The notes under the pieces: model-generated
What the model was told of the DNA's origin: nothing
The model's input: only the letters and a program-made list of their open reading frames with translations
Database searches by the model: none
Assembly (NCBI GenBank): GCA_022791875.1
Contig: JAAVZX010000048.1
Coordinates: 1-64,000 of the forward strand
Source: Oscillibacter sp.
GTDB taxonomy: Bacteria; Bacillota; Clostridia; Oscillospirales; Oscillospiraceae
Reading direction: 5' to 3'
Length of the DNA: 64,000 nt
Translations under genes and position numbers: made by a program
Shown here: positions 1 to 64,000 of the stretch, one piece after another
Position numbering within the stretch: position 1 is the first letter of the stretch
How the letters are laid out: each line of letters opens with the position of its first letter

Positions 1-90
1 GAGATTGCGGACTACGGCATCTGCGGCGACCTCTTCAAGGTCACCCCACTCCTGACCGAAGCCATCCGTGCCGCCAAAGCCGCGAAATAA
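1..90 (+). CDS. etfA: Electron transfer flavoprotein alpha subunit, C-terminal end (partial)
   Basis: Only the last 29 codons are inside the window, in frame from base 1 to a TAA stop. The residues DYGICGDLFKVTPLLTEAI match the typical EtfA C-terminus (DYGIVGDLFxVxPxLTxxI), part of the FAD-binding domain. EtfA and EtfB carry electrons between acyl-CoA dehydrogenase-type enzymes and other acceptors. The short length limits certainty, but this tail is very characteristic of the family. A strong hairpin terminator follows directly. Confidence 0.75.
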   Translation, partial: EIADYGICGDLFKVTPLLTEAIRAAKAAK

Positions 91-110
91 CCCCCTCCAC
101 GCACCCAAAA

Positions 111-141
111 AGCGTGCCGCCCTCCCGGACGGCACGCTTTT
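111..141 (+). terminator. Intrinsic terminator after etfA
   Basis: Nine-base perfect stem (AGCGTGCCG at 111-119 with CGGCACGCT at 130-138) followed by a short T run. A run of A precedes it, so it could also act on the minus strand. Confidence 0.8.
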
Positions 142-243
142 CCATCACCAAACTGACCTTATAAAAAACGCAGGAATTGGCTATTTACGAAAGGCCAGAA
201 GCAGGCTATATTATGGTAAAGTCTTTCACTGGAGGTAACCGAC

Positions 244-804
244 ATGAAACAGAAATGGAGCACACAAAAAATGGTATACACCGCCGCACTGGCGGCGCTG
301 GTATGCGCGGTGACATTCTTCCGCTTCCCGCTGTTCGGCTCAAAGATCCACTTTGCCAACGCCATGTGCCTGCTGAGCGGCCTGCTGATGGGCCCCCTGG
401 CGGGCGGCCTGGCCGCGGGCCTGGGTTCAGTCCTGTACGACGCCCTCTTCGGCGGCTACGACCTGCTGAACTGCGCTATCACCTTCGTAACAAAATTCCT
501 GATGGCCTGGATCTGCGCCAAAATCGCCTTTTCCGGCGGCAAAGAGGCGTCCAGCCACAGCCGGAACACCCTCGCCTGCGTTGTCGGAGCCCTGTCCTAC
601 GTTGCAATGTACATGCTGAAAACGTTTATCTTCCAGATGTTCGTCTACGGCTACCCCATGGAGACAGCGGTAGTCACCATGGGCAGCAAGCTCCCCGCGT
701 CCCTCCTGAACGCGATAGCGGCCATGATTGCCGCCCCGATCCTCTACGCCGCCCTCATCCCGGCCCTCCGCCACGCGGGCCAGCTGGAGAAAATGCGCGC
801 TTGA
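244..804 (+). CDS. ECF transporter S component (substrate-binding membrane subunit)
   Basis: 186 aa, very hydrophobic, with about five to six predicted membrane segments. The pattern of an early TM helix, a segment rich in small residues (LLMGPLAGGLAAGLGSVLYD, about residues 45-65) and a later KxxMAW-type helix is that of S components of energy-coupling factor vitamin transporters. S components capture a vitamin or precursor and share the EcfA/A'/T module, which is not encoded nearby. The substrate cannot be read from the sequence. The start has a good GGAGGT ribosome site eight bases upstream. The gene converges with cas1; only about 45 bp separate the two stop codons. Confidence 0.75.
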   Translation: MKQKWSTQKMVYTAALAALVCAVTFFRFPLFGSKIHFANAMCLLSGLLMGPLAGGLAAGLGSVLYDALFGGYDLLNCAITFVTKFLMAWICAKIAFSGGKEASSHSRNTLACVVGALSYVAMYMLKTFIFQMFVYGYPMETAVVTMGSKLPASLLNAIAAMIAAPILYAALIPALRHAGQLEKMRA

Positions 805-818
805 CGATCCGCAGTCCA

Positions 819-832
819 ATTTCAATCCGCGC
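819..832 (-). CRISPR. Relict of a type I-C CRISPR repeat (3' half)
   Basis: On the minus strand, just after the cas1 stop, the sequence GCGCGGATTGAAAT appears. It matches the conserved 3' end of type I-C repeats (GTGCGTGGATTGAAAT in this locus) at all but one base. A complete locus would have cas2 and then the repeat-spacer array here. Instead the transporter gene begins 15 bp further on. I infer that cas2 and the array were deleted and left this stub; a chance match to the short motif cannot be excluded. Confidence 0.5.
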
Positions 833-849
833 TTCATATCCACAGAACT

Positions 850-1881
850 TCACTTCCACAAAAACGGTGGATAAGCGTCCAAATCCCCCCGGAGATACCG
901 CGCCAGCAGCAGCGCCTGCACATAGGGAATCATGCCCCACGGGAGCTTCTCACCCAGAAACGGATGGGTGAGGGCTTCCTTTTTCTTCTCCTGCCAGCTC
1001 TTCACAAAGGTCCTTTTGGCCTCATCGGTCATCAGAACCGCGCCGCTTTCCATATGCAGAAAATCATCGGCATTGACAACGCGGTTGTTGATCTGCGTCA
1101 GCACGAAACGGTCCGCCATACAGGGGCGAAGCTCCTCCATGAGATCCAGCGCCAGGGAGGTGCGGCCCGGCCGGTCCCGGTGGAGGAAGCCCACATAGGA
1201 GTCCAGGCCCACGCTCTCCAGAGCTGAGGCGCAGTCGTGGGCCAGGAGGCTGTAGGCAAAGGAGAGCAGGGCGTTGATGGGGTCCAGGGGCGGGCGGCGG
1301 TTCCGGCCCTGGAAGCGGAATGTCTCCCGGTTGTTGAGAATCATATCGTCCAGCACGCCGAAATACGCGCTGGCCCCCACCCCCTCCAGGCCCCGCAGGT
1401 GCTCCGGAGAAGTCTCTTCCCTGACCTGGGGCAGGAGCGCACGGATCTGCCGGGAGGCCCCGGAGAGCCGTTCCGCGTCCACCCGCAGGCCGTGATCCCG
1501 CCGCGTCCGCTCAATGCTCCACCGCGCGTTGTACAGCTTGCCGAAGATCATGCTCCGGCTGATCTGACAGCTCTGAACGGGGTCGTCCGCGGCGCGGTAC
1601 TGGGTCCGGCGCAGAAGGACATTCCCGGCGCTGCCGCCGCAGACGCGGGCCAGAAATTTTCCCCTCGGCGAGCAGAAGGCAAAGCCGATCTGCCGCTCCG
1701 CGCAGGCCCCCATCAGAGCCGGTGAGGCCCCCAGATAGGAGAACGTGACCACGTTCTGCAAGGTGTGCAGCGGATACCGTGCAGCGATCTGGCCCTCCCG
1801 CTTTGCCACAATATTTTCCCCGTCCAGAGTCAGATAGATGTCCTCTGACAGGATAAAAAGCGTATTCAACAGGCGTCTCAT
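850..1881 (-). CDS. cas1: CRISPR-associated endonuclease Cas1, type I-C
   Basis: 343 aa, the usual length for I-C Cas1. Cas1 is the integrase that inserts new spacers as a Cas1-Cas2 complex. The N-terminal beta domain starts MRRLLNTLFILSEDIYLTLD. The conserved catalytic Glu region (LEGVGASAYF) and the His-containing segment (SVGLDSYVGFLHRDRPGR) are present, and the protein ends in the family-typical AYPPFLWK. The start ATG overlaps the cas4 stop (ATGA), so the two are translationally coupled. No cas2 follows, so this Cas1 could not form a complete adaptation complex from this locus alone. Confidence 0.93.
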   Translation of the reverse strand: MRRLLNTLFILSEDIYLTLDGENIVAKREGQIAARYPLHTLQNVVTFSYLGASPALMGACAERQIGFAFCSPRGKFLARVCGGSAGNVLLRRTQYRAADDPVQSCQISRSMIFGKLYNARWSIERTRRDHGLRVDAERLSGASRQIRALLPQVREETSPEHLRGLEGVGASAYFGVLDDMILNNRETFRFQGRNRRPPLDPINALLSFAYSLLAHDCASALESVGLDSYVGFLHRDRPGRTSLALDLMEELRPCMADRFVLTQINNRVVNADDFLHMESGAVLMTDEAKRTFVKSWQEKKKEALTHPFLGEKLPWGMIPYVQALLLARYLRGDLDAYPPFLWK

Positions 1882-2540
1882 TGCAGGTCCTCCACGGCGT
1901 CCGCCAGGTAGTCCGAAGCCTTTTTGCCCCGCATCAGCTTCGGTACGCACAAATCCTTCAAAGAGCAGGCTTGGCAGCTCTTTGAGGTCTTCGCCTTCGG
2001 CGTATAGCGCCTCCGGTACAGCGCGTGCATCTCCGCGAGGCTGTCCCGGACCAGGCGGCGAAGCTCCTCCGTAAACGGGACAGCCAGCCGCCGGCGGGAC
2101 TCCCCATAGTACAACGCCCCCTCCGGAACGGTGCAGCAGAGCATCTCTTCCAGGCACATGGCCTGCCCGCAGAGCTGCAATTCGTCCGCCTGCCCCTCCT
2201 TGGGCCTGCCCCGCTTATACTCGATGGGATAGGGCCGCCAAAGGCCCTCCTGGCCCCGGAGGGACACCCCATCAGGGTCCCGGCGGAACTCCACCACGTC
2301 GCACTGACCGGAGACGCCCAGCTCCGCCGAGCGGATCGCCAGTCCGCGGACGGTCAGCACGCGGCCCCGGCTCTCCCGCAGGCCCTGATCGTGGGCGTTT
2401 TCGTGCATGAGGGCCCCGTCCACGGTGCGGTAATTTTCCGCCCACAGGTTTTCGATATGGATCAGGGCCCACTGGCGGCGGCAGAAGCAGAAGTGCTGAA
2501 GGCCCGACAGCTGGAGCCGGTCCTCTTCCGGAATGCTCAT
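1878..2540 (-). CDS. cas4: CRISPR-associated exonuclease Cas4, type I-C
   Basis: 220 aa RecB-like nuclease that trims prespacers and helps choose those with a correct PAM. An N-terminal CFCRRQWALIH cysteine pair and a C-terminal CQACSLKDLC cysteine cluster would hold a 4Fe-4S cluster. The nuclease QhxxY-type motif YPIEYKRGRPK is seen near residue 115. The start overlaps the cas7 stop by four bases and its own stop overlaps cas1, typical of one polycistronic unit. Confidence 0.93.
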   Translation of the reverse strand: MSIPEEDRLQLSGLQHFCFCRRQWALIHIENLWAENYRTVDGALMHENAHDQGLRESRGRVLTVRGLAIRSAELGVSGQCDVVEFRRDPDGVSLRGQEGLWRPYPIEYKRGRPKEGQADELQLCGQAMCLEEMLCCTVPEGALYYGESRRRLAVPFTEELRRLVRDSLAEMHALYRRRYTPKAKTSKSCQACSLKDLCVPKLMRGKKASDYLADAVEDLQ

Positions 2541-3433
2541 CCCATCCGCTTGCAGGTGACGCCGGCGGGAAGGCTGTCCTCGTCCACGGTCACGATGTAA
2601 TCCTGATAGGAGCGGGCCGGAGCATCGCTGTCCCCGTCCCGCCGCCGGACCTGGACGCTCTCAAACAGCTTCCACGCCGGAGCACAGCCCAGTTCGCTGT
2701 CGTGCCGGAAGACGATCAGCTCCCGCACCGCCATTTTCCCCCGGGAGGCGGAGCGGTCGTGCTCAAACATGTTAAGTATGGCCTCCCAGAGCAGGGCCAG
2801 ATCCTCATCGGAGAAGCCGGTGGTCTTCCGGGCCAGGTTGGCGGAGACGTAGCCCTCGCAGCGGTAGAGGCCGTAGGGGACGATGTACTTGCGGCCCATC
2901 TCGGTTCCCTTTCGCTCCGCGTCGGCCTCGGTGGTGATGGCCACGCGGGTGATGGTCACCTCCTGGGGGACGACGGGCTCTATGCTGTGGGCGAAGCCGA
3001 GCTGGACGGGGCCCCGGACCTGGCCGCAGTTCAGGGCGTTCTTGGCAAAGGTGGTCATCACCGCGCCGAAGGTGCGGATGTCGTAGAAGTTCTGGCACAT
3101 CCAGTCCCGGAGGCGCTTGTCCAGATCGGGGTCGGCCTTTTTCTTCTCCTTCACGTCCTTTTCCGTGACCCCCAGGGCGGTGAAGGAGTCCAGATCGCTG
3201 CGGTTCAGGGGCACGCCCTCCTTCACGTAGATCCGGAAGTTCTTGGCGTCCCCCTTCACCGTCTCCACGTAGTTGCGGATCTTGCGCTTGAGGCAGACGT
3301 CCGTGACCAGGCCCAGGCCGGTTTCCGGGTCCACGCGGGGCATATTGCCCGCGTCCGGGTCGCCGTTGGGGTTGCCGTTCTCCACGTCGAAGAGAATCAC
3401 GAATTCATAGCGGTTCTGAATCGGGTTACTCAT
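2537..3433 (-). CDS. cas7: Cascade backbone subunit Cas7 (Csd2), type I-C
   Basis: 298 aa. It opens with the family signature NRYEFVILFDVENGNPNGDPDAG, the glycine-rich start of the Cas7/Csd2 RRM fold. Several copies polymerise along the crRNA to form the surveillance complex backbone; each kinks out every sixth guide base, which matters for the guide-target match described at 6005-6021. The gene overlaps cas8c by eight bases upstream and cas4 downstream. Confidence 0.95.
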   Translation of the reverse strand: MSNPIQNRYEFVILFDVENGNPNGDPDAGNMPRVDPETGLGLVTDVCLKRKIRNYVETVKGDAKNFRIYVKEGVPLNRSDLDSFTALGVTEKDVKEKKKADPDLDKRLRDWMCQNFYDIRTFGAVMTTFAKNALNCGQVRGPVQLGFAHSIEPVVPQEVTITRVAITTEADAERKGTEMGRKYIVPYGLYRCEGYVSANLARKTTGFSDEDLALLWEAILNMFEHDRSASRGKMAVRELIVFRHDSELGCAPAWKLFESVQVRRRDGDSDAPARSYQDYIVTVDEDSLPAGVTCKRMG

Positions 3434-5168
3434 GATCAGCGTCCTCCTTTTTCTCGTATCGCTTCTGGGTCTGGTGGTAGTAGCCGAGCTGGAAGGAGCC
3501 CTGCCGGGGGAGGCTCAGCTGGGCGGGGAATTCCTCGGGCAGAAGAGCGGCCAGGGCGGCAATCTGCTTTTCGTAGTGGATGCGCAGCCCCGTGTCCAGT
3601 TTCCGCAGGTGCTTCTGGGAGAGGTTCAGCAGAACCGGGAAGATGTGGCTTGGCGTGGAAGAGGCGGCGTTGAAGTAGCGGTCCTTGACGGTGGTGTTGA
3701 TGCCGGGATTGGCGGCGGACTGGACCGCCTCCAGGACGGAGAAGAGCCGTCCCAGGGTGTAGGGAATGCTGGTGCTGTCAGGGTTCAGCGACACGGTCAA
3801 AACCTCCTTTGGAATGTCCTTGTGGGGGCGCTTGAGGTAGTATGCCTTGATAATAGCGGCCCGCCCGCGGGTGACTTCATGCTCCGCGCGGATTCGGAGC
3901 AGCGCGCCGTGGAGCAGCGTCGCGGGGTACGGCTCATTCATCAGCACGGCGCGGAGCACCGCGGCGGTCATGTTGGGAGAGGCCGATTTGTCCCTGGAAT
4001 TCGGGTTGACCGTCTCCCCCAACAGCCGCTTCGGCATCAGATTGACGGTCTTGTCATAGGAGGGCCGAACGATCTCCAGGCGGTCATAGTGGTCTTGTAC
4101 ATTTTTCAGAAAGGCCCCGTAGCTGTTCCGCAGGAAGAAGCGGACGGACAGCCGCGCGGCGTTGGGGGCGAGGCCCAGGATATAGAAGGGCCGCTCCGGG
4201 TCCAGGAGGGCCTCGTCGTATTCAACCGGATTCCCCTTCAGAAGCTGCTTTATCATGTCCCGTAGCTCCTGTTCGGTGTAGCTGCACGCCGCGCCGAAGG
4301 TAAAGGCTCCGAAGGCGTCCGGGAAGGCGGGGTCGCCGCCCTCCGCCCAGCAGACTACCGTGGTGTCCCCCATGAGGTAGACGTGCCGGCGGTCCGCCAG
4401 CAGGTGGTTGAGGGCCGAGGTATAGGCGAAAGCGGCGTATTTGCTGATGGGGGCGTTAAGGCTCTGTTCCTTTCCGTAGGAGCAGAAGGCGGGGGCGTTG
4501 AAGGACACCAGCGCCGCGCCGCTGGACTGAGCGCCCTGGACGCCCTTGATGGAGGGGTGAACCGCCTCCACGGAGCCCTCCTGCCCGGTGACCAGGCAGA
4601 CCATCCGGGGTCCATCGCCCTCGGCGCTGTAATGCGTCTGCCACGCCTGCCGGACGGCGGGGTCCATGTGTACGAAAGCGCCGTCGAAGCGGAACACCAG
4701 GTTGGCGTTCGCCATGATGCCGCTGAGATGGTCCTGGAGGGCGGGGTGCGCCTCCGCCGCCTCCGGGTCCCAGGTCCGGAAGAAGCGCAGAAGCGCCTGG
4801 GCGGAGGGGGATGCGAGGCCGCTTAAAAGCTGCTCATGCAGGGCCTTGCAGGCGGCAAAGCACGCCCTGGCCCGCGTCGGGTTCCCCTTTCCGTCGATGC
4901 CCAGGAGATAGGAGCTGTTGTCGCAGAGGAAATTGGGGGCAATTCCCACGGTGCGTTTGACCGGGGCGGGCAGTTCGATCAGGCGTGGGGTGAGGACCTC
5001 CTTGTCTCCCCGCTTTTTGCTTTCCTGGACGGACACGGCGCGGAGCAGCCGCCCCTCCCCGCCCAGCTCAAGGGCGTAGGAGACTTTTACCTGATTCCAG
5101 CCCGGAGGCGCAATCTGGTTCCGCGCGGCTAAATCCTCGTAATGCCGCACCAGTGCCTGTAAAATCAT
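3426..5168 (-). CDS. cas8c: Cascade large subunit Cas8c (Csd1), type I-C
   Basis: 580 aa, the expected size for Csd1. It starts MILQALVRHYEDLAARNQIAPPGW, the usual Csd1 N-terminus. This subunit reads the PAM and starts DNA unwinding; in I-C an internal start can also give the small subunit Cas11c, which I did not map. It overlaps cas5 by four bases upstream and cas7 downstream. Confidence 0.94.
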   Translation of the reverse strand: MILQALVRHYEDLAARNQIAPPGWNQVKVSYALELGGEGRLLRAVSVQESKKRGDKEVLTPRLIELPAPVKRTVGIAPNFLCDNSSYLLGIDGKGNPTRARACFAACKALHEQLLSGLASPSAQALLRFFRTWDPEAAEAHPALQDHLSGIMANANLVFRFDGAFVHMDPAVRQAWQTHYSAEGDGPRMVCLVTGQEGSVEAVHPSIKGVQGAQSSGAALVSFNAPAFCSYGKEQSLNAPISKYAAFAYTSALNHLLADRRHVYLMGDTTVVCWAEGGDPAFPDAFGAFTFGAACSYTEQELRDMIKQLLKGNPVEYDEALLDPERPFYILGLAPNAARLSVRFFLRNSYGAFLKNVQDHYDRLEIVRPSYDKTVNLMPKRLLGETVNPNSRDKSASPNMTAAVLRAVLMNEPYPATLLHGALLRIRAEHEVTRGRAAIIKAYYLKRPHKDIPKEVLTVSLNPDSTSIPYTLGRLFSVLEAVQSAANPGINTTVKDRYFNAASSTPSHIFPVLLNLSQKHLRKLDTGLRIHYEKQIAALAALLPEEFPAQLSLPRQGSFQLGYYHQTQKRYEKKEDADHE

Positions 5169-5830
5169 CCCCGCACCTCCCCGCTGTCCCGCGGCGGCAC
5201 GTGGAGCACGCCGTCCCGGAGCACCGCACGGAAAAACAGGGGGCGGATGTTCTCCGGGTCTGAGTAATCCATGTCGTAGAGCATATAGCCCAGGTCCCGC
5301 TCTCCCCGCAGTTCCTCAGGACAGGGCGGGATGTCCCGGCAGGGGGCGAAGTGGGCGGGGAACTCCCGGCAGCCCAGGTAGGGCTGGCTGTAGAACTGCC
5401 CCTTGGCGATGCGGCGGCTTACGATATCCTGGAATTTGCCGGGGTTGTCCCCCGCGCCGGCCCGCTCGGGCACGATCTCGAAATGGGCCTCGATGGCGTA
5501 CCGCACATTTTGCAGCAGCAGGGCGGCCCGCTGCTGGATGTCCTGGGAGGTAACCAGGTAAAGCTCCCCGTGTCCGCGCTCCATAGCCGCTCTGGCATTG
5601 CGGGCGGAGACAGTGGATTTGACCTCGTTGCGCCGGAGGCTGGCAAAGCGGATGGGGGCCAGGACGTGGATGCGGTCGACGATCCAGCGGATGCCCGGAT
5701 GCCAGTAGATGCTTTCAATCAGGCCCCGGGCGGCGGAGGGTGTCATAAGATCGTAGCTCACTCGCTCCACCTTCATCTCCGGGCGGTTGAAGGAGGCGTA
5801 CTCTCCCCATACCTCCATGCAGATGGGCAT
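5165..5830 (-). CDS. cas5: CRISPR-associated Cas5d (crRNA-processing subunit), type I-C
   Basis: 221 aa from the ATG at 5830, which has an AGGAG site eight bases upstream; longer in-frame extensions lack this support. In type I-C Cas5d replaces Cas6: it cuts the repeat at the base of its hairpin and stays bound to the 5' handle. The N-terminus (MPICMEVWGEYASFNRPEMKVERVSYDLMT...) and the SAARGLIESIYWHPGIRW segment are typical. It is the first gene of the cas5-8c-7-4-1 unit. Confidence 0.93.
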   Translation of the reverse strand: MPICMEVWGEYASFNRPEMKVERVSYDLMTPSAARGLIESIYWHPGIRWIVDRIHVLAPIRFASLRRNEVKSTVSARNARAAMERGHGELYLVTSQDIQQRAALLLQNVRYAIEAHFEIVPERAGAGDNPGKFQDIVSRRIAKGQFYSQPYLGCREFPAHFAPCRDIPPCPEELRGERDLGYMLYDMDYSDPENIRPLFFRAVLRDGVLHVPPRDSGEVRG

Positions 5831-5974
5831 GTGCTTCACTCCTTTCTTTCGGTTTGGTGGCTCCCGATTTTTTGTGCTCCCGCCCCCGGCCGGGGGGCGG
5901 AAACACAGGGGCTTTCCTTTATGGAGGAACATGAAGGTGAATCAGGATTTTGGCGGAAAGCCCTTCCATGTCAA

Positions 5975-6003
5975 AGTATAGCACTTATTGCGCCGAAAGT
6001 CAA
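5975..6003 (-). promoter_or_regulatory. Promoter of the cas5-cas8c-cas7-cas4-cas1 operon
   Basis: On the minus strand TTGACT (5998-6003) and TATACT (5975-5980) are separated by exactly 17 bp, a near-consensus sigma-A promoter pointing at cas5, whose start is about 140 bases downstream. It is separate from the transcription of cas3, which lies upstream. The sequence just upstream of the -35 box is the target of the nearby guide RNA. Confidence 0.75.
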
Positions 6004-6004
6004 T

Positions 6005-6024
6005 ACTCTTCTTCCATCTCTAAA
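6005..6024 (-). promoter_or_regulatory. Cascade operator: protospacer-like target of the locus' own guide RNA
   Basis: Reading the minus strand from 6021, the sequence is AGAGAtGGAAGaAGAGT. The guide starting at 6125 is AGAGAcGGAAGcAGAGT. Fifteen of 17 bases match, and the only mismatches fall at guide positions 6 and 12; position 18 mismatches as well. In type I Cascade every sixth guide base is flipped out and is not read, so this is an essentially perfect seed match for a Cascade target. The three bases in the PAM position are TTT (6022-6024), close to the I-C PAM TTC. A full-length footprint would cover the -35 box at 5998-6003. Confidence 0.8.
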
Positions 6025-6052
6025 GATGAAATATGCGGAACATATTTCCGCC

Positions 6053-6081
6053 TTGCAAACGGAAAAAGAGCGATGTATAAT
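6053..6081 (+). promoter_or_regulatory. Promoter of the CRISPR-like guide RNA
   Basis: TTGCAA (6053-6058), 17 bp spacer, TATAAT (6076-6081). The predicted start near 6088 is immediately before the pseudo-repeat hairpin. It diverges from the cas operon promoter. Confidence 0.75.
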
Positions 6082-6087
6082 CAAATT

Positions 6088-6195
6088 GCCGCATTTTACA
6101 GAGAAAAAGTGCGTGGATTGAAATAGAGACGGAAGCAGAGTTTAGGAAGCAGCGTCGGGGCAGGAGTGCAGACTCCCGCCCCGTCGGCTTTTTTA
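6088..6195 (+). ncRNA. CRISPR-repeat-like guide RNA (CreR/crlRNA type) predicted to repress the cas operon
   Basis: About 108 nt, with promoter and terminator of its own. Bases 6091-6112 fold into a 7-bp stem with an 8-nt loop, and the conserved I-C repeat end GTGCGTGGATTGAAAT (6109-6124) overlaps the stem's 3' arm, as in a true I-C repeat. The 5' half of the repeat has diverged, so this is a pseudo-repeat. The guide begins at 6125 and matches the cas promoter region (see 6005-6024). Established knowledge: CreA/CreR-type RNAs in type I systems use a degenerate repeat and a short partly matching spacer to direct Cascade to promoters without triggering Cas3 cleavage. The assignment here is inference from sequence. 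Confidence 0.75.
6153..6194 (+). terminator. Intrinsic terminator of the guide RNA
   Basis: A 15-bp stem with two mismatches (6153-6167 with 6172-6186, GCAG loop) and a T6 run at 6189-6194. The left arm starts GTCGGGGC and may also stand in for the 5' half of a second pseudo-repeat. On the opposite strand there is no T run after the stem, so it serves the plus-strand RNA. Its T run overlaps the cas3 stop codon. Confidence 0.8.
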
Positions 6196-8325
6196 CAGAA
6201 AATAGCGGTCCTCATCCGTCTCCATGCCCAGCCCCGTTTCATCGGAATAGAGCTGGAGGTCCAGGAGAATGACGCTACCGTCCTCCAGCGGTTCCAGCAC
6301 GCCGCCCTCGTCCAGCGCCTTGAAGTGCGGCGGGTAGACGGAAACGCCGTACTGTCCCAGCTCCCGGAACAGCTGCCGGGAACGCTCTCCCCTCCGAAGC
6401 CGTTCCACAAGCTCCGCGCCGTCGCCTGTGGGGATGTAAACAGTGCGGGTGTCCTGATCAATCAGGCGGAAGTGCTCAGCCACTGTCCGGAAGGGGAAGC
6501 TCCCCTTCCGAATGAGGGGCAGAATGCCCTCCTTATCCTGGGCCTCCGGCCCCTTCAAATCCAGCAGCTCATGGAAGTAGTACGAAACCGCCTCCGGGTC
6601 AGACAAGTCCTCATAGCGGCTCATAGCCGCCTGCCCCGCGGCGATTGCGGCGGAGAATATCTCCGGAGGCGCAGTCTCCGCCTTGAATACCGTGACGACG
6701 CTCTCACTGGCGGGCCGCTTCCCCTCCCGGTTGCAGCGCCCCGCCGCCTGCAAAATGGAGTCCAGCCCCGCTTCCTCCCGGAATACCAGGGGAAAGTCCA
6801 CGTCCACACCCGCCTCGATCAGGGAGGTGGAAACCACCCGGCAGGGCAGACCCGCTTTCAGCCTGCTCCGTATCTCGTCCAGCACGGCCCTCCGGTGGAA
6901 GGGGGCCATGAGGGTAGACAGGTGGTATCCGCCCTCTCCCCGGATGCCCTTGTAGACCTCCAGCGCGTTTTTCCGGCTGTTGACGATGCAAAGGGCCTGC
7001 CGGGCGTCCCCAAGGCGCTGGTGCAGCTGGGCCCAGGTGAGCACCCCCTCCCTTTGGAACCGCACCCGTTTGAACACCGGCGCGCTCATGACGGACGCCG
7101 CGCAGATCTTCGGAATGGAAACGCCGGGCAGGAATTCCTGAAACAGCGGCGAGAGGGCGGGCTGCGTCGCGGTGCAGAGCACGGCGGAGACGCCGTAGTG
7201 CGCCGTGAGCTGGGCGATGGCAGAGACACAGGGGCGCAGATAGCTGAGGGGAAGCATCTGGGCCTCGTCGAAGATGACAACGCTGTTGGCCAGGCTGTGG
7301 AGCTTCCGGCACTGGGAGGGGCGGTTGGAGTACAAAGACTCGAAGAACTGCACGGCCGTGGTGACCACCACCGGCATATCCCAGTTTTCAGCGGCCCGCA
7401 TCCGCCTGGCGGCCTCCGGCGTGACGGCCCCACAGGCGTCGGTGTCATACTGGACGTTGGAGTGGTGCTCCAGCACGTTTTCCGCGCCCAGGACGTCCCG
7501 GAAGGTTCTGGCCGTCTGCTCTATGATGGAGGTGTAGGGAATGACATAGACAATGCGCGTTTTGCCGTGGGCGCAGGCGTGGCTCAGCGCGAAGGCCAGG
7601 GAGGCCGTGGTCTTGCCGCCGCCTGTGGGGACGGTCAGCGTAAAAAGTCCCGGCTTCTGCGCGGCCCCCTGCCGGATGCACTGCTCCAGCACCGCACAGC
7701 GCAGGGCGTTGACCTCCCCCTTCGGCGGGAACCAGCCGGAGACGGCCTGGCGCAGGCGTTCATACAGCGCCTCCATGGACGTATCGCTTCCCCGGGGAGG
7801 CGCTTCCCCGGCCATGAAGCGCTCCGTGTCCAGGTAGTCTGCGTCCACCAGGCAGGAGTAGAGCATCCGGATATAGAAGAAAGCGTCCTCTTTGATGAGG
7901 ATCGCCGGAGGCTGCGGTGCAGGGAGGGCCAACTCCTGCTGCCATGCGCCATACGGCTCCAGCTCTCCCCTGCGGGCCCGATTCATCCGGCCCCAAAAGG
8001 TGGGGAGATCGGGGGCGTTGTTTCGGCTTCCGCCGTCGGGCAGGCCGCCGTGGTGTCCTGCAACGCAGAACGCGGCGGCGGTCTGTCCCCGCCGGAAGCA
8101 CTCAAATGCGCCCGCCGTCGCGTGGTCCACCCGGGCGCCTCCCTCAAGGCGGCGCTGGAAGGCGGCGGAGTATTTTCCGATATCGTGGGCCATGCCCGCA
8201 AGGTCGCCCAGCTCTTCTGCACCGAAGGACGCGGCGAAGCGGCGGCACAGGTCCGCGGTGCCCTCCAGGTGCTGGAGGACGGTCTGCTTCCGCTTGTCCT
8301 CGGAGATGTGGGCCAGATATTCCAT
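6193..8325 (-). CDS. cas3: CRISPR-associated helicase-nuclease Cas3, type I-C
   Basis: 710 aa. An N-terminal HD nuclease domain (H19, AHDIGKY with H47-D48, H68, HH at 91-92) is fused to an SF2 helicase: Walker A PTGGGKTT at 233-240, DEAQ at 353-356, and the C-terminal motifs TSLIEAGVDVDFP and QAAGRCNREG. It unwinds and degrades DNA once Cascade has bound a fully matching target. It is slightly shorter than many I-C Cas3 proteins but no motif is missing. It is upstream of the cas5 operon, but the two are separated by the guide RNA unit and a dedicated promoter. It has a GGAGG site before its ATG. Confidence 0.94.
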   Translation of the reverse strand: MEYLAHISEDKRKQTVLQHLEGTADLCRRFAASFGAEELGDLAGMAHDIGKYSAAFQRRLEGGARVDHATAGAFECFRRGQTAAAFCVAGHHGGLPDGGSRNNAPDLPTFWGRMNRARRGELEPYGAWQQELALPAPQPPAILIKEDAFFYIRMLYSCLVDADYLDTERFMAGEAPPRGSDTSMEALYERLRQAVSGWFPPKGEVNALRCAVLEQCIRQGAAQKPGLFTLTVPTGGGKTTASLAFALSHACAHGKTRIVYVIPYTSIIEQTARTFRDVLGAENVLEHHSNVQYDTDACGAVTPEAARRMRAAENWDMPVVVTTAVQFFESLYSNRPSQCRKLHSLANSVVIFDEAQMLPLSYLRPCVSAIAQLTAHYGVSAVLCTATQPALSPLFQEFLPGVSIPKICAASVMSAPVFKRVRFQREGVLTWAQLHQRLGDARQALCIVNSRKNALEVYKGIRGEGGYHLSTLMAPFHRRAVLDEIRSRLKAGLPCRVVSTSLIEAGVDVDFPLVFREEAGLDSILQAAGRCNREGKRPASESVVTVFKAETAPPEIFSAAIAAGQAAMSRYEDLSDPEAVSYYFHELLDLKGPEAQDKEGILPLIRKGSFPFRTVAEHFRLIDQDTRTVYIPTGDGAELVERLRRGERSRQLFRELGQYGVSVYPPHFKALDEGGVLEPLEDGSVILLDLQLYSDETGLGMETDEDRYFL

Positions 8326-8371
8326 ATGCGTTTCCTCCTGTATGTGAATTGACGCCCGCGTTGCAGTGTCC

Positions 8372-8695
8372 CTACGAATTGCCCGCCTGATACGCCTCCC
8401 CCCAGTCCCGCATCACATCCAGGACCGGCTTGAGGCTGTACCCAAGCTCCGTCAGGCTGTACTCTACACGGGGCGGCACCTCCGGATACACCGTCCTGGT
8501 CAGCAGTCCGCTCTCCTCCATCTGCCGCAGCTGGGCCGTCAGTACCTTCTGGCTCACGCTACCGATGGATTTTTTCAGCTCTCCAAAGCGCTTGGTGCCA
8601 GGCAGGAGGTCCCGGAGAATCAGGACTTTCCACTTGTCGCTGATCAGGGTCAGCGTCGTCTCCACGGGGCCGGCGGGTAATGTTTTGGCTTCCAT
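8372..8695 (-). CDS. HxlR-family winged-helix transcriptional regulator
   Basis: 107 aa. The core ISDKWKVLILRDLLPGTKRFGELKK-type segment followed by VSQKVLTAQLRQMEESGLLTR and PRVEYSLTELG is the MarR-like winged helix of the HxlR family, which senses electrophiles or other stress and usually regulates itself and a neighbour. No cysteine is present, so a thiol switch is unlikely. It lies 46 bp upstream of cas3 on the same strand, so a readthrough transcript could also express cas3. No other obvious target gene adjoins it. Confidence 0.88.
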   Translation of the reverse strand: MEAKTLPAGPVETTLTLISDKWKVLILRDLLPGTKRFGELKKSIGSVSQKVLTAQLRQMEESGLLTRTVYPEVPPRVEYSLTELGYSLKPVLDVMRDWGEAYQAGNS

Positions 8696-8727
8696 TGCGG
8701 TATCCTCCTGTCGGTTGGTTTCTGAAT

Positions 8728-8771
8728 GGCTGTACAGCCTTATTTTACCGTATCCTCCCCGCCGCGGTCAA
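8728..8771 (-). promoter_or_regulatory. Promoter of the HxlR gene with a palindromic operator
   Basis: Minus strand TTGACC (8766-8771), 18 bp, TAAAAT (8742-8747). The perfect 12-bp palindrome GGCTGTACAGCC (8728-8739) sits over the likely start site, suiting a dimeric regulator, most simply HxlR autoregulation. Confidence 0.55.
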
Positions 8772-8825
8772 GGCGGCGAAAAAATTTTTCCACCCGCCCA
8801 AAACGCCGGAACCCCTTGAAACGGT

Positions 8826-9254
8826 CCGATGGTTTTCTACCGGTAACAGTCCCAAAGTTACCCGCAGGTGCCTGTGCCATAAGATTGTGCGTACTAATTC
8901 TGCCACAAAGCTGCACTCAGGCACAAATGGCCGTGCCGCAACAGAAACGCTTGTGCTTCAATGGTTTGCGGATTTGGCGGGGTCTTATAGAGTCTTACAT
9001 ACCTTTAGGCTTTTTTAGCCTGTTGGTGTAAAATTGGCGTAAAATAATGTAAAAGCATCTGACGGCAAAACTGAAAAAATCTTGATTAGCAGTCCAGCAA
9101 AGCCTTGAACAGCCGGAGACTTTAAAGAAATCTCTGATGCAGAAATACTTCAAATAAATCCTCTCCGCCCCAGTGTGCGCAGCCCTTGGCTCCCCCTTTG
9201 AGAGAGATGTCTGGCCACAGGCCAGACTGAGAGGGCATCTTTGGAGGAATTTCA
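8826..9254. other. Intergenic stretch without a recognisable gene
   Basis: The first half is ordinary GC content and the second half (from about 8990) is AT-rich. I see no coding sequence. A small hairpin TCTGGCC-aca-GGCCAGA lies at 9210-9226 inside a longer imperfect inverted repeat, just before the island remnants begin. Confidence 0.5.
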
Positions 9255-9347
9255 ATGTCTGTAAAGAAAAACAACCGAATACTTTCACAGGCAAAAGAGC
9301 TTCGGCGTAGTATGACACCTCATGAGCGGAAATTGTGGTATCTCTTT
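9255..9347 (+). pseudogene. Start of a DUF559-type endonuclease gene, cut off after about 31 codons
   Basis: From an ATG with a GGAGG site, the reading frame gives a short product containing LSQAKELRRSMTPHERKLWYLF. This is the N-terminus of DUF559 proteins (vsr-like PD-(D/E)XK fold). The catalytic part is missing: the sequence runs into a fragment of an hsdR gene in another frame near 9350. I read this as a deletion or insertion junction. Confidence 0.6.
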
Positions 9348-9349
9348 CC

Positions 9350-11123
9350 TTCAGGCAAAACGCGAATACGCCATGTTTGCCCCGGAGGCAGTCGAGGCGG
9401 AAAAGGTCTTTGCCGCCTCTCCCGCCATGTGCGCCATCGGCTGTCGGAAGGCGCTGGAGCTGGCGGTGAAGTGGGTCTGCTCTGCGGGCGGCACCATGCA
9501 GATGCCTTACAAGGACAACCTGCAATCCCTCATTCACGAGCCGACCTTCCGCTTTGCCGTGGACCGCGCCACCTGGGGGCAAGCTGCCTTTCATCGTCAA
9601 GCTGGGCAATCTGGCCGTCCATACAGAGCGGGCTGTGCAGTCCGATGACACGCTTCTCTCTTTGCGCGGCCTGTTTGAGTTTATCCTGTGGGTGGATTAT
9701 TGCTACGGAACGAGTTACGAGGAGCGCCAGTTCGATGAATCCGGAATCCCCACGGAGCGAGTGATTGTTGATACAAAGAAAATCAAAGAGCAGGAAAGCC
9801 TTCTGGGAGAAAAGGACGCCGCGATCGAGACGCTCCGCAGGCAGATCCAGGAGATGTCCGCCCAACTGACTGCGGCAAAGGTCCAGCACCAGCAGGAACG
9901 CTCCTTTGCCCCGGAGGACCCTTCCAAATTTACCACGCGAAAGTGGTACATTGACTTGGACATGAAGCTGGCTGGAAGTTTACTGGCCCGGATGCCGATG
10001 TGCAGGAGGAATATCCTGTGGAGGGCATGGCCAGAGTGGCAGGTCAGGCCGATTTTGCGGATTATGTTGTTTGGCAAGGATGGGCTTCCTCTGGCCGTGG
10101 TGGAGGCCAAACGCACCAGCAAGGACCCCAACAGCGGCCGCAAACAGGCTATGCTTTACGCCGATTGCTTGGAGTGCAAATTCGGACGCCGCCCCATGAT
10201 GTTCACTACCAACGCTTATGAGACCTATTTCTGGGACGACCAGTCCGGCCCCCAACGGCCTGTCAGCGGTATTTTCAGCAAGGACGATCTGCAAAAGCTG
10301 ATGAACCGCCGTTCAGAGCAGATGGACCTGTTGTCTGTCTCCATTGATGACCAGATCACCGGCAAGACCCGCACGGCCTCCAGTCTGGCGGACGTGCTGA
10401 GCCGGGGCAGTCACGCCACCAACATCCTTTTCCTGGCTGACCGTACCGCTCTGGTGAAGCAAGCCCGAGACGATTTCAAAAAATATCTGCCGGATATGTC
10501 CCTGTGCAACCTCTGCACCAACAAGGATGACCGCAGCGCCCGAATCGTGTTTTCTACTTACCCCACCATTTTCGACGCCATTGACGGCACAAAAACAAAG
10601 GACGGGAAGCGGCTGTTCACCCCCACGCACTTTGATCTGATTATTATTGATGAGAGCCACCGCAGCATCTTCAAGAAATACCGGGCGATTTTCGAGTATT
10701 TCGACGCCATCATGGTGGGCCTCACCGCCACGCCCAAAACAGATGTGGACCGCAACACCTACGACTTTTTCGAGATGGAGCACGGCGTCCCCACATACGC
10801 CTACGACTATGAAACAGCGGTGGAGCAGGATCATGTGCTGGTCCCCTACTACAATTACGAGGTCAAGACCCAATTCCTGGAGGAAGAGATCACCTACGAT
10901 GACCTCTCTGACGAGGACAAGGCACGGTAAGCAGATCTCCTTTGTTCATAAGAACATCAATCACATTGAGCAGAACGGATATATGGAAAGTGTAGCTCTG
11001 CTGACAAAGCCGCCTTTCGATAAGCCTCTCAGCTTTACAAAGCTCTTTGATAAGCAAACGCAAGCCACACTGATGAAAACCATCAGTCAGGTCAAGGAAA
11101 ATGCTGTGATAATTGTGGCATAG
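9350..11123 (+). pseudogene. hsdR: Type I restriction enzyme R subunit (HsdR), multiply broken remnant
   Basis: HsdR cuts DNA after ATP-driven translocation. Three reading frames are needed to follow it. The N-terminal DUF4145-like part (CRKALELAVKWV, MQMPYKDNLQSLIHEP) is in one frame to about 9575 and continues in another from GKLPFIVKLGNLAVHTERAVQ. Around 9990-10065 the frame is lost and regained. The Walker A region is deleted: ITG joins directly to KTRTASSLADVL. The helicase DESH box (IIIDESHRSIFKKYR) and GLTATPK motif survive. The ORF stops at 10930, and the last 60 residues of an HsdR (INHIEQNGYMESVALLTKPPFDKP) follow in a different frame. No hsdM or hsdS is nearby. Confidence 0.85.
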
Positions 11124-11515
11124 TTCCTTCTATGGTAACGAATGTGATTTGTCCGCTACAGCAGATATGAAATGATTGCCGCGCAAGAGGTTCAGCCCGC
11201 CAATTTGCGGACACGGCAGAAAAAGCACCCCCGTTTTTGAGCTTCCGAAAGAAATCATACGGCGGCGTCAAATTTGACCGTCGGAATACCCACGGCACAT
11301 GGGATTTGACTCCTTACTTTTTCTATATGCGTTCGACTTTCTTCTCCTTGACAGGGTGTCTGAATTCGGTACGTTATTTACATGGATGAGAGAACCGCCT
11401 GCGTTTGCGGTTTTCATTGCGGCAATACACAATTTAAAATTTGAGAAAGGGGGACAAGCTATTCGCATAAGCGAACGCATCTGACAGTTTTCAAAGAACA
11501 CAAAAGGCTAGATGG
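11124..11515. other. Non-coding remnant DNA
   Basis: About 390 bp with many stops in every frame and lower GC than the flanks. I do not recognise a gene. It separates two groups of island remnants. Confidence 0.4.
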
Positions 11516-11719
11516 ATGTGTCTTCGGAATTTTCAGTACGAAGGACACTATTTGAGCGAGCGAAAGAAACCCATCAACAACACCGACATTCCTCAACACC
11601 TAATTGAGGCCATCGCCCGCTGTATCCTGCCTGACATCCTCGCTTTCTACGGGAGCATGGAAGGGCAGCGAAAATTTACGGAGTGGAAGAAGCAGCAGGA
11701 GCCCAACCAGAACCGCTGA
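11516..11719 (+). CDS. Small ORF of the kind carried by integrative elements, probably a remnant
   Basis: 67 aa. The stretch from INNTDIPQHLIEAIARCILPDI to EWKKQQEPNQNR resembles short proteins often found in conjugative elements of gut Clostridia (pattern IPxxxIExIARxILPDIxxFYxSxEGQxxFxEWK). The first 20 residues look unrelated, so the true start may be different or lost. No function is known to me. Its place among pseudogenes suggests a leftover. Confidence 0.35.
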   Translation: MCLRNFQYEGHYLSERKKPINNTDIPQHLIEAIARCILPDILAFYGSMEGQRKFTEWKKQQEPNQNR

Positions 11720-11789
11720 ACATAACCAGGGCGGACGCAATCGTTTTCACGGTGCGCCGCAACGGCCTCTCCCGTTTGAGCCTTTTTAC

Positions 11790-12425
11790 ATGTTAATTGA
11801 TTTCAAATTGCATGCCCAGCTGCCTGTTTATCTGTTTGCCCATTCGATGGGGACTATTATTATGCGAGTCCTTCTCCAGCAGGACTCAGGCCGCTATGAG
11901 AAGGCGGTTTTATCCGGCTACCCCAATTACCAGAGCGGCGCCCCTGTTGGAATCCTGCTGTCCGGCATCATCAGGGCCTTCCGCGGTGGCAAATACAAAT
12001 CCAGACTGCTCCAGTCCCTGAGCGTTGGCGTTTTTAACCGGCGCATTCCCCATCCCAAAACGCCCTGCGACTGGCTCTGCTATAACGAAGCGACGGTTCG
12101 GGCCTATCTCGCCGACCCATACTGCGGCTTTGGGTTTACCTGCTCGGCCTTCGGCGACCTGTTCCACCTTGTTGTGATGATGCACAGGCCCCAGCGGTAT
12201 GAGCACGTGAATCAGGAACTGGCGCTGCTGTTCCTGCGCGGAAAAGACGACCCCTGCGTCGGAGGCGAGCAGGGCTCTGAGGACTCCCGGCGCGTCCTGG
12301 CCAAAGCGGGCTTCCGCTGTATCCGGCATGTGGATTATCCGCATATGAGACATGAAATTTTGGCAGAAACAGGCCGTGGGGAGGTTTACGGGGATATTCT
12401 GGAGTTTTATCAAGGGGCGGAGTAA
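11790..12425 (+). pseudogene. Serine hydrolase of the lysophospholipase (S33 alpha/beta) family, N-terminally truncated
   Basis: From the first possible ATG the product is 211 aa and opens almost at the nucleophile elbow (LFAHSMGTIIMR, Ser in AHSMG). It continues through LFLRGKDDPCVGG (acid Asp) to YPHMRHEILAET (catalytic His). Full-length members have about 100 more residues, with the HG oxyanion motif, before the elbow; these are absent, and the upstream bases do not supply them. The active-site residues remain, but the fold is incomplete, so I call it a broken gene. It has no clear ribosome site. Confidence 0.7.
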
Positions 12426-12612
12426 CAGAATTTGACGCGATATCCCTATGAGAACACCGGACCAACTGCCCCACGGCACAGCGCCCAGCACGCCTGCCTG
12501 CACTCTTCTGTAAAGTAGGACTTATTGCCGTTTTCCAGAAGAAAATCTGAGGGTCCCTCCGACAAATTCAGGCAGAAGAATATATAGACACAGCCTGGGG
12601 AGTAAAAAATCG

Positions 12613-12755
12613 AGTGGTCCTTACCTCGATCGAGGTAAGGACCACTTACGCAATTGCTTCGTTACCGTGTGACAGGCTTTCGCGCCCACCAGAGTATAGA
12701 GCGGTACTAAAAAGTTCTTTTTTCGGTTCCTTTTTTCTTTCAAGAAAAAAGGAAC
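12613..12755 (+). repeat. Family-1 dispersed repeat, copy A, with a 34-bp perfect palindrome
   Basis: The left part is a perfect 34-bp palindrome with no loop (12613-12646, centre at 12629/12630). The right part is the family's second hairpin (12726-12755, arms GTTCCTTTTTTCTT/AAGAAAAAAGGAAC). The middle carries CCACCAGA and an AAAGTTCTTTT-like stretch shared with the other copies. It lies after the lipase remnant and directly abuts the end of the LspA-like gene. Confidence 0.75.
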
Positions 12756-12756
12756 A

Positions 12757-13182
12757 TCACCGCACCTCCCCAAAAAGGCACAAACTCACGCTCCCCATCA
12801 ACACCGCCAAATCCGCCAAATTATAAACAAAGCGTCCCAGCGGCCCCGGTGCCTTGGGGAACTGGATATAATCGTAGACCCTGCCATTCATAAGCCGCTC
12901 CAGCAAATTGCTGGTCCCACCGCCCAGAATCAGACCTGCGCCTATCGGGCTGCGGGTCCGGAAATACCAGACTGCGCCTATGGCTGCGCCGGACAGCTCC
13001 GGGAGAATCGCCTTCGGGAGCGGCAGGTTAAAGGCCGCGTTCTCGTTATACAGCGCCGTCAGGCGGATCTGGCCCCGGCAGTAACTGGACTCCCGGCGGC
13101 TGCTGCGGTCCAGACAGCAGCGCGCCGCGGCGCATCCTCCTAGAACGGCCAGAGCCGTTCCCACCGTCTTCAAATTCTTCAC
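12757..13182 (-). CDS. lspA: Signal peptidase II-like protein
   Basis: 141 aa with several hydrophobic segments. The motifs are those of lipoprotein signal peptidase: NENAAFN near residue 46 (cf. NxGAAF), SNLLERLMNGRVYDYI with the first catalytic Asp at D104, and FVYNLADLAV with the second at D124. LspA cleaves prolipoproteins before the lipidated cysteine; two lipoproteins are encoded in this window. It is divergent in its first 40 residues, where a Cys/Arg-rich segment replaces the usual first helix end. It starts 3 bp after the stop of the GTPase-NYN gene, so they form an operon. Confidence 0.8.
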   Translation of the reverse strand: MKNLKTVGTALAVLGGCAAARCCLDRSSRRESSYCRGQIRLTALYNENAAFNLPLPKAILPELSGAAIGAVWYFRTRSPIGAGLILGGGTSNLLERLMNGRVYDYIQFPKAPGPLGRFVYNLADLAVLMGSVSLCLFGEVR

Positions 13183-13185
13183 TGC

Positions 13186-15843
13186 TCACTCCTCCTTTTT
13201 CTTCTGCGCGCGCTCCATAGCGTTCCGGACGGCCCCGGTGTTCCGGGACCGGCGGTTATTCGCCTCCAGCGCGGCGGCAATCTGGCCCTGCACCTGCTCC
13301 AGCTCTTCCCGAAAACTCGACGCGGGCACACGCAGGGCCCCGTGGCCCAGAATAATCAGCTGTTCCGGACCGTCGGAGGTCGCCACGCGGACGCGGTGCT
13401 CCTTCCCGATCTCATACGTCGCACGCTCGATATAGGCGTCCGCCGTCTCCGCCTCTTTCGTGTACACGACCCGGATGTTGTGGTACTTTTCTACGGAACC
13501 CAGCCCGCCGCGGACCTTGTAGGCGTCGAAGACCGCGATCACACGGCACTTCCGATACCCCTGATAGTTGCACAGCAGGTCGCACAGCGCCTTTCGCGCC
13601 GCGTCCAGATTTTCCTGGGCAATGGCCTTCAGCTCGTCCCAGGCGAAAATGATGTTGTACCCATCCACAAGCAGGTACTCCGGCCCCGTCTTCTGCCCCT
13701 GGGACGGCCGCGCGGCCTGCCCCGCCGGCGCGGAAACCGGACGCCGCGGCGGCTTCGGCGCTATGAACTCCCGCCGCTTCACCGGCCCGTAGGTGCGCTC
13801 AAAAATCGCCTGCAGCTCCTTGTCCTGCTCGATGGTCCCCGCGTAGGCGGCGGAGCGCCGGGAGGACGGCGCTTCCGGTGCCTCCGGCTCCAGCGCGTTC
13901 AGCCGCAGGCCGCTGGACACATGGGCCTGGGCGGGGACCTCGCTCCACTTCACCGTGTAACCCGCCCCGTGGCCGCAGAACACGGAGTCCGGCGTGTTCT
14001 CCACGTCCCGCTCCGGGTCGTAGCCCATGGCGGCAATTACGGCCTCCGCGTCCCCGCAGGGCCGGTAGCCGTCCGCGCGGCACAGCAGACGGCCCCGCCC
14101 ACGGGTGTACGCCGCCACGTCCCGGGCGTAGTCCCGCATGGCCGACACCGGCGCGCCGCCTGTCAGAACCGTTTCCTCGCCGTAAGTCTCCGGCGGCTCC
14201 GTCTCGCCGCCCATGCGCTGGATGTCCCCTACGGCCCGTCCTGCCTGGGCCGCAGGCACCTCCAGACGGAACGCATACCATGGCTCCAAAAGCACGCTCT
14301 TTGCGCTCATCAGGCCCTGGCGCACGGCGCGGTACGTGGCCTGGCGGAAGTCGCCGCCCTCGGTGTGCTTCTCGTGGGCGCGGCCTGCCGTCAGGGTGAT
14401 CCGCAGGTCCGTGATGGGCGAACCTGTCAGCACTCCCAGGTGGGCCTTTTCCAGCAAATGCGTCAGAATCAGACGCTGCCAGTGCCCGTCCAGCTGGTCC
14501 TCCGGACACACCGTCCCCACGCGCAGGCCGCTCCCGCGGGGAAGCGGCTCCAGAAGCAGGTGGACCTCCGCATAGTGCCGCAAAGGCTCGAAGTGCCCCA
14601 CGCCCTCCACGGCCTCTTCAATCGTCTCCCGGTACACGATCCGCCCCGCTCCAAAGGAGGCCGTCAGCCCGAAGCGCTCCAGCAGACGCCGCTGCAAAAT
14701 CTCGATCTGCACCTCGCCCATGAGCTGGATGCGGATCTCCTGCGCCGCCTCGTTCCACGCCACGCGGAGCTGCGGGTCCTCTTCCTCCAGCTGCCGCAGC
14801 GCCTGCAAGGCCGTATGGGGGTCCGCGTCCGTCTCCACCTGGTACGCCAGCACAGGTTCCAGCACCGGAGACGTCCACGCTTCCTCAATTCCCAGCCCCT
14901 GGCCGGGAACCGTCCGGCTCAGCCCAGTCACCGCGCACACCGTCCCCGCAGGCGCTTCACTGACACTCCGGAACTTCGCCCCGGAGTAGATCCGGATCTG
15001 GTCGGCTTTTTCCTCCCACACGTCCTCCTCCGGCATATCGGCCCGCCGGTTCGTCAGCACATCCTTGACCCGCAGGGTCCCCCCAGTGACTTTCAGGTAC
15101 GTCAGCCGCGCCCCCCGCTCGTCCCGCGCGACTTTGAACACCCGCGCCCCAAAGTCCCCAGGATACTCCGGCACAGGCGCGAAGCGCCCCAGCCCTTCCA
15201 GCAGTTCCGAGACACCCTCCAGCCGCAGGGCCGATCCGAAAAAGCACGGAAACAGCTTCCGCGCCCCCACCAGCCCCGACAGCACCTTATCGGACACGCA
15301 CCCGCTCTCCAGGTACGCCTCCAGCACCGCCTCGTCGCACAGCGCCGCCTCCTCGGCCACATGCTCCGCCCCGGCCCCAAAGTCCACGCACCCGCCGTCC
15401 AGCTGCCCTTTCAGCGCCCCGATCAATGCCTCCCGTTCGCACCCCGCCAAATCCATCTTGTTCACGAACAGAAACACCGGCACCCCATACCGCTCCAACA
15501 GCCGCCACAGCGTCCTTGTATGCGCCTGCACCCCGTCGCTCCCGCTGATCACCAGCACCGCGCAGTCCAGCACCCGCAGCACCCGCTCCGCCTCCGCCGA
15601 AAAATCCACATGCCCCGGCGTATCCAGCAGCGTGACTTCCAAATCCCCCACGCAGAACTCCGCCTGCTTCGAGAAAATCGTAATCCCCCGCTCCCGCTCC
15701 ATGGCATCGGTATCCAAAAAAGCATCCTGATGATCCACCCGCCCCAGCCGCCGGATCACCCCGCTCTCATACAGCATCGCCTCCGAAAGCGTCGTCTTCC
15801 CCGCGTCCACGTGGGCCAGTACACCGATCACCAGCCGATTCAT
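13186..15843 (-). CDS. TetM/EF-G-like translational GTPase fused to a C-terminal YacP/Rae1-like NYN nuclease domain
   Basis: 885 aa. Residues 1-640 are colinear with ribosome protection proteins: G1 AHVDAGKT (10-17), switch II DTPGH (74-78), NKMD (128-131), then EF-G-like domains II to V. Residues about 645-720 are a proline-rich linker. Residues 722-845 form an NYN/PIN-like ribonuclease domain: VDGYN (D727), VFDAY (D773), ETADAYIE (D802) and ATSDGPEQ (D824) supply the conserved acidic residues. Rae1 (YacP) of Bacillus is an endonuclease that cuts mRNA in the ribosomal A site, and TetM-type factors bind the same site. The fusion suggests GTPase-delivered mRNA cleavage on stalled ribosomes; this is inference. 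A true tetracycline-resistance role is not supported. Confidence 0.85.
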   Translation of the reverse strand: MNRLVIGVLAHVDAGKTTLSEAMLYESGVIRRLGRVDHQDAFLDTDAMERERGITIFSKQAEFCVGDLEVTLLDTPGHVDFSAEAERVLRVLDCAVLVISGSDGVQAHTRTLWRLLERYGVPVFLFVNKMDLAGCEREALIGALKGQLDGGCVDFGAGAEHVAEEAALCDEAVLEAYLESGCVSDKVLSGLVGARKLFPCFFGSALRLEGVSELLEGLGRFAPVPEYPGDFGARVFKVARDERGARLTYLKVTGGTLRVKDVLTNRRADMPEEDVWEEKADQIRIYSGAKFRSVSEAPAGTVCAVTGLSRTVPGQGLGIEEAWTSPVLEPVLAYQVETDADPHTALQALRQLEEEDPQLRVAWNEAAQEIRIQLMGEVQIEILQRRLLERFGLTASFGAGRIVYRETIEEAVEGVGHFEPLRHYAEVHLLLEPLPRGSGLRVGTVCPEDQLDGHWQRLILTHLLEKAHLGVLTGSPITDLRITLTAGRAHEKHTEGGDFRQATYRAVRQGLMSAKSVLLEPWYAFRLEVPAAQAGRAVGDIQRMGGETEPPETYGEETVLTGGAPVSAMRDYARDVAAYTRGRGRLLCRADGYRPCGDAEAVIAAMGYDPERDVENTPDSVFCGHGAGYTVKWSEVPAQAHVSSGLRLNALEPEAPEAPSSRRSAAYAGTIEQDKELQAIFERTYGPVKRREFIAPKPPRRPVSAPAGQAARPSQGQKTGPEYLLVDGYNIIFAWDELKAIAQENLDAARKALCDLLCNYQGYRKCRVIAVFDAYKVRGGLGSVEKYHNIRVVYTKEAETADAYIERATYEIGKEHRVRVATSDGPEQLIILGHGALRVPASSFREELEQVQGQIAAALEANNRRSRNTGAVRNAMERAQKKKEE

Positions 15844-15864
15844 GCTGCGTTACCCCCTGCCATA

Positions 15865-15930
15865 TGCCTCCGGCGGCCAGGGGCTTTGCCCCTGGACCCC
15901 ACCAGCCCTTTGAAAAGGGCTGGACCCTAA
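15865..15930 (+). repeat. Family-2 stacked-hairpin repeat, short copy
   Basis: Starts with GCCTCCGGCGGCC and holds two small perfect hairpins: CCAGGGGC-ttt-GCCCCTGG and CCAGCCCTTT-gaa-AAGGGCTGG. Confidence 0.7.
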
Positions 15931-15986
15931 ACTTTATCTGCGGGTAAACGGTCGTTTACCCGCTGAATCTTTATTTTTACTATCCT

Positions 15987-16130
15987 GTGGGTCCTTTCAT
16001 ATCAATGGAAGGACCCACGCGCTTGCACCACGTTCCGGCGCATAGACTACAACAACCACCAGATTCGCGTCGAGTGAAAGCTCTTTTCGGTTCCTTTTCT
16101 CTCGAGAAAAGGAACCCGCCGGAGGCCCCC
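15987..16130 (+). repeat. Family-1 dispersed repeat, copy B
   Basis: Hairpin 1: GTGGGTCCTTTCAT (15987-16000) with ATGGAAGGACCCAC (16005-16018). Core: ACCACCAGATTCGCGTCGAG. Hairpin 2: GGTTCCTTTTCT-ctcg-AGAAAAGGAACC (16089-16116). It ends in GCCGGAGGCCCCCCGTA-like sequence at the end of the radical SAM gene. Confidence 0.8.
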
Positions 16131-16142
16131 CGTATGCAGGCA

Positions 16143-17012
16143 CTACAGCCCCCGCCACGACTCCGGACGCAGGCGGCTCAGGTCATGCTCCGCACGATCA
16201 ATCTCCGCCAGCATGGCCTTTTGATCGCCGTTCAGCGTTCCGCGCAAAACCAGATAGTTGCTTGCGTGGTTCATACGGAACACACTTCCCGGACTGTCAA
16301 GATGCTCCATCAACAGTCTCGTTTCCTCCAAAACCTGCGGCTGAGTCAACAAACGGAAACTGCCGTCCTGAACCCAGTCATACAGCGGCGTTCCCGGCTC
16401 TACCATCAGCGTCAGCATTCCGATATACTCCGGGTTCATGGCGTTGAACGCCTCCGCCGTCTTGACTGCGTGGGCCTCCAGCAGATCCGGACCGCCCAGG
16501 CCCGTGATCGCCGTCACTGACAGCGCCAGGCCGCAGGCGCGGGCCTTCTGGCCCATCTCGATAATCTCCGCCGCCGGGTGGCCCTTCCGCATCAGCGTCA
16601 ATACCTCGTCGCTCCCCGACTCCAGGCCCATATAGACCATGGTCAAACCCTTCTCCCGCAGGGTCCGCAGTTCTTCCTCCGTCCGAATGCGGATGCTGGC
16701 CGGGGAGGCGTAGCACGTCACCTGACGGCACTCCGGAAACAGCTCCTTTACCGTGTCCAGAATCGTATACAGCTCTTTTGCCTTGCGTACCAGTGCGTCT
16801 CCGTCCGCCAGGAAGACCTTTTCCACGCGCCGGTAAATCCCCCGCGCTATTGAGAAATCTTCCAGCACTTCCTCCAGGGGGCGCACTGCGAAGCGCTTCT
16901 CCTTGTACATGCTGCAAAAGGCGCAGGTGTTGTGGCTGCATCCATACGTGACCTGCACAATCAGGCTCCTTGCCTCGGAGGGCGGACGGTAAACACTGCC
17001 ATAATATCTCAT
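16143..17012 (-). CDS. Radical SAM enzyme, substrate unknown
   Basis: 289 aa from the ATG at 17012, chosen for its AGGAG site and because homologues start with a MRYYG-like sequence. The cluster motif is C25-x4-C30-x2-C33 (GCSHNTCAFCSMYK), a known variant in this subfamily instead of CX3CX2C. GLESGSDEVL and the following TIM-barrel segments are typical of Elp3/MiaB-like radical SAM proteins. It would make a 5'-deoxyadenosyl radical from SAM. It follows the aminotransferase gene on the same strand with a stable hairpin between them. Confidence 0.85.
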   Translation of the reverse strand: MRYYGSVYRPPSEARSLIVQVTYGCSHNTCAFCSMYKEKRFAVRPLEEVLEDFSIARGIYRRVEKVFLADGDALVRKAKELYTILDTVKELFPECRQVTCYASPASIRIRTEEELRTLREKGLTMVYMGLESGSDEVLTLMRKGHPAAEIIEMGQKARACGLALSVTAITGLGGPDLLEAHAVKTAEAFNAMNPEYIGMLTLMVEPGTPLYDWVQDGSFRLLTQPQVLEETRLLMEHLDSPGSVFRMNHASNYLVLRGTLNGDQKAMLAEIDRAEHDLSRLRPESWRGL

Positions 17013-17041
17013 AAAAACGCTCCTAATCTTCCGGCAAGGAG

Positions 17042-17087
17042 CAGCCACGCGCCCTCCGGACGCGTGACTGCCCCTCCCTTGCTCTGC
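17042..17087 (-). other. Stable intercistronic hairpin
   Basis: On the minus strand a long stem forms between the aminotransferase and radical SAM genes (GCAGTCACGCG pairing with CGCGTGGCTGC, one wobble). No T run follows, so it is more likely an mRNA-processing or stability element than a terminator. Confidence 0.45.
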
Positions 17088-17100
17088 ATTTCCCGCTCTG

Positions 17101-18387
17101 TCAGGAAATTCCCAATTTTTCCAATGCCGCCATCCGCAGGCACACGCAGAACACCGCAATGGCCTCTTTCAGCTCGTCCACAGGCGGCAGGGACGGCGCG
17201 ATCCGGATATTGCTGTCCTGGGGGTCCTTCCCGTAGGGGAAGGTGGCGCCGGCGCCGGTCATGGTCACGCCCGCCTCCCTGCACAGGGCCAGGGTCCGCT
17301 TCGCGGTGCCCGGCATGGCGTTCAGGGAGACGAAATAGCCGCCCTTCGGGCGCTGCCAGCTGGCGATGTCCAGGGGCGCGATCTCCTGGTCCAGGGCGTC
17401 CACCACGGCGCGGAACTTGGGGCCCATGATGGCCGCGTGCTTCTTCATCAGCTCCAGGGTGTGGGCCTTGTCCTTGAGGTACAGCACGTGGCGCTGCTGG
17501 TTCACCTTGTCGAAGCTGATCACCTGCACGGTCAGCAGCTTTTCCATATAGGCCATGTTGGCCTCGGAGCAGGCGAAGCAGGACACGCCTGCGCCCGGAA
17601 GCGTCACCTTGGACGTGGAGGCGAACTCGAAGACCATATCCGGGTTCCCGGCCTCGGCGCAGATGGACAGAATGTCCGGGAAGGGGACGTAGTCGCCCTC
17701 GAACTCATGGATGCAGTAGGCGTTATCCCACATCAGCAGGAAGTCCGGCGCGGCGGGTTTCAGGGACGCGATCCGCCGGATCGTCTCGTCGGAGTAGATG
17801 ATGCCGTCGGGGTTGGAGTATTTCGGCACGCACCAGATGCCCTTCACGGCGGGGTCCTTCACGGCCTCCTCAACGGCGTCCATGTCCGGGCCCGCGGCGG
17901 TCATGGGGATGGTAACAAGCTCAAAGCCGAAGGTTTCCGTGACCTTGAAGTGGCGGTCGTAGCCCGGCGCGGGGCACAGCCACTTCACTTTTTCCTCCTT
18001 GCACCAGGGGCGGGGGCTGTGAAGCAGGCCATGGGTGTATGCCTTGGAAATGGTGTCGTACATGAGCTGCAAACTGGCGTTGCCGCCGACGAAGACCTGC
18101 TCCGGCTTGCAGCCCAGGATGTCCGCGAACAGCCGCTTTGCCGCCGGAATGCCGGACATTTCGCCGTAGTTCCGCACGTCGATGCCGTCGGACACATAGT
18201 CCTCCGGCTTCTGCATCAGGCTGAAAATATCGCTCACCAGGTCCAGCTGGGCCTTTCCGGGCTTTCCCCGGGCCATGTTCAGCTGGAGGCCCTTTGCTTT
18301 CAGGGCTGCGAAGCGCTCCTGTAGCTGGGCGTACTCCGCGCCCCGCTCCGCGGGTGTCATCTGGGCGTAGGTTTTCATGGAAATCAT
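17101..18387 (-). CDS. PLP-dependent aminotransferase of the MocR-like aspartate aminotransferase class
   Basis: About 428 aa. Features of fold type I aminotransferases are clear: LNMARGKPGKAQLDL near the start, YGEMSGIPAAKRLFADILG, the aromatic/Asn/Asp segment LMWDNAYCIHEF, and the PLP lysine in FASTSKVTLPGAG. This subclass (PF12897 type) includes aspartate aminotransferases of many Clostridia and actinobacteria. The start at 18387 gives an AGGAAAGGA site at good spacing; the next ATG at 18378 is also possible. Confidence 0.85.
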   Translation of the reverse strand: MISMKTYAQMTPAERGAEYAQLQERFAALKAKGLQLNMARGKPGKAQLDLVSDIFSLMQKPEDYVSDGIDVRNYGEMSGIPAAKRLFADILGCKPEQVFVGGNASLQLMYDTISKAYTHGLLHSPRPWCKEEKVKWLCPAPGYDRHFKVTETFGFELVTIPMTAAGPDMDAVEEAVKDPAVKGIWCVPKYSNPDGIIYSDETIRRIASLKPAAPDFLLMWDNAYCIHEFEGDYVPFPDILSICAEAGNPDMVFEFASTSKVTLPGAGVSCFACSEANMAYMEKLLTVQVISFDKVNQQRHVLYLKDKAHTLELMKKHAAIMGPKFRAVVDALDQEIAPLDIASWQRPKGGYFVSLNAMPGTAKRTLALCREAGVTMTGAGATFPYGKDPQDSNIRIAPSLPPVDELKEAIAVFCVCLRMAALEKLGIS

Positions 18388-18406
18388 TCCGTCCTTTCCT
18401 GATTTT

Positions 18407-19324
18407 TTAATTGACAATTGATAATGGAGAATGGAGAATGAAGTGCTGGCCTGTGAAATCTGCTTGTTCTGAGGGCGGCGGTTCTATGGGAGGCTCGGGG
18501 TTCTCCGGTTCGGGGGACCCGGTGGGTGGTTCTTCTTCATGGAGTTCCGGGGGTTCGGGAAATTCGGTGGATTCGCCGTTGGCGTCGTTTTCAGGCGGGG
18601 AAGTGTCCTCGGGCGGGGTATCGCTGTCAGGCTCCAGGGCCTGCTGGGCCAGGGCGGCTTTTTCCAGGGCTTCGTCACGGGCGGGGCCGTCCAGGAGGAA
18701 CTCGATCAGTCCTACGTCCTCCGCCGACGGGTAGCAGCACACCACCCACGGCAGGTCTTCCTCCGTCATGCCCCGTTCCTCCCGGAGCTGGGCCATGGAG
18801 TCCTCTACTTTGCTCTGGCCGTCCTCACCCCAGTAGCCCAGTCGCACCGCCAGCTCGCTTTTCCCATCGTTCAAAGCGCTGTCCAGCAGACTGTACAACG
18901 CCTCGGGGCTGGTGGCGTTCACCACGGACTGAATCTGTTCCAGGGTCCTTCGATAGCTGATCTGCACGGCGACTTCGTAATAGGCCCGCTGGCTTTGGCT
19001 GGTGGACGTGATATACTCCACCGCATACGAACCCATGGGCGTCTCCTGCTGCACCTCCGCCGCCGCCCGCTCCAAAGCGTCCGCAACGGACAGATCATCC
19101 TCAAAATCATACAGCCGCAGCGTCGCCGCCTCCCTGTGCTGCCCAATCAGCAGCAACAGATCATTCACAATATCCTGATAACTCTCCGCCCGCAGCGTCC
19201 CCGCCGCCTCGCTCTCCCAGAACTTGCTGCTGTGCGGCTCCGACGTGCTGTACGTCCGCTCCAGAAGCGGCGCGCACCCGCTGCACAATACGCAGATCGC
19301 TGCGGCTAACGAAAGGATACGCAC
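18407..19324 (-). CDS. Putative lipoprotein of unknown function
   Basis: 305 aa from a GTG start at 19324 with a GGGAGG site. A signal peptide ends in the lipobox LCSGC (Cys17). The middle (residues about 30-200) has no domain I recognise; it is acidic and alpha-helical with a SYAVEYITSTSQSQRAYYEVAVQISYRR-like beta/alpha segment. The last 80 residues are a Pro/Glu-rich low-complexity tail that would be outside the membrane. The final residues FILHSPLSIVN are encoded by an intergenic repeat, so the stop codon comes from repeat DNA. Confidence 0.7.
   Translation of the reverse strand: MRILSLAAAICVLCSGCAPLLERTYSTSEPHSSKFWESEAAGTLRAESYQDIVNDLLLLIGQHREAATLRLYDFEDDLSVADALERAAAEVQQETPMGSYAVEYITSTSQSQRAYYEVAVQISYRRTLEQIQSVVNATSPEALYSLLDSALNDGKSELAVRLGYWGEDGQSKVEDSMAQLREERGMTEEDLPWVVCCYPSAEDVGLIEFLLDGPARDEALEKAALAQQALEPDSDTPPEDTSPPENDANGESTEFPEPPELHEEEPPTGSPEPENPEPPIEPPPSEQADFTGQHFILHSPLSIVN
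18409..18440. repeat. Short AT-rich intergenic repeat overlapping the lipoprotein gene's 3' end
   Basis: TTGACAATTGATAATGGAGAATGGAGAATG is of a type widely seen between genes in Clostridia (from general knowledge). Here it is translated as the C-terminus of the lipoprotein. Confidence 0.4.
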
Positions 19325-19341
19325 GTCGATGGCCTCCCTAT

Positions 19342-19416
19342 GCCTCCGGCGGCCAAGGAGGCTCTGCCTCCTTGGATTCTCCGCCAGAGGGAACGTTTCC
19401 CTCTGGACTCCTCCAG
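19342..19416 (+). repeat. Family-2 stacked-hairpin repeat
   Basis: GCCTCCGGCGGCC, then hairpins CCAAGGAGGC-tct-GCCTCCTTGG and CCAGAGGGAAAC-GTTTCCCTCTGG, then CTCCAGATC. It lies within the leader of the lipoprotein gene, upstream of its GTG start. Confidence 0.75.
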
Positions 19417-19498
19417 ATCGCTTTCTCTTGTCTGCCTCTGCTTCACTGTGGGCTGGTTCTACCATACCACATTTTTCTTTTTGCCGCAAGACGGGAAA

Positions 19499-20356
19499 TT
19501 ACAGTTCTTCACCCTGAAATGGGCTGAATCCCTCCCCTAATACCTCGTGGGCGTCACAAACAATCAAAAACGCGCCCTCGTCCAGCTCCTTCACCAGACG
19601 CTTGATCGCTACAATCTCCTTCTGCTTGAACGCCAGCATCAGAACGTGCTTCTCCGTCCGCATGTATGCGCCTTCGCCGTGGAGAATCGTAATGCCCCTG
19701 TTCTGCTCGCGCAGAAGACGGCCTGCGATCTCCTTGCGGCAGTCTGAAATGATGAACGCTACCTTCGACTCGTCCAGGCCGTAGAGCACCTTGTCCATCA
19801 CTTTGCTGCTGATGAACAGCGCTATGCCGCCGTAAAGGCCCGACTCCACCTGTCCGAAGGCCAGCATCGCCAAAACCAGGACGGTGGCGTCCGGGATCAG
19901 AACCAGCTTGCCCAGGGGAAGCCAGGGGAAGCGCAGTTTCAGCAGACGGGCCACGATGTCGGTCCCGCCGGTGGTGGCCCCCTGGGAGAAGACTACGCCC
20001 AGGCCGAAGCCCATCATGGCCCCGCCGCACAGGCAGGCCAGCATGGGGTCCATGGGCGGGAACTGGTAGAGCAGTTCCAAGCCGTCGATAGCGGCGGAAG
20101 ATACCGCCATGGAGAACAGGGAGGACGCCAGGAGGTGAAAGCCCAGCATTTTCCACCCCACCAAAAACAGCGGCACATTCATAAAGATGATCGCCATACC
20201 CACAGGCACCAGGGGGACCCAGGCGTTGATCACCTGGGCCAGGCCCGTGATGCCGCCGACGGCTACCTGGTTGGGGGCGAAAAAGAGGTTGAAGGATAAT
20301 GCGTAGAGCAGGGAGCCGATTAGGATGATGGTATAGCTTTTCAGATGCTTTTTCAT
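19499..20356 (-). CDS. YitT family membrane protein with C-terminal DUF2179 domain
   Basis: 285 aa from the ATG at 20356, preceded by AAAGGAGG. Five to six membrane helices occupy the first 185 residues (SLLYALSFNLFFAPNQVAVGGITGL..., GVVFSQGATTGGTDIVARLL). The soluble DUF2179 domain (KVAFIISDCRKEIAGRLL ... GITILHGEGAYMRTEKHVLMLAFKQKEI) is ferredoxin-like and related to ligand-binding domains. Transport or sensing roles are proposed for the family but no substrate is established. It is monocistronic, flanked by repeats. Confidence 0.88.
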   Translation of the reverse strand: MKKHLKSYTIILIGSLLYALSFNLFFAPNQVAVGGITGLAQVINAWVPLVPVGMAIIFMNVPLFLVGWKMLGFHLLASSLFSMAVSSAAIDGLELLYQFPPMDPMLACLCGGAMMGFGLGVVFSQGATTGGTDIVARLLKLRFPWLPLGKLVLIPDATVLVLAMLAFGQVESGLYGGIALFISSKVMDKVLYGLDESKVAFIISDCRKEIAGRLLREQNRGITILHGEGAYMRTEKHVLMLAFKQKEIVAIKRLVKELDEGAFLIVCDAHEVLGEGFSPFQGEEL

Positions 20357-20359
20357 GGC

Positions 20360-20752
20360 ATCCTCCTTTCTGTTGGTTTGGGGCAGTATTGTGGGAGCGT
20401 TTACCGGGGTGCGGTGGGCGCGGGGGACGGGACGCCGAGGCCGGAAGCCCGGCTGGCAGGCGGCGTCCCCTACGGTGTGCATCCTAGGCAACCATGGCAG
20501 TTACGGGGGAAGCATACCAGGCATACCATGGCAGTTGCGAGGGCGGGGCGGACACATAGAATCATCAAACCTGTGGGGCCTTCCATGACTATGGAAGGTC
20601 CCACACGCTTGCACCCCGTTCCGGCGCAAACGCCACAACACCCACCAGATTCGCGTCGAGTTAAAGCTCTTTTTGGTTACTTTTTCTCTCGAGAAAAAGT
20701 GACCCGCCGGAGGCCGGAAGCCCGGCTGGCAGCCCCCCGTAGGTAGGCACCC
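20360..20752. repeat. Repeat-filled gap, including Family-1 copy C
   Basis: No gene. Copy C: hairpin 1 GTGGGGCCTTCCAT (20573-20586) with ATGGAAGGTCCCAC (20591-20604); core CACCAGATTCGCGTCGAGTT; hairpin 2 GGTTACTTTTTCT/AGAAAAAGTGACC (20675-20704); then GCCGGAGGCC and GTAGGTAGGCACCC. Upstream there are two copies of GGCATACCATGGCAGTT-like sequence and a GCCGGAAGCCCGGCTGGCAG element seen again at 20713 and 50520. Confidence 0.75.
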
Positions 20753-23002
20753 TCACGTATCCAGGAGGTTGATTTGGCGCTCCTCGGTGTCCTCCTGGCG
20801 CAGGAGGGCGCCGGCGGCGGGGAGGGCGCGGACGCGGTAGCGGGGGGGATTCGTGATGGGGGTTTCTTCGATGGGGAGGGCGGTTTCCAGTTTGTGTTTG
20901 GGTTTCATGGTCAGGACGGCTACGCCTTGGGTGGTGCGGGTGGTTTTGGGGGTCAGGAGGGAGGTGTGGAAGATGAGGCAGCGGGGTTCGGTGGTGTAGA
21001 CGGCCAGTTCGCGGTCTTCGTCGATGCGGCAGATTGATTTTATGGGGGATTTGTCGGAGTATGCGCCGGTCAGCTTGCGGCGGTTGGAGGCGGTTTGGTA
21101 GGACTTGATGTCCACGCGGGCTGCTTTGCCGTTCTCGAAGAAGAATATTAGGCCGCCGGTGTAGTCCTGGCCCGGGAGAACCAGGTAGATTACGCTTTCG
21201 CCGGGGTCCATGCCCAGCTTCGAGGGGAGATAGTCGCCTAAGAGGCTGGCTTTCGAGTCGTCGAAGTCGGTAAGGCGGGCTTTGTAGACCTGGCATTTGT
21301 CGGTGAAGAACATCACTTCGGCGGCGTTGTCTGTCTCGAAGGTCTGTAAGGGGCCGTCACCCTCCTTGTACTTCTGGACATTGCTCATGCGCAGGCTCTG
21401 GGGGGTGATCTTCTTGAAATAGCCCTCTTTCGACAGGAAAATGTGGACGGGGTACGCCTCCGGGGGTTCTTCGCCGGGGTCCTCGGGGAGCTCGTGGGCG
21501 TAGATGATCGACGTGCGGCGGGGTTCGCCGTACTTTTTGGCGGCTTGGGTCAGCTCGTCCCGGATGATCTTCTTGACCCGTTTGGGGGTTTGCAGCACGT
21601 CTTCCAGGTCCGCGATCTCATCCTGAAGGGCCTCTGTCTCCTGGACACGCTTTAGAATGTACTCTTGATTGATGTTCCGCAGGCGGATCTCAGCTACGTA
21701 CTCTGCCTGTACCTGATCAATGCCAAAGCCGATCATCAGGTTCGGCACTACCTCGGCCTCGATCTTCGTCTCGCGGATGATCTTGATGGCCTTGTCGATG
21801 TCCAGGAGGATCTTTTTCAGGCCCTTGAGAAGGTGCAGCTTTTCTTTGCGCTTGTTCAGGACGAAATAAACCCGCCGCCGGACCGATTCCGTGCGCCAGG
21901 CGGTCCACTCCTCCAGAATCCTCCGGACGCCCAGGACGGAGGGCATTCCTGCAATCAGGACGTTGAAATTGCAGGAGAAAGCGTCCTCCAATGGGGTCTG
22001 GCGGAAGAGGCGGGCCATGAGCTTTTCCGGGTCCGCGCCGCGCTTGAGGTCGATGGTCAGTTTCAGGCCGGAGAGGTCCGTCTCGTCCCGCATGTCCGCG
22101 ATTTCCTTCGCCTTGCCTGCCTTGATCAGAGCCGCCACCTTGTCCATGATGGCCTCGGTGGAGGTGGAGTAGGGGATCTCGTAGATCTCAATTAGATTTT
22201 CCGCCTTTACATAGCGCCACTTCGCCCGGACCCGGACGCTGCCGCGGCCCGTCTCGTAGATGGTCCGAAGGGCCTCGGGGTCGCAGATCAGCTCGCCGCC
22301 GGTGGGGAAGTCGGGGCCTAACAGGGTTTCCGTCAGGTCGCAGTCCGGGTTTTTCAGGTAGGCAATGGTGGTGTCGCAGACCTCTTTCAGGTTGAAGCCG
22401 CAGAACTGGGAGGCCATGCCTACGGCGATGCCGCTGTTGGCGGATACCAGGATGTTCGGGAACGTGGTGGGCAGGAGAGCGGGCTCCTTCATGGTGTTGT
22501 CGTAGTTGTCCACAAAGTCCACGGTGTCGCTGTCGATGTCCCGGAAGAGCTCGTTGCAGATGGCGGTCAGCTTCGCCTCGGTGTAGCGTGGGGCGGCCCA
22601 GGACATGTCGCGGGAGAAGTGCTTGCCGAAGTTGCCCTTGGAGTCCACGAAGGGGGTCAATAACGCGCCGTAGCCCCGGGAGAGGCGGACCATGGTGTCG
22701 TAGATGGCGGCGTCGCCGTGGGGGTTCAGGCGCATGGTCTGGCCGACGATGTTGGCGGACTTGGTGCGGGCTCCGGTCAGGAGGCCCATCTTGTACATGG
22801 TGTACAGGAGCTTGCGGTGGGAGGGCTTGAAGCCGTCGATCTCCGGGATGGCCCGGGAGACGATGACGCTCATGGCGTAGGGCATGTAGTTGGTTTCCAG
22901 GGTTTCCGTGATGGCCTGCTCCACTACGGCGGCGCGGAGGCCCAGGACTTTGCTTTGATCTGCTTTGGGCTTTTTGCCCTCGGGGTTCTTCTTTTTTGGC
23001 AT
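20753..23002 (-). CDS. parC: Topoisomerase IV subunit A (ParC-like type IIA topoisomerase)
   Basis: 749 aa. The DNA breakage-reunion domain contains RAIPEIDGFKPSHRKLLYTMY (residues 50-70) and the catalytic tyrosine Y140 in SWAAPRYTEAKL. Coiled-coil and C-terminal beta-propeller regions follow. The GyrA box (QRRGGKG) is absent, which points to ParC rather than GyrA: a decatenase or relaxing enzyme, not a supercoiling one. Its partner ParE is encoded upstream on the same strand, separated by two small regulator genes. Confidence 0.88.
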   Translation of the reverse strand: MPKKKNPEGKKPKADQSKVLGLRAAVVEQAITETLETNYMPYAMSVIVSRAIPEIDGFKPSHRKLLYTMYKMGLLTGARTKSANIVGQTMRLNPHGDAAIYDTMVRLSRGYGALLTPFVDSKGNFGKHFSRDMSWAAPRYTEAKLTAICNELFRDIDSDTVDFVDNYDNTMKEPALLPTTFPNILVSANSGIAVGMASQFCGFNLKEVCDTTIAYLKNPDCDLTETLLGPDFPTGGELICDPEALRTIYETGRGSVRVRAKWRYVKAENLIEIYEIPYSTSTEAIMDKVAALIKAGKAKEIADMRDETDLSGLKLTIDLKRGADPEKLMARLFRQTPLEDAFSCNFNVLIAGMPSVLGVRRILEEWTAWRTESVRRRVYFVLNKRKEKLHLLKGLKKILLDIDKAIKIIRETKIEAEVVPNLMIGFGIDQVQAEYVAEIRLRNINQEYILKRVQETEALQDEIADLEDVLQTPKRVKKIIRDELTQAAKKYGEPRRTSIIYAHELPEDPGEEPPEAYPVHIFLSKEGYFKKITPQSLRMSNVQKYKEGDGPLQTFETDNAAEVMFFTDKCQVYKARLTDFDDSKASLLGDYLPSKLGMDPGESVIYLVLPGQDYTGGLIFFFENGKAARVDIKSYQTASNRRKLTGAYSDKSPIKSICRIDEDRELAVYTTEPRCLIFHTSLLTPKTTRTTQGVAVLTMKPKHKLETALPIEETPITNPPRYRVRALPAAGALLRQEDTEERQINLLDT

Positions 23003-23008
23003 AACGTA

Positions 23009-23242
23009 TTATTCCTTCGGCTGTTTATTGATTTCCGGGTTCTCCGTCCGGCCTAAAAGGTAGTCTACGGAACAGTCTAAATAGTCCGCAATGAGGACCA
23101 AAATCTCCGATCTTATCTTGGATGAGGGGTTTTCCCTCCATTTGCTGAACAGGCTTTCTGAAATACCCGTTTCCTTTGCCAATTTATAGCTGGTAATCTT
23201 CCGTTCTTCTATAATACGCAGAATATTTTCTGTATGTTTCAT
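23009..23242 (-). CDS. XRE-family helix-turn-helix regulator
   Basis: 77 aa, essentially one Cro/C1-type HTH: IIEERKITSYKLAKETGISESLFSKWRENP ... ILVLIADYLDCSVDYLLGR. It ends six bases before the parC start on the same strand, so it is likely the first gene of a two-gene unit with parC. A divergent small RHH gene shares its upstream region. Confidence 0.85.
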   Translation of the reverse strand: MKHTENILRIIEERKITSYKLAKETGISESLFSKWRENPSSKIRSEILVLIADYLDCSVDYLLGRTENPEINKQPKE

Positions 23243-23262
23243 AAACGACAGTCTCCATATAT

Positions 23263-23329
23263 AACATAACAGAATACGAGAATTTTTTCAAGCAGCCTAT
23301 TGACTACGTGAAAAACTTCATGTATAATG
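23263..23329. promoter_or_regulatory. Divergent promoters for the XRE and RHH genes
   Basis: Plus strand: TTGACT (23301-23306), 17 bp, TATAAT (23324-23329), strong. Minus strand: TTGAAA (23287-23292), 18 bp, TATGTT (23263-23268), weaker. The two overlap, so occupancy of one affects the other. Confidence 0.65.
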
Positions 23330-23359
23330 GCTGTAATGCAAATTTCGAGGTGAATTATA

Positions 23360-23533
23360 ATGGAATCAAAATCTTCATCTAAAAAGATTGTTTCCGTAGT
23401 CCTTACCGCCTATGATTATTGCCAATTAACAGAACTGTCGCAGGAAAACGGACGCACCCGTCCAGGATATCTCCGATGGTTGCTGCACCGGCATTTCAGG
23501 GAGATAGAGGCCGAACGCAAACACCTAAGATAG
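23360..23533 (+). CDS. Small ribbon-helix-helix-like DNA-binding protein
   Basis: 57 aa, ATG with a GAGGTGA site six bases upstream and a consensus promoter. The pattern is a basic N-tail, a beta strand (KIVSVVLTAYDY) and two helices (CQLTELSQENGRTRPGYLRWLLHRHFREIEAE). It resembles CopG/Arc proteins, where GRTRSxYLRxLL is common. Such proteins bind operators as dimers and are often antitoxins or element regulators. It stops 13 bp before the end of parE, which it converges with. No toxin partner is visible. Confidence 0.65.
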   Translation: MESKSSSKKIVSVVLTAYDYCQLTELSQENGRTRPGYLRWLLHRHFREIEAERKHLR

Positions 23534-23545
23534 CCGCCGGAGGCT

Positions 23546-25537
23546 TTACGAAATATCCGCCATTTCCAGGTACTTCCACCCGTTCTCCGCAATATGCTCC
23601 TTGCGGCCCTGGAGGTTGTCGCCAAGCAGCAGGTCGAAGACCGCCGCGGTGCGCTCTACGTCCTCCGGCATGACCCGGATTAAGCGGCGCGTCTCCGGGT
23701 TCATCGTCGTCAGCCACATCATGTCCGGCTCGTTCTCGCCCAGGCCCTTGGAGCGGTCAATCTTGTACTTCTTCCCCTCCAGCTTCTTCACAATGTCGTT
23801 CTTCTCCTTGTCCGAGTAGGCAAACCAGGTCTTGTCGCCGCTGTTGATCTCGAACAGGGGGGTCTCCGCGATGTAGACATAGCCCTCCTTGATCAGGGTG
23901 GGGGTCAGGCGGTAGAGCATCGTCAGGACCAGGGTGCGGATCTGGAAGCCGTCCACGTCGCCGTCGGTGCAGATCACCACCTTGCTCCAGCGCAGACTGT
24001 TCAGGTCGAAGGAGGACATGTCCTTCACGTGCTTGTTCTGCACCTCTACCCCGCAGCCCAGGACCCGCACCAGGTCCGTGATGATGTCACTCTTGAAAAT
24101 CTGGGCATAGTCCGCTTTCAGGCAGTTCAGGATCTTGCCCCGGATGGGCATGATGCCCTGGTACTCCGAGTCCCGGGCCTGCTTGACGCTGCCTAATGCG
24201 CTGTCGCCCTCCACGATGTAGATCTCCCGGCGGGACGCGTCCTTCGTCCGGCAGTCCACAAATTTCTGCACCCGGTTCGTGATGTCCACGGAACCGGAGA
24301 GCTTTTTCCTGACGTTCAGGCGGGCCTCCTCCGCCTTCTCCCGGCTCCGCTTGTTCAGAAGAACCTGGGCCGCAATCTTTTCCGCGTCGGCCCGGTTCTC
24401 TATGAAGTAGATCTCCAGGTTCGAGCGCAGGAACTCCGCCATGGCCTCCTGGACGAACTTGTTGGTGATGGCCTTTTTCGTCTGGTTCTCGTAGGAGGTC
24501 TGGGTGGAGAAGTTGTTCGTCACCAGAATCAGGCAGTCCTCCACGTCCGTCCAGGTCACCCTGCTCTCGTTCTTCTGGTACTTCCCCTGCTCCCGGAGGT
24601 ACTTGTCAATGGCCGAGACGAAGGCCGACTTGCTGGCCTTCTCCGGACTGCCGCCGTGCTCCAGCCAGCTGGAGTTGTGGTAGTGCTCCACCACGTTCAC
24701 CTTGTTGGAAAAGCAGAAGGCGGCGGACAGCTTCACCTTGTAATCCTGCTTGTCCGCCCGGTCCCGGCCCCGCTTCTCCGCCCGCCAGAACTCCGGGGCC
24801 GTCATGCCGTCCTCCCCCGCCAGCTCGGCCACGTAGTCCGAGATGCCGTTCTCGTAGAAAAACTCCGTCTCCTCGAACTGGCCCGGCTCCGTCTCGTTCC
24901 GGAAGTGGAAGCGGACCCCGGCGTTCACCACCGCCTGGCGCTTCATGACGCCGGTGAAATACTCCGCCGGGACGGCGATGTCCGTGAACACGTCCAGGTC
25001 GGGGAGCCAGCGGGTGCGGGTGCCCGTCTTCTTCGCCTGGGGGCGGGGCAGGGGCGTCTTTTGCAGCTCGCCCACGATCTCCCCCCGCTCGAAGCGGAGG
25101 CGGTACTCGAAGCCGTCCCGCCAGACGGTCACGTCCATATAGCGGGAGGCGTACTGGGTGGCGCAGGACCCAAGGCCGTTCAGGCCCAGGGAGAACTCGT
25201 AGTCCTCCCCGTCGTCATTGCCGAACTTGCCGCCGGCGTAGAGCTCGCAGAAGACCAGCTCCCAGTTCCAGCGCTGCTCCTTCTCGTTCCAGTCCACGGG
25301 GCAGCCCCGGCCCCGGTCCTCCACCTCCACGCTACGGTCCAGGAAGCGGGTGACGGTGATGTCCGTCCCGTGGCCCTCCCTGGCCTCGTCGATGGAGTTG
25401 GACAAGATCTCGAAAACCGCGTGCTCGCAGCCGTCCAGGCCGTCGGAGCCGAAAATGACGCCGGGACGCTTCCGCACCCGGTCCGCGCCCTTCAGGGCGG
25501 AAATGCTGTCGTTGCCGTAATCCTGTTTCTTTGGCAT
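23546..25537 (-). CDS. parE: Topoisomerase IV subunit B (ParE-like)
   Basis: 663 aa. GHKL ATPase: KRPGVIFGS, HAVFEILSNSIDEAREG (Mg-binding Asn region), VEVEDRGRGCPVDW, and the ATP-lid motif LGLNGLGSCATQYAS. The TOPRIM domain has EIYIVEGDSALGSVKQARD and ICTDGDVDGFQIRTLVLTMLYR. It drives strand passage with ParC. The length is as expected. The parE-parC order is normal, but here two small regulator genes lie between them. Confidence 0.9.
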   Translation of the reverse strand: MPKKQDYGNDSISALKGADRVRKRPGVIFGSDGLDGCEHAVFEILSNSIDEAREGHGTDITVTRFLDRSVEVEDRGRGCPVDWNEKEQRWNWELVFCELYAGGKFGNDDGEDYEFSLGLNGLGSCATQYASRYMDVTVWRDGFEYRLRFERGEIVGELQKTPLPRPQAKKTGTRTRWLPDLDVFTDIAVPAEYFTGVMKRQAVVNAGVRFHFRNETEPGQFEETEFFYENGISDYVAELAGEDGMTAPEFWRAEKRGRDRADKQDYKVKLSAAFCFSNKVNVVEHYHNSSWLEHGGSPEKASKSAFVSAIDKYLREQGKYQKNESRVTWTDVEDCLILVTNNFSTQTSYENQTKKAITNKFVQEAMAEFLRSNLEIYFIENRADAEKIAAQVLLNKRSREKAEEARLNVRKKLSGSVDITNRVQKFVDCRTKDASRREIYIVEGDSALGSVKQARDSEYQGIMPIRGKILNCLKADYAQIFKSDIITDLVRVLGCGVEVQNKHVKDMSSFDLNSLRWSKVVICTDGDVDGFQIRTLVLTMLYRLTPTLIKEGYVYIAETPLFEINSGDKTWFAYSDKEKNDIVKKLEGKKYKIDRSKGLGENEPDMMWLTTMNPETRRLIRVMPEDVERTAAVFDLLLGDNLQGRKEHIAENGWKYLEMADIS

Positions 25538-25684
25538 AGTCCCTCCTGACCGGCCCCGTTCCGCCGGTCCTTTTTGTATTGTATCTTCCGGGCAGGGCGG
25601 TCAAACAGAACCGCGCCGTCCCCCTCTTTTCTGCCGGGCCGGAAAGAAGCGGCCTCGATCGAACATAACCACTACTGTCCCGCT

Positions 25685-25713
25685 ATTATAGCACAAGAAT
25701 TTCCCGAACGCAA
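25685..25713 (-). promoter_or_regulatory. Promoter of parE
   Basis: Minus strand TTGCGT (25708-25713), 17 bp, TATAAT (25685-25690) with an upstream TGC making an extended -10. The predicted leader is about 140 nt. Confidence 0.6.
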
Positions 25714-26019
25714 GCCTTCCCGCGGAAAAGGCCCTTTCCCGCCTTTTCCCGGTAAGGAGCCCGTTCTTTTTTGAAAAGTTTCCCTGCGCGTTTTTCCATA
25801 ATTCGCGGGATACCATGACAAGCCATTCTGCCCACTGGGTTTTTCACATTTTCCACGGAGTTTTCCACACCGTTATGTAAACGCTCCACGCCCCCAAAAA
25901 ATTCACACGCTCCCGCCCCCTTCCGCCACGTCCTTCCAGCTCAAAAACACGCCGCACCGCCTCCGGACACGCCCTCGGATTCCAGGATGGAAAAAACTGC
26001 CGTCCTCTCCTTTTTTTCA
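25714..26019. other. Intergenic stretch, no gene seen
   Basis: The divergent gap between parE and degV. Apart from the promoters listed, I see no conserved element and no ribosome-site-supported ORF. Confidence 0.5.
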
Positions 26020-26048
26020 TTGACAAAGGGGAAAAAATACGGTATGAT
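26020..26048 (+). promoter_or_regulatory. Promoter of degV
   Basis: TTGACA (26020-26025), 17 bp, TATGAT (26043-26048). The start codon follows about 48 bases later behind AAGGAG. Confidence 0.75.
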
Positions 26049-26095
26049 GATAGAAAATGTAGTTCAGCAAACCACATCATAAGGAGTATTATATT

Positions 26096-26935
26096 ATGGT
26101 TTGGAATATTGTCAGCGACAGCAGCTGCGACCTGCGGGCCTGCGACTTTACAAGCCCCTCCGTCCGCTTCGAGACGGTGCCCCTGCGGCTCCAGGTGGGG
26201 GAACGGGAGTTCATCGACAACGACGCCCTGGAGATCCCCGCCCTTCTCCTGGCCATGTCCGAGGAGAAAACCGCCTCCTCCACCGCCTGCCCCTCCCCCG
26301 CCGCCTTCGCCAGGGCCTTCGAGAAGGGGGACTGCACCGTCTGCTTCACCATCTCCGCCAACCTCTCCGGCACCTACAACGCTGCCCTTCTGGCCCGGGA
26401 CATGGTGCTGGAGGAGCACCCGGAGAAGCAGATCTGCGTCATCGACTCCAAGGCCACCGCCGGGGCCATGGTCCTCCTGATCCGCCGCGCCGCCGCCCTC
26501 ATGGAGGCCGGAGGGGACTTCGACGACATCTGCGCCCAGCTCCGCCTCTACCAGGCCGCCCTCCGGACCTGCTTCACCCTGGAGAACTTCGACAACCTGA
26601 TCAAAAACGGGCGGATGCGCCCCTTGGTAGGCACCCTGCTCCACTCCCTGGGCATCCACGTCGTGGCCGAGGCCACCCCCCAGGGCACCATCCACGTCAC
26701 CGGAAAGGCCCGGGGCGAGTCCAAGACCTACCAGGTCATCACCGCCCTCATGCGGGACAGCAAGGACTGCGCCGGGGCCGAGGTCATCCTCTGCCACTGC
26801 GAGAATCCTACGGGGGCCGTGAAGCTCCGGGAGCAGATTCTGGCGGATCTGCCGGTGAAGAGCGTGGAAATTCTTCCCTGCCGGGGCCTCACCAGCTTTT
26901 ACGCGATGGAAAAGGGCCTGATCATCGGCTACTGA
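26096..26935 (+). CDS. DegV family fatty-acid-binding protein
   Basis: 279 aa. The N-terminus WNIVSDSSCDL, the TSS-type segment SSTACPSPAAFARAF, ISANLSGTYNAALLA and IDSKATAGAMVLL are the DegV signature. These proteins bind a single fatty acid and, in some Firmicutes, serve fatty acid kinase as FakB. No fakA is nearby. It is monocistronic, with its own promoter and terminator. Confidence 0.9.
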   Translation: MVWNIVSDSSCDLRACDFTSPSVRFETVPLRLQVGEREFIDNDALEIPALLLAMSEEKTASSTACPSPAAFARAFEKGDCTVCFTISANLSGTYNAALLARDMVLEEHPEKQICVIDSKATAGAMVLLIRRAAALMEAGGDFDDICAQLRLYQAALRTCFTLENFDNLIKNGRMRPLVGTLLHSLGIHVVAEATPQGTIHVTGKARGESKTYQVITALMRDSKDCAGAEVILCHCENPTGAVKLREQILADLPVKSVEILPCRGLTSFYAMEKGLIIGY

Positions 26936-26944
26936 GTTCCCCCA

Positions 26945-26977
26945 GCGGGCAGGCTTTTTACGCCTGCCCGTTTTTTT
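26945..26977 (+). terminator. Terminator of degV, overlapping the uvrC 3' end
   Basis: Stem GCGGGCAGGC/GCCTGCCCG followed by T7. The convergent uvrC stop codon (26958) lies in the hairpin, so the last uvrC codons are part of the terminator. Confidence 0.85.
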
Positions 26978-28826
26978 CCGCCCCTTCGCCCGTTCCGTCC
27001 GCCGGGGTCGGGTGGAAATGCCTCCAAACCGCCTCCGCCGCGGCCTGGGGCACTACCGCCGCTAGTGCCTCCACCTCCGCCTCCCGGATGGCCTTGATGG
27101 TCCCGAAGTGCTTGCGCAGGGCGTCCCGGCGCTTGGGGCCCACGCCGGGAATGCCGTCCAGCGCCGAGCGCAGGGCGCTTTTCCCGTGGCTCTCGTGGTG
27201 GTACGTGATGGCGAAGCGGTGGGTCTCCTCCTGGATCTGCCCGATCAGCGAAAAGACTGCCTGGTTCGCCACGATCCCGATCTCCCGCCCGTCCGGCGTC
27301 ACCAGGGCGCGGGTCCGGTGGCGGTCGTCCTTCACCATGCCGAAGATGGGGACGTCCACCCCGAACTCCCGGGCCGCGGACAGCGCCGTCTGGGCGTGGG
27401 TCACGCCGCCGTCTATCAGGAACACGTCGGGCAGGGGCAGAAATTTTTCGTCCCCGTCCGCGGCCCGCTGGAGGCGGCGGCACAGGACTTCCCGCATGGA
27501 GGCGTAGTCGTCCGGATGGCCCGACAGCTCCTTGATCCGGAAGCGGCGGTAGGCGCTCTTCAGGGGCCGGGTGCCGCTGTAGACCACCATGGAGGCCACG
27601 ATGTCGCTGCCGCCGGTGTTGGAGATGTCGTAGGACTCCAGGCGCTTCGGGGCCTCCGGGAGGTCCAGCATCTTCGTCAGGAGGGCCAGGGTATGGGCGG
27701 TGCGCTCCTCCGCCGTGGTGGCCCGCTCCGCCTCCTCAGCGGCGTTCCGCTGGGCCAGGCGGCGCAGTTCCTCCTTTTCCCCCCGCTGGGGGACGTGGAC
27801 CCAGACCTTGTGCCCCGCCCGCTTCGTCAGGACTTCCGACAGCTCCGCGCAGTAGTTCTCCGTCTCGAAGGGGAGCAGGATTTCGTGGGGCAGAATCGCC
27901 CGGGGGAGGTAATACTGGGCCGTCAGGGCCGACAGCATTTCCTCCTGGCTTTCTTCCATGGGGGCCGTGAACAGCTCCGTCTCCCGGCCTGCCAGGTTCC
28001 CCTCCTCCATGTGGAGAATCGCGTAGCAGCACTTTCCCGCGCCGCGGTACAATCCCCAGATGTCCGTGTCCGCGCAGAGCCCCGCAATGACCGTCTGCTT
28101 TTTGCTCAGGGCGCTGATGGCGTTGATCCGGTCCCGGAGGGCCGCCGCCTGCTCGAAGCGCAGGGCTTCCGCCTCCGCCTCCATCTCCGCCGTCATCTCG
28201 CGAAGCAGCTCCTTCGCCCTCCCCTCCAGCATCTGGCACGCTTGCCGGACCCGGCGGTTGTATTCCTCCGCCGTCAGCTCCGGGCGGCAGAAGCCGTCGC
28301 AGCGGCCCATGTGGAAGTTCAGGCAGGGGCGCTCCGCGCCGATGTCCCGGGGGAATTTCCGATTGCAGGTGGGCAGGCGCAGGGCCGCGCAGACCGCGTC
28401 CAGGGCCTGGCGCGTCTCGTAGCGCCCGCCGAAGGGGCCGAAATACTTCGCGCCGTCGTTGGCCCATTTGTGGACCATGGAGAAGCGGGGGTACGCCTCC
28501 TTGGAGAGGCGGACGAAGGGGTAGCCCTTGTCGTCCTTCAATAGGATGTTGTAGCGGGGCATGTGGCGCTTGATCAGGGAGTTCTCCAGAACCAGGGCCT
28601 CAAATTCGCTGGTGACAAAGATGGTGTCGAAGTGGTCGATCTGGGCCACCATCTGGCGGGTCTTCGCCGTGTGGGAAGCGCTGTCCTGGAAATACTGGCT
28701 CACACGGTTTTTCAGCCGCTTCGCCTTGCCTACGTAGATGACCTTCCCGCTCTTGTCCATCATCAGATAGACGCCCGGCTGCAAGGGGAGGTCGTTCGCT
28801 TTTTCCTTTAACTCGTCCTTTGTCAT
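26958..28826 (-). CDS. uvrC: Excinuclease ABC subunit C
   Basis: 622 aa. The GIY-YIG nuclease domain (PGVYLMMDKSGKVIYVGKAKRLKNRVSQYF, residues 17-47) makes the 3' incision. A UVR motif near residue 205 (MEAEAEALRFEQAAALRDRINAI) contacts UvrB. The RNase H-like domain (ESYDISNTGGSDIVASMVV) makes the 5' cut, and a C-terminal helix-hairpin-helix pair (LDGIPGVGPKRRDALRKHFG) binds DNA. It acts in nucleotide excision repair with UvrAB, which are not in the window. Confidence 0.95.
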   Translation of the reverse strand: MTKDELKEKANDLPLQPGVYLMMDKSGKVIYVGKAKRLKNRVSQYFQDSASHTAKTRQMVAQIDHFDTIFVTSEFEALVLENSLIKRHMPRYNILLKDDKGYPFVRLSKEAYPRFSMVHKWANDGAKYFGPFGGRYETRQALDAVCAALRLPTCNRKFPRDIGAERPCLNFHMGRCDGFCRPELTAEEYNRRVRQACQMLEGRAKELLREMTAEMEAEAEALRFEQAAALRDRINAISALSKKQTVIAGLCADTDIWGLYRGAGKCCYAILHMEEGNLAGRETELFTAPMEESQEEMLSALTAQYYLPRAILPHEILLPFETENYCAELSEVLTKRAGHKVWVHVPQRGEKEELRRLAQRNAAEEAERATTAEERTAHTLALLTKMLDLPEAPKRLESYDISNTGGSDIVASMVVYSGTRPLKSAYRRFRIKELSGHPDDYASMREVLCRRLQRAADGDEKFLPLPDVFLIDGGVTHAQTALSAAREFGVDVPIFGMVKDDRHRTRALVTPDGREIGIVANQAVFSLIGQIQEETHRFAITYHHESHGKSALRSALDGIPGVGPKRRDALRKHFGTIKAIREAEVEALAAVVPQAAAEAVWRHFHPTPADGTGEGAEKNGQA

Positions 28827-28857
28827 AGTTCAGCCTCCTGGAGAGAATGAAAGGTGT

Positions 28858-28887
28858 AAAAAAGACGACCCCGCCAGAAGCGGGGCC
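28858..28887 (-). terminator. Terminator of the HPr gene
   Basis: On the minus strand GCCCCGC-ttctg-GCGGGGT followed by CGTCTTTTTT. Confidence 0.7.
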
Positions 28888-28905
28888 GCACGGGGTCTGT
28901 TGGGC

Positions 28906-29169
28906 TTATTCGCCGAAATTGTCCTTGACCAGCTCCACCAGAGCACCTACGGCCTCTTTCTCATCCGCGCCGTCGGCGATCAGGGTGATGGACGTGCCTT
29001 TGACAATGCCCAGGGACAGAACGCCCAGCAGGCTCTTGGCATTGACCCGGCGATCCTCCTTCTCCACCCAAATGCCGCTCTTGAATTCATTGGCCTTCTG
29101 GATGAAGAACGTGGCGGGCCGTGCGTGCAGGCCGACCTCATTATTCACAACGATTTCCTGTGTATACAT
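28906..29169 (-). CDS. ptsH: HPr family phosphocarrier protein
   Basis: 87 aa from the ATG at 29169. Phosphorylatable His15 (VGLHARPA) and regulatory Ser46 (VNAKSLLGVLSL) are both present, so it could act in the PTS and, when phosphorylated on Ser46 by HPr kinase, in CcpA-dependent catabolite control. No enzyme I or EII gene is close. It is monocistronic with a good promoter and terminator. Confidence 0.92.
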   Translation of the reverse strand: MYTQEIVVNNEVGLHARPATFFIQKANEFKSGIWVEKEDRRVNAKSLLGVLSLGIVKGTSITLIADGADEKEAVGALVELVKDNFGE

Positions 29170-29235
29170 ACTACAGCTCTCCTTTTCTATCCAAGTCTGG
29201 ATGAACAGCATCAGATATGAGGTAACGATGCTAAC

Positions 29236-29264
29236 ATCATAACCGCTTTTTGTCTTCCCGTCAA
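29236..29264 (-). promoter_or_regulatory. Promoter of the HPr gene
   Basis: Minus strand TTGACG (29259-29264), 17 bp, TATGAT (29236-29241). Confidence 0.7.
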
Positions 29265-29546
29265 TGGATTTTTTCACAAACATTGCAGAAAATTCGACAA
29301 AAGTAAAAGGATATTTTTGGTAAATCCCCTATTTTACACATGGAATCGCCCATTATTTATAACTTTTTCCGCTTTTTCGTACTTTATACTATATCTTCAA
29401 TTTCACAATCTTTTGATTTTTGCCCGGAAAAGTTTTTTCAGCTTTTTCACGAAAGTCCTATTTTTCTCTTTCCATTCAAGAACAAATATGTTATATTATA
29501 CAAAAGGGGCCTTGCGGTCCTCTTCCACACGAAAGGAGCGATCCCG

Positions 29547-30095
29547 ATGAAATACAATTACACATGCAAGAAAGTCTCCTTGAACGACTCCATCAAGGAC
29601 TACGCGGAGAAAAAGATCTCGAAGCTGGACCGGTATTTCCGCGACGACGCCACGGCCAACGTCACCTTCTCCGTGGAGAAAGAACATTTGTGCACGGTGG
29701 AGATTACTATCCGCGGCGGCGGCGGTCCCCTCCTGCGCACCCAGACGGAGGCCCCGGACGGCGACATGCGCGGCGCCATCGACACCGCCGTGGGCTATAT
29801 TGAGCGCCAGATCCTGAAAAACAAGACCCGCCTCGCCAAACGCCTCCGCTCCGAAAGCTTCCCGCCCCCCGCCCCCACCTCCGACTTCGAGGTCCAGGAG
29901 GAGCAGGAGTTCCCCATCGTCCGCACCAAGCGCTTCGCCGTCAAACCCATGAGCACCGAAGAAGCCATCCTCCAAATGAACCTCCTCGACCACAGCTTCT
30001 TCGTCTTCCGCAACAGCTCCGACGACAGCCTCTGCATCGTCTACCGCCGCAAGAGCGGGGGGTACGGTTTGATCGCCACCGACGAGGAGGAGTGA
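29547..30095 (+). CDS. hpf: Ribosome hibernation promoting factor, long form
   Basis: 182 aa from the ATG at 29547 with GAAAGGAG upstream. The N-terminal domain (KYNYTCKKVSLNDSIKDYAEKKISKLDRYF ... VTFSVEKEHLCTVEITI) binds the 30S decoding site. The C-terminal domain (RTKRFAVKPMSTEEAILQMNLLDHSFFVFRN) dimerises ribosomes into 100S particles. An upstream AT-rich region with TATATT at 29492 is a likely promoter but lacks a clear -35. Confidence 0.92.
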   Translation: MKYNYTCKKVSLNDSIKDYAEKKISKLDRYFRDDATANVTFSVEKEHLCTVEITIRGGGGPLLRTQTEAPDGDMRGAIDTAVGYIERQILKNKTRLAKRLRSESFPPPAPTSDFEVQEEQEFPIVRTKRFAVKPMSTEEAILQMNLLDHSFFVFRNSSDDSLCIVYRRKSGGYGLIATDEEE

Positions 30096-30096
30096 C

Positions 30097-30500
30097 GGGT
30101 GCCTGCCTACGGGGGGCCTCCGGCGGCTTACTTTTCTTGAAAGAAAAGTAAGCAAAAGAACTTTTTAATACCGCTCTATACCCTGGTGGTTGCGAAAGCC
30201 TGTCACACGGTAACGAAGCGTGAGCGAGTGGGACCTTCCATTTACATGGAAGGTCCCACAGATTTTTTATGAAACTCTGTAGGGGCGGACTTGCGTGTCC
30301 GCCCCTACGGAGGGGTCTGCAAACAATCATAAAAATGTGTGGGGACTTCCATGACAATGGAAGTCCCCACTCGCTCACGCTTCGTTACTGCGCAACCGGC
30401 TCCTTCACCCACCAGATTCGCGTCGAGTTAAAGCTCTTTTTGGTTACTTTTTCTCTCGAGAAAAAGTGACCCGCCGGAGGCCCCCCGTAGGCAGGCACCC
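30097..30500. repeat. Large inverted pair of Family-1 repeats (copies D and E) around a third hairpin
   Basis: Copy D is in reverse orientation (30097-30259: end element GGGTGCCTGCCTACGGGGGG, hairpin 30126-30153, hairpin 30228-30259). Copy E is forward (30339-30500: hairpin 30339-30370, core ACCAGATTCGCGTCGAGTT, hairpin 30442-30471, end CCCCCCGTAGGCAGGCACCC). The 30-base ends are inverted copies of each other. Between them lies another perfect 12-bp inverted repeat, GTAGGGGCGGAC/GTCCGCCCCTAC (30279-30308). Confidence 0.8.
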
Positions 30501-30558
30501 CCATGTAGTAAAATTTTTATAAATTCACCACATTTTTGTGGCGCGGGGGTGTTTTGTA

Positions 30559-30567
30559 TGGTATACT
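30559..30567 (+). promoter_or_regulatory. Extended -10 promoter of zapA
   Basis: TGG followed by TATACT (30562-30567); no good -35. A small hairpin CCACA-tttt-TGTGG lies at 30528-30541. Confidence 0.5.
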
Positions 30568-30604
30568 GTATGCTGTAAAATTCCGCTTGGGGGAGGTTTT
30601 TTCT

Positions 30605-30937
30605 ATGGCTAACCGCGTTATTGTCTCTATCTGCGGGGAGGAGTATACCTTTATCGCTGAGGAATCCGCGGACTATATGCACAAGGTCGGCGCTTATGTC
30701 GGCGAAAAAATGGAGGAAATCCTCGACTCCAGTAAGGTTGGTCGGACCGATGCCGCGGTGCTGACCGCCGCTAATATCGCTGACGAGCTGTTTAAGTCGC
30801 AGGCGGCGGCGGAGCAGCTTCGGCGGCAAATTAAGGGGTATCTTGATGACGCCGCTAAGGCGCAGGCGCAGGTCAGTGAGCTGAAACGTGAAATTATGCG
30901 GCTTCAGCAGCGGTTGGACTCCCGAAATCAGAAATGA
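30605..30937 (+). CDS. zapA: Cell division protein ZapA
   Basis: 110 aa from the ATG at 30605. NRVIVSICGEEYTFIAEESADYMHKVGAYVGEKMEEI is the N-terminal ZapA domain; the C-terminal half is a coiled coil rich in Q/R. ZapA cross-links FtsZ filaments in the Z ring. The stop overlaps the start of the U32 peptidase (ATGA), a common arrangement in Clostridia. Confidence 0.88.
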   Translation: MANRVIVSICGEEYTFIAEESADYMHKVGAYVGEKMEEILDSSKVGRTDAAVLTAANIADELFKSQAAAEQLRRQIKGYLDDAAKAQAQVSELKREIMRLQQRLDSRNQK

Positions 30938-33012
30938 AGCCTGAACTGCTGGCGCCTGCCGGGTCCCCGCAGGCTTTGGAGGCCGCCGTTTTGAATGGGG
31001 CCGGGGCCGTTTACCTTGGGTGGGGCGGGTTTAATGCGCGGCGCGGGGCGCATAATTTCTCTCAGGAGGAATTCGCTGAGGCGCTCGCTTACTGCCATGT
31101 CCGTGGGGTGAAGGTCTTCCTTACCTTAAATATCCTGCTCTCAGATCGGGAACTGCCTGCGGCTTTGGAAACTGCGCGGACTGCAAGCCGGTTGGGGGTT
31201 GACGCTGTGCTGGTGCAGGATTGGGGGCTCTTTCGGCTTCTGCGGCGGGTGCTCCCGGATCTGCCTTTGCACGCTAGTACCCAGATGAGTATCTTTACTT
31301 CCGGAGGGGCTTGCGAAATCGCGGGGGATGGGTGCCGGCGGGTCGTTCTGGCGCGGGAGTGCTCGCGGGATGAAGTTGCTGTCATTTGCCGGGACTGTCC
31401 GGTTGAGATTGAAGTGTTTGTCCATGGGGCGCTTTGTATGTGCTACTCCGGGCAGTGCGCTATGAGCGCTGTTTTGGGTGGGCGGTCCGGGAACCGGGGG
31501 CGCTGTGCCCAGCCTTGCCGTCTGCCTTATGGGGTTAATGGCTCCGGGGTTGCTTATCCGCTGAGCCTGAAAGACAGCTGTCTGGCTCCGCGGCTTGCCG
31601 ATCTGGAGGATTTGGGGGTCGCCTGCCTTAAAATCGAGGGGCGGATGCGGCGTCCTGCCTATGTGGCCACTGTCACCAATATCTATGCCCGCCTCCTGGA
31701 GGAGCGGCGGGAACCGACGCGGGCAGAGATGGATATCCTGAAAGATGCGTTTTCCCGGTCCGGGTTTACGGACGCTTATTGGTTGGGACGGCATGGGCGC
31801 GATATGCTGGGGACCCGGCCTGAAAATGCCGCAGAGTTTACGCTGCCGGAGCTGTCGCCGGTGGATATTGCGATTCCGGTGGAGTTCACCTGCGGCGTTA
31901 AGGCTGGAAAGGCGGCGTGGCTCCATGTGGACGACGGGCTGGGGAATGAGGTTACGGTCACGGGGGCTGTGCCGGAGGCGGCGCGGAACCGGGCTTTGAC
32001 GGTTGAGGATTTGTCCGCGCGTTTGCGGAAAACCGGGGGAACGCCTTACCGCTGTGTGTCCGTGGATGTCGATGAGTTCGATCCGGGGCTGTCCCTCTCC
32101 GCCTCCGCTGTGAACAAGCTGCGGCGGGATGCGCTGGAGGCGCTCAGCAAATGTCGGATGGCGGGGCCTGTGCGGCGGGAGCGCTTTCCTGCGCCGGAAC
32201 TGCCGGAGGTTGATTGCAACGCGGATGTGCCTCGGTTTACTGTTTCCGTTGCCAGTGCTGCTCAGTGGTCCGCGGGACTGCTGGAGCTGGGGCCTGCGCG
32301 GGTCTGTGCTCCGCTGGAGGCCTTCGCGGGGCTGGATCGCCTGCCGGAGGCGGAGACGGAGTGGTGCGCTGTTCTGCCGCGGGTCTGGCGGGATCGGGAC
32401 GAGGGCGTCCTGCGGGATATGCTGGAACGTGCCGCCGTCTTGGGCGTCACCGCTGTGATGGCGGGGAATCTGGGGCATTTGGCCTTGGTGCGCGGGATGG
32501 GGTTCCGGGTCTATGGGGACTTTGGGCTGAACGTTTTTAACAGTTGGTCCCTGGATTATCTGCGGGAAAAGGGCTTAGAATCCGCCTGCCTCTCCTTTGA
32601 GCTGCGCTTTGCGCAGATACGCGATATGCGGAAAATCCTGCCCGCGGAGGCCATTGTCTATGGGCGGCTTCCGCTGATGATTACCGAGAATTGTATCGCC
32701 CAGAACGGCGGGACCTGCCCTGGGGTGTGCGAAGAGGGGTGCTCTGCGGAGGGACCTGCTTTCCTTAACGACCGCATGGGCGCGGACTTTCCGCTTCTCC
32801 CTGTGTGGGGGCATCGGACCGAGATCCAGAACAGCCGCGTGCTGTGGCTGGCGGATCGGCCTGAGTACCGGCGGCTGGGGCTGGCGTTTGCGCGGCTGCG
32901 GTTTACTACGGAGTCGCCGGAGGAATGCGCCGACGTTTTCAGGCGCTATTTGAACGGCGAGGGGCCGGTTGGGGAGTTTACGCGCGGGCTTTACCAGCGG
33001 GGCGTGGAGTGA
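30934..33012 (+). CDS. Peptidase U32 family protein with C-terminal DUF3656
   Basis: 692 aa. KPELLAPAGSPQALEAAVLNGAGAVYLG opens the U32 domain; EVFVHGALCMCYSGQCAMSAVLGGRSGNRGRCAQPCRLPY contains the four conserved cysteines that in relatives (RlhA, UbiUV, TrhP) bind an iron-sulfur cluster or support RNA hydroxylation. The longer C-terminal half matches the RlhA/YdcP-like architecture. Protease activity is therefore uncertain; tRNA or rRNA modification is as likely. Codon use is less biased to C/G at third positions than in flanking genes. Confidence 0.88.
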   Translation: MKPELLAPAGSPQALEAAVLNGAGAVYLGWGGFNARRGAHNFSQEEFAEALAYCHVRGVKVFLTLNILLSDRELPAALETARTASRLGVDAVLVQDWGLFRLLRRVLPDLPLHASTQMSIFTSGGACEIAGDGCRRVVLARECSRDEVAVICRDCPVEIEVFVHGALCMCYSGQCAMSAVLGGRSGNRGRCAQPCRLPYGVNGSGVAYPLSLKDSCLAPRLADLEDLGVACLKIEGRMRRPAYVATVTNIYARLLEERREPTRAEMDILKDAFSRSGFTDAYWLGRHGRDMLGTRPENAAEFTLPELSPVDIAIPVEFTCGVKAGKAAWLHVDDGLGNEVTVTGAVPEAARNRALTVEDLSARLRKTGGTPYRCVSVDVDEFDPGLSLSASAVNKLRRDALEALSKCRMAGPVRRERFPAPELPEVDCNADVPRFTVSVASAAQWSAGLLELGPARVCAPLEAFAGLDRLPEAETEWCAVLPRVWRDRDEGVLRDMLERAAVLGVTAVMAGNLGHLALVRGMGFRVYGDFGLNVFNSWSLDYLREKGLESACLSFELRFAQIRDMRKILPAEAIVYGRLPLMITENCIAQNGGTCPGVCEEGCSAEGPAFLNDRMGADFPLLPVWGHRTEIQNSRVLWLADRPEYRRLGLAFARLRFTTESPEECADVFRRYLNGEGPVGEFTRGLYQRGVE

Positions 33013-33127
33013 TTATGATTTGTTTGATTTGTTGATAATATTACTGTTTGTAGTTTGAGCGTCAAATACAAGTCGTGGTTTCTGTTTTTAAATATACTGA
33101 TTGCTATCAGATTTGGAGCGTACAATT

Positions 33128-33721
33128 ATGAGTGCAAGCGAAATGGGCAGCAAGATTATTTTGGCATCTGCCTCTCCCCGCCGCCGGGAACTGCTGGAGC
33201 GAATCGGGTTGACGGACTTTATTGTCCGGGTGCCCGATGTGGAGGAATCCTTTCCCGAGGGGCTGACGCCGGAGGAAACGGTGAAGTTCATCTCGCGGGA
33301 AAAGGCGGACGCCGCGGCGGCGCTGTGCGGAGCTGACGACATCGTGATCACTGCGGATACGATGGTGTTTCTCGACCGCCGCCGCCTGGGCAAACCGCGG
33401 GACGAACAGGACGCGCTGGACATGCTGACCGCCCTGCAAGGGCGCAAGCATGTGGTCTGCACGGGCGTGACGGTCCGCCGGGGCGGGGACTCCCTCACGG
33501 AGGCGGAGTCCACCAATGTCTTCTTCCGTCCGGCGGACGAGGAAGCCCTGCGGCGCTATATCCGCACCGGCGAACCGATGGACAAGGCGGGCGCCTACGG
33601 CATCCAGGAACGCGGCGCCCTCCTGGTCGAGCGCCTAGAGGGCGACTACTTCAGCGTGATGGGCCTCCCGGTCCTCCGCCTCTCCCGTATGCTGGAGCAC
33701 TTCGGCGTGCTTCTATTCTAG
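33128..33721 (+). CDS. maf: Maf-like nucleoside triphosphate pyrophosphatase
   Basis: 197 aa from the ATG at 33128, nine bases after GGAG. The signature ILASASPRRRELLERIG, SREKA, ADTMV and the late DKAGAYGIQERGALLVERLEGDYFSVMGLP are diagnostic. Maf proteins remove non-canonical nucleotides (dTTP/UTP or modified bases). In Firmicutes maf often precedes mreBCD, as here. Confidence 0.93.
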   Translation: MSASEMGSKIILASASPRRRELLERIGLTDFIVRVPDVEESFPEGLTPEETVKFISREKADAAAALCGADDIVITADTMVFLDRRRLGKPRDEQDALDMLTALQGRKHVVCTGVTVRRGGDSLTEAESTNVFFRPADEEALRRYIRTGEPMDKAGAYGIQERGALLVERLEGDYFSVMGLPVLRLSRMLEHFGVLLF

Positions 33722-33746
33722 TCCCCGCACCCAGGCCCCAAACCGG

Positions 33747-33870
33747 ACTGATCTGCCAGGGTCCAGGGAGGCGCGCGCCTCCCTGGTGGGAGTCCAGAGG
33801 GCAAAGCCCTCTGGCCGCCGGAGGCGGGAAGCCCCGCTGGCAGCCCCCCGTCCCTCGTCCTACGTCCCCG
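33747..33870 (-). repeat. Family-2 stacked-hairpin repeat, reverse orientation
   Basis: TGATCTGCCAGGGTCC, hairpin CCAGGGAGGCGC-GCGCCTCCCTGG, hairpin CCAGAGGGC-aaa-GCCCTCTGG, then GCCGCCGGAGGC and a GGGAAGCCCCGCTGGCAG element. It fills most of the gap before mreC. Confidence 0.8.
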
Positions 33871-33909
33871 TATGGCCTGCATCTTCGATATTGGTAAAGG
33901 TGTTTTGAT

Positions 33910-34755
33910 TTGAAAAATTTCCTGAAAGATAATGGATTGTGGATATTGTTTGCTGCGGCGGTGATCTCCGTGGCTATGGCGGCGCTGTCTACGGTGGGCG
34001 CTACCTCTTCTTCGCCGTTGGTTGATCTGGCGAATACGATCGTCTCGCCGTTTCGGGAGGCGTATACGGCCGCGGCGGCTTGGGTTGGCGATAAGCAGCG
34101 GTACTATATGGATACTACGGAACTGGAAAGCGAGAACGCGGAGCTGAAACGTAGAATCGCGGAGATGGAAGAGAAAATCCGGGACGCGGAGGCGGCTTTG
34201 GCGGAAAATGTGCTGCTGCATGATCTGCTGAACCTTCGGGAACAGAGGCGGGACCTCAGCGATATTGAGGCCGCTATGATTACCGAACACGCGGTTACGA
34301 ACTGGACTTCCTCGCTGACTCTGAACAAGGGGACGGCTCTGGGGATCGAGGTCGGGGACTGCGTGATCGATCAGACCGGGGCGCTGGTGGGCGTGATCAG
34401 CCAGGCCGGGGTGAACTGGTCTACTGTTCTGACGCTGGTGGACACCGATACGTCTTTGGGGGCGCAGATGTTCCGGACGAAGGATCTGGGGGTGGCTAAG
34501 GGGGACTTCTCCCTGATGACCCGGGAGCGGCTGCGGCTGGACTACCTGCCCGAAGACTGCAAGCTGCTCAGCGGCGATCTGGTTATGACCTCCGGGCTGG
34601 GGGGATACTACCCTTCCGGGCTGGTGATCGGGTCCATCGAGGAAGTGCTGCTGGACGACTCCGGGGCGGCTTCTTACGCGATTATCGCGCCGGCGGTGGA
34701 CTTTGACGGGCTGTCGGAGGTATTCGTGATCAAATCCTTCGAGATTGTTACTTGA
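33910..34755 (+). CDS. mreC: Rod shape-determining protein MreC
   Basis: 281 aa starting at a TTG codon (33910) with an AAAGGTG site. One N-terminal membrane helix (GLWILFAAAVISVAMAAL), a coiled coil (residues 75-105, LESENAELKRRIAEMEEKIRDAEAAL) and the beta-barrel domain (GTALGIEVGDCVIDQTGALVGVI, DLVMTSGLGGYYPSGLVIG). MreC links MreB filaments to PBP2. No mreB is in the window. Confidence 0.93.
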   Translation: MKNFLKDNGLWILFAAAVISVAMAALSTVGATSSSPLVDLANTIVSPFREAYTAAAAWVGDKQRYYMDTTELESENAELKRRIAEMEEKIRDAEAALAENVLLHDLLNLREQRRDLSDIEAAMITEHAVTNWTSSLTLNKGTALGIEVGDCVIDQTGALVGVISQAGVNWSTVLTLVDTDTSLGAQMFRTKDLGVAKGDFSLMTRERLRLDYLPEDCKLLSGDLVMTSGLGGYYPSGLVIGSIEEVLLDDSGAASYAIIAPAVDFDGLSEVFVIKSFEIVT

Positions 34756-34772
34756 TGGGAGGGTGATGGGCT

Positions 34773-35282
34773 CTGCTTGCCAGAAATGAACTGATTTTTA
34801 AGTGGCTGCTTTACTCCGCGGGGACCGTCTTACTCTTTCTGGTGCAGGGGAGCGTGTTGCAGCGGGTGGAGATTTGGGGCGTGATTCCCTTTATTTATCC
34901 GCTTTTGGCCGCGGTTCCCGCTACCTATGAGGGGGCTGTGCCGGGTACGATCTTCGCTATGGGCGTGGGGATTCTCTGCGACCAGCTGCTGCCGGGGCCG
35001 ATTCCCTGCCTATATACCTTGATTTTTCCCCTGGTGGGGCTGTTCTCGGCGCTGCTCTCCAAGAGCGTGCTGCGCGCCGGGTTTTTGTGCTCCTTCGCCG
35101 CGTCCGCTATCGCGTTCTTCCTTACTGACGGGTTCCGGTGCATCATTTTATGGATGCAGAGCAAAGCCGCCTGGGAGGCCGGGATGGACGTGATGGTCCG
35201 GGAGTTCTGGGTGACGCTGCCTTTGGCGGTGCCGGTTACGGTGGTGTACCGCAAAATTTTCCGCAGGACGCAGTTTGATTAG
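34773..35282 (+). CDS. mreD: Rod shape-determining protein MreD, probable CTG start
   Basis: 169 aa, with five to six membrane helices. An in-frame stop at 34764 and the need to include the first helix force the start into 34773-34791. The codon at 34773 is CTG, with GGAGGG (34758-34763) nine bases upstream. The ATG at 34766 is in another frame, and the first in-frame GTG (34842) would remove the first helix. MreD is the membrane partner of MreC in the elongasome. Confidence 0.85.
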   Translation: MLARNELIFKWLLYSAGTVLLFLVQGSVLQRVEIWGVIPFIYPLLAAVPATYEGAVPGTIFAMGVGILCDQLLPGPIPCLYTLIFPLVGLFSALLSKSVLRAGFLCSFAASAIAFFLTDGFRCIILWMQSKAAWEAGMDVMVREFWVTLPLAVPVTVVYRKIFRRTQFD

Positions 35283-35338
35283 AATCGCTTGGGGCGCTGC
35301 CCCAAACCCCGCTGTCTGTGCCAATGAAAGGGGCTTTC

Positions 35339-37555
35339 ATGGATCGCAAAGAAATGCAAAATGCGCGGCTTTATCTGCTGCTGATCATTTTGGCCGCCGT
35401 GCTGTTCGTTTATTTGGGTGTGCTTTACGATACCCAGGTCATTCATCATGAGGATTATGTCGCGAAATCCGTCCATTCTATCGTCCGGCCTGAAAAGGTC
35501 GAGGCGTCCCGGGGGATTATCACGGATCGGAACGGGCGCGTGCTGGTGACGAACCGGTCTGCCTATGACCTCACTTTCGACGCCTCCCTCCTGCCTCCGA
35601 ATTCGGACGCCAACGAGGCGATTCTGCGCCTCCTGCGGCTCTGCCAGTCCCAGACCGTCTCCTGGAACGATTCTCTTCCCGTTTCGCGGCAGGCTCCCTA
35701 CGTTTACACCATCGACACCCTCAGCAATTCCCAGAAAGACCGCTTTCTCACCTACCTGAAAAGTATCTCCACCACCCGGGACGCCCTGGGGGCCTATCTT
35801 CTCCGGCATCCCGATCTCATCCCGCCGGAGGAAGAGGAGGAAGCCGATCCCGACGCCTCCGCCGAAGAAAACGGCGATACTGCGGAAGCCGCGCCCCTTA
35901 CGCCTCTGGAGCGCGGGCGCAAGCTCCTGGACCGCTTCTCCGCCTCCGGCCTCTCCTCCTCCCTCCTCCACGACGCGGGCATTACCCCCACCAGCCTCCT
36001 CAGCGCCATGCGGAAGGACCTGAACATTCCGGAGGACTATACCCAGGAGCAGGCCCGGCTTGTGATAGGCGTCCAGTACGAGCTTGCACTGCGGAAGCTG
36101 AATGACGCTTACGAAACCTTTGTTCTGGCCCAGGACATTGACACCGTTTTTATCTCCATGCTCAGCGACGGGGACTATCTGGGCGCGAAAGTGACCCGTT
36201 CCTCTGTCCGGGAGTATGGAACGGACTACGCCGCCCATATTCTGGGCTATCTGGGGGCCTTCGAGTCCCGGGACGAGTACCTGTCTATGCGGGACCAGGG
36301 CTATGATTTTGACGATCTGATCGGGCGTTCCGGAGCAGAACGCGCGTTTGAACAGTACCTCAAGGGGACCGACGGCTATCGGATGCTCGCCTCCAACAGC
36401 GACGGGAAGATCACGGGGGAATACTACTCCGTGGAGCCGGAGCCGGGCGGGATTGTGGAGCTGACGATTGATCTGGACTTCCAGCAGGCCGTGGAAGATA
36501 TCATCGCGGAGGCGGTGGAGCGAGTCAACGAGACTGACTACGACGAGACGCGGGGTGCGGGCGCTGCGGTGGTGAAGGTTGGCACGGGGGAAATTCTGGC
36601 GCTGGCCTCGTATCCCACCTACAATCTTTCCACCTACCGGCAGGACATCGGGGAGCTGAATCAGGACCCCGGACGGCCCGTGTTCAACCGCGCTTCCAGC
36701 GGCACTTATCCGCCGGGTTCCACGTTAAAGCCGCTTACGGCCATCGCCGCCCTGGAGAATGGGGACACCACCTTGAAGGAGCGCATTCGGGACACCGGCA
36801 AGTGGCGTTATCCTGGAGACGAGGCCAACAGCTGGACCTGGTGCTGGTATCATCCGGGACATGGCTATCAGAATGTGATCCAGGCCATCACCAACTCCTG
36901 CAACTACTTTTTTGCGGAGATGGGCTACAGAATGGGGATGGACACCCTGCGGGAATACCTCACAAAGTTCGGCCTGGGTTCTCCCACAGGCATTGAAATC
37001 GGCGAGAACTCCGGCAGGCTCCCGGAGAACCCGGAGGGCCAGAACCAGGCCCCCTGGGCCGCGTATGGGCAGTCCAGCCAGCTCTACTCGCCCCTGCAAT
37101 TAGCGAATTATGTGGCTACCCTCGTTTCCGGCGGCAAGCACTGTCAGGCGCATCTGCTGAAAGCCGCGAAGACCTACGACAACTCGGAGATCATCGCCGT
37201 TGGAAACACGGAGCCTGTCAACACAGTAGAGATTGCCGACGAAAACCTCCAGGCGGTCAAGCAGGGAATGCGCAACCTGGTCACAAGCGGCTCCCTCGCC
37301 TCCCACTTCCGTGACTGCATCGTAACTGCGGGCGCCAAAACCGGCACCGCTCAGGTCAACAGCAACGTCAACACCCACAGCGTCTTCGTCTGCTTCGCCC
37401 CCTACGACGATCCCGAAATCGCCGTCGCCATCGCCATCGAACGCGGCGGAAGTGGCTCTGTGCTTGCGTCTACCGGGGTTAATATTCTGAACGCTTACTT
37501 TACGCCGAAAACTACCGAAACGCCTGTTACCGGTGAGAATCAGCTTCTGCGCTGA
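35339..37555 (+). CDS. mrdA: Penicillin-binding protein 2 (class B PBP, elongasome transpeptidase)
   Basis: 738 aa from the ATG at 35339 (AAAGGGG upstream). One N-terminal membrane anchor, a dimerisation domain (ASRGIITDRNGRVLVTNRSAYDL) and the transpeptidase domain with S461-TLK, S520-CN and K667-TG. An acidic insertion at about residues 160-200 (EEEEEADPDASAEENG) is unusual. It cross-links peptidoglycan during side-wall growth with MreCD. Confidence 0.93.
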   Translation: MDRKEMQNARLYLLLIILAAVLFVYLGVLYDTQVIHHEDYVAKSVHSIVRPEKVEASRGIITDRNGRVLVTNRSAYDLTFDASLLPPNSDANEAILRLLRLCQSQTVSWNDSLPVSRQAPYVYTIDTLSNSQKDRFLTYLKSISTTRDALGAYLLRHPDLIPPEEEEEADPDASAEENGDTAEAAPLTPLERGRKLLDRFSASGLSSSLLHDAGITPTSLLSAMRKDLNIPEDYTQEQARLVIGVQYELALRKLNDAYETFVLAQDIDTVFISMLSDGDYLGAKVTRSSVREYGTDYAAHILGYLGAFESRDEYLSMRDQGYDFDDLIGRSGAERAFEQYLKGTDGYRMLASNSDGKITGEYYSVEPEPGGIVELTIDLDFQQAVEDIIAEAVERVNETDYDETRGAGAAVVKVGTGEILALASYPTYNLSTYRQDIGELNQDPGRPVFNRASSGTYPPGSTLKPLTAIAALENGDTTLKERIRDTGKWRYPGDEANSWTWCWYHPGHGYQNVIQAITNSCNYFFAEMGYRMGMDTLREYLTKFGLGSPTGIEIGENSGRLPENPEGQNQAPWAAYGQSSQLYSPLQLANYVATLVSGGKHCQAHLLKAAKTYDNSEIIAVGNTEPVNTVEIADENLQAVKQGMRNLVTSGSLASHFRDCIVTAGAKTGTAQVNSNVNTHSVFVCFAPYDDPEIAVAIAIERGGSGSVLASTGVNILNAYFTPKTTETPVTGENQLLR

Positions 37556-37582
37556 GGGCTTTTAGCTTGCGAAAGTGCCTGC

Positions 37583-37672
37583 TTACGGGGGGCCTCCGGC
37601 GGCCAGAGGGCTTTGCCCTCTGGACTCCCACCAGGGAGGCACGCGCCTCCCTGGACCCTGGCAGATCACTCG
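37583..37672 (+). repeat. Family-2 stacked-hairpin repeat, forward
   Basis: GTGCCTGCTTACGGGGGGCC, GCCTCCGGCGGCC, hairpins CCAGAGGGC-ttt-GCCCTCTGG and CCAGGGAGGC-acgc-GCCTCCCTGG, then CCTGGCAGATCA. Confidence 0.8.
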
Positions 37673-37729
37673 CTTTTGTTGCCCTCTGCTTCTCTTTTCG
37701 TCATTCCATACAACAAGGAGTTTTCTTCT

Positions 37730-39580
37730 ATGAGCAATGTGTTTAATCCACGGTCTGAACTGTATAAGTCGCCGTTCGGGGCCGTTCTCTGCGGTCACGC
37801 TTTTTCCCTTACCTGCCGCCCCCTCGCTATCGAGGATTTTACCCATTGCTCCGTTATCATCTCCCATGAGTTCTCCGGATTCCTCCAGGAAACCGAACTC
37901 CCCTTCTCCTCCGTTCAGGACAACCGCGCCTGCTTCTCCCTCTCCCTCACCGCCCCCGACGCCCCGGACCTCCTGTGGTATTACTTCCGCTTCTGGCGCG
38001 ACGACGGCACCGGCTGCTTCTACGACAAAACCGGCTACCGCTCCCAGGGAACCCCCGAGCCCTGGCAGCTCACCGTCTACAACAGCAGCAGCACCCCCCA
38101 GTGGTTCGGCTCCGGCGTCACCTACCAGATTTTCCCGGACCGCTACTGCCGTCTCTCCCTCCCCGACCCCGCCGGGCTTGTCGGGGACCGCTGGGTCCAC
38201 GAGGACTGGACGGACCTCCCCGCCTGGCAGGCCGAAAACGGGGAGATCAAGAACCGCGACTTCTTCGGCGGCTCCCTGGCGGGCATCACCGCCCACCTGG
38301 ACGACCTGGCTGGCATGGGCGTCTCCACCCTCTACCTCTGCCCCATCTTCGAGTCCGCCTCCAACCACCGCTACAATACCGCCGACTACACCAAAATCGA
38401 CCCCATGCTGGGCACAGAAGAGGACTTCCGGACCCTCTGCGCCCAGGCGAAAAAGCTGGGAATGCACGTCATCCTCGACGGCGTTTTCAACCACACCGGC
38501 TCCCAGAGCGTCTACTTCAACGCCGACGGCTTTTACCCCACCGTCGGCGCGGTCCAGAGCCAGGAAAGTCCCTGCTACGACTGGTACTCCTTCACCTCCT
38601 GGCCGGACCAGTACGAATCCTGGTGGGGCATTTACACCCTCCCCAATGTCCGGGAGGACAGTCCCAGCTATGTGGACTACATGATCGAGGCCGACGACTC
38701 CATTGTCCGCCGCTGGCTCCAGGCGGGGGCCTCCGGCTGGCGGCTGGACGTGGCCGATGAGCTTCCCGACAGCTTCATAGAGAAGCTCCGCGCCGCCATT
38801 GAGGAAACGGACCCCGACGCCATGGTCATCGGCGAAGTCTGGGAGGACGCCAGCAACAAGATCTCCTACTCTCAGCGCCGTCGATACCTCCTGGGCAGCG
38901 AGCTTCACAGCGTCATGAACTATCCCTTCCGTACGGCCCTTCTGGCCTATCTCCTGGGCGGCTCCGCCGCGGACTTCAAGGAGGCCATGGAAACTCTGCG
39001 CGAAAACTACCCGCCTGCGGCCTTCTATTCTGCCATGAATTTCCTGGGCACTCACGACACACCCCGGATTCTGACGGTTCTCAGCGGCGCGGTCATCCCG
39101 GAGGACCGCGGGGCCCAGGCGGCTTTCCACCTCTCCCCCGAGGCACGTTTTCTGGGGCTGGCCCGCGTCCGTCTGGCGGCAGCGGTCCTGTTCAGCTTCC
39201 CCGGCTCCCCTACGGTCTACTACGGCGACGAGGTGGGCATGGAAGGCTGCGGCGACCCCTTCAACCGTGGGACCTACCCCTGGGGCCATGAGGACGCAAC
39301 CATGCTGGATTGGTTCACCCGTTTAGGGAAGCTCCGGCAGGAGCGGGCGTCTCTCCAGCGGGGGAAGCTGGTCTGGTGGAAAGCAGAGGGGCCGGTGCTG
39401 GCCTACTCCCGGGACCTCCCTGGGGAAATCACTCTCACGGCGGTCAACGCCAGCGCGGAGTATCAGGAAATTACCCTCCCCCTCTCCTATCAGAACCTGC
39501 TCTCCAGGCACATTCTCCCCGCCGGGAAGCTGATTCTCCCGCCCTACAGCGTGTATCTTTTGGGCTTTGATGAAAAGTGA
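37730..39580 (+). CDS. GH13 alpha-glucan hydrolase (neopullulanase/cyclomaltodextrinase type)
   Basis: 616 aa from the ATG at 37730 (CAAGGAG). An N-terminal beta-sandwich of about 130 residues precedes the TIM barrel (SGVTYQIFPDRYCR, DGVFNHTG). Catalytic residues: nucleophile D340 in GWRLDVADEL, acid/base E369 in VIGEVWED and D443 in THDTPR. The N-terminal domain and the absence of a signal peptide fit an intracellular enzyme acting on maltodextrins, cyclodextrins or pullulan fragments. It is flanked by a repeat and by a terminator plus parS. Confidence 0.9.
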   Translation: MSNVFNPRSELYKSPFGAVLCGHAFSLTCRPLAIEDFTHCSVIISHEFSGFLQETELPFSSVQDNRACFSLSLTAPDAPDLLWYYFRFWRDDGTGCFYDKTGYRSQGTPEPWQLTVYNSSSTPQWFGSGVTYQIFPDRYCRLSLPDPAGLVGDRWVHEDWTDLPAWQAENGEIKNRDFFGGSLAGITAHLDDLAGMGVSTLYLCPIFESASNHRYNTADYTKIDPMLGTEEDFRTLCAQAKKLGMHVILDGVFNHTGSQSVYFNADGFYPTVGAVQSQESPCYDWYSFTSWPDQYESWWGIYTLPNVREDSPSYVDYMIEADDSIVRRWLQAGASGWRLDVADELPDSFIEKLRAAIEETDPDAMVIGEVWEDASNKISYSQRRRYLLGSELHSVMNYPFRTALLAYLLGGSAADFKEAMETLRENYPPAAFYSAMNFLGTHDTPRILTVLSGAVIPEDRGAQAAFHLSPEARFLGLARVRLAAAVLFSFPGSPTVYYGDEVGMEGCGDPFNRGTYPWGHEDATMLDWFTRLGKLRQERASLQRGKLVWWKAEGPVLAYSRDLPGEITLTAVNASAEYQEITLPLSYQNLLSRHILPAGKLILPPYSVYLLGFDEK

Positions 39581-39581
39581 A

Positions 39582-39597
39582 TGTTTCACGTGAAACG
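39582..39597. promoter_or_regulatory. parS site 1 (one mismatch)
   Basis: TGTTTCACGTGAAACG, one base from the universal parS TGTTTCACGTGAAACA; immediately after the GH13 stop. Confidence 0.9.
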
Positions 39598-39611
39598 TGG
39601 GTCGGTGCATT

Positions 39612-39640
39612 CAGGGCGGGCTTCCGGGCCTGCCCTTTTT
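39612..39640 (+). terminator. Terminator of the GH13 gene
   Basis: AGGGCGGGC-ttccg-GGCCTGCCCT with T5 following. Confidence 0.7.
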
Positions 39641-39674
39641 GCCCCCTTTCACACACTTTCCCATTTCTGCGAAG

Positions 39675-39690
39675 TGTTTCACGTGAAACA
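39675..39690. promoter_or_regulatory. parS site 2 (perfect)
   Basis: TGTTTCACGTGAAACA, 160 bp before parA. ParB-CTP clamps load here. Confidence 0.95.
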
Positions 39691-39722
39691 TTCCAAATTT
39701 TACGCTTTTTTCACTTTTGCCC

Positions 39723-39751
39723 TTGCAACCCTGCTGGAGCCTTGCTATAAT
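39723..39751 (+). promoter_or_regulatory. Promoter of parA
   Basis: TTGCAA (39723-39728), 17 bp, TATAAT (39746-39751) with TGC before it (extended -10). Confidence 0.75.
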
Positions 39752-39849
39752 GGGTTTGCACTTCCTTTTTTACTCCTTTATTTTAATGTATATGCGGCCC
39801 GGACCGGCCTTCTTTTGTCGGCCGGAAGCTCCGGAAAGTAGGTGTTTCT

Positions 39850-40614
39850 GTGTCTAAAACCATTGCAATTGTGAATCAGAAGGGCGGCGTCGGCAAAACA
39901 ACTACCTGTGTGAACCTGGCGGCGGCGCTCACGGAGGCGGGGCAGCGGGTTCTCCTCTGCGATTTCGACCCCCAGGCCAACGCAACTTCGGGCATGGGGG
40001 TGGATAAAACGGTCTCGAAGGGCATTTATACGGCCCTGATTGGCGAGGTGCCCACGGGGGAGGCCATCGTACATACCCGCTACGGGGATGTTTTGCCCTC
40101 CAACAAGGCCCTGGCGGGCGCGGGCATTGAGCTGATCGGCATGGAGCACCGCGAATTCCTGCTTCGCGACGCCCTCGAAAGCCAGGTTGAACACTACGAT
40201 TTCATCTTAATTGACTGCCCTCCCTCCCTGGAACTGCTGACCCTGAACGCCCTCTGCGCCTCAGACGCCATTTTAGTCCCGGTTCAATGCGAGTATTTCG
40301 CCCTGGAGGGCCTCTCCGACCTGGTGAACACGGTCCGGCTGGTCCGCCGCTCCCTGAACACAAAGCTGGAACTGGAGGGCGTTCTCCTGACCATGTACGA
40401 CGGCCGCACGAACCTGGCCCTACAGGTAGCAGAAGAAGTCAAGCACTTTTTCCCCGGCAAGGTCTACGCCTCCGTCATCCCCCGCAACGTCCGCCTCTCC
40501 GAAGCACCGAGCCACGGCAAACCCATCATGGCCTACGACCGCGCCTCCCGCGGCGCAGACGCCTACACATCCTTCGCCGCAGAATTCCTCAAACGCCAGT
40601 CTGCTGCGAACTGA
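39850..40614 (+). CDS. parA: Chromosome partitioning ATPase ParA/Soj
   Basis: 254 aa from a GTG start. Deviant Walker A KGGVGKTTT (residues about 11-19), DFDPQANATSG, and LIDCPPSL. ParA binds DNA non-specifically when ATP-bound and is released by ParB at parS, helping origin segregation and control of replication initiation. parB follows after a double repeat. Confidence 0.95.
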   Translation: MSKTIAIVNQKGGVGKTTTCVNLAAALTEAGQRVLLCDFDPQANATSGMGVDKTVSKGIYTALIGEVPTGEAIVHTRYGDVLPSNKALAGAGIELIGMEHREFLLRDALESQVEHYDFILIDCPPSLELLTLNALCASDAILVPVQCEYFALEGLSDLVNTVRLVRRSLNTKLELEGVLLTMYDGRTNLALQVAEEVKHFFPGKVYASVIPRNVRLSEAPSHGKPIMAYDRASRGADAYTSFAAEFLKRQSAAN

Positions 40615-40632
40615 GGGCTTCCAGGCCCCGCG

Positions 40633-40915
40633 GGGGACGAGGGGCCTCCGGCGGCCAAAGGGCTTTGCCCTCTGGACTCCCACCAGGGAGGCAAGCGCCT
40701 CCCTGGACCCTGGCAGATCAGTCCATTTTGAGGCTCTATGCGTGTATCAGAATGCAACGGAACGAGAAAACTGTAAGAAAAAGCAGAGACAACCGCGCCC
40801 TCCAGGCCCTGGGAAAAACAAGTTTGGCGGGGTCCAGGGGAAAACGTTTCCCCTGGTGGGGTCCAGGGGCAAAGCCCCTGGCCGCCGGAGGCCCCCCGTC
40901 CCCCGCAGGGCCTGG
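40633..40915. repeat. Two Family-2 repeats in inverted orientation between parA and parB
   Basis: Forward copy 40633-40723 (GCCTCCGGCGGCC ... CCTGGCAGATCAG) and reverse copy about 40820-40915 (GGGGTCCAGGGGAAAACG hairpin, then CCAGGGGC-aaa-GCCCCTGG, then GCCGCCGGAGGCC). The gap of 330 bp holds no gene. Confidence 0.8.
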
Positions 40916-40943
40916 CGCACCAGGCGCAGAAAGGAGCATTTTT

Positions 40944-41840
40944 ATGGCTACGAAAAAGCCTTCCGGTTTGGGGCGGGGTTTGGGCGCCCTTTTGGGGGAC
41001 GAGGCCCTTCAGCCGGAGTCGGCGGGGAGTCTGCATCTGCCTATTTCGCAGGTGGAGAGCTGCTCGTTTCAGCCTCGGAAGTCCTTCGATGACGCCGCTT
41101 TGGCGGAGTTGGCCGACTCTATTCGGGAACATGGGATCATTCAGCCCTTGACCGTGCGGAAGCTGGCGTCCGGGTACTACCAAATTATTGCCGGAGAGCG
41201 GCGCTGGCGCGCTGCACGGCTGGCGGGGCTTCAGGAAGTGCCTGCCGTCGTCGTCGAAGCCGATGATAAGAAAGCCTCCGAACTGGCTTTAGTTGAGAAT
41301 TTGCAGCGCGAAGACCTGAATCCGATGGAGGAGGCCGCCGGCTTCCAGTCCCTGATCCAGACCTACCATATGACCCAGGAGGAGGCCGCCAAACGCGTCG
41401 GAAAATCCCGCAGCGCTGTCACCAACGCCCTGCGCCTCCTGGCGCTCACGCCTCCCGTCCGCGCGATGGTCGAAAACGGGCAGCTCTCCGCAGGACACGC
41501 CCGCGCCCTCCTCACCCTCCCCGCCGATGACCAGCAGAAAGCCGCTGAGGCCATCCTAAAAAGCGGCCTCTCCGTCCGTCAGACGGAAGCCCTCGTCAAG
41601 CGCCTTGCGGCGCAGAAGGACGAGCCCTCGGAGGATGAACCCGCGCCTCGTGATATCGACTACACCGTCGAGGCCCAGCGGGAACTCTCCGCACAGCTGG
41701 GGCGTGGAGTGCGTATCATCACAGGCCGCAAAAAGGGCCGCGTCGAGCTGGAATTCTACGGTCTCGACGACCTGAACGACCTCCTGGAAGCCCTGGCGCT
41801 CCTGCAATCCCGAAGAGAAGAGAAAGGACCCTCCGTATGA
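40944..41840 (+). CDS. parB: Chromosome partitioning protein ParB/Spo0J
   Basis: 298 aa from the ATG at 40944 (AAAGGAG). GLGRGLGALLGD at the N-terminus touches ParA; the CTPase/ParB domain has SIREHGIIQPLTVRK and GERRWRAARLAGL; the HTH is TQEEAAKRVGKSRSAVTNALRLL, which reads parS. Its stop overlaps the next gene (ATGA). Confidence 0.95.
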   Translation: MATKKPSGLGRGLGALLGDEALQPESAGSLHLPISQVESCSFQPRKSFDDAALAELADSIREHGIIQPLTVRKLASGYYQIIAGERRWRAARLAGLQEVPAVVVEADDKKASELALVENLQREDLNPMEEAAGFQSLIQTYHMTQEEAAKRVGKSRSAVTNALRLLALTPPVRAMVENGQLSAGHARALLTLPADDQQKAAEAILKSGLSVRQTEALVKRLAAQKDEPSEDEPAPRDIDYTVEAQRELSAQLGRGVRIITGRKKGRVELEFYGLDDLNDLLEALALLQSRREEKGPSV

Positions 41841-42367
41841 AACTCGAAAAACGCGCCTCCGGAAGCCCCTCCCAGGAGCCCCCGGAGGACAAATCCCCCG
41901 CCGGAAAAAAGCCCGTAGTCATCTATATTCTGATTCTGTTTCTCGCGGCCTTCATCCTGATGATCCTCTCCCTCCTGATGCACCAGCGCAGCAACACGGA
42001 GGCTTTGGGCCAGCTCAACGACTCCATTTCCGCCATGAAGGACGCGCAGGCCTCCGCGGAGCGCATTATCGAGCTGCAAGAGGAATTGGAGGAAACGAAG
42101 GAACTTCTTGAGACATTTGAAGACGCCGCCGAGACGGCCCGGAATCAAGCGTCCCTCGCTGAGCACAACCTGGAACGGACGCAGGAGGCCATGGACTGGT
42201 TCTGGCAGCTGAATTATTACTATCTCCTGGAAAACACGGAGATGTGCGCCGCCATTCTGGACACCATGAACCAAAACCAGGAAAGCCCCATGAAGGACTA
42301 CCTCTCCGGCAAAGCTGTGGAGCGATATGAGGAAATCTGCGCGGCGCTGGCGGAGGCTGAGTACTAA
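41837..42367 (+). CDS. Single-pass membrane protein with coiled coil, unknown function
   Basis: 176 aa. Basic/Pro-rich cytoplasmic start, one membrane helix (VVIYILILFLAAFILMILSLLM, residues 27-48), then a coiled coil (about 55-120) and a short C-terminal domain. I do not recognise the family. It is translationally coupled to parB by a 4-bp overlap, hinting at a link with segregation or division. Confidence 0.7.
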   Translation: MKLEKRASGSPSQEPPEDKSPAGKKPVVIYILILFLAAFILMILSLLMHQRSNTEALGQLNDSISAMKDAQASAERIIELQEELEETKELLETFEDAAETARNQASLAEHNLERTQEAMDWFWQLNYYYLLENTEMCAAILDTMNQNQESPMKDYLSGKAVERYEEICAALAEAEY

Positions 42368-42370
42368 GGT

Positions 42371-42544
42371 ATGGGGCGGCAAAAAGCTCGCTGGATTCCG
42401 CTGATTACAGCCTTAATCGCCATAATTTCCGTGTTTTGGTACACGCGTCCCGTTGATATCTACGGCCTGGGCATGGACGAACTGAAAACCATCAACGTCC
42501 AAGAGGACGCCGCCCAGGCCCTGGCTGAACGCCTCCAAAAGTGA
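42371..42544 (+). CDS. Short membrane protein, truncated paralogue of the next gene
   Basis: 57 aa, ATG 42371 to TGA 42544. WIPLITALIAIISVFWYTRPVDI matches the start of the following protein (WIILFAAIIITIGAFWYARPVDI); the C-terminal part is a short remnant (EDAAQALAERLQK) like the helix after residue 65 of the long form. It looks like an internal deletion of a duplicated gene. Confidence 0.55.
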   Translation: MGRQKARWIPLITALIAIISVFWYTRPVDIYGLGMDELKTINVQEDAAQALAERLQK

Positions 42545-42564
42545 GACAGAAGGAGGAATTTGCT

Positions 42565-43080
42565 ATGACGCGGAAAAAAGTTCGCTGGATTATCCTGTTT
42601 GCAGCCATAATCATCACAATCGGTGCCTTTTGGTACGCCCGTCCCGTAGACATACGCGTACTTTCCTCCAACGCAGAAGAACCCGATATGATTTTCATTG
42701 CCCTCAGACAGCATGGCGCTTCGTCCTCCGAAATCCAAGACCGCAGCAACACCTTTACCCCCGAGGACCCGGAATGGGAAACCGTTCTATCGCACATAGA
42801 ATCCCTGCAATTCCGCCGTCCGCCGTGGAACTTCCCGCTTCAATTTTTGAATGAATCCTACGTCACAGGCCGTCAGACCCATCCCGGCGACTGGCACCTG
42901 ATGTCTCATATAGTCTACCGCCAATCCGCCACCACAAGCATACAGTTTTTCCTCGACGAGTGGATGTACACCTCTCCCCACTCCAACCGCAATCTCACCC
43001 TCTGGGTAGAAAACAGCAAGGAAACCGGCGCCGCCCTCTCAGAGGCTCTCTGGCCTCTGCTGAACGAGGAAGAAGGCTAA
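42565..43080 (+). CDS. Single-pass membrane protein of a small local paralogue family
   Basis: 171 aa, GGAGGAA site. One N-terminal helix ending in FWYARPVDI, then a ~135-residue exported domain of alternating strands (VLSHIESLQFRRPPWNF, TSIQFFLDEWMYTSP, NLTLWVEN). No known domain. A second full-length paralogue is at 48750-49259 (AAAAWFARPVSI, ESIRFHRSPLEP, MEFWISDWSYGPA). Confidence 0.65.
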   Translation: MTRKKVRWIILFAAIIITIGAFWYARPVDIRVLSSNAEEPDMIFIALRQHGASSSEIQDRSNTFTPEDPEWETVLSHIESLQFRRPPWNFPLQFLNESYVTGRQTHPGDWHLMSHIVYRQSATTSIQFFLDEWMYTSPHSNRNLTLWVENSKETGAALSEALWPLLNEEEG

Positions 43081-43085
43081 TCCTG

Positions 43086-43101
43086 TGTTTCACGTGAAAC
43101 A
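43086..43101. promoter_or_regulatory. parS site 3 (perfect)
   Basis: TGTTTCACGTGAAACA in the gap before serS, 3.4 kb from site 2. Confidence 0.95.
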
Positions 43102-43140
43102 ATTTTAAGATACTGAAATCGAAGAAAGAAGGATATAATT

Positions 43141-44448
43141 ATGCTGGATATTCGTTTTATCCGTGAAAACCCCGATGCTGTCCGGGAAAATATCAAGAAA
43201 AAGTTCCAGGACGACAAACTCCCCCTGGTGGACCTCGTGATTGACCTGGACGCCAAGCGCCGCGCCGCTATCGCAGAGGCCGACCAGCTTCGCTCCAACC
43301 GTAACCAGCTCTCCAAGCACATCGGAATGCTTATGGGACAGGCCAAGAAGGACCCCTCCAAGCAGGAAGAGGCCGAGGCCGTCAAGAAGCAGGTCACCCA
43401 GCAGGCCCAGCGCCTGGCGGAGCTGGAGCGTCAGGAGACGGAACTGGAGCACGAACTGCATATGAATATGCTGCAAATCCCCCAGATCATCGATGAAACC
43501 GTCCCCATCGGCAAGGACGACAGCGAGAACGTGGAAGTGGAGCGTTTCGGCGACCCGAAGGTTCCGGACTTCCCCATCCCCTACCACACCGAGATCATGG
43601 AGTCCTTCGGCGGCATCGATCTGGACGCCGCGGGCCGCGTCTCCGGCAGCGGCTTCTACTACCTCCTGGGCGATATTGCCCGCCTCCACGAGGCCGTCCT
43701 AGCCTATGGCCGCGATTTCATGATCAATAAGGGCTTTACCTACTGCATCCCTCCCTTTATGATCCATGGAAACGTCGTCGAGGGCGTCATGAGTCAGACC
43801 GACATGGAGGGCATGATGTACAAAATCGAGGGCGAAGACCTCTACCTGATCGGCACCAGCGAGCACTCCATGATCGGCCGCTTCATCGACCAGATCCTTC
43901 CCAGCGAATCCCTCCCCCAGACCCTGACCTCCTACTCTCCCTGCTTCCGCAAGGAAAAGGGCTCCCACGGCATTGAGGAACGCGGCATCTACCGCATCCA
44001 CCAGTTTGAGAAGCAGGAAATGATCGTAGTCTGCAAGCCCGAGGACTCCAAAGCCTGGTACGAAAAGCTCTGGCGTTTCTCCGTAGAACTCTTCCGCTCC
44101 CTGAACATCCCCGTCCGTCAGCTGGAGTGCTGCTCCGGTGACCTGGCCGATCTGAAGGTAAAATCCTGCGACATCGAAGCCTGGTCCCCCCGCCAGCAGA
44201 AATATTTCGAGGTCTGCTCCTGCTCCAACCTGGGCGACGCCCAGGCCCGCCGCCTCCGCATCCGCTACAAAGACGAATCCGGCAAAACCCAACTCTGCCA
44301 CACCCTCAACAACACCTGCGTAGCACCCCCCCGGATGCTCATCGCCTTCCTCGAAAACAACCTCCAGCCCGACGGAACCGTCACAATCCCCGAAATTCTG
44401 CGGCCCTACATGGGCGGCACCGAAAAGCTGGTGCCCAAGGCGCGCTGA
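43141..44448 (+). CDS. serS: Seryl-tRNA synthetase
   Basis: 435 aa. N-terminal antiparallel coiled coil (residues 30-105) grips the long tRNA-Ser variable arm. Class II motif 2 is CFRKEKGSHGIEERGIYRIHQFEKQEM and motif 3 ends the protein near TCVAPPRMLIAFLENN. The product also charges tRNA-Sec where present. RBS AGAAGGA. No T-box is present in the short leader, which contains parS instead. Confidence 0.96.
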   Translation: MLDIRFIRENPDAVRENIKKKFQDDKLPLVDLVIDLDAKRRAAIAEADQLRSNRNQLSKHIGMLMGQAKKDPSKQEEAEAVKKQVTQQAQRLAELERQETELEHELHMNMLQIPQIIDETVPIGKDDSENVEVERFGDPKVPDFPIPYHTEIMESFGGIDLDAAGRVSGSGFYYLLGDIARLHEAVLAYGRDFMINKGFTYCIPPFMIHGNVVEGVMSQTDMEGMMYKIEGEDLYLIGTSEHSMIGRFIDQILPSESLPQTLTSYSPCFRKEKGSHGIEERGIYRIHQFEKQEMIVVCKPEDSKAWYEKLWRFSVELFRSLNIPVRQLECCSGDLADLKVKSCDIEAWSPRQQKYFEVCSCSNLGDAQARRLRIRYKDESGKTQLCHTLNNTCVAPPRMLIAFLENNLQPDGTVTIPEILRPYMGGTEKLVPKAR

Positions 44449-44472
44449 TTCCCCCGCGGGGGGACGGGGGAC

Positions 44473-44563
44473 GAAGGACGGGGGGCCTCCGGCGGCCAAG
44501 GAGGCTCTGCCTCCTTGGATTCTCCGCCAGAGGGAACGTTTCCCTCTGGACTCCTCCAGATCA
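44473..44563 (+). repeat. Family-2 stacked-hairpin repeat, forward
   Basis: GCCTCCGGCGGCC, CCAAGGAGGC-tct-GCCTCCTTGG, CCAGAGGGAAAC-GTTTCCCTCTGG, CTCCAGATCA; nearly identical to the copy at 19342. Confidence 0.8.
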
Positions 44564-44621
44564 CCCGTTTTTGTGCCCCCTGCTTCTATTTTGGGACTTT
44601 TCATGAAAGGAATACGCTCTT

Positions 44622-45020
44622 ATGGCTGGTAAAGCATCCGGGTTCCTTGCGGAGTTTAAGACCTTTATTGCGCGCGGGAACGTGATCGATATGGCCGTCG
44701 GCGTCATTGTTGGCGGCGCGTTCTCCAATATTACCAATTCCCTGATCAACGATATTGTTATGCCTGTTCTGGGTATCTTTACGAACTCTATTTCCTTCGC
44801 GGAGCTCTCTGTACAGGTTGGTTCCGCCGTCATTACCTACGGAAACTTTATTCAGGCTATCCTGAATTTCCTCATCATGGCCTTCGTCGTCTTCTGCCTC
44901 GTGAAGGCCATCAACTCCTTCCACCGCAAAAAGGAAGAGGCTCCGCCTCCCCCGCCCCCCGGCCCCTCCGCTGAGGAAAAACTGCTCACCGAAATCCGTG
45001 ACCTTCTGAAAGACCGCTGA
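44622..45020 (+). CDS. mscL: Large-conductance mechanosensitive channel
   Basis: 132 aa. GFLAEFKTFIARGNVIDMAVGVIVGGAFSNI is the classic N-terminal helix and TM1; YGNFIQAILNFLIMAFVVFCLVKAIN is TM2; a proline-rich loop and a C-terminal bundle helix (EEKLLTEIRDLL) follow. It opens on membrane tension to release osmolytes. The stop overlaps the rsmG start by one base. Confidence 0.95.
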   Translation: MAGKASGFLAEFKTFIARGNVIDMAVGVIVGGAFSNITNSLINDIVMPVLGIFTNSISFAELSVQVGSAVITYGNFIQAILNFLIMAFVVFCLVKAINSFHRKKEEAPPPPPPGPSAEEKLLTEIRDLLKDR

Positions 45021-45715
45021 TGGAAGCCATACTGCAAAAGGGCCTGACAGCCCTGAATCTTCCCACCGAGAACATCCCCGCCCTTCTCACCTACGCCTCC
45101 ATGCTGGCGGAGAAAAACAAGGTCATGAACCTGACCGCCATCACGGACCCCGCCAACGTTGCCCGCCTCCACTTCCTGGACAGCGCCGCCCTCCTGACCC
45201 TGGCGGACTTCCACAGCAAATCGGTGATAGACGTAGGCACCGGCGCAGGCTTCCCCGGCCTCCCCCTCCGCATTCTGGACCCATCTATTCACCTGACGCT
45301 TCTGGACGCCCAGAACAAGCGCATAGAATTTCTCAGAGAGGTCTGCGCCGCCCTGAATCTGGAAGATATTTCCTGTATTCATGCCCGCGCCGAGGAACAC
45401 GCGGCAAGCCATCGCGCCGCCTATGACATAGCGGTGAGCCGCGCCGTAGCGTCCCTGCCGGTTCTGGCGGAGCTATGCCTCCCCCTGGTGAAAAAGGGCG
45501 GGTTATTTCTGGCGATGAAGTCCACAGACAGCGGCGAAGAAGTGAAGTCAGCGGCCCGCGCCGTCAAATTGCTGGGAGCAGAGGTGCAAAATGTCCTGGA
45601 CTACCCCATTCCGGGCACAGAAATCACCCACCGCCTCGTCATTTTGTATAAAATTTCAGCAACCCCAGAAAAATATCCCAGAACATTTGCAAAAATAAAG
45701 AAGAATCCGTTATAA
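45020..45715 (+). CDS. rsmG: 16S rRNA (guanine-527-N7)-methyltransferase
   Basis: 231 aa. EKNKVMNLTAITDPANVARLHFLDSAAL and the SAM-binding VIDVGTGAGFPGLPL are the RsmG/GidB signatures. It methylates G527 of 16S rRNA; loss gives low-level streptomycin resistance in other bacteria. It is usually next to mnmG and parA near the origin; here parAB lies 4 kb upstream. Confidence 0.95.
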   Translation: MEAILQKGLTALNLPTENIPALLTYASMLAEKNKVMNLTAITDPANVARLHFLDSAALLTLADFHSKSVIDVGTGAGFPGLPLRILDPSIHLTLLDAQNKRIEFLREVCAALNLEDISCIHARAEEHAASHRAAYDIAVSRAVASLPVLAELCLPLVKKGGLFLAMKSTDSGEEVKSAARAVKLLGAEVQNVLDYPIPGTEITHRLVILYKISATPEKYPRTFAKIKKNPL

Positions 45716-45807
45716 TAGGAATAGCGTCACGAAATAAGGATAAAAACCCTCCGGAGCCACAAATCTCCGGAGCACCACAGCAAAGAAATATGCCCTGAAA
45801 AAGAGAC

Positions 45808-45925
45808 TGATCTGCCAGGGTCCAGGGAGGCGCGCGCCTCCCTGGTGGAGAATCCAAGGAGGCAAAGCCTCCTTGGCCGCCGGAGGCCCCCCGTCCCTCG
45901 TCCCCCGTATGGCAGGCACTCCAAC
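45808..45925 (-). repeat. Family-2 stacked-hairpin repeat, reverse
   Basis: TGATCTGCCAGGGTCC, CCAGGGAGGCGC-GCGCCTCCCTGG, CCAAGGAGGC-aaa-GCCTCCTTGG, GCCGCCGGAGGCC, ending GTATGGCAGGCAC, about 20 bp before the minD start. Confidence 0.8.
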
Positions 45926-45943
45926 ACTTTCAGGCGCAAGGGG

Positions 45944-46696
45944 GTGTTCGCAACGGGACAGTGTATTGCAGTTGTCTCCGGAAAAGGGGGAACAGGCAAG
46001 ACGTCTTTTGTCTCCGGGGTTGGTTCGGTCATGGCTCTGGAGGGGCGGAAGGTGCTTTGCATTGACTGCGATATTGGATTGCGGAATTTGGATTTGGCTT
46101 TGGGCTTGTCGGATCGGACGATGATGGATTTTACGGATGTGGCCGAAGGCCGCTGTGCCCTTGAGGACGCCGCTGTAGAGCATCCCAATCTGCCCGGCCT
46201 GTTCCTCCTGACGGCTCCCGCGCGGGTTCGGAGCCGCAGCGTGTCCGAGGAACAGATGGCCCAGCTTCTGGAGCAGGCCCGCAGGCAGTATGACTACTGC
46301 CTCCTGGATGCTCCCGCCGGCCTTGGAAGCGGCTTTCTGCTGGCCACCTGCGCGGCGGACCGCGCCGTGGTGGTGACCACCGCGGAAGCCTCCTCCCTCC
46401 GCGACGCCCAGCACACCGTCATGGAACTGACCCAATTCCCCAACGGCGCTCTGCACCTGGCGGTAAACCGGGTGCGCAGGAAGCTCCTCCGCAGGATACA
46501 CGCCACCATAGACGACGCCATCGACAAAGCGGGCCTCCCCCTCATCGGCGTCATACCGGAGGACGAGACCCTCCTGCTGAACCAGAACCGCGGCATCCCC
46601 CTCCCCCTGGCGGCCAGCCAGGGCGCGGCTGCCGCCTACCGCAACATCGCCGGACGGCTTCAAGGACGCAGGGTTTCCCTCCTGCGCATCAAGTAG
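45944..46696 (+). CDS. minD: Septum site-determining ATPase MinD
   Basis: 250 aa from a GTG start at 45944. Deviant Walker A SGKGGTGKTS (residues about 10-19), CIDCDIGLRNLDLALGL, LLDAPAG and EASSLRDAQHT are MinD-specific. A C-terminal amphipathic helix (AYRNIAGRLQGRRVSLLRIK) would bind the membrane. MinD normally recruits MinC; no minC adjoins, although in Clostridia minC usually precedes minD downstream of mreCD-PBP2. Confidence 0.88.
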   Translation: MFATGQCIAVVSGKGGTGKTSFVSGVGSVMALEGRKVLCIDCDIGLRNLDLALGLSDRTMMDFTDVAEGRCALEDAAVEHPNLPGLFLLTAPARVRSRSVSEEQMAQLLEQARRQYDYCLLDAPAGLGSGFLLATCAADRAVVVTTAEASSLRDAQHTVMELTQFPNGALHLAVNRVRRKLLRRIHATIDDAIDKAGLPLIGVIPEDETLLLNQNRGIPLPLAASQGAAAAYRNIAGRLQGRRVSLLRIK

Positions 46697-46708
46697 AAAG
46701 GAGCACTT

Positions 46709-47122
46709 ATGAATATCGCTCTGATGGCCCACGACAACAAGAAAGAACTCATGGTGCAGTTCTGCACCGCCTACACCGGCATCCTCTCCCGCCACCAAAT
46801 CTACGCCACCAACACCACGGGCCACAACGTCGCCGACGCCACCGGCCTCCCCGTCCACTGCTTCCTCACCTACGCCCACGGCGGCAGCCAGCAGATCGGA
46901 GCCCGCATCGCCTACAACGAATTCGACATGGTCCTCTTCTTCAACGACCCCACCAACGAAGACCGCGCCGGAGACATCGCCTACATCTCCCGCCTCTGCG
47001 ACCAAAACAACATCCCCTTCGCAAGCAACATCGCCACCGCCGAAATGCTCGTCCTCGGCCTCTCCCGCGGCGACCTCGACTGGAGGCTCATCGTCAACCC
47101 CTCGCCGAGGCCGATTGCGTAG
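46709..47122 (+). CDS. mgsA: Methylglyoxal synthase
   Basis: 137 aa. IALMAHDNKKELMVQFC, the phosphate-binding NTTGHNVAD, the HGGSQQIGARIA segment and FFNDPTNE are typical. It turns dihydroxyacetone phosphate into methylglyoxal, a bypass of lower glycolysis under phosphate limitation. It follows minD by 12 bp, a pairing common in Clostridia. Confidence 0.92.
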   Translation: MNIALMAHDNKKELMVQFCTAYTGILSRHQIYATNTTGHNVADATGLPVHCFLTYAHGGSQQIGARIAYNEFDMVLFFNDPTNEDRAGDIAYISRLCDQNNIPFASNIATAEMLVLGLSRGDLDWRLIVNPSPRPIA

Positions 47123-47134
47123 GTGCCTGCCGCT

Positions 47135-47240
47135 GGGGCTCTGCCCCAGACCCCGCCAGGGCTTTGCCCTGGACCCACCAGAGGCTTTGCCTCTGGACTC
47201 CACCAGGGGAAACGGTTTCCCCTGAACCCCGCCAGATCAC
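47135..47240 (+). repeat. Family-2 stacked-hairpin repeat, variant with four hairpins
   Basis: TGGGGC-tct-GCCCCA, CCAGGGC-ttt-GCCCTGG, CCAGAGGC-ttt-GCCTCTGG, CCAGGGGAAAC-GGTTTCCCCTG, then CGCCAGATCA. Confidence 0.75.
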
Positions 47241-47270
47241 CCGCGCTTTGGGACCCAGCTCCTATTTAGA

Positions 47271-47303
47271 CGCTCTCGTCCCCTTGGATGAGAGCGCTTT
47301 TCT
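47271..47303 (+). terminator. Intrinsic terminator upstream of hisS
   Basis: Ten-bp stem CGCTCTCGTC-cccttg-GATGAGAGCG (one G-T) and a T-rich tail CTTTTCTT. It could end minD-mgsA transcription or act as a hisS leader attenuator; no T-box motif is present. Confidence 0.7.
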
Positions 47304-47339
47304 TCGGGTGCTTATTACCTTTTGAAGGAGATTCTTACT

Positions 47340-48698
47340 ATGCCTAAAATGACGCCCCGAACCCTCTCCGGGTTTATGGAACTCCTGCCCGCGCCGCAGC
47401 AGCAGATGGAGCGGATCATGCAGACCCTGCGGGAAACTTACGCCCTCTACGGCTTCACACCGCTGGATACGCCCGTGATCGAATCCAGTGACGTGCTCCT
47501 CGCCAAAGGGGGCGGCGAAACCGAAAAGCAGATCTACCGCTTCCAGAAAGGCGACGCCGACCTCTCCCTCCGCTTCGACCTCACCGTCCCCCTGGCCAAA
47601 TACGTGGCCCTGCATTACAACGACCTCACCTTCCCCTTCCGCCGCTACCAGATCGGCAAGGTCTACCGCGGCGAGCGGGCCCAGCGGGGCCGCTTCCGGG
47701 AGTTCTACCAGGCCGATATCGACATCATCGGCGACGGAAAACTCAGCATCACCAACGAGGCCGAAATCCCCGCTATCATCTACAAGACCTTCTCCGCCCT
47801 GGGCCTGAAACGCTTCCGAATCTGCGTCAACAACCGGAAAATCCTCAACGGCTTTTACGCCATTCTGGACCTCACCGGCAAGGCCACCGACATCATGCGC
47901 ACCGTGGACAAGCTGGACAAAATCGGCGCGGAAAAAGTCGCCGCCATCCTGCAAAACGACCTGAGCGTATCGGAGGAAAGCGCTCTGGAAATCCTGCGGT
48001 TCATCGGCACCGGCGGCAGCAGCCAGGAGGTTCTTGCCGCCCTGGAGACTTACAAGGGCCGCAATGAGCGCTTCGACCAGGGCCTGGAAGAGCTATCCAC
48101 GGTGGTCCGCTACCTGAACGCTTTCGGCGTCCCCGAGGAAAACTTTGCCGTAGACCTGGCAATCGCCCGCGGCCTGGACTACTACACCGGCACCGTCTAT
48201 GAGACGGTCCTTCTGGACCACCCCGAGATCGGATCGGTCTGTTCCGGAGGCCGTTATGATAACTTAGCGGAATATTACACGGATAAACAACTCCCCGGAG
48301 TGGGCATTTCCATCGGTCTGACCCGCCTTTTCTACGTCCTGGGCGAGCAGAACATGCTGAACCCGGACCTCCCCACCGCCCCGGCGGACGTGCTGATTCT
48401 CCCCATGACCGAGGACCTCACCCCCGCCATCAGCCTGGCCACCCGCCTCCGGGAGAACGGCGTCCGCACTCAGCTCCACTGTGAGAACAAGAAGTTCAAG
48501 CAGAAAATCAGCTACGCGGACAAGTTGGGGATTCCCTACGTAATCTTCCTAGGGGAGGACGAAATCAGCGCGGGCGTAGTGGCCTGCAAGGATATGAAGA
48601 CCGGCGAGCAGACGAAGCTGGACCCCGCCGCGACCATCTACCGCATCAAAGCGGGTCTGGATTCCCTCTCACGGGGCGCGGTGATTCTGGAGCGCTGA
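47340..48698 (+). CDS. hisS: Histidyl-tRNA synthetase
   Basis: 452 aa from the ATG at 47340 (GAAGGAG). Class II motif 2 GERAQRGRFREFYQADIDIIG, His-specific ARGLDYYTGTVYE and CSGGRYDNL, and a C-terminal anticodon domain (GVRTQLHCENKKFKQKISYADKLGIPYVIFLG). hisS and aspS often form one operon in Firmicutes; here two genes and a repeat lie between. Confidence 0.96.
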   Translation: MPKMTPRTLSGFMELLPAPQQQMERIMQTLRETYALYGFTPLDTPVIESSDVLLAKGGGETEKQIYRFQKGDADLSLRFDLTVPLAKYVALHYNDLTFPFRRYQIGKVYRGERAQRGRFREFYQADIDIIGDGKLSITNEAEIPAIIYKTFSALGLKRFRICVNNRKILNGFYAILDLTGKATDIMRTVDKLDKIGAEKVAAILQNDLSVSEESALEILRFIGTGGSSQEVLAALETYKGRNERFDQGLEELSTVVRYLNAFGVPEENFAVDLAIARGLDYYTGTVYETVLLDHPEIGSVCSGGRYDNLAEYYTDKQLPGVGISIGLTRLFYVLGEQNMLNPDLPTAPADVLILPMTEDLTPAISLATRLRENGVRTQLHCENKKFKQKISYADKLGIPYVIFLGEDEISAGVVACKDMKTGEQTKLDPAATIYRIKAGLDSLSRGAVILER

Positions 48699-48749
48699 GG
48701 CGAACAGAGTTTTCCACATAGGTGAAAAAGTATGTAGAAAAGGGGGATT

Positions 48750-49259
48750 GTGGTGATAACGAAACGCGATAAAAAGATACTTTTAATACCGGTTGTACTG
48801 ATAATTGCCGCCGCAGCCTGGTTTGCCCGTCCCGTTTCCATACACACGCTCATGAAAGACCGCTCCCCCGACTGCATCGGCTTTAGCGTTTGGTCAGAGT
48901 CCCACTTCCCTGATCAACGCGATATTACCTTCACTTTGGGGACACCCGAAGCAGACGCACTTATGGAACGGCTGGAATCCATTCGCTTCCACCGTTCACC
49001 CCTGGAACCCCTATTACGCGCCATCTCCTGGCCCTTCGGAAGATCCTGGGAAATTGACCCCGAAAAGGACTATCGGTTTTACTGCATCATGTACAACGAA
49101 AACGGCGAAACCATTCAGCAAATGGAATTTTGGATCTCCGATTGGAGCTACGGCCCCGCCTGCCGCCTCCCCCTCTACGTCTTCAACGGCCAGGAAAAAG
49201 GCCGGGAACTGGGCGCGTGGCTGTGGGAAATGGCACAGGAAACCGAAGCCAATCCGTAA
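48750..49259 (+). CDS. Single-pass membrane protein, paralogue of the 42.6 kb gene
   Basis: 169 aa from tandem GTG codons (48750/48753) after AGGGGG. One helix ends in WFARPVSI, followed by an exported domain with ESIRFHRSPLEPLLRAISWPFG and MEFWISDWSYGPACRLPLYVFNG. It shares the motif W-[YF]-[AT]-R-P-V-[DS]-I and the order of later motifs with the protein at 42565. Unknown function. Confidence 0.65.
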   Translation: MVITKRDKKILLIPVVLIIAAAAWFARPVSIHTLMKDRSPDCIGFSVWSESHFPDQRDITFTLGTPEADALMERLESIRFHRSPLEPLLRAISWPFGRSWEIDPEKDYRFYCIMYNENGETIQQMEFWISDWSYGPACRLPLYVFNGQEKGRELGAWLWEMAQETEANP

Positions 49260-49305
49260 TAATTACGTAAAATATAACAAACAGTACGCAAATTGGAGGT
49301 GCAAC

Positions 49306-50472
49306 ATGAAGAAAACCCGCATTCCAAGCCTGCTGCTCAGCGCGGCTCTCCTCCTCCCCTCCCTCCCCTTCGCCCAGGCGGCGGAGGCGGAAGACTGGCT
49401 GATTCCCCGGACCGTGGACACGCCCCCCGCCTTCACCGACGCCGCCGGGACCATCGCGGAGGACGCGGCGCGGATCTGCTTCCAGGCGGGCCTCATGACC
49501 GGCGTGGACGACACCCACTTCAGCCCTGCCGCCCCCCTGAGCAACGCGCAGATTGTGGTGATCACGGCCCGCCTCCACCGCCTCCTTGCCACGGGCAGTC
49601 TGGGGGACTTCGACAGCTACCGCCTCCCCCAGGACGAGTGGTGGCACCCTTACGACAACTATTTAGAGGAACAGCTTCCCGCCCTGGCCGCGACCCAGAG
49701 CTACGCCAACACCTGCGACAACCCCACCGGCGTCTGCTACCGCTACAACTTCTTCAAGATGCTGGCGGCGGTCCTGGCGGACACGGACACCGCGCTTCCG
49801 AAGCGGAACGAAGTGAACGCAGTCCCGGACTGCCAGGACCCGGACATTATCCAGTTCTACCAGGCGGGCATCTTAGGCGGCAAGGACGTCTACGGCACCC
49901 TGGACGAACGGGGTCCCCTGACAAGGGGCGCGGCGGCGGCGATGCTGGGCCGTCTGATTGATCCGTCCCTGCGTCTAACGCTAGAGCTGGAGACGCTGGA
50001 CCTCTGCAAGGAGCTTCTGGACCTAGCGCCGGAGACGCCGCTGATGGAAGTCGACGGGAAGACCGTAACCGCGGAGCAGTTTGCGGTTCCCTACGCGGAA
50101 AATCTTCTTTACTACAGCGGCCACTTTGCGGGCATGACGCTGGAACTGAACGGCGGCTGGGAGGGCGGCGAGACGGCGAAGGAGATTGCACAGTTCATCC
50201 AAAGCGAGGCGTTAGCGGAGGCGATGGGCATCCCGGCCCCCGCGTCAAGCGAGCACTATCTTGACGGCTACATGGGCCTGACAGCGGCGGGCCAGGAATG
50301 GTATGCCCGCTACAAATCCCTCCGCGCCGCCGTCTGGGACGCCCTGGGCGAAGAATCCTTCCCGGATCTCCCCGAGATAACCTACACCGAGCACTGGAAC
50401 CAGGATCAGATGCAAAGCCTATCGTATAAGATCCGCAAACTGCCAGGCTGGAGTAACGGCTACACGCCCTAA
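49306..50472 (+). CDS. Exported protein with S-layer-homology-like repeats
   Basis: 388 aa. Signal peptide with cleavage likely after AQA (SLLLSAALLLPSLPFAQA). Two SLH-like units: FTDAAGTIAEDAARICFQAGLMTGVDD...FSPAAPLSNAQIVVITARL and CQDPDIIQFYQAGILGGKDVYGTLDERGPLTRGAAAAMLGRL. The rest is a unique domain of about 150 residues, with MEVDGKTVTAEQFA resembling a SurA-like chaperone N-terminus only weakly. SLH units usually tether proteins to cell-wall polymers. Confidence 0.7.
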   Translation: MKKTRIPSLLLSAALLLPSLPFAQAAEAEDWLIPRTVDTPPAFTDAAGTIAEDAARICFQAGLMTGVDDTHFSPAAPLSNAQIVVITARLHRLLATGSLGDFDSYRLPQDEWWHPYDNYLEEQLPALAATQSYANTCDNPTGVCYRYNFFKMLAAVLADTDTALPKRNEVNAVPDCQDPDIIQFYQAGILGGKDVYGTLDERGPLTRGAAAAMLGRLIDPSLRLTLELETLDLCKELLDLAPETPLMEVDGKTVTAEQFAVPYAENLLYYSGHFAGMTLELNGGWEGGETAKEIAQFIQSEALAEAMGIPAPASSEHYLDGYMGLTAAGQEWYARYKSLRAAVWDALGEESFPDLPEITYTEHWNQDQMQSLSYKIRKLPGWSNGYTP

Positions 50473-50496
50473 CAATCTCCAAGCCCACAAAAAAAG

Positions 50497-50600
50497 ACTG
50501 ATCTGCCGGAGTCCAGAGGCCGGAAGCCCGGCTGGCAGGGCGCACGCCCCTCTGGTGGGGTCCAGGGGCCGTGAGAAAAACCCCTGGCCGCCGGAGGCAC
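50497..50600 (-). repeat. Family-2 repeat, reverse, with inserted element
   Basis: TGATCTGCCGGAGTCCAG, then a GGCCGGAAGCCCGGCTGGCAG element inserted in the first hairpin, then GGGGTCCAGGGG ... CCCCTGGCCGCCGGAGGC. Confidence 0.7.
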
Positions 50601-50634
50601 AAAAAACTTCAACTAGAAAGGTGAAACGAAGAAT

Positions 50635-52404
50635 ATGACACAGAACAGAACACACACCTGCGGGGAGCTGAGAATTGCTGACGCGGGGAAGAAGGTACAG
50701 ATTTGCGGGTGGCTTGAGAATATCCGCACGGTCAGCGCAGGGTTGGCTTTTATTGTTGTCCGGGATTTTTACGGCGTGACGCAGGTAGTGGCGGAGAGTG
50801 AAGGGCTGGTGAAGGAGTTCGAGTCCATTAACAAGGAGTCTACCATCGCGGTTGCCGGTGTGGTGCGGGAGCGGGACAGTAAGAATCCGAAGCTGCCTAC
50901 CGGGGATATTGAGATTGTGCCGGAGAAGGTGGAGGTTCTTGGGCGGTGCCGGCATAATGAGCTGCCGTTCCAGATCAACCGGAGCCGGGAGGCGGATGAG
51001 GCGCAGAGGCTGAAATTTCGTTATCTGGATCTGCGGAATCCGGCTGTGAAGGAAAAGATTGTTCTGCGGTGCCAGGTGGTGTCGGCGCTGCGGCAGGCTA
51101 TGACGGAGCATGGCTTTTTGGAGATTACGACGCCGATTCTGACGGCATCCTCTCCCGAGGGTGCTCGGGACTACCTGGTGCCCGCCCGGAACCATCCCGG
51201 CAAGTTCTACGCTCTGCCCCAAGCGCCCCAGCAGTTCAAGCAGCTTCTGATGACCTCCGGCTTCGACCGCTACTTCCAGATCGCGCCCTGCTTCCGTGAC
51301 GAGGATGCCCGCGCGGACCGCTCCCCCGGCGAGTTCTACCAGCTGGACATGGAGATGGCGTTCGCCACTCAGGAGGACGTCTTCGGCGTCATTGAAGACG
51401 TACTTCCCCCCATCTTCGCCAAGTACGGCAAGTACAACACCGCCAGCGCCGCCCCCTTCCGCCGCATTCCCTACCTGGAGGCCCTGGAAACCTACGGCAC
51501 CGACAAGCCCGACCTGCGCATCGACCTGACCGTCAAGGATTTCAGCAACGTCTTCACCGACACCGGCTTCGCCGCCCTGGACAACCAGCCCGTGAAGCTG
51601 ATCGAAATCACTGACTGCAAGCTCACCCGCAAGCAGATTGAAAGCCTGCTGAACGACTGCGAGGTCCAGAGCGGCGTAAAATGCTACTGGTTCAAAACCG
51701 ACGAAAAAGGCGAATTCGCCGGAGGCATCGCCAAATTCGCCAAGATGGCGGAAAGCGAACTCCGCGCCAGATTCACCTGCGCCCCCAACACTCTCTTCGT
51801 TGCAGCCGCAGGCCCCCAGGCCGTCAAAGCCTCCGGCGTTCTGATCAAGACCTTCGGCCCCGCCTGCGAGGGCCACATGGACAAGGAGCGCTACGAATTC
51901 TGCTGGATCGTGGATTTCCCCATGTACGAAGTCGGCGAGGAATCCGGCGAACTGGAATTCTGTCACAACCCCTTCTCCATGCCCTCCGGCGGCTTAGAGA
52001 TACTCCTGAAAGCGGAGCGCGGCGAGATCGACCCCCTGACCATCACGGCAGATCAATACGACCTGGTCTGCAACGGCGTGGAACTCAGCTCCGGCGCCGT
52101 CCGGAACCACGACCCCGAAATCATGATCAAGGCCTTCGAGCTGGTCCGCCTGGGCGAAGACGACGTAAAAGCCAAATTCCCCGCCATGTACAACGCCTTC
52201 ACCTACGGCGCGCCCCCCCACGCGGGCATCGCCCCCGGCGTAGACCGCATGGTCATGCTCCTGGCCGGCGAAGACTCCATCCGCGAGATCATCCCCTTCC
52301 CCATGAACAAGAACGCCCAGGATGTCATGATGGACGCACCCAGCGCGGTTACGCAGAAGCAGCTTGACGAGCTCCATATAGCCTTGGTGAAGACTGAGGG
52401 CTGA
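50635..52404 (+). CDS. aspS: Aspartyl-tRNA synthetase
   Basis: 589 aa. N-terminal OB anticodon domain (KVQICGWLENIRTVSAGLAFIVVRDFYG), FRYLDLRN, class II motif 2 FRDEDARADRSPGEFYQLDMEMAF, a bacterial insertion domain (residues 290-420) and motif 3 GVDRMVMLLAGEDSIREIIPFP. The bacterial-length enzyme. Codon bias changes markedly after about residue 165, from mixed to strongly C-ending codons. Confidence 0.96.
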   Translation: MTQNRTHTCGELRIADAGKKVQICGWLENIRTVSAGLAFIVVRDFYGVTQVVAESEGLVKEFESINKESTIAVAGVVRERDSKNPKLPTGDIEIVPEKVEVLGRCRHNELPFQINRSREADEAQRLKFRYLDLRNPAVKEKIVLRCQVVSALRQAMTEHGFLEITTPILTASSPEGARDYLVPARNHPGKFYALPQAPQQFKQLLMTSGFDRYFQIAPCFRDEDARADRSPGEFYQLDMEMAFATQEDVFGVIEDVLPPIFAKYGKYNTASAAPFRRIPYLEALETYGTDKPDLRIDLTVKDFSNVFTDTGFAALDNQPVKLIEITDCKLTRKQIESLLNDCEVQSGVKCYWFKTDEKGEFAGGIAKFAKMAESELRARFTCAPNTLFVAAAGPQAVKASGVLIKTFGPACEGHMDKERYEFCWIVDFPMYEVGEESGELEFCHNPFSMPSGGLEILLKAERGEIDPLTITADQYDLVCNGVELSSGAVRNHDPEIMIKAFELVRLGEDDVKAKFPAMYNAFTYGAPPHAGIAPGVDRMVMLLAGEDSIREIIPFPMNKNAQDVMMDAPSAVTQKQLDELHIALVKTEG

Positions 52405-52410
52405 TGCAGG

Positions 52411-52510
52411 CGGGGCTCTGCCCCGCACCCCGCCAGGGGGCTCTGCCCCGCACCCCGCCAGGGGGCTCTGCCCCCTGGACCTCCGCAAGCCTTTGTAAAG
52501 GCTTGAGCGA
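52411..52510 (+). repeat. Family-2-like repeat with a tandem unit
   Basis: A unit of GGGGCTCTGCCCCgcaccCCGCCAGG occurs in tandem (52413-52463), then CCAGGGGGC-tct-GCCCCCTGG and AAGCCTTT-gta-AAAGGCTT. Confidence 0.7.
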
Positions 52511-52563
52511 AACTTTTATCTGGCGAGGCTGTTAGTCTGGGGATCTTGATTGGGGTTACTGAT

Positions 52564-53721
52564 ATGAAAAAATTTTTGATACTCTTTTTAGTTTTTATTT
52601 TGTTGACGGGGTGTGGGGCTGAGGCGGTGCAGCCTTCCCCTGAGCCGGTGGAACCTCCGGCGGTCGAGCCCGTTTCTCCGCCGGAGCCGGAGGAACCGAC
52701 CGAGCCGGAGAAGACGCCCGCCGAGGCCCTCCTGGAAACCATGACCCTGGAGGAAAAAGTCGGCCAGCTCTTCTTCGTCCACTGTCCCGCCACCAACGCC
52801 GCAGAGGACGTGACTACCTACCACCTGGGCGGCTACATCCTGTTCGGCCGCGACACGAAGAACAAGACTGCTAACGAGCTGATCCAGACCATAGCCTCCT
52901 ACCAGTCCGCAGCAAAAATCCCCCTTCTCATCGGCGCGGACGAGGAAGGCGGCACCGTGGCCCGCATCAGCTCCAACCCCCACCTCCGCGCCTCCCGCTT
53001 CCCGAACCCCCGCAAGCTCTGGCAGGCCGGAACCGTAACCGCCGACGCCCACGAAAAGGACCTGCTTCTAAAAGCCATGGGCGTCAACGTAAACCTAGCC
53101 CCCGTGGCGGACGTCTCCACAAACCCGAAGGATTTTATCTATGACCGCACCACCGGCGAGGGCGTGGAAACCGCCCAGCAGTATGTCACCCAAGTGGTGG
53201 AGGTCATGTGCGCCGACGGCATGGGCAGCGTGTTGAAGCACTTCCCCGGCTACGGCAGCAATGCGGACACCCACACAGGTGTAGCCTTGGACGAGCGTCC
53301 CCTGGAGCAGTTTCAGCAGGTGGACTTTCTGCCCTTCCAGGCAGGCTTCGCCGCCGCAGAGGCCGCCGGAGGCCCCACCCCCGCCGTGCTGATGAATCAC
53401 AACATCGTGACGGCCATGGACCCGGACCTCCCCGCCTCCCTCTCCCCCGCCGTCCACGCCGTTCTCCGGGACGAGCTGCACTTCGGCGGCGTGATCATGA
53501 CGGACGATCTGGCGATGGAAGCGGTGCAGTCCTACGCGGAGGGCGGCTCAGCCGCCGTCCTGGCAATCCAGGCCGGAAACGATCTGGTCCTCACCACGGA
53601 CTACCGCACCCAGATCCCGAAGGTTCTGGAGGCGGTGGCGGACGGCACACTGGACGAAGCCCTGATCAACGCCGCCTGCCTCCGGGTCCTGACCTGGAAA
53701 ATGGAACTGGGACTGATATGA
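52564..53721 (+). CDS. GH3 beta-N-acetylhexosaminidase-like lipoprotein (NagZ family)
   Basis: 385 aa. Lipobox LLTGC (Cys17), a Pro/Glu-rich spacer to residue 55, then the GH3 barrel: EEKVGQLFFVH, GGYILFGRDT, LLIGADEEGGTVARI, KHFPGYGSNADTH (with the His/Asp of NagZ) and the nucleophile in MTDDLAMEAV. It would trim GlcNAc from cell-wall fragments outside the membrane. One base of its stop overlaps the next gene's start. Confidence 0.9.
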   Translation: MKKFLILFLVFILLTGCGAEAVQPSPEPVEPPAVEPVSPPEPEEPTEPEKTPAEALLETMTLEEKVGQLFFVHCPATNAAEDVTTYHLGGYILFGRDTKNKTANELIQTIASYQSAAKIPLLIGADEEGGTVARISSNPHLRASRFPNPRKLWQAGTVTADAHEKDLLLKAMGVNVNLAPVADVSTNPKDFIYDRTTGEGVETAQQYVTQVVEVMCADGMGSVLKHFPGYGSNADTHTGVALDERPLEQFQQVDFLPFQAGFAAAEAAGGPTPAVLMNHNIVTAMDPDLPASLSPAVHAVLRDELHFGGVIMTDDLAMEAVQSYAEGGSAAVLAIQAGNDLVLTTDYRTQIPKVLEAVADGTLDEALINAACLRVLTWKMELGLI

Positions 53722-54584
53722 GACGCATTCTGACCTGCCTCCTTCTGGCGGCAGTCTTCCTGACCGTCCCTGCATCCGCCTGCAGCGTCTCCACTCTGTA
53801 CATCCGCGTGGAAAACGTGCCGGAAGAACCTCTCTATATAGAACTTCTGGAAGAAGATCTCCACAAATCTTATATCTCAGCCGAAAACGCTTCCAGAGAG
53901 GCCCTGGCCCATTACGATCAGGAACTTCTGAACGCCCTTCTGGACGCCGTACCGGACGGCTGGCAGGCCCACACCCTCCAGGCCACCCGTTCCGGGTATC
54001 CCATGTACGGCGATCTGGATGGCGAAAAAATTGACGCCACAGAATCGCTCTACGATTTCAGCTATGACGAGCTTCCAAATACCTACCGCATCCTTGCCGT
54101 CACGAAATCCGGCGAAATCTTCTGCTCCGATCCCTTCGTCTACCGCGCTATGGGTTCCACCGTAACCCTGGACTGGTCCGCAAAGACAATCACCACACCC
54201 CGGGTTTGGCTTCGATACATACTGCAATTTCTAATCATCTTCCTCCCCACCATATTGCTGAAAGCCGCAATTCTCCCGCTTTTCCACCTCTGGTCCCGTC
54301 AAAACCGCAAAGTCTTTTTCTTTGTAAACCTTCTCACCCAGGGAACGCTGGCCCTATGGTTCACCATTCATTCCTGCCAATCAGGAATTTTCTGGTATTC
54401 CTACATACTGCTGGCCGCGTTGGGAACCGGCATTACGGCCATGGAAATTCTGTTATACATCCTCCATTTTGAAAACAGCACCAAAGGAAATACCATCTCC
54501 TGCACCATCTTTGCGAATTTTCTTTCCACCATCCTGGTCCGATGTTTCCTCGAACCAATCTATCACATCATGATCCTCCTGTAG
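53718..54584 (+). CDS. Exported/membrane protein of unknown function
   Basis: 288 aa. Signal peptide (RILTCLLLAAVFLTVPASA), an extracytoplasmic domain of about 140 residues (VSTLYIRVENVPEEPLYIELLEED...), then four membrane helices (WLRYILQFLIIFLPTILLKAAIL onward). I do not recognise a family. Its start overlaps the GH3 stop (ATGA), so the two are co-expressed. Confidence 0.7.
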   Translation: MRRILTCLLLAAVFLTVPASACSVSTLYIRVENVPEEPLYIELLEEDLHKSYISAENASREALAHYDQELLNALLDAVPDGWQAHTLQATRSGYPMYGDLDGEKIDATESLYDFSYDELPNTYRILAVTKSGEIFCSDPFVYRAMGSTVTLDWSAKTITTPRVWLRYILQFLIIFLPTILLKAAILPLFHLWSRQNRKVFFFVNLLTQGTLALWFTIHSCQSGIFWYSYILLAALGTGITAMEILLYILHFENSTKGNTISCTIFANFLSTILVRCFLEPIYHIMILL

Positions 54585-54607
54585 GGGCGGGCCTCCGCGC
54601 CCGCCCG
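54581..54607. repeat. Short GC inverted repeat
   Basis: GTAGGGGCGGGC-ctccgc-GCCCGCCC, similar to the inverted repeat at 30279-30308. It begins in the stop codon of the preceding gene. Confidence 0.6.
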
Positions 54608-54664
54608 TCCCACCGCACCCACACTCCACACCCACATCCACCCCCCCAGAGAGGAGCGCCCCCC

Positions 54665-55435
54665 ATGCAAGCACTCATCCAACAAACCCTGACAGCCCTG
54701 GAAGCCCGCGAACACATCCGCATCCTCCTGGCGGCAGAATCCGGGAGCCGCGCCTGGGGCTTCCCCTCCCCTGACAGCGACTACGATGTCCGCTTCATCT
54801 ACGTCCGCCCCTGGCAGGACTACCTGCGTCTGGAGGGCCGCAGGGACGTGATCGAGCTTCCCATCAGCGATCTTCTGGACGTCAACGGCTGGGACCTGGA
54901 CAAAACGCTGAAACTTCTCTACCGATCCAACCCCACTCTTTTCGAGTGGTTTTCCTCCCCCATCGTCTACCGCAGCACCCCCTTCGCGGAAAAATTCATC
55001 CCCTTCATGCAGCCCTACTTCTCCACCAAGCGGGGCCTCTGGCACTATCTGAGCATGGCGAAATCCAACTACCACGAATTCCTGAAAGGCAATCACCTGG
55101 TCAAGCTGAAAAAATACTTCTACGTACTCCGCCCGATCCTGGCCTGCCGCTGGATCATGCACCGGAACACCCCGCCCCCCATGAACTTCTCCGATCTGGC
55201 GGCAACGGAACTCCCCCCATCCCTCCGCCCCATCGTAACGGACCTTCTTACGCAGAAAATCAACGCCCCGGAGATCAAGCTCATCCCGCCCATCCAGGAG
55301 CTGAACACCTACCTGGAAGCAAGCATCGAGGCCATCAAGGCTGAAATCCAGAACCTGCCCAACGCCCCCGCCCCGGACTGGGGCGACCTGAACGCCCTGT
55401 TTCTCTCCGAGGTACAGTCCCCACAGAAAGGATAA
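54665..55435 (+). CDS. Nucleotidyltransferase of the RlaP/YcgL type
   Basis: 256 aa from the ATG at 54665 (GAGAGGAG). The Pol-beta-like motif is GSRAWGFPSPDSDYDVRFIYVR, with the two metal-binding Asp of DYD. DLLDVNGWDLDKTLKLLYRSNPTLFEWFSSP is typical of PF10127. Members have been linked to RNA repair; the exact substrate here is unknown. It ends five bases before the alaX-like gene. Confidence 0.85.
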   Translation: MQALIQQTLTALEAREHIRILLAAESGSRAWGFPSPDSDYDVRFIYVRPWQDYLRLEGRRDVIELPISDLLDVNGWDLDKTLKLLYRSNPTLFEWFSSPIVYRSTPFAEKFIPFMQPYFSTKRGLWHYLSMAKSNYHEFLKGNHLVKLKKYFYVLRPILACRWIMHRNTPPPMNFSDLAATELPPSLRPIVTDLLTQKINAPEIKLIPPIQELNTYLEASIEAIKAEIQNLPNAPAPDWGDLNALFLSEVQSPQKG

Positions 55436-55440
55436 AGCCC

Positions 55441-56628
55441 ATGGAAACGGAAAAGCTCTACTACCAGGACGCCTATCTCACCACCTTCACCGGCACAGTA
55501 CAATCCTGCGACCCCGTCATAGACGCCTTCCGGATCGCCCTGGACCGCACGGCCTTCTACCCCGAAGGCGGCGGTCAGCCCGCGGATCACGGCATTCTCC
55601 GCACCCCCACCGGAGAGACGGTCCAGGTAACAGACGTACACGAAAAAGACGGCACAGTCTGCCACTACTGCGCCGCCCCCATAGCCCCCGGCACTCCAAT
55701 CACCGGAGAAATCGACTGGCCCCGCCGTTTCGACCACATGCAGCAGCACTCCGGCGAGCACATCATCAGCGGCATCCTCTGCGACTTATACCACTGCGAC
55801 AACGTAGGCTTCCACCTGGGCGCGGACACCGTAACCATCGACTACAACGCCGAAATCACCTGGGAGCAGGCCCTGGAAGCGGAGCAAAGAGCCAACGAAA
55901 CCGTCTGGGCCGACCAGCCCGTCAGCATCGCCTATCCCACCCCCGAAGAACTGGCAAACCTGAACTACCGCAGCAAAAAAGCCCTGACAGGCCAGGTCCG
56001 CATCGTAACCTTCCCCGACGCCGACTGCTGTGCCTGCTGCGGCACCCACACCGCCCGCGCGGGCCAGGTAGGCATCATTAAAATCATCTCCTGCCAGAAA
56101 TTCCGCGACGGTGTCCGCATAGAAATCCTCTGCGGAAACCGCGCCCTGCAATATCTCTCCGCAATCCACGAGCAAAACCGTGCCGTCAGCCAGCGCCTCA
56201 GCGCAAAGCCCCACGAGACGATGGCAGCGGTAGAGCGCTTAGAGCAGGAACTAGCCGCGGCAAAGCGCCTCATAGCGGACCTGGAGAAAACGGCCTTCGC
56301 CGCCATAGCCGCCGAGCAGACCGACAAAGGCGACGTTTTCCTCTTCCACCCCCCCATGAAGCCCGACAGCGTCCGCCGCCTGACAGACGCCATAGCAAAA
56401 ACCTGCAACGGCCTAGCCGCAGTTTTCGCCGGAGAAGACCAAACCTGGTCCTACGCCTTAGTCCACTCCAACGCCGAAGACATAACCCCCCTTGTAAAAT
56501 CCCTGAACCAAACCCTCCACGGCCGCGGCGGCGGCAGAAACGGCTTTGCCCAAGGCAGCGTCAAAGCGACCAAAGAGGAAATCGAACTCTTTTTCACAAC
56601 CACCAAAAACCAAGTGGAAAGGACCTGA
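55441..56628 (+). CDS. Alanyl-tRNA editing protein AlaX, long form with DHHA1 domain
   Basis: 395 aa. ALDRTAFYPEGGGQPADHG and the zinc-binding QQHSGEHIISG (HxxxH) plus CCACCGTHTA are the editing domain of AlaRS. A coiled region and a DHHA1-type C-terminal domain (GRGGGRNGFAQGSV) follow. It hydrolyses mischarged Ser- or Gly-tRNA-Ala in trans. It forms a probable operon with the nucleotidyltransferase and the next small gene. Confidence 0.92.
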   Translation: METEKLYYQDAYLTTFTGTVQSCDPVIDAFRIALDRTAFYPEGGGQPADHGILRTPTGETVQVTDVHEKDGTVCHYCAAPIAPGTPITGEIDWPRRFDHMQQHSGEHIISGILCDLYHCDNVGFHLGADTVTIDYNAEITWEQALEAEQRANETVWADQPVSIAYPTPEELANLNYRSKKALTGQVRIVTFPDADCCACCGTHTARAGQVGIIKIISCQKFRDGVRIEILCGNRALQYLSAIHEQNRAVSQRLSAKPHETMAAVERLEQELAAAKRLIADLEKTAFAAIAAEQTDKGDVFLFHPPMKPDSVRRLTDAIAKTCNGLAAVFAGEDQTWSYALVHSNAEDITPLVKSLNQTLHGRGGGRNGFAQGSVKATKEEIELFFTTTKNQVERT

Positions 56629-56630
56629 CC

Positions 56631-56945
56631 ATGGACTACGTTCTTTTAGAATGGAACCACGACGAAGACGACGAACCCTATCTAATCTACTCCGAACTAG
56701 ACGACGCCCGCTACGAAAAGCGCAAAATCGAATTTTTCCGCAACGGCCTCACCTTCTCCTACGGCGCCGAACGCGGCCACCCCGAAGCCCTCGGCGACGC
56801 CCCCTTCCCCACCGACCTCTGCGAACTCGAACGCGCCGGCCAACCCGGCGAATTCATCGCCCGAAAGATCCCCCCATCCCTCTTCTACGAAGTCTGGAAC
56901 CAAGTCCAGGAACAGCCCGACGGCTTCATGGGCATGTTCTTCTGA
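56631..56945 (+). CDS. Small conserved protein (DUF6881-like)
   Basis: 104 aa, start two bases after the AlaX stop. YVLLEWNHDEDDEPYLIYSELDDARYEKRKIEFFRNG resembles proteins annotated DUF6881 (pattern WxH...P..IYSE.D..R.E.RK.E.F.dG), from memory. Often found beside toxin or immunity genes, but no toxin is seen here. Confidence 0.55.
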   Translation: MDYVLLEWNHDEDDEPYLIYSELDDARYEKRKIEFFRNGLTFSYGAERGHPEALGDAPFPTDLCELERAGQPGEFIARKIPPSLFYEVWNQVQEQPDGFMGMFF

Positions 56946-56952
56946 CGCATTA

Positions 56953-57077
56953 CGGGGGACGAGGGACGAAGGACGGGGGGCTGCCAGCGGGGCTTCCCGC
57001 CTCCGGAGTCCAGAGGGCTTTGCCCTCTGGACTCCCACCAGGGAGGCGCGCGCCTCCCTGGACCCTGGCAGATCAGT
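56953..57077 (+). repeat. Family-2 stacked-hairpin repeat, forward
   Basis: GGGGGACGAGGGACGAAGGACG leader, GCTGCCAGCGGGGCTTCCCGCC element, CCAGAGGGC-ttt-GCCCTCTGG, CCAGGGAGGCGC-GCGCCTCCCTGG, CCTGGCAGATCAG. Confidence 0.8.
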
Positions 57078-57102
57078 CCTTTTATGTTAAATTTTTGCAA
57101 AA

Positions 57103-57132
57103 AGAGGGTGCCATGATTTTATGGCACCCTCT
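57103..57132 (-). terminator. Terminator of the sulfatase gene
   Basis: Perfect 12-bp stem AGAGGGTGCCAT/ATGGCACCCTCT with a T run on the minus strand; weaker in the other direction. Confidence 0.85.
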
Positions 57133-57135
57133 GCT

Positions 57136-59085
57136 TTATTGGTTCATCGCGTCGGTGATATACTGTTTTCCGTACAGTGCGTCGTAGACGATGGCGTCAC
57201 GGAGGTCCAGAAGTTCTTCCGCTTCCGGGGTCAGCGCTGCCGTTTCACGGTCCGCGCTGGCCTGGCCTGCGCCGTCTACGAAATACTGATCCGTGCTGGT
57301 CAGGCACACCTCGCTCACCTTCTCCAGAAAACGCCAGTACCTGGAAGCCTGCGGACACGTCAGCCCCAGAAGCTGAGGCCCCAGCGCCGTCACACTGCTC
57401 TCCCGCCGCGTCCCCTCCGCCCCTTGCAGAAGCGCCGCGTCGTTCGCCCAGATCAGGTAGTCCGTAGAGTACAGATCATTCATCTGCTCCTTCGTCCAGT
57501 GAACGGTATTATTCTCCGGACAAAGCCCCAATTTCGTATACACGGTTTCCCCATCGATCATGAACAAATTAGGCCGGTGGTCCCCGAAAAACACCACAAC
57601 CGTAGGCTCCAGCGACTCCCTCAGCAGATCCGTCAGTTCCCCCAGCGCCTGATCGGCCCTGGTAATCCCCTCCAGCATCGTCTTCACGATAAACATATCG
57701 TCCCGCCCCAATTTGTCGCACTCTACACCAATCTGACACACATAATCAAACTTTTTCGCGTCAAACGGCTGATGGTTCTCCATGGTAATCCCGTAGAGAA
57801 AGGCCTGCTTCCCCTCCGCGTTGATCTCCGCCATCCGGTCCAGCATCCCATGAAACAGGTAACTGTCTTTCAGGTAATACCCCCCATAGACACCGCCCTC
57901 CCAGTCAAAGCCCAGCTTCTGAATATCCTCAGAAAACAGAAGCCGATCAAAGCCCAGCATAGGGTAAGTCACGGTACGGTTGTACAAGCTGTTGTCAAAC
58001 CCATGGAGCATTTCCGCCCGATAGTTCCCGCTTTTCGTATACTGCTCCGCCAGCGCGTCAAAACGCTCATAAAGCGCATCATCCTGGAAGCAGATATTAC
58101 TCCCCGGCGGCAAATCCAAGCCGTTGATGCCATAAAGCATGGACATCTCAATATAACCCGTGCCATAGCCCAGATAATGGCTGTGGAAATTCCCGCTGAT
58201 GCTCTCCTGTTCCAGCCGATGAAAATTCTCCAGCGGGTCCCGCTCGTACTGAATATCAGGCAGGCGGTTCAGATCGTAGAAGGACTCCGACAGAATCATA
58301 ATAATATTCGGCTGAATCCCCTGATCCTCCCCCGCAGGTCCCAAAATCTCATCCACCCGCGCCAGAACCTGCTGCATATAGCTCTCGCAGTACCCCTCCG
58401 GCGGGATCTTCCCCTGAATAAACCGATCCCGCCAAAGGCTGAGGGTCAGCCCGTTTTCCACATGGTTCGTCGCGGCGTCAATCCGCGTGTAAAAATCCAC
58501 GCCCAGACGATCCGCCACCGCGCCGGTGCCGGAGGTAGAGCACAGCGCCGACGCCAGCGCCAGGGAAAGTCCAAAGCTGAGAAACCGCCCCGTCCCTTCC
58601 AGCACAGTCAGCCTCTGGGTGATCATCAGCAGGACCACGCAGACCAGCAGCGCCGCCGCGGCCAGCCAAAAATCCTCCGGAGGTGTCAAATCCCCCGCCA
58701 GCCCCGCCACGTTCCCGGCGTTCCCCGCCAGGCCGAAGTCCTCCAGCGCCAGCGGCATCCCGTTGATAGCGGTCTTAAAGTAGTCCACCAGCGCCAGAAT
58801 CAGCCCCACGGCCCCCACCAGCGCCCCGGACAGCCAAAGCCGCCCGGTCAGCGCCCCCAGGACATACACAGGGATGGTATAGATAAGGATGGTCATAACC
58901 ATCTGCCCCGGGTAATGCTCCGCCCACCAGCGGACGGCGGGCAGCGTATCGCTGATCACCCACTGCACCGCCACCGCAATGGCCGTTCCCATACAGAGCG
59001 CCGCGGCGCTGAACAGAATCCACCGCAGCCAGCCCGGACCAATTTTCTTTCTTTTTCTCTTAAAAAGACGCTCTAACCCTTTCAA
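57136..59085 (-). CDS. LTA synthase family membrane sulfatase
   Basis: 649 aa. Five membrane helices in residues 20-185, then an extracellular alkaline-phosphatase-like domain: NIIMILSESFYD (metal-binding Glu267), HYLGYGTGYIEMSMLYG with the likely nucleophile T309, and VVVFFGDHRPN. Enzymes of this family move glycerol-phosphate or phosphoethanolamine onto glycolipids or sugars. The exact product is unknown. It lies 13 bp after glyS on the same strand. Confidence 0.88.
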   Translation of the reverse strand: MKGLERLFKRKRKKIGPGWLRWILFSAAALCMGTAIAVAVQWVISDTLPAVRWWAEHYPGQMVMTILIYTIPVYVLGALTGRLWLSGALVGAVGLILALVDYFKTAINGMPLALEDFGLAGNAGNVAGLAGDLTPPEDFWLAAAALLVCVVLLMITQRLTVLEGTGRFLSFGLSLALASALCSTSGTGAVADRLGVDFYTRIDAATNHVENGLTLSLWRDRFIQGKIPPEGYCESYMQQVLARVDEILGPAGEDQGIQPNIIMILSESFYDLNRLPDIQYERDPLENFHRLEQESISGNFHSHYLGYGTGYIEMSMLYGINGLDLPPGSNICFQDDALYERFDALAEQYTKSGNYRAEMLHGFDNSLYNRTVTYPMLGFDRLLFSEDIQKLGFDWEGGVYGGYYLKDSYLFHGMLDRMAEINAEGKQAFLYGITMENHQPFDAKKFDYVCQIGVECDKLGRDDMFIVKTMLEGITRADQALGELTDLLRESLEPTVVVFFGDHRPNLFMIDGETVYTKLGLCPENNTVHWTKEQMNDLYSTDYLIWANDAALLQGAEGTRRESSVTALGPQLLGLTCPQASRYWRFLEKVSEVCLTSTDQYFVDGAGQASADRETAALTPEAEELLDLRDAIVYDALYGKQYITDAMNQ

Positions 59086-59098
59086 GAAACAGCCCTTC

Positions 59099-60514
59099 TC
59101 AGTACGCCAGCTTCTCCGCCAGATAGGCTTTCAGCTCGGTAATCGGAATCCGCACCTGGTCCATGGAATCCCGCTCCCGGACGGTGACGCAGTTGTCGGC
59201 GGGCTCGTTCCCGTCGCCTACGGTCTTGAAGTCCACGGTGACGCAGTAAGGCGTGCCGATCTCGTCCTCCCGGCGGTAGCGCTTGCCGATGGACCCGGTT
59301 TCGTCAAAGTCCACCATCCACTCGGAAGCCAACATCTGCTGGATCTCCTGGGCCTTGGGGCTGAGCTTCTTACTCAGGGGCAGCACAGCGACCTTGAACG
59401 GCGCAATGGCGTGATGGAAGCGCATGACCACCCGCACGTCGTTCTTCTCCGCGTCCACGACCTCCTCGTCGTAAGCCTCCACCAGCAGGGCCAGGGTCAT
59501 GCGGTCCGCGCCCAGGGAGGGCTCGATAACGTAGGGAACGTAGTGCTCCTTCTGGTCCTGATCGAAGTAGGTCAGGTCCTGTCCAGAGTGCTCCTGATGC
59601 TGGGTGAGGTCGTAGTCGGTGCGGTCCGCCACACCCCACAGCTCGCCCCAGCCGAAGGGGAACAGATACTCAAAGTCAGTGGTTGCCTTGGAGTAGAAGG
59701 CCAGCTCCTCCGGCTCATGGTCCCGGAGCCGCAGGTTTTCCTCCTTCACGTTCAGGCCGATGAGCCAGTCATGGCAGTAGGTCCGCCAATACTGGAACCA
59801 CTCCAGGTCGGTGTCGGGCTTGCAGAAAAACTCCAGCTCCATCTGCTCAATCTCCCGGATGCTGAAGTTGAAATGGCCCGGCGTGATCTCGGTCCGGATG
59901 GATTTTCCCACCTGGCACACACCAAAGGGCAGCTTTCTTCTGGTGGTCCGCTGGATGGCGGGGAAGTTGACGAAGATGCCCTGGGCCGTCTCAGGCCGGA
60001 GGTAGACCTCGTTGGCGGTGTCCTCCGTCACGCCCTGGTGGGTCTTGAACATGAGGTTGAATTTCCGGATATCGGTGAAGTCGCTCTTCCCGCAGCCGGG
60101 GCAGGGCACGTTCTTCTCCCGGATGAAAGCCACCAGATCCTCCTGGCTCATAGCCTCCACGTTGACATCCAGCCCGTTCTCCTGGACGAAGCCCTCCACC
60201 AGCTTATCGGCCCGGTGCCGCATCTTGCAGGCTTTGCAGTCGATGAGGGGATCGTTAAAGGTGGACACGTGGCCGGAGGCCACCCAGACCTGGGGATTCA
60301 TAAGGATAGCGGCGTCCAGGCCCACGTTATAGGGATTCTCCTGGACGAACTTCTTCCACCAGGCCCGCTTCACATTGTTCTTGAGTTCCACGCCCAAGGG
60401 GCCGTAGTCCCAGCTGTTGGCGAGTCCGCCATAGATCTCGCTTCCGGGAAAGACGAAGCCCCGGTTCTTACACAGCGCGACGATCTTCTCCATAGTCTTT
60501 TCTTTGTTGTTCAT
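59099..60514 (-). CDS. glyS: Glycyl-tRNA synthetase, dimeric type
   Basis: 471 aa from the ATG at 60514, seven bases after AGGAG; an ATG six bases upstream is too close to that site. [30 protein letters not shown], class II motif 2 [28 protein letters not shown], and motif 3 [15 protein letters not shown] are those of the alpha2 GlyRS. A C-terminal anticodon domain ([22 protein letters not shown]) completes it. Expression is controlled by a T-box. Confidence 0.95.
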
Positions 60515-60573
60515 AACCATACTCCTTTATATAAATGGTATCAAAAACAGCTCAAAAGCTGGCGGGAAAACAA

Positions 60574-60805
60574 AAAACGCCCCAAGCCGAAGCTCAGGGC
60601 GAACTTAAAAAGTCCGCGGTTCCACCTGAATTCCCCTCCGCCTCCGGAGGGACCCTCTGACCGGTAACGGCGGCAGCCGGCGGGGCATTGCCTCCCCGCA
60701 GCTCAAGAGCGCCAGGCGTTTCCGTTCCGGAAGGGCTCGCAGCAGCCGCCCCCTCTCTTCACCGGACCGTGGGAAACACCCCTCCCCTTCACAGCCTTTT
60801 GTTAG
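60574..60805 (-). promoter_or_regulatory. T-box riboswitch controlling glyS
   Basis: The minus-strand leader contains the T-box AGGTGGAACCGCGG (60614-60627), which pairs with uncharged tRNA ends, followed by a terminator stem (GCCCTGAGC-ttcg-GCTTGGGGC then T6, about 60574-60602). Upstream are long stems including GCGGGG-aggcaatg-CCCCGC. Context implies tRNA-Gly as ligand; I did not fix the specifier codon. Confidence 0.88.
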
Positions 60806-60811
60806 TTGGTT

Positions 60812-60840
60812 AGTGTAGCATCTTTTCCCCCGCTTGTCAA
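60812..60840 (-). promoter_or_regulatory. Promoter of the glyS T-box leader
   Basis: Minus strand TTGACA (60835-60840), 17 bp, TACACT (60812-60817). Confidence 0.75.
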
Positions 60841-60912
60841 GGGAAAACGGCAAAAGTTCATCTTCAAGATTTTTGTTGTTGGCTGAAACTTTGACAATTC
60901 CACGAAAACGAA

Positions 60913-60941
60913 TTGCCTGAAAGTCTATGCCATGCTATAAT
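60913..60941 (+). promoter_or_regulatory. Promoter of the P-loop kinase gene
   Basis: TTGCCT (60913-60918), 17 bp, TATAAT (60936-60941). Confidence 0.6.
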
Positions 60942-60998
60942 CAGAAGGATAAATAAGCATTTGTCATTTTGACAGTTTGTTTTGGAGGCTTCCTGTTT

Positions 60999-61496
60999 AT
61001 GTTTCAAAAAGCAATAATAATTGGTTGTCCAGGTGCAGGAAAAAGCACATTTGCAAGAATATTGAGCGATAAAACTCACTTGCCGTTATATTACCTTGAT
61101 ATATTATGGCACAAGCCTGACAGGACAACTGTTGACAGAAATATATTTGACAAGAAATTAAAAGAAATTATTTTGAAGGATAAATGGATTATTGACGGAA
61201 ACTATGGAAGAACACTTGAAATGCGTATTCAAGCGTGTGAAACTATATTTTTGCTGGATTTTCCAGTAGAGGAATGCTTGACCGGAGCAGAATCACGTAT
61301 AGGCAAACAACGTGCAGATATGCCATGGATAGAAACGGAATTTGATGAGGAATTCAGACAATGGATTATTGATTTTCCTAAAAAAGAATTGCCACTTGTA
61401 TATAAATTGCTTGACAGATACAAAAGCGAAAAAAGCATCTATATCTTTCACTCAAGAGCTGATATAGATGATTATATATTAAAAATGTTTAGTTAA
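60999..61496 (+). CDS. P-loop NTPase of the adenylate-kinase-like FlaR/topology-modulation family
   Basis: 165 aa. Walker A GCPGAGKST (residues 9-17), then HLPLYYLDILWHKPDRT and WIIDGNYGRTLEMRIQACETIFLLDFP, features of the AAA_17/FlaR-like kinases. The substrate is unknown. The gene is strikingly AT-rich with A/T-ending codons, unlike its neighbours, which suggests recent transfer. RBS TTGGAGG. Confidence 0.8.
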   Translation: MFQKAIIIGCPGAGKSTFARILSDKTHLPLYYLDILWHKPDRTTVDRNIFDKKLKEIILKDKWIIDGNYGRTLEMRIQACETIFLLDFPVEECLTGAESRIGKQRADMPWIETEFDEEFRQWIIDFPKKELPLVYKLLDRYKSEKSIYIFHSRADIDDYILKMFS

Positions 61497-61583
61497 AAAT
61501 TTTGACCGTCCGGCCCGAACCCGAACGGTCAACCTTTGAAGGGTTAACCTAGTAGAGTCAATCGCCGTACAGCGATGCTTCTA
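61497..61583 (-). ncRNA. Probable small RNA, unidentified
   Basis: A consensus promoter reads into about 87 nt without an ORF, ending in a strong terminator: stem TTGACCGTTCGG/CCGGACGGTCAA with loop GTTCGGG (61502-61532) and AAAATTTTT after it. Upstream the RNA can form ATCGC-tgtacg-GCGAT, enclosed by TAGA/TCTA, and a GGTTAACC/GGTTGACC pairing that competes with the terminator's left arm. The 3' end abuts the stop of the convergent kinase gene. I do not recognise the family. Confidence 0.6.
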
Positions 61584-61589
61584 TGTTCT

Positions 61590-61617
61590 ATTATACCTGA
61601 AAACGCAGTCATGTCAA
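61590..61617 (-). promoter_or_regulatory. Promoter of the small RNA
   Basis: Minus strand TTGACA (61612-61617), 16 bp, TATAAT (61590-61595): both boxes are perfect. Confidence 0.75.
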
Positions 61618-61716
61618 GACTTCAAACTATTTTTGCCGGAGAAGTTTTTTACTGCAAACTTTTTCCCTCCCTGTGCCGAAAAAAATAGTAGAATCTGATT
61701 CAGGAGGTTCTCTGCT

Positions 61717-62031
61717 ATGAAACGCGTTATTCTCAGCGCCGACGGGGACAGTGTCGTTTATTCCGTTCCTGACGCGGTGGCGGATCATCTGGAGAAATAT
61801 TGCGAACAGTTCTGCTCCGGGTGGCTTTGGGACAGCCCGCAGGCGGAAAAGTACCGCAGAGATTTTGGCGGATATCAGGGCGTGTCCTTCAATGAGGCGG
61901 ATTTTATCGAGTATTTGAACAAGTACCGGTTTCCGGATACGCCGTCTGTGTTTGTGGAAAACCTGGGCTGGACCAGTCTGGGGGAGGACCTTCCGGAGGC
62001 GTATCGGGATCTTCCTTATTTCAATTTTTGA
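61717..62031 (+). CDS. Conserved hypothetical protein
   Basis: 104 aa, CAGGAGG site before the ATG. It starts with KRVILSADGDSVVYSVPDAVADHLEKYCEQFCSGWLW and contains a C-terminal NLGWTSLGEDLPEAYRDLPYFNF. It is acidic and soluble with no known motif. It lies 39 bp upstream of a phosphoesterase gene, so they may be co-transcribed. Confidence 0.65.
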   Translation: MKRVILSADGDSVVYSVPDAVADHLEKYCEQFCSGWLWDSPQAEKYRRDFGGYQGVSFNEADFIEYLNKYRFPDTPSVFVENLGWTSLGEDLPEAYRDLPYFNF

Positions 62032-62070
62032 TGTGTCCGCTTCTTGGGGCGATGGTGAGGGGGATTTTTT

Positions 62071-62601
62071 ATGGTGTTTTTTACGGCGGATCTGCATTTC
62101 TCACATGAGAAAATTATCCGGCATACGCAGCGGTCTTTCTCTAATGTGAAGGAAATGGATGCTGCCCTGATTAAGAACTGGAACCGGGTTGTCGGTCCTG
62201 ATGATGAGGTTTATATTCTGGGTGACTTTACGATGAAGGGGCCGGACGCGGCTTCCGAACTTCTTTACTCTTTGAAGGGGAAAAAGCACCTTATTCGGGG
62301 TAATCATGACAGTTTTTTGGACAGTCCCGGCTTTGAGACATCTTTGTTTGCGTCTATTCAGGACTATAAAGAGATTACGTACTGCAATACCCTCTTTATC
62401 CTGTTTCATTATCCTATTGTGGAGTGGAACGGTATGCGAAGGGGTGCTGTCTGTCTCCATGGGCATCAGCATAACGATAAACAGTATAATATTGAAAATC
62501 TTAAACAGGGAATTCGGCAATACGATGTGGGGGTGGACGCGAACAATATGAAGCCTGTGAGTGCTGAGGAAATCGTTCAATTTTTCAGCAAGATTATATA
62601 A
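62071..62601 (+). CDS. Calcineurin-like metallophosphoesterase
   Basis: 176 aa. All metal-binding motifs are visible: TADLHFSHEKI, YILGDFTMKG, LIRGNHD, LFHYPIVEW and CLHGHQHND. The small size matches the YfcE/MJ0936-like or phage-borne 'metallophosphatase' subgroup. The substrate is unknown. RBS GAGGGG. Confidence 0.88.
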   Translation: MVFFTADLHFSHEKIIRHTQRSFSNVKEMDAALIKNWNRVVGPDDEVYILGDFTMKGPDAASELLYSLKGKKHLIRGNHDSFLDSPGFETSLFASIQDYKEITYCNTLFILFHYPIVEWNGMRRGAVCLHGHQHNDKQYNIENLKQGIRQYDVGVDANNMKPVSAEEIVQFFSKII

Positions 62602-62606
62602 AATAA

Positions 62607-62760
62607 GTGAGACCTTCCATGGCAATGGAAGGTCCCACTTGCTCTGCACCTCGTTACGGTGCAATAGACTTTAACAACCACCAGATTCGCGTCGCGTTAA
62701 AAAGTTCTTTTGCTTACTTTTCTTTCAAGAAAAGTAAGCCGCCGGAGGCGAAAAGCCCCC
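62607..62760 (+). repeat. Family-1 dispersed repeat, copy F
   Basis: Hairpin 1 GTGAGACCTTCCAT (62607-62620) with ATGGAAGGTCCCAC (62625-62638), core ACCACCAGATTCGCGTCGCG, hairpin 2 GCTTACTTTTCTTT/AAGAAAAGTAAGC (62712-62739), then GCCGGAGGC. It fills the gap between two convergent genes. Confidence 0.8.
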
Positions 62761-62763
62761 GTC

Positions 62764-63687
62764 TCACTGCTTCTCCCGATCAAAGGTAACAACCACGCGG
62801 CGGTTGGGGTCAGTGCCGGTGGAATGGGTGCTGACGCCGGGGAAGTCCTGGAGGGCGGTGTGGATGACGTGGCGCTCGTAGGCGTTCATGGGTTCCAGGG
62901 TGACGCTGCGGCGGTAGCGGACGACTTTTCCGGCGACTTTCCGGGCCAGATGGCGGAGGCTTTGCTCGCGCTTTTCGCGGTAGTTCTCGGCGTCGAGCTG
63001 GACGCGGACGCGGACGCCGGTGCGGTTGACCGCGTAGCTGGTGAGCTGCTGGATGGCGTCCAGGGTTTCGCCGCGGCGTCCGATGAGGGCGCCCAGGCCC
63101 TGGCCTTTCAGGATGACCTTGTAGCGGCCCTTCTCGGGGAGGTAGACCAGGACTTCCGCGGGGCACTCCATGTGATCCAGGAGGCCAGTCAGGAAGGTCT
63201 TGATGGCCTGGGCCTTCTCGTCGTCCACTTCCTCGCCCAGGTCCTGGACGGGGGCGGGCTGCTCTTCAACGGGAGCGGGCTCCTTCTTCTCCTGGGGGGC
63301 GGGACGCTTCTTTTCCGGCTGCTTCTCGGGCTGGCGGTCCTTCTTGGGACGGTCCGGTTTTCTGTCGGGCTTCTTCTCCGGCTGAGGCTTTTTCTCCTTC
63401 TCCCGCTCTTCCTCTGCCGCAGGCCGTTCCGGCTGCTTTGCGGCGGGCTCCGCCTTTTTCTCAGGCTCTCTTGCGGGAGTGGGAATCGGAGCGGGCTTGG
63501 GTTCCTCCTCCTCGGGTCCGTAGTAAACCCGGACCTTGGCGGGGCTGCTGCCGAAGCCCAGGAAGCCGGACTTCTCCCGCTCCAGGACTTCCACGGAAAC
63601 GTCGTCCCGGTCCAGACCCAGCTGGGCCAGGGCCTTTTTGGTGGCGTCCTCCTGGTTCTTTCCCGTTACATCAATATACGCTCTCAT
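62764..63687 (-). CDS. jag: RNA-binding protein KhpB/Jag (SpoIIIJ-associated)
   Basis: 307 aa. N-terminal Jag_N domain (RAYIDVTGKNQEDATKKALAQLG ... REKSGFLGFGSSPAKVRV), a long E/K/P-rich linker (residues about 58-145), a KH domain (LIGRRGETLDAIQQLTSYAVNR) and an R3H domain (VRYRRSVTLEPMNAYERHVIHTALQ). With KhpA it binds many RNAs and affects division and cell-wall synthesis. Its start overlaps the yidC stop (ATGA). Confidence 0.93.
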   Translation of the reverse strand: MRAYIDVTGKNQEDATKKALAQLGLDRDDVSVEVLEREKSGFLGFGSSPAKVRVYYGPEEEEPKPAPIPTPAREPEKKAEPAAKQPERPAAEEEREKEKKPQPEKKPDRKPDRPKKDRQPEKQPEKKRPAPQEKKEPAPVEEQPAPVQDLGEEVDDEKAQAIKTFLTGLLDHMECPAEVLVYLPEKGRYKVILKGQGLGALIGRRGETLDAIQQLTSYAVNRTGVRVRVQLDAENYREKREQSLRHLARKVAGKVVRYRRSVTLEPMNAYERHVIHTALQDFPGVSTHSTGTDPNRRVVVTFDREKQ

Positions 63688-64000
63688 GGCGTTTCCTCAC
63701 TCTTTTCTTCGTCATAACGGTCCGCTTTGTACGCCCGTCCCCGGGCGTAGGGCCGGTCGCCTACGCGGCCTGCCTCTGTTGTACTGCTTCCGGCCTTTTT
63801 GGCCTTCTCCGCCTTGGCCTCCTGGGCCGCGCGGCGCTTCTCCTTCAAAGACTGCTTCTGGACGGCCTGCTGGCGCTGCTGCTCCTGGAGCACCTTGGCC
63901 TCCTCCATGCGGCGCTTCCGGTCGGCCTGGCGGGCCTCATAGCGGGCGTTCTCCTCTTCCTCCATGCGCTTGTTGAAGAAATTGCCCAGAATGAACTCCT
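63684..64000 (-). CDS. yidC: Membrane protein insertase YidC/SpoIIIJ, C-terminal part (partial)
   Basis: Only the last ~105 residues are inside the window. EFILGNFFNKRMEEEE is the end of the last conserved segment; after it comes a long, basic, low-complexity cytoplasmic tail with coiled-coil character (RRMEEAKVLQEQQRQQAVQKQSLKEKRRAAQEAKAEK). YidC inserts membrane proteins with or without SecYEG. The order yidC-jag is the usual origin-proximal one. Confidence 0.85.
   Translation of the reverse strand, partial: EFILGNFFNKRMEEEENARYEARQADRKRRMEEAKVLQEQQRQQAVQKQSLKEKRRAAQEAKAEKAKKAGSSTTEAGRVGDRPYARGRAYKADRYDEEKSEETP

Follow-up and report, generated by a model that had tools for sequence, protein, structure and literature searches.

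The closest described relatives of the element reported here are the CreR, or cas-regulating, RNAs, reportedly described by Liu et al. in Cell Host Microbe in 2023. A related study by Shmakov et al. in the same year is said to have dealt with stand-alone repeats and mini-arrays, crRNA-like regulators near cas promoters that belong mostly to types I and V-A, and these elements reportedly often have two repeats and are often aimed at cas8. In the relevant passages of three papers, CreR is a crRNA-like RNA, partly complementary to its own cas promoter and generally without a toxin, which represses through the effector complex (PMC12737573, PMC13131331, PMC12948488). CreR is placed in types I-B, I-E and V-A in one review (PMC13131331) and in 'Type I and Type V-A' in another, which also describes competition with crRNAs and relief by anti-CRISPRs (PMC12737573). 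In the toxin-guarding CreTA systems, the Haloarcula example is described as flanked on both sides by cas genes, those downstream of it being served by a strong promoter (PMC9458426).

We analyzed a 64,000-nt stretch of Oscillibacter sp. DNA (the window) in which profile matches identify a minus-strand operon with the order cas3, cas5c, cas8c, cas7, cas4, cas1c, that of a type I-C system. The cas3-cas5 gap is 362 nt long. An initial annotation had proposed that it holds, opposite the cas strand, a small RNA gene made up of a promoter, a hairpin with the end of an I-C repeat, a guide and a terminator. All of these features were located, the promoter and the terminator as predictions:

850-1878, minus strand: cas1c (TIGR03640)
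1878-2540, minus strand: cas4 (TIGR00372)
2537-3433, minus strand: cas7 (TIGR02589)
3426-5168, minus strand: cas8c (TIGR01863)
5165-5830, minus strand: cas5c (TIGR01876), the first gene downstream of the targeted promoter
5975-6003, minus strand: predicted cas5 promoter, TTGACT-17-TATACT, with its -35 box 1 nt from the target
6005-6021, minus strand: target (protospacer core) by its match to the guide, the sole PAM-flanked match in the genome
6022-6024, minus strand: PAM, TTT, preceding the target
6053-6081, plus strand: predicted guide RNA (creR) promoter, TTGCAA-17-TATAAT, 10/12 to consensus, both boxes kept in the related locus L015
6090-6113, plus strand: degenerate repeat hairpin CGCATTTT-ACAGAGAA-AAAGTGCG, 8 pairs by folding
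6114-6124, plus strand: I-C 5' handle TGGATTGAAAT, with the same sequence as the end of the array repeat in this genome
6125-6141, plus strand: guide of 17 nt by sequence comparison, matching the target except at positions 6 and 12
6144-6194, plus strand: predicted terminator by folding, a GC-rich hairpin and T-run forming the 3' end of the RNA
6193-8325, minus strand: cas3 (NCBIfam cas3_core and cas3_HD, above cut-off), its stop codon adjoining the gap

The element has no second repeat, the handle being followed by the guide and then the terminator, and the gap holds a single repeat end where an ordinary array would have at least two near-identical repeats. The plus-strand terminator is visible by folding only and was not listed by pattern scanners in the window; a terminator-like hairpin is present in L015 too. 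Rfam at gathering scores gave no match in the window.

The guide had been claimed to match its target at 15 of 17 positions, and the alignment agrees exactly: positions 1-5, 7-11 and 13-17 all match and only 6 and 12 do not. The TTT reported in the PAM position does precede the minus-strand target (6021-6005), and the target abuts the predicted cas5 promoter as described, a single nucleotide separating it from the TTGACT box. The number of 15/15 matches expected by chance in the 362-nt gap, with the register fixed, is about 7e-7 (uniform bases, 724 start sites). When the 2.95-Mb genome was searched for the PAM and target pattern with up to two mismatches, only the target itself (0 mismatches) and the guide, which lacks the PAM (2 mismatches), were recovered.

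The remainder of the system lies on a different contig of the same genome, C88, where cas2 and an I-C array were found with seven repeat copies, the outermost of them degenerate; cas2 and this array form the start of the contig (L008, 1-951). The cas1 end of the operon, at 850, adjoins an unrelated plus-strand ORF at 244-804 (window 1-850), and the split of cas1 from cas2 and the array over two contigs possibly reflects a rearrangement or an assembly problem. A further repeat-like end, GCGCGGATTGAAAT, lies directly after cas1 on the minus strand, at about 819-833 of the window. No PAM-flanked target for it was found in the first 3 kb, where the best other match was 11/15, and it is possibly a remnant of a lost array or a product of chance.

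Searching 60 relatives with the DNA of the gap returned only an array (L011) and a short weak match (L012), so related loci were gathered through Cas5c instead. The best 80 of 345 loci encoding a Cas5c relative were taken, giving 81 loci with the window, and the stretches searched were the cas3-cas5 gaps or, where cas3 was missing, up to 400 nt upstream. An element was present in the gap in 31 of the 81 loci, about a third, and none was called there in the other 50. The 31 elements fall into 19 guide clusters at 11/15 identity. For each, the target was chosen as the best match over 15 scored positions (1-5, 7-11 and 13-17).

Guide and target change together across these loci. The initial annotation had predicted that they would covary in related I-C loci while bases 6, 12 and 18 drifted, and both halves of this prediction were borne out: 445 of 465 scored positions match over the 31 loci, as against 256 in the best of 20,000 shuffled pairings, and the drift is at chance. 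Each scored position matches in 25-31 of the 31 loci; four loci match at 13/15 and L087 at 12/15. The positions that Cascade had been said to tolerate as mismatches behave as expected from column make-up, position 6 matching in 7 loci (9.3 expected), position 12 in 5 (5.8 expected) and position 18 in 10 (10.0 expected), and positions 19-34 match in only 3 to 12 of 31 loci each, which is also chance. The high match at the 15 scored positions is not free of selection, because targets were picked on those positions; the chance-level match at 6, 12 and from 18 onward is free of it, because those positions were unscored. The pair in L015, whose Cas5c is 84% identical to that of the window, illustrates the pattern: its guide differs from the window's at five scored positions (3, 4, 5, 7 and 11), and its target has changed in the same five ways. 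L026 and L030 share an identical guide. The PAM is TTC in 26 loci and TTT in 5.

The selection bias at the scored positions is answered by guides ascertained from the handle alone and by swapped, shifted and reversed controls. A search for the handle, allowing at most one mismatch in TGGATTGAAA with TGAAA fixed, gave 30 hits among the 81 stretches, all 30 opposite the cas5 strand. For 28 of the 30 guides so defined, the stretch also contained a target that scores 13/15 or more and has a TTC or TTT PAM. When guides were swapped between loci, a match of at least 13/15 with a TTY PAM was reached in 17 of 870 combinations, and when they were shifted or reversed, in 0 of 180. The two misses of the handle test were L087 (12/15, with positions 1-14 all matching except 6 and 12) and L070 (8/15); the latter has a gap of 477 nt and carries the handle with no target in its stretch, and stands outside the 31. 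The family thus consists of the 28 handle-test positives plus L087, L078 and L092, these three admitted under looser rules.

Type I Cascade is indifferent to every sixth base. The 6-nt periodicity is therefore a signature of Cascade reading and not of plain antisense pairing. The anatomy of the element, its PAM, the covariation, this periodicity, the 17-nt limit and the place at a predicted promoter can all be read directly from the compared sequences.

The repeat portion differs in sequence between loci. Stems of differing sequence still pair (CGCA/TGCG, CAGGG/CCCTG, CGTTG/CAACG and CACGGT/GCCGTG), and the stem before the handle is short in many loci; the stem score reaches 5 in only 19 of 31 loci, compared with 21% of shuffles. 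Handle residues G at -10 and T at -7 are present in 31/31 loci; TGAAA was required in most of the search, and its invariance is partly by selection. Where array repeats of the same loci are visible they have longer GC stems, which marks the creR repeats as degenerate. An automatic terminator scan was positive in 11 of 31 loci and missed the window.

Presence of the element follows the length of the gap. In the first set, cas3 was found in 71 of 81 loci, and the element is in 30 of 31 gaps of at least 220 nt and 0 of 40 shorter ones; of the 10 loci without a measurable gap, one, L074, carries it. A wider sample, from a draw of 398 genomes of the window's phylum (Bacillota), took the 73 Cas5d places with the highest scores, which were all those ranked above that of the window, and 72 were scanned after L145, which gave no Cas5 hit, was left out. 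Hits were obtained in 6 of 72, with none in the other 66 and 1 of 72 on reversed sequence, so the element is uncommon in this sample. Three of the hits lie inside the gap (L130, L139 and L194), and here all 3 long gaps hold the element and none of the 68 short ones does. Over the measurable gaps of both samples it is present in 33 of 34 of at least 220 nt and in 0 of 108 shorter, so that in these loci a cas3-cas5 gap of at least 220 nt reliably marked the element. Presence is not clustered on the Cas5c tree, the fewest changes being 23 and, for the group of loci with none, 23 against a shuffled mean of 23.5, on a quick tree with 35 of 78 inner branches open. Exact patterns of two guide types behind the handle gave 0 matches each in viral contigs.

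Candidates outside the gap were also seen. L134, L140 and L193, the other three hits of the wider sample, have CreR-like candidates near or upstream of cas3, and L058, from the first set, has a 15/15 guide-target pair with a TTT PAM upstream of cas3, about 2.3 kb upstream of cas5. All four of these loci have a short cas3-cas5 gap.

Targets lie close to promoters in the relatives as in the window. In 26 of 31 loci, the target has a promoter-like -35 box directed towards cas5 at a distance of 0-18 nt. Taken over every position of these gaps the rate is 9.3%, and in shuffles it is 5.0%. By a strict scan, five of the 31 loci are without a consensus cas5 promoter. Fifteen loci have the target on the coding strand of cas5 and 16 on the opposite one, and in either orientation the 34-nt protospacer or its PAM end would lie on or against the -35 box. 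In several loci with the target on the non-coding strand of cas5, the complex could also reach the predicted creR -35 box, and CreR may thus regulate its own gene in these loci. Over the 31 creR loci, the weakly resolved Cas5c tree requires at least nine changes of target strand, and the place between the two promoters was constant.

We consider it very probable, from the sequence features above, that a type I-C stand-alone guide RNA directs Cascade to its own cas promoter in CreR-type autorepression, as the initial annotation had proposed, and the assignment of the element to the CreR-type cas-regulating RNAs, here in type I-C, appears well supported. Observations that count against it are L070, with its handle but no target, the matches of only 12/15 or 13/15, the stem and terminator counts, the five loci short of a consensus cas5 promoter, the many loci where no element was called, and the structured leader common to L015, L021 and L023. 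We infer its transcription, processing, binding, repression, sparing by Cas3 and feedback logic as follows. The creR transcript would contain one degenerate repeat, which Cas5c, the crRNA-processing enzyme in type I-C systems (PMC7684278), would cut 3' of the stem, leaving the 11-nt handle UGGAUUGAAAU and the guide. This RNA would load into Cascade (Cas5c-Cas7-Cas8c) and guide it to the 17-bp site that has the PAM and lies next to the -35 box, and Cascade seated at the cas5-8-7-4-1 promoter would block RNA polymerase. With only three 5-bp segments paired, the R-loop would stay incomplete, and Cas3 would not be expected to fire. In a type I-F1 system, truncated R-loops are described as abolishing Cas2/3 cleavage (PMC7296934), which suggests by analogy that the 17-nt match would not trigger Cas3 in I-C and should spare the site. 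Cascade would in this way limit its own synthesis, with cas3 outside the targeted promoter, and the block would be relieved when crRNAs from the array are abundant or when anti-CRISPRs deprive the cell of Cascade.

The same guide-target architecture would be seen if the RNA were a CreTA- or CrePA-like guard, repressing a toxin that the cas5 leader carries; a cell losing Cascade would then be arrested or killed, and control of cas5 would be a by-product. The predicted leader in the window is 139 nt long and has a strong GC hairpin and short ORFs; L015, L021 and L023 have similar leaders (81% over 47 nt and over 103 nt) that include a hairpin, those of L021 and L023 having a similar 33-35-codon ORF near the start; and in L082 a 483-aa SLFN_AlbA_2 gene lies between the targeted promoter and cas5. 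However, the predicted leader is just 35-48 nt in 8 of the 23 loci examined for leaders, which is too short for a toxin gene, and the window's leader is unlike those of L015, L021 and L023 except for the ribosome site and a weakly alike start. No known toxin was recognized in the leaders, though an RNA toxin would escape recognition by sequence, and no toxin-like ORF common to the leader set was found. We regard such a guard as improbable.

The leaders have features of their own. The part shared by L015, L021 and L023 is about 100 nt long, and its hairpin arms co-vary between L021 and L023. The window's predicted cas5 leader has a strong GC-rich palindrome at 5880-5900 that is absent from the aligned L015 leader. 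The L082 gene (3500-4951), of SLFN_AlbA_2 / winged-helix type, lies downstream of the creR-targeted promoter, and the circuit may there control a cargo gene.

It is considerably less likely still that the RNA acts mainly without Cascade, either pairing as antisense with a transcript that reads through from cas3 to cas5 or interfering with transcription. The RNA is predicted to be transcribed towards cas3, opposite any read-through message, but the PAM, the 6-nt periodicity, the kept handle and the place of the target would be left unexplained. A dead leftover repeat with a chance match, which the degenerate stem and single repeat might suggest, is the least credible reading of all in the face of covariation in 31 loci and of the swapped (17/870) and shifted or reversed (0/180) guides.

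Type I-C CreR may follow a fixed rule, three 5-bp segments only, kept while guide, target and target strand turn over, and this could tentatively be read as selection for an R-loop length that holds Cascade but never licenses Cas3. Cascade level might then be set independently of Cas3, because the product of cas5c, the first repressed gene, would mature the RNA, and the targeted promoter does not include cas3 among its genes; the same complex may shut off creR where the target faces creR. The crRNA positions that type I-C Cascade reads in the cell can be deduced from the 31 natural guide-target pairs, as can the match length that evolution has kept against the host chromosome. The carriers include named strains in culture, such as Butyricicoccus pullicaecorum DSM 23266 (L037) and Flavonifractor plautii ATCC 29863 (L020), where Cascade self-control and its relief by crRNA load or anti-CRISPRs are testable in a Cas6-less subtype.

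The element resembles CreR in having repeat-like sequence outside an array, here with an intact handle, and a guide partly complementary to its own predicted cas promoter, with a PAM. It differs in belonging to type I-C, in which the crRNA-processing enzyme is the product of the gene next downstream of the targeted promoter, and in having one degenerate repeat and a predicted terminator, within the operon and on the opposite strand, with a match limited to 17 nt. It shares with the elements of Shmakov et al. the class of crRNA-like regulator near cas promoters, but those are said often to have two repeats and to be aimed at cas8. The likeness to creA of CreTA extends to an ectopic repeat reported as degenerate, as in creR here, a TTC PAM, a partial promoter match and Cascade as repressor (PMC9458426); creA, in contrast, guards an RNA toxin, and here none was recognized and several relatives are without room for one. 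Racr, as presented in PMC10651486, is likewise a single I-C-like repeat unit making a small RNA, but it is phage-derived and inhibits CRISPR-Cas, whereas the element here sits in a cas operon with a matched chromosomal target. No type I-C CreR was among the literature matches listed, a comparison that did not include the main CreR and mini-array studies. The CreR kind is already known, and at this locus the element can fairly be called a further member of it, marked by a type I-C, single-repeat, intra-operon layout.
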